Source: Pirellulales bacterium (lineage in GTDB: Bacteria > Planctomycetota > Planctomycetia > Pirellulales > Thermoguttaceae). From it: a stretch of DNA of 16,415 nt. The DNA lies in contig JAUWWA010000002.1 in assembly GCA_030617125.1 (NCBI GenBank), positions 1 through 16,415 of the forward strand. Direction: 5' to 3'. Shown one piece after another: positions 1-16,415 of the stretch. The notes under the pieces are model-generated. The model was not told the origin of the DNA, ran no database searches, and saw nothing but the letters and a program-made list of their open reading frames with translations. The translations under genes were made by a program, and so were the position numbers. How positions within the stretch are numbered: position 1 is the stretch's first letter; every line of letters begins with the position of its first letter.

Positions 1-2
1 AT

Positions 3-107
3 CACACCTGCGGCGGCTATATCTGCTGCCTGAGCGATCACTTCTTTGACACCACTCCGGAAAAACTCCAAGCCCACGCTGACGCCGCGCACAAGTGTGT
101 CTATTAA
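3..107 (+). CDS. 3' end of a truncated gene, possibly uroporphyrinogen-decarboxylase-like
   Basis: An open frame enters from the left edge and ends at TAA 105-107, giving 34 residues that begin HTCGGYICCLSDHFFD and end DAAHKCVY. The pattern 'GGYI...SDHFFD...PEKLQAHADAAHKC' resembles the C-terminal end of URO-D superfamily proteins, where a GG-Y/F-I strand is followed by a helix. In that family the enzymes decarboxylate uroporphyrinogen III or move methyl groups between cobalamin and substrates. The assignment rests on this short tail only and is tentative. The rest of the gene is outside the window. Nothing right after the stop looks like a terminator. Confidence 0.4.
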   Translation, partial: HTCGGYICCLSDHFFDTTPEKLQAHADAAHKCVY

Positions 108-383
108 CTCACCGCTTGGCGCGTCTCGGCGATGTCTTGCCAAGGCATGCTCGTCCCGCTATGCTAATAATTCCTTCCTCGTTTGCCGAAAGAGCCTTGC
201 GCCGTTTCCCAAGAGACCCGGCGCCAGGCCAGCATTGCCGGTTTCGACGGTGGCCGAGGACAAACAGATGGCGTAGGGTCAGTTAACCAGGCTCTGAGCC
301 ATGATAGAGGAGGAGAAGAGATGCCCGATCCATGAGCATCCGAGAAGCCTTCCCGGGTAAGGCTGATCCGGCCGCCCCGGGCC
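108..383. other. gene-free stretch between the partial gene and the recombinase remnant
   Basis: About 275 bp with only short open frames that resemble no family I know. It contains a promoter-like pair, TTGCCA (137-142) and TATGCT (160-165), 17 nt apart on the plus strand, with no gene I can assign downstream. At 308-320 a purine-rich Shine-Dalgarno-like run (AGGAGGAGAAGAG) precedes ATG 321, but that frame has only four codons before TGA 333-335. The stretch probably holds the left boundary of the decayed integrated element, where the 5' part of the recombinase was lost. Confidence 0.5.
137..165 (+). promoter_or_regulatory. sigma70-like promoter candidate
   Basis: TTGCCA at 137-142 and TATGCT at 160-165 are separated by exactly 17 nt, close to the housekeeping consensus. 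Transcription would begin near 172 and run toward the recombinase remnant. No intact gene lies immediately downstream, so it may be a relic or a chance match. Confidence 0.3.
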
Positions 384-1800
<1,417 letters not shown>

Positions 1801-1840
1801 TTGTGAGCACCGGGTGTCGGGCCTCCCCAGAACCGCCGTA

Positions 1841-1846
1841 AGTATA
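1841..1846 (-). promoter_or_regulatory. -10 element for tRNA-Gly
   Basis: On the minus strand TATACT lies about 40 nt upstream of the tRNA 5' end. The -35 position at 17-nt spacing falls in a T run (complement of A 1864-1869), not a TTGACA match. This fits a promoter with a leader of about 34 nt. Confidence 0.35.
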
Positions 1847-1902
1847 TCCTAGACCGCGGCGCGAAAAAAGGGGGGACGAGAGCGCAGAAGAGGAACGCGC
1901 CA

Positions 1903-2214
1903 CTACGCTTTCCGGCCGAGAACCGTGTTATGTCGCCTCTTTTTGTGTCGAGTGTCGGAACTGTCGCTGTGTGAGAACGCAATCAACGCACCCAGCGCCA
2001 AAAGCACTTGCAGCAGCGCAACGACCATCGGGTGTAGCGCGGGACGGCGGGGCGCGAACTCGTCGTGCCACGATGTGGCCTTCTCCCAGCCGTCGGCGGT
2101 GCGTCGCCAAACCATCTCGGAGCCCGGCTGCGGGGAATCGCCGCGCAGCGGCACTTCGCTCGCCACCCAGGTGAATCCGACGAGGGCCAGCAATAGCCAA
2201 CCGACCAGACGCAC
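1903..2214 (-). CDS. small two-helix membrane protein, planctomycete type
   Basis: The protein has 103 residues. The start chosen is GTG 2214-2212 (reads VRLVGWLLLALVGF) because CGGAGG (2226-2221 on the minus strand) sits 6 nt before it. The longer frame to GTG 2238 reaches into a palindromic repeat and is unlikely. Residues about 3-18 and 68-88 (MVVALLQVLLALGALIAF) are hydrophobic and probably span the membrane. Between them is a soluble loop with 'EMVWRRTADGWEKATSW', a sequence I associate with a small conserved planctomycete family of unknown function. The C-terminus is basic (HKKRRH). It ends 100 bp from the divergent side of tRNA-Gly and appears monocistronic. Nothing supports a specific role. 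Confidence 0.75.
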   Translation of the reverse strand: MRLVGWLLLALVGFTWVASEVPLRGDSPQPGSEMVWRRTADGWEKATSWHDEFAPRRPALHPMVVALLQVLLALGALIAFSHSDSSDTRHKKRRHNTVLGRKA

Positions 2215-2231
2215 GTTGAACCTCCGTAGGT

Positions 2232-2286
2232 GTAGCACAAGCTTCCAACCGGTGGTTGGGCAACACAGGCAAGATGCCAGTGCTAC
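2232..2286. repeat. palindromic intergenic repeat (planctomycete 'GFQPV/KMPV' type)
   Basis: The 55-bp unit begins GTAGCAC (2232-2238) and ends GTGCTAC (2280-2286), its exact complement. The inner arms CCAACC (2245-2250) and GGTTGG also pair. Read as protein it gives 'TGILPV' on the minus strand and 'SFQPVVG' on the plus strand, strings that turn up constantly in spurious planctomycete ORFs because this repeat is abundant in those genomes. It sits only 5 bp upstream of the Shine-Dalgarno of the small membrane protein and may lie in its leader as a hairpin. Confidence 0.7.
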
Positions 2287-2831
2287 AGAACTGGCCTATG
2301 AATCGTCCGAGCCGACGAAGCTGCAACTGTGAGGCCGGACGGCCGTTCGTGTGGAGAGGAGCGTGTGCAAGTATTTCCGCCGCAAGAACTTGCGACAAGA
2401 AACCGACAGCGTCCTTAGGGGCAGGCGTGTCGCGTTTGATCAACGCTCTTCCGGTGCCGACGTTGCCTTTTGACGACACGGCTGCGTTGCGCCTCGCAGT
2501 GGGCTCCTGTTGCCGAGAATGCCGCGACGGCCGCGTCGGTCGCTGGTCGACTGCTTTAATGAGGCCATCGTCGCAGTGTAAGAACGGAAAAGGTTTAGGG
2601 TTCGGAGTCTGTCTCCTCATTTTTCCTCATCTCCCCACTTCTTTCCGCTTGAGATGCGCACAAATGCAAGAAAGAGGCTGACGAATTCGTAGCGCAGATC
2701 TGTAATTTGCCTCTTGGTGACGGATTGAGAATCTGTCCCATATAGAGAATGTCTACCAGGGGAACAAACCCGATTTCTGGTCGTTAACGCTTGCGCCATC
2801 GTCACTTACGCCTCGCGTTGGCGAGAGCGGT
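2287..2831. other. about 540 bp without a convincing gene
   Basis: Open frames exist on both strands: a long minus frame from 2620 to 1928 and a plus frame from 2256 to 2681. Neither shows a domain, a good start site or a conserved pattern that I recognise. The minus frame also runs through the palindromic repeat and over the small membrane gene. The section 2600-2660 is T/C-rich (ctcctcatttttcctcatct). No tRNA-like or terminator-like fold was evident by eye. An unrecognised decayed gene is possible. Confidence 0.5.
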
Positions 2832-2859
2832 TTGAGTTTCGCGGCGGATCAGTTACAAT
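2832..2859 (+). promoter_or_regulatory. sigma70-like promoter of the TPR gene cluster
   Basis: TTGAGT (2832-2837), a 16-nt spacer and TACAAT (2854-2859) lie 39 bp before the GTG start at 2898. Transcription would begin near 2866. This also argues that the TTG at 2832 is not the start codon. It probably drives both TPR genes and the hydrolase. Confidence 0.45.
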
Positions 2860-2897
2860 TAAGTGAAAATCATGTTCCCAGGGGGAATTTCCGAGCA

Positions 2898-3422
2898 GTG
2901 ACGTCCGAAAACCGCATCCGCCGCGCCAAGGTTCTACGCGAGGTCGAGGGTTACCTCGAACTTGGCCTGGCAGAACGGGCGCTGTGTGCGCTGGGGCGAT
3001 TGGGAGACCCGACCGACTTCGACGCTCATACGCTCCACCTTTGGGGGGAAGCTCTGCGAATGCTCAATCGCTACGACGAAGCGATCGTCCCACTTCAGCA
3101 GGCCGCCGATGCCGCGCCGGACGACATCCACATACGACTTGCCCTGGCTTGGTGCTACAAGCGAACCGAACATCTCGATCTAGCCATTGAATCGCTCGAG
3201 CGGGCAGTCTGTTGCGAGCCAAACAGAGCGATGCTGCACTACAACCTGGCCTGCTATTGGAGCCTCGCCGGCAGCAAGCGGCACGCGTTGACGTGCCTTT
3301 CGCAGGCGATCCGGATCGACCCGAGTTGTGTCGACATGATCGACGACGAGCCGGACTTTGACCCAATTCGTTTTGATCCGGACTTTCAGGTGTTGTGCAC
3401 TCGGAGCGAGGCACGGGGATAG
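2898..3422 (+). CDS. tetratricopeptide repeat protein (small, cytoplasmic)
   Basis: The protein has 174 residues if it starts at GTG 2898, giving TSENRIRRAKVLREVEGYLE after the initiator, the N-terminus I expect for this planctomycete family. AGGGGG about 13 nt upstream is a weak, distant ribosome site. A TTG at 2832 would add 22 residues but overlaps a promoter-like hexamer. Three to four TPR units cover most of the protein, with typical 'ALRMLNRYDEAIVPLQQAADAAPDD', 'LALAWCYKRTEHLDLAIESLERAVCCEPN' and 'NLACYWSLAGSKRHALTCLSQAIRIDPS' spacings (shown in parts). The C-terminal 'DDEPDFDPIRFDPDFQ' motif is typical of the group. There is no signal peptide or membrane segment. TPRs mediate protein-protein contacts; the partner is unknown. 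The next gene starts 4 nt after the stop, suggesting translational coupling. Confidence 0.85.
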   Translation: MTSENRIRRAKVLREVEGYLELGLAERALCALGRLGDPTDFDAHTLHLWGEALRMLNRYDEAIVPLQQAADAAPDDIHIRLALAWCYKRTEHLDLAIESLERAVCCEPNRAMLHYNLACYWSLAGSKRHALTCLSQAIRIDPSCVDMIDDEPDFDPIRFDPDFQVLCTRSEARG

Positions 3423-3426
3423 GATA

Positions 3427-5655
3427 GTGTTCACGCACCGCATCGGCTGGGTCGTTGTCGCGCTGTTGGCCGCCGCCATGGCGGTCGTTACCGCCGCCAA
3501 GCCGACCGATAAAACCGGCGATGCCACGAATCCCGTTGACCGGCAGATCGAGCGCCTAATCCAGCAGCTCGGCGACCACGATTTCTTCGTCCGCGAGCGG
3601 GCGCAAGCCGAGTTGGCAAAGTTCTCGTTCGAGGCATTCGATGCGATCTCGGCCGCCACGAAACACAAGGATTTAGAAATCGCGGCGCGGGCGCGGTACT
3701 TGTTGCGGTTAATGCGCGTGGAGTGGACCGGGAAGGACGATCCGCCGGAAGTGAAGAAGCTTCTGGAGAACTACGAAATTCGGAATCATGCCGATAAACT
3801 CAACAGAATGCAAGCCTTGGCCGAATTGCCCGGCCGCAAGGGCATCCCCGCTTTGTGCCGGCTGGTCTGCTACGAAAAATCGTCCGTCCTCTCGAAGCGC
3901 GCGGCATTGCTGCTGATCGGCCGCCATGCGGCGCCGAGGGAACTCGCCGAGTTGATCCGGAAGAACCTTGGCAGCAACCGCCGCACTGCCGCCGCTTGGC
4001 TGAGAACCTATCTCCGGTTGACCGACGACACCCAGACATTGATGGCCGATTGGTCGAAGCTCGTCGAGGCGGAGCACGCACTGTTGAAACGTTCGCCCAG
4101 CCAAACCGATGCCGAGATCGTCGCCGATCTGGTCCGATTGCAGATCGAGTGGCTCAAACAGGCTGGCCTCGGCGACCAGGCAGTGGTGGCGATGCAGAAG
4201 CTGATCGACCTGGAGACCGGCGATCCGGCGAGGCTGCTGATACTCCTGGACTGGCTCATCGAGGAGGAGGCGTGGCCGATGGTCGACGCTTTGGCGGTCC
4301 GGTTCCGCACGCAGTTCGCCCGCGACGCGTTGTTGATGTATACCTTGGCCGACGCTCGGCTTGCCCAGGGCAAGAAGGAGCAGGCGGAAGAGACGGCGGA
4401 CCTGGCACTGGCGCTGTATCCGGGGCAGAACTCCCGCGATCTCAACATACACCGGAAGACCGCCGGAAAGCTGCACCAGCGTCGGCAGTTTCGCTGGGCT
4501 GAGCGAGAATACGGTCACGTGCTCGATCAGACCCGCGTTGATTCTCTTATTCGTTCCGCTTTGGCCGGGCGGATCGAGTGCCTTGTCGAGCTGAAGGCGT
4601 GGAAACCGATCGACGAGTTGGCCGGCCGGTTCGACAACACGTTCAACAAGAACGCCTTGCTGCTGTACGCGCTGGCCCGGGCCCAACAGGAAGCTGGAAA
4701 GAAGCAGCAGGCCGACGAGACGGCCGAGCGGGCGTTGAAGCTCAACGGCGCCAGAGAATCCCAGAAATTGTTCACCCACGTACAAATCGCCTATCGCCTG
4801 CAACGTCGTGGATGGTTCGCCTGGGCGAAGCGGGAGTATCGTCACGTGATCGAAACGGGCGAGCCGCGCGGCGAGCCCGTCCTGACCGCCCGGTCCGCAC
4901 TCGCCGAGATGCTGCACGATCAGGGTGACGACCTTCGGGCCGCCAAGGTCCTGGAGCAACTCGTCGATGCGCAAGGAGCTGACACGCCGAACAGCCGCCA
5001 ATTGAGCAACGCGACGACGCAATTCTCCCGTACATTGGGTGAGGTCCGTGCGAGGATGCATTATTTCTTCGCCTGTCATTTTGAGAACGCGAACGACCGA
5101 GCGAAACAGCGTGAACACCTTGACAAGGCACTCGCGGCCGATAGCAGCGAGGTTGACGTACTGATCGCATGCTACCACTTCCCCGACAAGACACCCGAGT
5201 ACCGCAAGAAGATTCTCGCGCTGATTGAGCACTCCGCGGCACGCATCCGCCAACAAATTGTCAGACAGCCAAACAGCCCCACGTTCTATAACGAGTTTGC
5301 CTGGTTGATCGGCAATACCGAGGGCAACTTCGACGAAGCGTTGCGATGCTCGAGGCGATCGCTGCAATTGCGTCCCAGAAGCGGTGGCTACCTCGACACG
5401 CTCGCCCACGTGTACTTCAGCAAAGGCGATTACGAAAACGCCGTGAAAACGCAGACCAAGGCCGTCGAGTTGGAGCCCCACTCCGGATTGATACGCCGGA
5501 AACTCGAACTCTTTAAGAGAAAACTTCAACAGCAGAAACGACGGATCAACACAGATGAATTGCAGCAAGAGCACGGCTGTCCTGAGCCAGCTTCATCGGT
5601 GTCTATTCGTGTTCATCTTTGGTTTTGGAAACCGACATGGAAACGAGAAACGTAG
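3427..5655 (+). CDS. exported HEAT/TPR repeat protein
   Basis: The protein has 742 residues from GTG 3427, 4 nt after the previous stop. Residues 1-24 (basic FTHR, then a V/A/L-rich core ending VTAAK) look like a signal peptide, so it is probably exported or periplasmic. Residues about 38-110 resemble a HEAT-like region (LIQQLGDHDFFVRERAQ) common in planctomycetes. TPR-like helices follow, clear at about 302-330, 411-440 and 654-690. Two blocks about 109 residues apart are near copies: 'YTLADARLAQGKKEQAEETA' and 'YALARAQQEAGKKQQADETA', both followed by a 'WAxREYxHV' segment. The last 35 residues, after KRKLQQQK, lack TPR character and match an intergenic repeat type, so they are probably recruited sequence. 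The gene overlaps the hydrolase start by 19 nt. Function is unknown; a scaffold role is inferred from the repeats only. Confidence 0.8.
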   Translation: MFTHRIGWVVVALLAAAMAVVTAAKPTDKTGDATNPVDRQIERLIQQLGDHDFFVRERAQAELAKFSFEAFDAISAATKHKDLEIAARARYLLRLMRVEWTGKDDPPEVKKLLENYEIRNHADKLNRMQALAELPGRKGIPALCRLVCYEKSSVLSKRAALLLIGRHAAPRELAELIRKNLGSNRRTAAAWLRTYLRLTDDTQTLMADWSKLVEAEHALLKRSPSQTDAEIVADLVRLQIEWLKQAGLGDQAVVAMQKLIDLETGDPARLLILLDWLIEEEAWPMVDALAVRFRTQFARDALLMYTLADARLAQGKKEQAEETADLALALYPGQNSRDLNIHRKTAGKLHQRRQFRWAEREYGHVLDQTRVDSLIRSALAGRIECLVELKAWKPIDELAGRFDNTFNKNALLLYALARAQQEAGKKQQADETAERALKLNGARESQKLFTHVQIAYRLQRRGWFAWAKREYRHVIETGEPRGEPVLTARSALAEMLHDQGDDLRAAKVLEQLVDAQGADTPNSRQLSNATTQFSRTLGEVRARMHYFFACHFENANDRAKQREHLDKALAADSSEVDVLIACYHFPDKTPEYRKKILALIEHSAARIRQQIVRQPNSPTFYNEFAWLIGNTEGNFDEALRCSRRSLQLRPRSGGYLDTLAHVYFSKGDYENAVKTQTKAVELEPHSGLIRRKLELFKRKLQQQKRRINTDELQQEHGCPEPASSVSIRVHLWFWKPTWKRET

Positions 5656-6431
5656 GCGGTGTTCAACTCGCGTTTGTCGACCACGGCACCGGGCCACTGC
5701 TCGTGCTTGTCCACGGTTTTCCGCTCGACCACTCGATGTGGCGCGCCCAGATTGACGTACTGTCGGAAACGTGCCGCGTGATCGCGCCCGACCTGCGCGG
5801 CTTCGGCCGCAGCGGCGTGACTGCGGGCAAAGTGACCATGGAAGAATTCGCCGACGACCTGGCCGCGCTGCTCACGATACTCGGCGTGGATGAACCGATT
5901 ACGTTGTGTGGGCTGTCGATGGGCGGCTACGTGGCGCTTGCCTTCGAGCGGAAGTATGCTTCGCGATTGCGGGGTCTGGTCCTCTGCGACACCCGCGCCG
6001 CTGCCGACACGCCGCAGAAGGCCGCTGCCCGACGCGAAATGGCCCAGCGCGTGCTGCGCGAGGGCCCCGCGCTGCTCGTTGACCAAATGATGCCGAACCT
6101 ATTTGCCCGGCACGCTGTGAGAAACCAACCGGAGGTGGTCGAATCGTTGCGGCGCGTGATGCTCGGCTCCAATCCGCAAGGAATCGCCGCCGCTGCGTTC
6201 GGTATGGCCGAACGTCCTGATATGACCGAGGCGCTACGCGACATCAAGTGCCCAACGTTGGTGATGGTCGGTGAACACGATGCCATCTCACCGGCCGAGG
6301 AGACGGAGAGTATTTGCCGCGCGATTCCCTGCGGGCGATTCGTCGAGATCGCCGGCTCGGGACACATGTCGCCGATGGAAGCACCCGTGGAAGTGAACGC
6401 GGCGATGATGGAGTTTCTTGCGACGCTGTAG
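5637..6431 (+). CDS. alpha/beta-fold hydrolase (3-oxoadipate enol-lactonase-like)
   Basis: The protein has 264 residues from ATG 5637, which overlaps the end of the preceding gene by 19 nt; an upstream TTG at 5619 adds only six residues. The fold's landmarks are in order: the oxyanion loop HGFPLD (residues 26-31), DLRGFGRS (52-59), the nucleophile elbow GLSMGG with Ser94, the acid Asp215 in GEHDAIS, and the base His243 in GSGHMS. The catalytic triad is therefore complete. Length and motifs fit the branch containing PcaD and related esterases or lactonases, but the cap domain (about 120-195) does not identify the substrate. No other aromatic degradation genes are nearby, so a beta-ketoadipate role is not supported. 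It is likely cytoplasmic and co-transcribed with the TPR genes. Confidence 0.9.
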   Translation: METRNVGGVQLAFVDHGTGPLLVLVHGFPLDHSMWRAQIDVLSETCRVIAPDLRGFGRSGVTAGKVTMEEFADDLAALLTILGVDEPITLCGLSMGGYVALAFERKYASRLRGLVLCDTRAAADTPQKAAARREMAQRVLREGPALLVDQMMPNLFARHAVRNQPEVVESLRRVMLGSNPQGIAAAAFGMAERPDMTEALRDIKCPTLVMVGEHDAISPAEETESICRAIPCGRFVEIAGSGHMSPMEAPVEVNAAMMEFLATL

Positions 6432-6432
6432 G

Positions 6433-6472
6433 AACGCAAAAGGGAACGGGCACCTTTTACGCCCTTTGCGTT
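6433..6472. terminator. stem-loop between convergent genes, possible bidirectional terminator
   Basis: AACGCAAAAGGG (6433-6444) can pair with CCCTTTGCGTT (6462-6472) with one bulged A, giving an 11-bp stem with a 17-nt loop. It starts 1 nt after the hydrolase stop. No long T run follows, so it may act weakly or simply stabilise the 3' end. It shares its left half with the REP-like repeat. Confidence 0.4.
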
Positions 6473-6524
6473 GCTCGTTCGTGTTGCGGTTCAGTGTGGT
6501 GAAAGAGGAGCCAGTGTCCTTTTG
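6437..6524. repeat. degenerate REP-like inverted repeat between convergent genes
   Basis: The ends CAAAAGG (6437-6443) and CCTTTTG (6518-6524) are complementary. Over 18 positions the two arms match at 14 (arm 1 CAAAAGGGAACGGGCACC, arm 2 complement CAAAAGGACACTGGCTCC). Elements with AAAAGGGACA-type arms are scattered in planctomycete genomes and resemble REP sequences moved by TnpA-REP (RAYT) transposases. It fills almost the whole gap between the hydrolase and the DUF2617 gene. No transposase gene is present in the window. Confidence 0.55.
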
Positions 6525-6525
6525 C

Positions 6526-7065
6526 TCAAGGCAATTGGAACATCGACTGGCTTTTGACGATGGCATGGTCGCGGGGGAAGGTGTGGAACGCCTGGACGAG
6601 CAGGTTGCGCCGGCGCGTTTCGACATTGATGTAGCTCAGCGCGCCTAAAGCCAGTCGCCCGCCGGCATCGAACCGGTGCACCATGCCTTGTTGCCGGCCG
6701 GCGTCGGCGAGTTCTTGTTGGAAATTCCAGAAGATTTCCGGCTCGACCGTTTCGAGTTGGAAAGCAACTTGGTAGCAAACGCCGCCACGACACTCGACGC
6801 ACTCGCTTTGCTGGCCTTCGAACCGTCGCAACATCAAGCGGCGCTTCTCCGGCAACGGATGATTGGCGGCGGCGGCCACTTCGGTAAGCGTCAGTCCGGC
6901 GTATCGCCACGTCACCACGTGGCCCGCGCTGGTGATATCGATCTTGGCTTCGTAATCTCCACGCTTTACGCGGCGCGACTGGTGAGTCACAAACAGTTCC
7001 GGATGAAGCGACCGCCCGTAGAGTTGAAACACCAGTTCCGCGACTTTCGGTCGAACAGTAAGCAC
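6526..7065 (-). CDS. DUF2617 family protein
   Basis: The protein has 179 residues from GTG 7065-7063. AAGGA lies about 9 nt upstream on the minus strand. The N-terminus 'LTVRPKVAELVFQLYGRSLH' and the C-terminal 'AFHTFPRDHAIVKSQS' are hallmarks of DUF2617 (Pfam PF10936), found in actinobacteria and planctomycetes. No function is established for the family. There is no signal peptide, membrane helix or recognisable catalytic motif; the length fits the family. The paired Cys residues in 'ECVECRGGVC' could bind metal, but this is a guess. The gene stands alone, with its own promoter and with REP-like repeats on both sides. Confidence 0.85.
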   Translation of the reverse strand: MLTVRPKVAELVFQLYGRSLHPELFVTHQSRRVKRGDYEAKIDITSAGHVVTWRYAGLTLTEVAAAANHPLPEKRRLMLRRFEGQQSECVECRGGVCYQVAFQLETVEPEIFWNFQQELADAGRQQGMVHRFDAGGRLALGALSYINVETRRRNLLVQAFHTFPRDHAIVKSQSMFQLP

Positions 7066-7094
7066 GACGGAATTTCCTTGTTATGTATAAACAA

Positions 7095-7106
7095 CCCCGA
7101 TCGGGG
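7095..7106. promoter_or_regulatory. 12-bp perfect palindrome in the DUF2617 leader
   Basis: CCCCGATCGGGG is a perfect palindrome lying between the proposed promoter and the start codon of the DUF2617 gene. It could be an operator half-pair or a leader element. No second copy was noticed in the window. Confidence 0.3.
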
Positions 7107-7131
7107 CGATGAGTCCAAACGCCAATTGCGA

Positions 7132-7140
7132 ATTATAGCA
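7132..7140 (-). promoter_or_regulatory. extended -10 promoter of the DUF2617 gene
   Basis: The minus strand reads TGCTATAAT at 7140-7132, a perfect -10 hexamer with the TGn extension. The -35 position falls in a T-rich run with no TTGACA match, as expected for extended -10 promoters. The start would be near 7125, giving a leader of about 60 nt. Confidence 0.55.
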
Positions 7141-7155
7141 TCATCGGCGAAAGTA

Positions 7156-7236
7156 AAAAAGGGGACATACTGCGCTTTGAGGCGTGTCCGTCACATAGGA
7201 GTTCTCTTGTGGGACAAAGTAGTATGTCCCCTTTTT
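7156..7236. repeat. REP-like element with 16-bp perfect inverted ends
   Basis: AAAAAGGGGACATACT (7156-7171) is the exact complement of AGTATGTCCCCTTTTT (7221-7236). Inside, CTTTG (7175-7179) pairs with CAAAG (7215-7219), so a long hairpin can form. It lies just 8 bp past the stop of the CPBP protease gene and upstream of the DUF2617 promoter, so the hairpin may also end CPBP transcription. This AAAAGGGGACA arm type is widespread in planctomycete intergenic DNA and resembles REP/RAYT substrates. A lone half-copy, TGTCCCCTTTT, recurs at 8075-8085. Confidence 0.75.
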
Positions 7237-7244
7237 GGCTGCAC

Positions 7245-7973
7245 TCACAGCACCCCCACCAGAATGTCGTACCCGGCGTGCATACCGGCCGCGATGCCGA
7301 ATCCACGGCAAATAAACAAAATAGAGAAGAATACCCCCGCCAAGAATCGGAACACGAAGCCAAACCATTCGAGCGAATCACCGTGGCTGCCCACATAATG
7401 AGCCGCGGAAAACACAAGACTCGTCAGCAGCACGGCGATGATCGTACTCTTGCGTGGCGTCATGCCCGCGCGCCGCAGCCCCCATGCCACCACCGACAGT
7501 AGAATCAGCCGAAATAGCAGCTCCTCGTAGATGCCCGCCCCGAGATACCCGATCGCGGTGCCGATGGTTTCGCCGACACTCATCACACCGGGCTCGACGG
7601 CGCCCGCCAGGACCACGCTCTGCAGTTGATACAGCATCCGCAGGCATAATGCCAACAGGATGCACTCGCCGGCCATCCCCCAGAGCAGGCCCCGGGAGAT
7701 TCGCCACGGGCGGCGTGTCAGGTAGTGCCACCCCAGCAGGATGCAAACGATAAGGATGGGCAACAGAAAGTGTTGAGAAAACCCCATCAGGTCGAGGAGT
7801 TTTCGCATCCAGGCGTCGGCCCCATTCTGCACCCCGAACACTTGCACCCCCATCTCGTAGGTGATCAACAGCGGCGTAATGAACACCAGACCGGCCAGCG
7901 GCAGGCGTGACTCGGCCCAGTAGCCTTCGGCCAGCCGGGCGAACGGGTTGGGGCGTGGAGTTTCGGTCGTCAC
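7245..7973 (-). CDS. CPBP family intramembrane metalloprotease
   Basis: The protein has 242 residues from GTG 7973. Its family motifs (CAAX protease/bacteriocin-processing, PF02517) are present: Glu150-Glu151-x3-Arg155 (EELLFR), FSAAH with His192, and HAGYD with His232 and Asp236. These build the metal site inside the membrane. About six to eight hydrophobic segments are visible, from about residue 25 to the C-terminus. A longer frame reaches GTG 8120, but the extra 49 residues are basic, include a REP half-copy and a 9-bp direct repeat (GATTGGGGA at 7977 and 7991), and look non-coding. No good Shine-Dalgarno supports either start. Relatives process prenylated or peptide substrates or act in immunity; the substrate here is unknown and no bacteriocin gene is nearby. 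Confidence 0.85.
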   Translation of the reverse strand: MTTETPRPNPFARLAEGYWAESRLPLAGLVFITPLLITYEMGVQVFGVQNGADAWMRKLLDLMGFSQHFLLPILIVCILLGWHYLTRRPWRISRGLLWGMAGECILLALCLRMLYQLQSVVLAGAVEPGVMSVGETIGTAIGYLGAGIYEELLFRLILLSVVAWGLRRAGMTPRKSTIIAVLLTSLVFSAAHYVGSHGDSLEWFGFVFRFLAGVFFSILFICRGFGIAAGMHAGYDILVGVL

Positions 7974-8168
7974 GGGGATTGGGGATTTGAGATTGGGGAC
8001 GTGCAGCAGCACGTGTTTGGCGGTCGCCGGAACGGTGGCCTTCCTCAACGCCGACCGCTCGCTGCCGACCGCCTTGTCCCCTTTTCTTCGACTCGCGGTA
8101 ACGCCCCGCTTGAACTTCACCGAAAACCACTCATTTAACGCAGATTACCCAAACAAACCGACCGGCTA

Positions 8169-8196
8169 TTGACTCTCGAACCCTCCTGGCTAGAAC
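8169..8196 (+). promoter_or_regulatory. promoter of the glycosylase gene, possibly giving a leaderless transcript
   Basis: TTGACT (8169-8174), 16 nt, then TAGAAC (8191-8196). The -10 ends only 6 nt before ATG 8203, so the predicted first transcribed base falls on or next to the start codon. The purine run AAGGAC abuts the ATG too closely to act as a ribosome site. Confidence 0.45.
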
Positions 8197-8202
8197 AAGG
8201 AC

Positions 8203-8874
8203 ATGACCACCACGCTTTGCGAAGTCTACCGGCACCTGTTCGACGCCTTCGGCCCCCAACTCTGGTGGCCGGGCGAGTCGCCGTTCGAGATCATGGTCGG
8301 TGCCGTGCTTACGCAAAACACCAACTGGCGTAATGTCGAAAGGGCCATCGAGAACCTCCGTCAAGCCGACCTGCTCGACGTGCTCGCGCTGTACGATGTC
8401 CCACTGGAAGAGCTCGAAGAGCTGATCCGCCCGGCGGGGTATTTCCGCATCAAGGCCCGACGACTGAACAACCTGCTGGAACTCCTCGTCGACGGCTACG
8501 CTGGCTCGCTGGAAGCAATGTTCCGCACCGACTTGCCGACCTTGCGCGAGCAGTTGCTCGGCGTCCGCGGCATCGGGCCGGAGACGGCCGATTCGATCCT
8601 GCTGTACGCCGGCGGATTGCCGAGCTTCGTGGTCGACGCCTATACGCATCGGGTGTTTGCTCGGCACGGCTGGATCGGCTTTGACGCCGACTATCATGAA
8701 ATCCAGGATCACTTCCAAAGCAATCTTCCGGACGATGCGGCCCTGTACAACGAGTATCACGCCCTGCTCGTACACCTGGGCAAGCACTACTGCCGCAAAT
8801 CGAAACCTAAGTGCGGCGACTGCCCGCTGGTCGAGTTCTTGTCCGATGGCGGACCGTTGGAGCCGGAATACTGA
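8203..8874 (+). CDS. endonuclease III-like HhH-GPD DNA glycosylase
   Basis: The protein has 223 residues. ATG 8203 is fixed by an in-frame TAG three codons upstream. The fold's landmarks are LTQNTNW (residues 36-42), the helix-hairpin-helix LLGVRGIGPETADSILL (118-134) and FVVDAYTHR (142-150) with catalytic Asp145. In Nth the lyase lysine sits at the position held here by Glu127 (GIGPETA), so this is probably a glycosylase without beta-lyase activity, as in the MagIII 3-methyladenine glycosylase type. The iron-sulphur loop keeps Cys197, Cys204 and Cys207 in correct spacing (x6, x2), but Leu213 stands where the fourth Cys is expected. It excises damaged bases in the cytoplasm; the damaged base is not predictable. 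It is not a classical Nth. Confidence 0.85.
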   Translation: MTTTLCEVYRHLFDAFGPQLWWPGESPFEIMVGAVLTQNTNWRNVERAIENLRQADLLDVLALYDVPLEELEELIRPAGYFRIKARRLNNLLELLVDGYAGSLEAMFRTDLPTLREQLLGVRGIGPETADSILLYAGGLPSFVVDAYTHRVFARHGWIGFDADYHEIQDHFQSNLPDDAALYNEYHALLVHLGKHYCRKSKPKCGDCPLVEFLSDGGPLEPEY

Positions 8875-9086
8875 TCCAGTTTTCCCTGTTGGCCCATTTC
8901 CTCTTCGCGCCGCGCGGCCCTGGTGAAATTTCGCGTGATTTTCGGGAAATGGCGGTCGAAACGATGAATCCCGTCTGGACTCGGCTTGGCGGATGCCAGT
9001 ACACTCCCCCCCTCTATAGTTCAGATGCGGGCGGCGGCCACTTCGGTGCTTCGGCTGTCTGGCAAGGTTCAAAGGAGGAACAAGTC
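8875..9086 (+). promoter_or_regulatory. intergenic region with candidate -10 and strong ribosome site for the exported TPR gene
   Basis: TATAGT at 9015-9020 is a possible -10 element, though no good -35 lies 16-18 nt upstream. AAAGGAGG at 9071-9078 is a near-perfect Shine-Dalgarno 8 nt before ATG 9087 and decides that start. The reading frame is open upstream to 8811, but that part overlaps the glycosylase gene and is not a signal peptide. Confidence 0.4.
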
Positions 9087-11231
9087 ATGCGTTTCTTAGC
9101 GTTTCGTTGGTGGGGCAGGGGATTTCTCGGTGTGGCGATGCTCGCAGCACTGTCGGCTGCGGCGGCGGGAGAAGATGCGGTGCCGCCGGGTCAGCCCGAC
9201 GATGATTCGGCGGAAATGAAGGCCTTCGAAAACCAGCTCTGGGACGTAACTCCCACGGCCGACGATGTGTCCGACGATGCGTCGGCCACGCAGCCGCAAC
9301 CTACGCCGGCGGTTCGGCCGGATAGCCAACCGCAACCTACCCCGGTTGCTCGACCGGATAGCGATCCGCGGCCCACGCCGGCGGTTCGCCCCCAGCCGGA
9401 GTCGCCGACCGAGAAAAACCCGAAACGCGAGGCCGTCGAGACGGCGTCCGATGTCAAACAGGCGGCCGGCGCTGCGGCGCAGTCGCAGGCATCGACTGAT
9501 GCGCTGAAGCCGATTCCCGATGCACTCGACATTCAGCCTGTGAAGATCGCCCCGGCCGGCTTCAACGGCGTGACTCCCGGCAAAACGACGGCCGCGGAAG
9601 TGACGAAAGCCTGGGGTGCGCCCAAAGAAATACGGAAGCAAGGCGCCAATATCGCGCACCTGTACACGGTGGGCCCGTTCAAACATGTGGAGGTGACGTT
9701 CCACAAGGATACGGCCATCTCAGTCGTTGTCCGCCTGGAACACAGTTTCCCCGCCAAGACGGTCGCCGAGCAACTCGATCTGGTCAGCATCCAACCTGTG
9801 ATGGTTGCCGACGAACGGGGGGCCATCCTTGGCCAGGCGTATCCGGAACGGGGCGTGATGTTCGCCTTCGAGCCGAGCAAGGAACCCGGTAAGGCCTCGA
9901 TGAAGGTCGCACAGATTGTTCTCGAATCGATCACCACAGAGCCGTTCGTGCTGCGGGCCGAAACCTACTTGGAAAGCCGGCCAAAGGCGAGCCTGCTCGA
10001 CATTAAGAATGCGATGAAGCTTCAACCGAGCAACGCCCGGGCGCATTGGCTCTACAGCCGCATGATGGTCGCCCGGGACGATTATGAAACGGCGCTGAAG
10101 GCCAGCCGGCAGGCGGTTCGCCTCGCACCGGAAAATCCACACTATCGGGTGACACGGGCGCAGATTCTCGGACAAGTGGGCCAACTGGCTGAGGCCGTGC
10201 GCGAAGCCAAGAAGACGATCCAAATCAGCGGCCGGCAGCCGCACGTGAAGGCGCGGGCTTTGTGCCTGCTGGGCGACTTGATCGCCTCCGGGCCGAAACC
10301 CGACTACGGCAAGGCCATCCGGTATCACACGCAGGCGGTGAAAACGGCCCATGCGCTGAGTGCCGATCCCCATCCGGCCGTCCGGATCACTGCCAAGGAG
10401 GTGCTCGTCGACGCCCACCTCGGCGCCGCGCACGACATTGCCTGGGGCACCTGGCAGGAGAAGAACCGCGCCGTCGCCCGCTGGCTTCAGCAGGCCGGCG
10501 AGTTCGCCAAGGACCTCGTCGAAAACGAAGATGCCGACGCCGAGCTTCGCTTCCGCGTCGCCATTCGAGCGCTGGCCGCCTGTGTTGGCGTTCGCGGCGG
10601 GCTCGATCCGACGGACTGGACCGAAGACGTCGTGCAAAGCGGCCAACAACTCATCAATGCAGCCAACGACCCTGGGTGCAAGGCACAGCTTCAATGGGAC
10701 CTCGGAATGGCGCTCTACGACGCCCTACAAGTCTATCAAATGCGCAGCGATCACGCCACTGCGCTGAAGTATGGCGAACAGGCCATCGAGTATCTGGAAG
10801 CGGGTAACGAGCAGGCACAGGCCGCGGGCGCCAACTACCTGCTCGGCCGGCTCTACTTCCGGATGGGAGCCATCCACGCGCTGCGCGACGAGAACCACGG
10901 TGCCGCCGTCGGATGGTTCGATAAGGCCGTACCGCTGCTCAAGCAGCCCGTACCTGAGAACACGCTCGCTGACCTCGGCCAACATGGTGAAACGTTCGTT
11001 AGCATGGGCGTTTCGTACTGGGAGACGGGCCAGCGCGAAAAGGCCGTCGAGCTGACCGAACTCGGCGCCAAGCTGATGGAGCGAGCCGTCAAGCGCGGCT
11101 CGCTCGACGAAACGTCTCTGGCTGTACCCTACTCGAACCTCGCTTCGATGCACCGCCAGCTCGGCGCCGAGCGTGCCGCCACCGAGTTCGAGCAAATGGC
11201 CACAAAGCTTAAGCACACCAAGCTGAAATAG
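9087..11231 (+). CDS. exported TPR protein with proline-rich repeats and BamE-like segment
   Basis: The protein has 714 residues, starting at ATG 9087 after a strong Shine-Dalgarno. Residues 1-31 form a signal peptide: RFLAFRWWGRG, then a hydrophobic core, then AAAAG-ED. An acidic stretch follows, then three 12-residue repeats at about 69-104 (QPQPTPAVRPDS type), a flexible linker. Residues about 155-260 begin with 'GVTPGKTTAAEVTKAWGAP', a helix-turn pattern like the SmpA/BamE fold. TPR helices are clear at about 316-381 and continue to the C-terminus (for example ALKYGEQAIEYLEAG). It is probably periplasmic. I know similar proteins only from planctomycetes and no function is established. The link to outer-membrane assembly is only suggested by the BamE-like pattern. 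fxsA follows after 14 nt, so the two may be co-transcribed. Confidence 0.8.
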   Translation: MRFLAFRWWGRGFLGVAMLAALSAAAAGEDAVPPGQPDDDSAEMKAFENQLWDVTPTADDVSDDASATQPQPTPAVRPDSQPQPTPVARPDSDPRPTPAVRPQPESPTEKNPKREAVETASDVKQAAGAAAQSQASTDALKPIPDALDIQPVKIAPAGFNGVTPGKTTAAEVTKAWGAPKEIRKQGANIAHLYTVGPFKHVEVTFHKDTAISVVVRLEHSFPAKTVAEQLDLVSIQPVMVADERGAILGQAYPERGVMFAFEPSKEPGKASMKVAQIVLESITTEPFVLRAETYLESRPKASLLDIKNAMKLQPSNARAHWLYSRMMVARDDYETALKASRQAVRLAPENPHYRVTRAQILGQVGQLAEAVREAKKTIQISGRQPHVKARALCLLGDLIASGPKPDYGKAIRYHTQAVKTAHALSADPHPAVRITAKEVLVDAHLGAAHDIAWGTWQEKNRAVARWLQQAGEFAKDLVENEDADAELRFRVAIRALAACVGVRGGLDPTDWTEDVVQSGQQLINAANDPGCKAQLQWDLGMALYDALQVYQMRSDHATALKYGEQAIEYLEAGNEQAQAAGANYLLGRLYFRMGAIHALRDENHGAAVGWFDKAVPLLKQPVPENTLADLGQHGETFVSMGVSYWETGQREKAVELTELGAKLMERAVKRGSLDETSLAVPYSNLASMHRQLGAERAATEFEQMATKLKHTKLK
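9291..9398 (+). repeat. three tandem 36-bp coding repeats
   Basis: Units at 9291-9326, 9327-9362 and 9363-9398 encode QPQPTPAVRPDS, QPQPTPVARPDS and DPRPTPAVRPQP. They keep the frame and differ at a few bases. This proline-rich linker probably varies in copy number between strains by slippage or recombination. Confidence 0.8.
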
Positions 11232-11245
11232 CTACCCCCCGTCAG

Positions 11246-11716
11246 ATGCTACTGCGATTGCTGCTGCTGTTCACACTGGTGCCGCTGGTAGAGTTGGCGC
11301 TGTTGATCGTTGTGGCGCAGCATACCAGTCTCATGTTCACCATTGCCTTGGTGCTGGTGACCGGCGTGGTCGGGGCTGCGCTGGCCCGCTACGAAGGGCT
11401 GCGGTGCTGGCGGCGAGTGCACGAGGAAATCGCCGCCGGCCGACTGCCGGGCGATCCGTTGATCGATGCCCTGATGATCCTTGTCGCCGGCGCGCTGCTG
11501 GTCACGCCCGGCGTCCTGACCGATCTGGTCGGCTTCGCGCTGTTGGCGCCATACTTTCGCCGACTTGTGAAGAACTGGCTGAAGCGTCGCTTCGAAGCCC
11601 ACATCCGCATCGTCTTCCCGCTGCAGGACTGGCCGCCAAGCGAACCGCCGGCACACGACGAGATCATCGACACCCGTGTGATCGATGAGCAATTAGAGGA
11701 CGACGACCACGTTTAG
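11246..11716 (+). CDS. fxsA: FxsA family membrane protein
   Basis: The protein has 156 residues from ATG 11246, with no clear Shine-Dalgarno, perhaps relying on coupling to the gene ending 14 nt upstream. The N-terminal 'LFTLVPLVELALLIVV' and the 'GVVGAALARYEGLRCWRRV' segment are characteristic of FxsA (PF04186). Further hydrophobic helices lie at about residues 28-45 and 72-102 (LVAGALLVTPGVLTDLVG), followed by a basic stretch (LKRRFEAH) and an acidic C-terminal tail (DEQLEDDDHV). In E. coli overexpressed FxsA relieves phage T7 exclusion by the F plasmid (PifA); its normal role in the inner membrane is not known. Here it has no phage or plasmid context. Confidence 0.88.
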   Translation: MLLRLLLLFTLVPLVELALLIVVAQHTSLMFTIALVLVTGVVGAALARYEGLRCWRRVHEEIAAGRLPGDPLIDALMILVAGALLVTPGVLTDLVGFALLAPYFRRLVKNWLKRRFEAHIRIVFPLQDWPPSEPPAHDEIIDTRVIDEQLEDDDHV

Positions 11717-11806
11717 CTCCGGTGTCCACGCCGAGAAAACGCGCCACCGTGCCGATGGCGGCTAGACCGACACGGAATGCTCCCTGTGCTTCGGCTTGCC
11801 GCGCGG

Positions 11807-11825
11807 TATAATTGGTGAGAAAGGA
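11807..11825 (+). promoter_or_regulatory. -10 element and ribosome site of nadA
   Basis: TATAAT at 11807-11812 is a perfect -10 hexamer; the -35 region at 17-nt spacing (CTGTGC) is weak. AAGGA at 11821-11825 lies 9 nt before ATG 11835 and decides that start over the in-frame TTG at 11796. The promoter would start transcription near 11819, leaving a very short leader that just includes the ribosome site. Confidence 0.5.
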
Positions 11826-11834
11826 CTCGGCACG

Positions 11835-12980
11835 ATGACGCTGACTACCGAGCAGACCAAGGCGCCCGCCTTCGAACTCCAACCGTACAAATCACTCGAG
11901 GATGAGGTGCTCCTCGAGCGGATCGAGAAGGTCCGCGCCGAGATGGACCCCCGGCTGTTGATCCTTGGCCACCACTACATGCAGGACCAGGTGATCGCAC
12001 AGGCCGACCTGCGCGGCGACAGCTATCGCCTCAGCGCACTGGCGGCCGAGGACGAGGACTGCGAGGCGATTGTCTTCTGCGGCGTGCACTTCATGGCCGA
12101 GACGGCCGACATCCTGGCCAACCGGCCCGAGCGGCTCGCCGGGCGCGGCGGCCGCCGGGTGTGCGTCTCGCTGCCGGACGCCGACGCCGGTTGCTCGCTG
12201 GCCGACATGCTCGACATCGAGCAGGTCGAGGACTGCTGGCGGCAGCTTGCCGAGGTGATCGATATCGACGACGTCACGCCGATCACGTACATCAACTCGA
12301 AGGCCGCGCTGAAGGCGTTTTGCGGCCGGCACGGCGGTATCGTCTGCACGTCGGCCAACGCGGCCGCGGCGCTCGACTGGGCACTGAAGCGGCGCGACCA
12401 CGCGCTCTTTTTTCCCGATCAGCACCTCGGGCGCAACACTGCGAGAACGATGGGATTTACACCCGAGCGGATGCCCGTGTGGAACCCCCGCGAGTTCGAA
12501 CTCGGCGGCAACACACGTGAGGCAATCGTACAAAGCCGCGTGATTTTGTGGCGGGGTCATTGCGGCATCCACCAGATGTTCCGCGTGGAAGACGTCGATC
12601 GCTTCCGCGCAAGGTACCCTGATATCAAGGTGATCGTCCATCCTGAGTGCAAGATGGAAGTGGTCGACAAGGCCGACGTGAGCGGCTCGACGGGCCAGAT
12701 CATCCGTGCGATCGAGGAGTCGCCGCCGGGTACTCGCTGGGCCGTCGGCACCGAGTTGAACATGGTCAACCGGCTGCGGCATGAGCATCCCGAGCAGGAA
12801 ATCTACTTTCTCTCATCGATGGTCGCCGTCTGCCCGACGATGTTCCGCATCGACCTTGCCCACCTGTGCTGGTCGCTGGAGAACCTGGCGGCCGGCACGC
12901 CGGTGAACGTCGTCCGCGTCGACGACGAAACGGCCCGCTGGGCCCTTAAGGCCCTCAAGCGGATGCTCGAGGTGAAATGA
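11835..12980 (+). CDS. nadA: quinolinate synthase A
   Basis: The protein has 381 residues. It condenses iminoaspartate with dihydroxyacetone phosphate to quinolinate in de novo NAD synthesis. Family motifs are clear: LGHHYMQDQV (44-53), GDSYRLS (61-67), FCGVHFMAETADIL (81-94), CTSANA (171-176), VHPEC (268-272) and GTELNMVNRL (305-314). The three [4Fe-4S] ligands are probably Cys120 (AGCSLAD), Cys243 (WRGHCGIH) and Cys333 (VAVCPTM). Their spacing (123 and 90) matches the long Bacillus-type NadA (Cys110/230/320) rather than the E. coli type. It is cytoplasmic and oxygen-sensitive. No nadB, nadC or NadR-like regulator is visible, so the partner genes must be elsewhere. A Shine-Dalgarno (AGGAGG, 12983-12988) directly after the stop has no convincing gene behind it. 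Confidence 0.95.
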   Translation: MTLTTEQTKAPAFELQPYKSLEDEVLLERIEKVRAEMDPRLLILGHHYMQDQVIAQADLRGDSYRLSALAAEDEDCEAIVFCGVHFMAETADILANRPERLAGRGGRRVCVSLPDADAGCSLADMLDIEQVEDCWRQLAEVIDIDDVTPITYINSKAALKAFCGRHGGIVCTSANAAAALDWALKRRDHALFFPDQHLGRNTARTMGFTPERMPVWNPREFELGGNTREAIVQSRVILWRGHCGIHQMFRVEDVDRFRARYPDIKVIVHPECKMEVVDKADVSGSTGQIIRAIEESPPGTRWAVGTELNMVNRLRHEHPEQEIYFLSSMVAVCPTMFRIDLAHLCWSLENLAAGTPVNVVRVDDETARWALKALKRMLEVK

Positions 12981-13055
12981 CCAGGAGGAATCAATTGAAG
13001 TTGCACGCGTCTGGTAATGCATTGAAGCACAGTGCATCGACTCACGTTCACTTGG

Positions 13056-13403
13056 TCACGCCTCACCCTGCCCGAGCAACACCACCATTTGTTTGTGAAG
13101 CGTGGGTAGGTCGCGCTGCACAATATCCCAAACAACCCGCTCGTCGACAGCGTCGTAGCCGTGGATCAGGATGTTTCGGAATGCGACGATCCGCCGATAC
13201 TCGCTGATGTGGGAAGCTAGCGCGGGATCGGCTTTAGCAAGCCGATTCAACGCTTCACCTATGATTTCAAATTGCCGTTCGACACCGGATTGCAGCAGTG
13301 TGTCAGAGGAGTACTGCTCAAAGCCTTTGCCGGCAGTGAACCGAAGAATGCACTCCGCCGCCTGTCGGATGTCTTCGACGTGCTTTTTCGATTCAAGCGG
13401 CAT
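13056..13403 (-). CDS. hepT: HepT-like ribonuclease toxin (DUF86)
   Basis: The protein has 115 residues from ATG 13403, reading PLESKKHVEDIRQAAECILR after Met. The frame is open further upstream, but that part lies in the antitoxin gene and has no family character. The HEPN motif R-x4-H-x-Y is intact: Arg76, His81 and Tyr83 in RNILIHGY. HepT proteins are HEPN RNases that dimerise; their cognate MNT partner silences them by adding AMP units to the motif Tyr. The helix 'FEIIGEALNRLAK' (45-57) is also typical. The start overlaps the antitoxin end by 11 nt, the usual arrangement, and translation is probably coupled. It converges on nadA with a 75-bp gap. The toxin looks functional. Confidence 0.9.
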   Translation of the reverse strand: MPLESKKHVEDIRQAAECILRFTAGKGFEQYSSDTLLQSGVERQFEIIGEALNRLAKADPALASHISEYRRIVAFRNILIHGYDAVDERVVWDIVQRDLPTLHKQMVVLLGQGEA

Positions 13404-13701
13404 ATAACACCGTTCGGGTCCTGTTGACCGATTCGAGGAAATACGGGTTCTTGATCGCCTCCGGCATGACGAGATCAATCGGCCTGGCAAACAGAGCGTG
13501 AAGCGATTCCAGCAAACCGAAATAGGCATCGGCGTATTCGCCCGGCTTCAATGGCAGGAACTCGACCAGGAAGTCGAGATCGCTGGTCTCCGAGTCAAAA
13601 TCGTCTCCGGCGGCGGAGCCGAACACCTCCAGCCGTGCGATGTGGTTCCGCATGCACAATTCGTTCAGGGTCTGGCGGTTCTCTTCAATCAAGCGAATCA
13701 T
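13393..13701 (-). CDS. mntA: MNT-type nucleotidyltransferase antitoxin (MntA-like)
   Basis: The protein has 102 residues from ATG 13701. An earlier frame extends to 13782, but the promoter found at 13760-13732 would start transcription near 13725, which excludes the upstream starts. Catalytic features are FGSAAGDDFDSETSDLD: Gly28-Ser29, then Asp41 and Asp43 after 11 residues, and a third acidic residue Asp76 in RPIDLV. These bind Mg and ATP. MNT antitoxins modify the HepT tyrosine with AMP and so neutralise it. Length, order and overlap with hepT match described MntA-HepT modules. There is no strong Shine-Dalgarno (only GGA near 13706). Confidence 0.88.
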   Translation of the reverse strand: MIRLIEENRQTLNELCMRNHIARLEVFGSAAGDDFDSETSDLDFLVEFLPLKPGEYADAYFGLLESLHALFARPIDLVMPEAIKNPYFLESVNRTRTVLYAA

Positions 13702-13731
13702 GATTCCGTACCGTGGAGGAAGTAACAACAT

Positions 13732-13760
13732 ATTGTATACGGTTGCGGAGGTTTGTTCAA
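13732..13760 (-). promoter_or_regulatory. promoter of the MNT-HepT operon
   Basis: The minus strand has TTGAAC (13760-13755), a spacer of exactly 17 nt, and TACAAT (13737-13732), a good sigma70-like match. Transcription would begin near 13725, 24 nt before the antitoxin ATG. Confidence 0.6.
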
Positions 13761-13946
13761 TCGCAGTGGCGAACTCATCCACTCATGTTTCCATTGTAGC
13801 ATCGGTCGCCGGCTTACAGCCTGCTGCTGGCCATGTCTTGTGTAGCGAAATAACTCCCCGGCATGATTCCCGGCGGGCGGCAAAGTTGCTATGATTCTTG
13901 GGTGTCCGTCTGATGTAGGAGTTCGATTCCATTGAGGCGTTGCGCC
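13761..13946 (+). promoter_or_regulatory. divergent intergenic region with promoter and ribosome site for the AmmeMemoRadiSam gene
   Basis: TGCTATGAT (13887-13895) is an extended -10, with TTCCCG (13867-13872) 17 nt before its hexamer. GAGG at 13934-13937 is 9 nt upstream of ATG 13947. The predicted leader is about 45 nt. The rest of the region holds no gene I can recognise. Confidence 0.5.
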
Positions 13947-16415
13947 ATGCCACATGTCGTCACCTTGCCACCGGAAGGGGGGCCGGATGCCGATGGGGCC
14001 ATGCCGGCCGGGTCGTGGCACGAGTCGCAGGAAGACCCCCAGCGGCTCATCTGCGATGTTTGCCCCCGCGGCTGCTCGCTGCGGTCGGGTGATCGGGGAT
14101 TCTGTTTTGTCCGCGAGAACCGCGACGGGCGGATCGTCTCGACCACCTACGGCCGCAGCACCGGCTTCTGCATCGACCCAATCGAGAAGAAGCCGCTCAG
14201 CCACTTCTACCCCGGCACGGCAGTGCTCTCGTTCGGCACGGCCGGGTGCAACCTTGGGTGCAAGTTCTGCCAGAACTGGACGATGTCGCGCTCCCGCGAC
14301 GTCGACGCCGCCTGCGAAACGGCCGATCCGGAAACCATTGCCCGGGCCGCCGTCGAATTGGGCTGCCGCAGCGTCGCCTTCACCTACAACGACCCGATCG
14401 TTTTCGCCGAGTACGCCATCGACACCGCCCGAGCGTGCCGCGAGGCGGGCGTGAAGACCGTGGCCGTCACGTCCGGATACATCAACCCCGCCTGCCGCGA
14501 AACTTTCTTTCAGGACATGGACGCCGCCAACATCGACCTCAAAGGTTTTACGGAGGACTTCTACCGGGAGTATTGTGGCGCCCGCTTGGAACCGGTGCTC
14601 GATACCCTGCGGTGGCTCGCTCGCGAGACGAACGTCTGGATCGAGATCACCAACCTGGTCATCCCGCAGGCGAACGACTCCAGTGATGATCTGAAGCGGA
14701 TGTGTGAGTGGATCGTCGACGAACTGGGACCCGACGTACCGGTGCACTTTTCGGCGTTTCATCCCGACTTCAAGGTGACCGATCGCGGGGCGACGCCGAT
14801 CTCGACGCTGTTGACGGCCCACGACATTGCCCGGCGTGCCGGCTTACACTACGTTTACACGGGCAACGTCAGCGACCGCGAGCACCAGTGCACCTATTGT
14901 CCCAAATGTGGGCGGATGGCGATCGAGCGCGACGGCTATGCCGTGGGCGCCGTTCATTTGCGAGAAGGCCGCTGCGAGTATTGCGACGAACCGATCGCCG
15001 GCCGCTTCGACGCCGAGCCGGGCGACTGGGGCGGCCGACGCATGCCCGTGCGCATCGCCTCGTACGCCAAACCCAAGAATCCCGCCAATCCATCTAACGG
15101 ATCGGGCCTCTCTGCCAAGGAGGAAACAAACGTGAAACGCCAAGAGCCGAATCAACCAGAGTCGCCCTCGCGAAGCGACAGGCCGGCACTGAGCGAACAG
15201 CAGGAGGCGATGATCTTCCACGCGGCGGGCCGTCGGGTCGCCGCGGCGGTGACCTCGCGGTCGGCCGAGCCAATGGACGACGTACTGGCCGAGGTGGCCG
15301 ACACACCGCTCTACGGCGCCTTCGTCAGCCTCAAGCGCGGCGGCCAACTGCGAAGCTGCTGCGGCTACCTGGGCCAGTCGATCCCACTGGGCGAGGCGCT
15401 CGATCGTGCGTCGGTCCGCGCGGCAATGGAAGACCCTCGCTTCCCGCCCATTTCGCCAAGCGAATTGGATCATCTCGACATGGAGGTCTGGCTGTTGTGG
15501 GGGCTCGAGCCGATCACCGCCCGGGGCAAGGACCGCATCAAGGCGATTACCATCGGTAAGCACGGGCTGCAAATCACCCGAGGGCTCTCCCGGGGGTTGT
15601 TGCTGCCCGGTGTGGCCGTGGAACACAACCTCGACGCAAAGGCCTTCCTGCAACAGGTCTGCCTAAAGGCCGGTTTGCCCACCGACGCCTGGCTCGACGA
15701 CGACACCAACGTGATGACCTTTGAGGGCTATGCCATCCGGGGTCGGTTGCGCGGGGGCGAGACCAACGAAGAGGCCCCGCCCAACGGCCCGACCCGCGCT
15801 GAAGTCGCCGCATTGGCCGACTACTGCCGCGCGAACCTCGTCGCGTTGTTCCAGCGCGCCACGCCGAACTTCTACCAGCCCGACGCGTTCGACGGCAGCG
15901 TCAACGCCCTGGCCTTGACCGTCGGTGAACCGCCCGACGTCGCGGTCCAATGCAGCCGACTTTCGTTGCGGCCGCCACTGCCCCTGCAATCGACACTCTT
16001 CACGTTGGTGCAAGGAGCCTCCGGGGAACTTGGCTCCGCGCGAGTCGATCCGAGCGCGTTGCAGACGATGCACGTCGGGCTCAGTGTGCTCATGGATCCG
16101 GCGATGCACGGCACCGCCGCCGCGCCGGTACTCGAAGGTGTTGATCCGCGGCATCGGGCGATCCTGGTTACCGGCCCCTCACGCGCCGCCTGGGTATACA
16201 ATCCCCAGCGAACCGCCGAGCAGTTGCTCAGCGAGGCACTCGAAGCGGGCAAGTTCACTGACCTGTCCGCCACGCGCGTGTTCAGCCTGGCCGTCGTTTC
16301 GACCGAGCCGAGTATGACGGTCGCTCAGATGCCTCGAGCTGAGTCGGGATCGGACGTACGGCCGGCGAGCGTGGCCGGCATGTTCTATCCCGGCACTCCC
16401 GAGGAGATCGATCGC
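13947..16415 (+). CDS. fused AmmeMemoRadiSam protein: radical SAM - AMMECR1 - AMMECR1-like - Memo (3' end outside window)
   Basis: One frame of 823 codons has no stop and runs off the edge. I followed it codon by codon. Residues 1-375 are the AmrS-type radical SAM enzyme: N-terminal Cys36/39/43 (CDVCPRGC) and Cys53, the SAM cluster motif Cys101-x3-Cys105-x2-Cys108 (GCNLGCKFC), TYNDPIVFAEY, IDLKGF, SAFHPDFK, and a zinc-ribbon end with Cys318/321/343/346. Residues about 376-395 are a polar linker. Residues about 410-595 are AMMECR1 (AmrA): GAFVSLKRGGQLRSCCGYLG with Cys471-Cys472, DPRFPPIS and LLPGVAVEH. Residues about 620-795 resemble a second, diverged AMMECR1-like unit. From about 805 the Memo domain (AmrB) begins with RPASVAGMFYPG. 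The three parts define the AmmeMemoRadiSam system (TIGR04335-04337), widespread and of unknown substrate; Memo is related to LigB-type dioxygenases. An internal ribosome site precedes codon 396. The start fits GAGG upstream. Confidence 0.92.
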   Translation, partial: MPHVVTLPPEGGPDADGAMPAGSWHESQEDPQRLICDVCPRGCSLRSGDRGFCFVRENRDGRIVSTTYGRSTGFCIDPIEKKPLSHFYPGTAVLSFGTAGCNLGCKFCQNWTMSRSRDVDAACETADPETIARAAVELGCRSVAFTYNDPIVFAEYAIDTARACREAGVKTVAVTSGYINPACRETFFQDMDAANIDLKGFTEDFYREYCGARLEPVLDTLRWLARETNVWIEITNLVIPQANDSSDDLKRMCEWIVDELGPDVPVHFSAFHPDFKVTDRGATPISTLLTAHDIARRAGLHYVYTGNVSDREHQCTYCPKCGRMAIERDGYAVGAVHLREGRCEYCDEPIAGRFDAEPGDWGGRRMPVRIASYAKPKNPANPSNGSGLSAKEETNVKRQEPNQPESPSRSDRPALSEQQEAMIFHAAGRRVAAAVTSRSAEPMDDVLAEVADTPLYGAFVSLKRGGQLRSCCGYLGQSIPLGEALDRASVRAAMEDPRFPPISPSELDHLDMEVWLLWGLEPITARGKDRIKAITIGKHGLQITRGLSRGLLLPGVAVEHNLDAKAFLQQVCLKAGLPTDAWLDDDTNVMTFEGYAIRGRLRGGETNEEAPPNGPTRAEVAALADYCRANLVALFQRATPNFYQPDAFDGSVNALALTVGEPPDVAVQCSRLSLRPPLPLQSTLFTLVQGASGELGSARVDPSALQTMHVGLSVLMDPAMHGTAAAPVLEGVDPRHRAILVTGPSRAAWVYNPQRTAEQLLSEALEAGKFTDLSATRVFSLAVVSTEPSMTVAQMPRAESGSDVRPASVAGMFYPGTPEEIDR
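15117..15134 (+). promoter_or_regulatory. internal Shine-Dalgarno and in-frame GTG at the radical SAM/AMMECR1 junction
   Basis: AAGGAGG (15117-15123), 8 nt, then GTG (15132-15134), which is codon 396 of the fusion frame. This is the best-placed ribosome site of the locus, much better than the one before codon 1. Initiation here would yield an AMMECR1-Memo protein without the radical SAM part, beginning VKRQEPNQPESPSRSD and reaching the AMMECR1 domain after about 15 residues. Confidence 0.65.

What the first reader, a model, noticed from the sequence alone, without database searches (positions are those of the whole stretch)
13947..16415. All three AmmeMemoRadiSam components in one continuous reading frame
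Seen: 823 uninterrupted codons containing the radical SAM Cx3CxxC motif, the AMMECR1 core and the Memo N-terminus in that order. Known: these components (AmrS, AmrA, AmrB) are normally separate genes, sometimes with A and B fused, and their joint reaction is unknown. Inference: the fusion implies a stable 1:1:1 complex and fixes the partners physically, which helps in assigning the pathway. The order rS-A-B may mirror the order of action.
Basis: partly seen in the sequence, partly recalled or inferred. Interest (0 to 1): 0.8.

Follow-up and report, generated by a model that had tools for sequence, protein, structure and literature searches.

The report
Four-domain fused enzyme with internal start
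One planctomycete gene really does fuse all three parts of an uncharacterised enzyme system, but it also hides a fourth, worn-out copy of one part and a conserved internal start signal that may let the same gene make a second, shorter protein.

Summary
In detail: 13947-16415 is one 823-codon frame with complete rS (TIGR04337) and A (TIGR04335) domains. It ends with the contig, about 20 residues into Memo; the rest of Memo starts another contig of the same genome in frame (C70; TIGR04336 239.8 bits). The triple fusion is common in this class of planctomycetes (46 complete fused frames among fetched loci; 11 single-contig genomes), so it is neither artefact nor rarity.

Two things were missed. 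(1) Between A and B lies a domain that no Pfam or NCBIfam AMMECR1 model recognises: a degenerate second AMMECR1 (A'; profile E about 1e-5, AlphaFold pLDDT 95, the three AMMECR1 crystal structures the only strong fold matches). The protein is rS-A-A'-B. (2) The disordered rS/A seam carries an in-frame Shine-Dalgarno and start codon (here AAGGAGG-8 nt-GTG); over 35 genes its mean strength exceeds all 500 sets of each null, and it is invariant in 14 genes of one genus. The gene probably yields a separate A-A'-B chain too; no protein data show this.

"Stable 1:1:1 complex" and "order of action" are not supported. The reaction stays unknown.

The parts
13947..16415 (+). Open frame of the fused gene rS-A-A'-B, cut by the contig end inside B
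   Evidence: continuation on contig C70
14028..15056 (+). rS: AmmeMemoRadiSam radical SAM enzyme domain (aa 28-370)
   Evidence: TIGR04337 569.1 bits, cut-off 220
14052..14105 (+). N-terminal cysteine motif CDVCPRGC...C of rS (aa 36-53)
   Evidence: position; the four Cys columns at least 90% conserved in 66 fused proteins
14247..14279 (+). Radical SAM CxxxCxxC motif, CNLGCKFCQNW
   Evidence: the three Cys invariant in 66 fused proteins
14889..15002 (+). C-terminal cysteine pairs of rS (CTYCPKC ... CEYC)
   Evidence: P0001 columns C318, C321, C343, C346 invariant in 66 fused proteins
15060..15179 (+). Linker (seam) between rS and A, aa 372-411
   Evidence: equivalent stretch 377-420 of P0001 has pLDDT under 50; least conserved stretch of those compared
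15117..15123 (+). Internal Shine-Dalgarno-like AAGGAGG
   Evidence: anti-SD energy -11.2 kcal/mol
15132..15134 (+). Internal in-frame GTG, proposed start of a separate A-A'-B chain (aa 396)
   Evidence: homologous spot lies at the start of the separate A-B gene in sister L004
15222..15728 (+). A: AMMECR1 domain (aa 426-594)
   Evidence: TIGR04335 130.5 bits, cut-off 99; PF01871
15348..15374 (+). A-domain loop LRSCCGYLG (LRGCIG in the three solved AMMECR1 structures)
   Evidence: R, first C and G invariant in 66 fused proteins
15774..16340 (+). A': degenerate second AMMECR1-fold domain (aa 610-798)
16356..16415 (+). B: first 20 residues of the Memo domain, up to the contig end
   Evidence: rest on contig C70

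Best explanation
Shown: the gene encodes a four-domain protein, radical SAM enzyme (rS) - AMMECR1 (A) - degenerate AMMECR1 (A') - Memo (B), of about 1070 residues, split here over two contigs. Motifs of rS, A and B are intact across the fused family. A' has the AMMECR1 fold in prediction but has lost A's conserved loop and most of its conserved positions. rS is predicted to hang on a flexible linker, while A, A' and B follow one another without a stretch below pLDDT 50. Inferred (most likely): the linker carries a working internal ribosome-binding site and start codon, so one mRNA gives full-length rS-A-A'-B and additional free A-A'-B. Inferred (less sure): rS works like a glycyl-radical-enzyme activase. 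It uses its 5'-deoxyadenosyl radical on the conserved loop of A (LRSCCG), in cis over the tether or in trans on free A-A'-B, and the modified A then acts with the metal site of Memo on an unknown substrate. A' is a structural spacer or pseudo-partner that holds A against B, not a second active site.
Against: No translation or protein data were available. For the window gene alone the internal SD is not significant (15% of synonymous shuffles as strong). Much of the SD signal already follows from the amino acids (synonymous null -5.5), and counted as genes at -8 or below, 13 of 35, 4 of 500 synonymous sets have as many. Met density in the linkers (2.6%) is only a little above that of the folded A-to-B part (2.07%). 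38 of 195 linkers have no Met, and several genes (L075, L079, L101, L106, L138) have no site stronger than -3.5. The 14 genes with the invariant site are close relatives of one genus, some near-identical there. A first hhalign test with only the closest 119 proteins and the window found no A/A' similarity. A' does have its own conserved residues (N, D, Q and several G at 95% or more), so a binding role is possible. A' is absent or undetected in some fused and split relatives, so it is dispensable. No assay shows what rS, A or B do; the activase idea rests on relatedness alone, and rS scores far below activase cut-offs.
Confidence: 0.55

Rival explanations
1. Only full-length protein is made; the seam start codon and SD are leftovers of the time when A-(A')-B was a separate gene, and the fusion works as an obligate single chain.
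For: The nearest row on the tree, L004 (support 85), has separate rS and A-B genes with the A-B start at the homologous spot; fused and split forms interchange on the tree (11 changes), so some fusions may be recent.
Against: The site is invariant at synonymous positions in 14 genes of one genus whose Gly codons otherwise all vary, and its mean strength exceeds nulls in 35 diverged genes; a relic in a fast-changing linker should decay.
Confidence: 0.33
2. A' is an independent ligand- or RNA-binding domain with its own function, not a passive spacer.
For: Own conserved set (N, GATP, DG.V.G, PLQ.TL, DPAMHGT); dN/dS below 1 in all 80 pairs.
Against: No invariant residue among 196 columns in 66 fused proteins, lowest identity of the four domains, absent or undetected in several relatives.
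Confidence: 0.25
3. Assembly or sequencing artefact, or a sporadic fusion in one MAG.
For: The contig ends inside the gene and the genome is 68% complete.
Against: One match spanning the protein in 40 of 297 class genomes, 11 of them single contigs (18 of the 40 rows count a stop, but in the 14 of these checked the frame runs through B); 46 complete fused frames among fetched loci.
Confidence: 0.01

Closest known systems
AmmeMemoRadiSam system (TIGR04337, TIGR04335, TIGR04336)
   Same: All three curated components above cut-off, counting contig C70 or relative P0001 for B
   Different: One polypeptide, order rS-A-A'-B, an extra degenerate AMMECR1, an internal start; elsewhere separate genes or B-A fusions
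AMMECR1 structures 1vaj, 1zq7, 1wsc
   Different: A' lacks the LRxCxG loop and passes no Pfam or NCBIfam cut-off
Human MEMO1 (7kq8; PMC11081632, passages read)
   Different: Here the C-terminal part of a multidomain bacterial protein
Pyruvate formate-lyase activating enzyme (3c8f, 3cb8)
   Different: rS scores far below activase cut-offs (50 against 231.75 bits), has extra N- and C-terminal cysteine motifs, and the partner A has the AMMECR1 fold, not that of a glycyl radical enzyme
Memo-AMMECR1-radical SAM contexts, Burroughs et al. 2019 (JBC, not held; cited in PMC7159879 and PMC7694686, passages read)
   Same: Same functional association
   Different: Could not check whether the planctomycete fusion or A' is described there

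Membership tests
TIGR04337 AmmeMemoSam_rS | score at or above 220 bits | tested here: met
   569.1 bits
TIGR04337 AmmeMemoSam_rS | radical SAM CxxxCxxC | tested here: met
   aa 101-108
TIGR04335 AmmeMemoSam_A / PF01871 (domain A) | score at or above 99 / 25 bits | tested here: met
   130.5 and 134.6 bits
TIGR04336 AmmeMemoSam_B / PF01875 (domain B) | score at or above 26 / 27 bits | tested here: met
   on contig C70, 239.8 and 179.9 bits; not reached in the window itself, which holds 20 residues
MEMO1-type metal site | His, His, Cys iron ligands | tested here: met
   aligned in C70 to 3bcz H49, H81, C244 (chain index plus 4; ligands from PMC11081632); equivalent columns invariant in 66 fused proteins; metal binding itself not tested
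AMMECR1 family (domain A') | score above Pfam or NCBIfam cut-off | tested here: not met
   no AMMECR1 model hits aa 603-800 in NCBIfam; one PF01871 stretch per protein, in A only
AMMECR1 family (domain A') | LRxCxG loop | tested here: not met
   R, C and G columns replaced
AMMECR1 fold (domain A') | structural match to solved AMMECR1 | tested here: met
   predicted model
Glycyl radical enzyme activases | TIGR02493 / TIGR02494 cut-off | tested here: not met
   50 of 231.75 and 49.9 of 174.35 bits
Glycyl radical enzyme activases | forms a glycyl radical on a partner | not testable with these tools
   needs EPR
Genes with internal in-frame translation start | SD and start codon inside the frame, above chance | tested here: met
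   (as a mean over the family; the window gene alone is not significant)
Genes with internal in-frame translation start | shorter protein observed | not testable with these tools
   no proteome or ribosome profiling data available here

The most novel reading that the evidence does not exclude
One gene encodes two working forms of an uncharacterised radical SAM system: a tethered rS-A-A'-B and, from a conserved internal ribosome-binding site, a surplus A-A'-B. The catalytic activator is thus made in less than equal amount to its target, which would mean that A (or A-A'-B) is the thing activated by rS. A' is a pseudo-enzyme copy that replaces the second subunit of an ancestral A dimer.
Probability: 0.3. 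Interest if true: 0.7.

Novelty: new variant of a known kind. Interest (0 to 1): 0.5.

Why it matters
The system includes bacterial relatives of two human proteins linked to disease (AMMECR1, MEMO1), and its reaction is unknown. A single gene with all parts gives a ready-made expression construct. If the internal start is real, its stoichiometry suggests which part is catalyst and which is target. A' is a domain that Pfam and NCBIfam left unannotated in the proteins scanned here and that occurs in over two hundred of the sequences compared; it offers a natural test of which AMMECR1 surfaces matter for binding rather than catalysis.

Tried and rejected
Artefact: rejected. A' unrelated to AMMECR1: my first profile test with the closest 119 proteins and the window was negative; a deeper one was positive and the fold agrees. 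Stand-alone A' proteins: none at E up to 1e-3 among 1269 candidates of 0.55-1.75 times its length (word-based, so not exhaustive). A' elsewhere in the phylum: 16 of 391 genomes, the window's own among them, all of the same class or nearer (a sample, and other phyla were not searched). Conserved neighbours that would name a pathway: none in 24 loci. One family in 3 loci was the maximum, and most of the two-locus families printed were synteny between two genomes of one genus (15 largest families printed). A' under no constraint: rejected, dN/dS below 1 in 80 of 80 pairs, median 0.53 against 0.24-0.29 for the other domains; dS is near saturation and L003/L033 are the same record, so ratios are rough. 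Fission or fusion direction: not resolved; quick tree with long branches and weak forks. I first wrote (checkpoint note) that MEMO1 Cys244 is replaced here; recounting the alignment (chain index plus 4) shows it aligns to the conserved Cys of MCG, so that note is wrong. A note gives the internal GTG as 15134 and the SD one base late; one search gives 15132-15134 and 15117-15123. The full-length fold search listed no A' row; that tests nothing. Papers: in the listings of searches I saw no title or abstract start about the fusion, A' or the seam start. Lists 19 (30 of 162), 82 (20 of 240) and 95 (10 of 18) were capped, and the five papers that hold the word AmmeMemoRadiSam were not opened. The key paper (Burroughs 2019) is not held, so absence from print is not shown. 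Its abstract, as I recall it, links Memo to nucleotide-base and isoprenoid modification.

Full report
Observation. The frame 13947-16415 is open for 823 codons and is cut by the end of its contig, which is the whole window. It holds TIGR04337 (rS, aa 28-370) and TIGR04335 (A, aa 426-594), both above cut-off. Memo is represented by about 20 residues only and no Memo model reaches the window. In the same 68%-complete genome, contig C70 begins in frame with a further 248 residues of Memo and then a stop; TIGR04336 scores 239.8 bits there. Against the complete relative P0001 the window protein covers residues 4-837 and C70 covers 837-1086. I compared the two contigs but did not join them; a seed search found no shared 12-mer near the two ends.

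How common. A protein search listed its 120 best of 1728 hits. Of these 120, 117 carry PF04055, PF01871 and PF01875 (876-1130 residues). Where a source names the organism it is Pirellulales, Thermoguttaceae or Rhodopirellula, and once Candidatus Nealsonbacteria. Several carry JGI names that list rS, B and a third term cut off in the listing. With the 113 new proteins of a second search, the window and ORFs from fetched loci, a domain scan of 261 matching sequences gives 198 rS-A-A'-B, 38 A-A'-B, 8 rS-A-B, 6 A-B and 11 partial or rS-only. Of 297 class genomes searched, 98 match at all (some only by a generic radical SAM hit) and 40 have one match spanning residues 30 or less to 1083 or more of P0001; 11 of these are single contigs. 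In 18 of the 40 rows a stop is counted; 14 of the 18 were checked and the frame runs through B. Among loci scanned, 46 genomes carry a complete rS-A-A'-B frame (L003 and L033 counted once). Of 40 relatives 29 match. The fusion is therefore real, widespread and ordinary for this class.

The seam. The full-length model of P0001 (66 rows) has pLDDT 89.4 and pTM 0.64; residues 377-420 between rS and A are below 50, while A, A' and B follow without such a gap (lowest ten-residue mean between A and A' 72). In the window this seam contains AAGGAGG at 15117-15123, eight bases, and an in-frame GTG at 15132. L004, paired with the window on the tree (support 85), has separate rS and A-B genes, and its A-B gene starts at the homologous EETNV sequence with an SD-like stretch. 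To test whether this is chance I took the best anti-SD energy at in-frame start codons of the seam in 54 genes. The mean is -7.2, against -2.6 and -0.6 in the other frames, and 0 of 100 synonymous sets are as low. In 35 dereplicated genes it is -6.92; synonymous shuffles give -5.50 and codon permutations -4.56, with 0 of 500 sets as low in either case; counted as genes at -8 or below (13), 4 of 500 synonymous and 0 of 500 permuted sets have as many. Equal windows elsewhere in the same frames give -4.80, again 0 of 500. The starts of 14 separate A..B genes average -6.83, range 0 to -11.8 (L005 and L042 are one record). In 14 fused genes of one genus the string AG-AAA-GGT-N10-ATG is invariant, although only 35 of 600 invariant-residue columns keep one codon; the Gly codon is the only such one among 59, while 7 of 27 Lys columns do so. 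Some of these 14 are near-identical at the seam. Linkers hold 187 Met in 7182 residues (157 of 194 proteins with at least one), against 20 in 3231 and 5 in 1355 in the other two junctions, but 2.07% in the folded A-to-B part. Against this reading: the window's own site is not significant alone (15% of synonymous shuffles as strong), some genes lack a site, and 38 of 195 linkers have no Met. I read this as a maintained internal translation start, not proven.

Order of action: other bacteria fuse B-A with rS separate (L011, L024, L026, L122, L125, L126), so order carries little weight. A stable 1:1:1 complex is not implied, given the tether, the seam start and 11 fused/split and 9 A'-presence changes on the rS tree (93 rows, quick method, weak forks; rows with no known A partner left out of the second count). 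Gene neighbourhood gives no pathway hint (24 loci).

Literature. In the search listings (three of them capped) I saw nothing about the fusion, A' or the seam start, but most listed papers were not opened and the main comparative paper on Memo is not held. The eLife 2020 paper PMC7159879 (two passages read) only mentions Memo-Ammecr1 systems.

Noticed in passing
L142 126-1466 (contig C371 of the same genome): A second, stand-alone rS paralogue (446 aa, about 42% identical) with an N-terminal stretch that by eye looks like a Tat signal, so the genome may have a cytosolic fused and an exported rS.
   Followed up: partly
window 13059-13782, minus strand: HepT-like ribonuclease and nucleotidyltransferase pair (probable toxin-antitoxin type module) divergent from the fused gene.
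   Followed up: partly
window 11796-12977: Quinolinate synthase NadA lies upstream on the same strand; no neighbour family shared with the window was among those printed for 24 loci.
   Followed up: partly
L004 6110-6235: The gap between the split rS and A-B genes of the window's nearest relative contains, by eye, a perfect palindrome (GTTGGGGTGGCAGTT-c-AACTGCCACCCCAAC), possibly a small repeat that split the fused gene.
   Followed up: no
L119 1630-3132: One genome (G239) has an rS frame followed directly by a piece of A' without A (501 aa), while a match covering A and beyond lies on another contig.
   Followed up: no
window 15062-15190: Third-position GC is 0.63 in the seam against 0.81 over the whole frame, as might be expected if the seam is under other constraints.
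   Followed up: no
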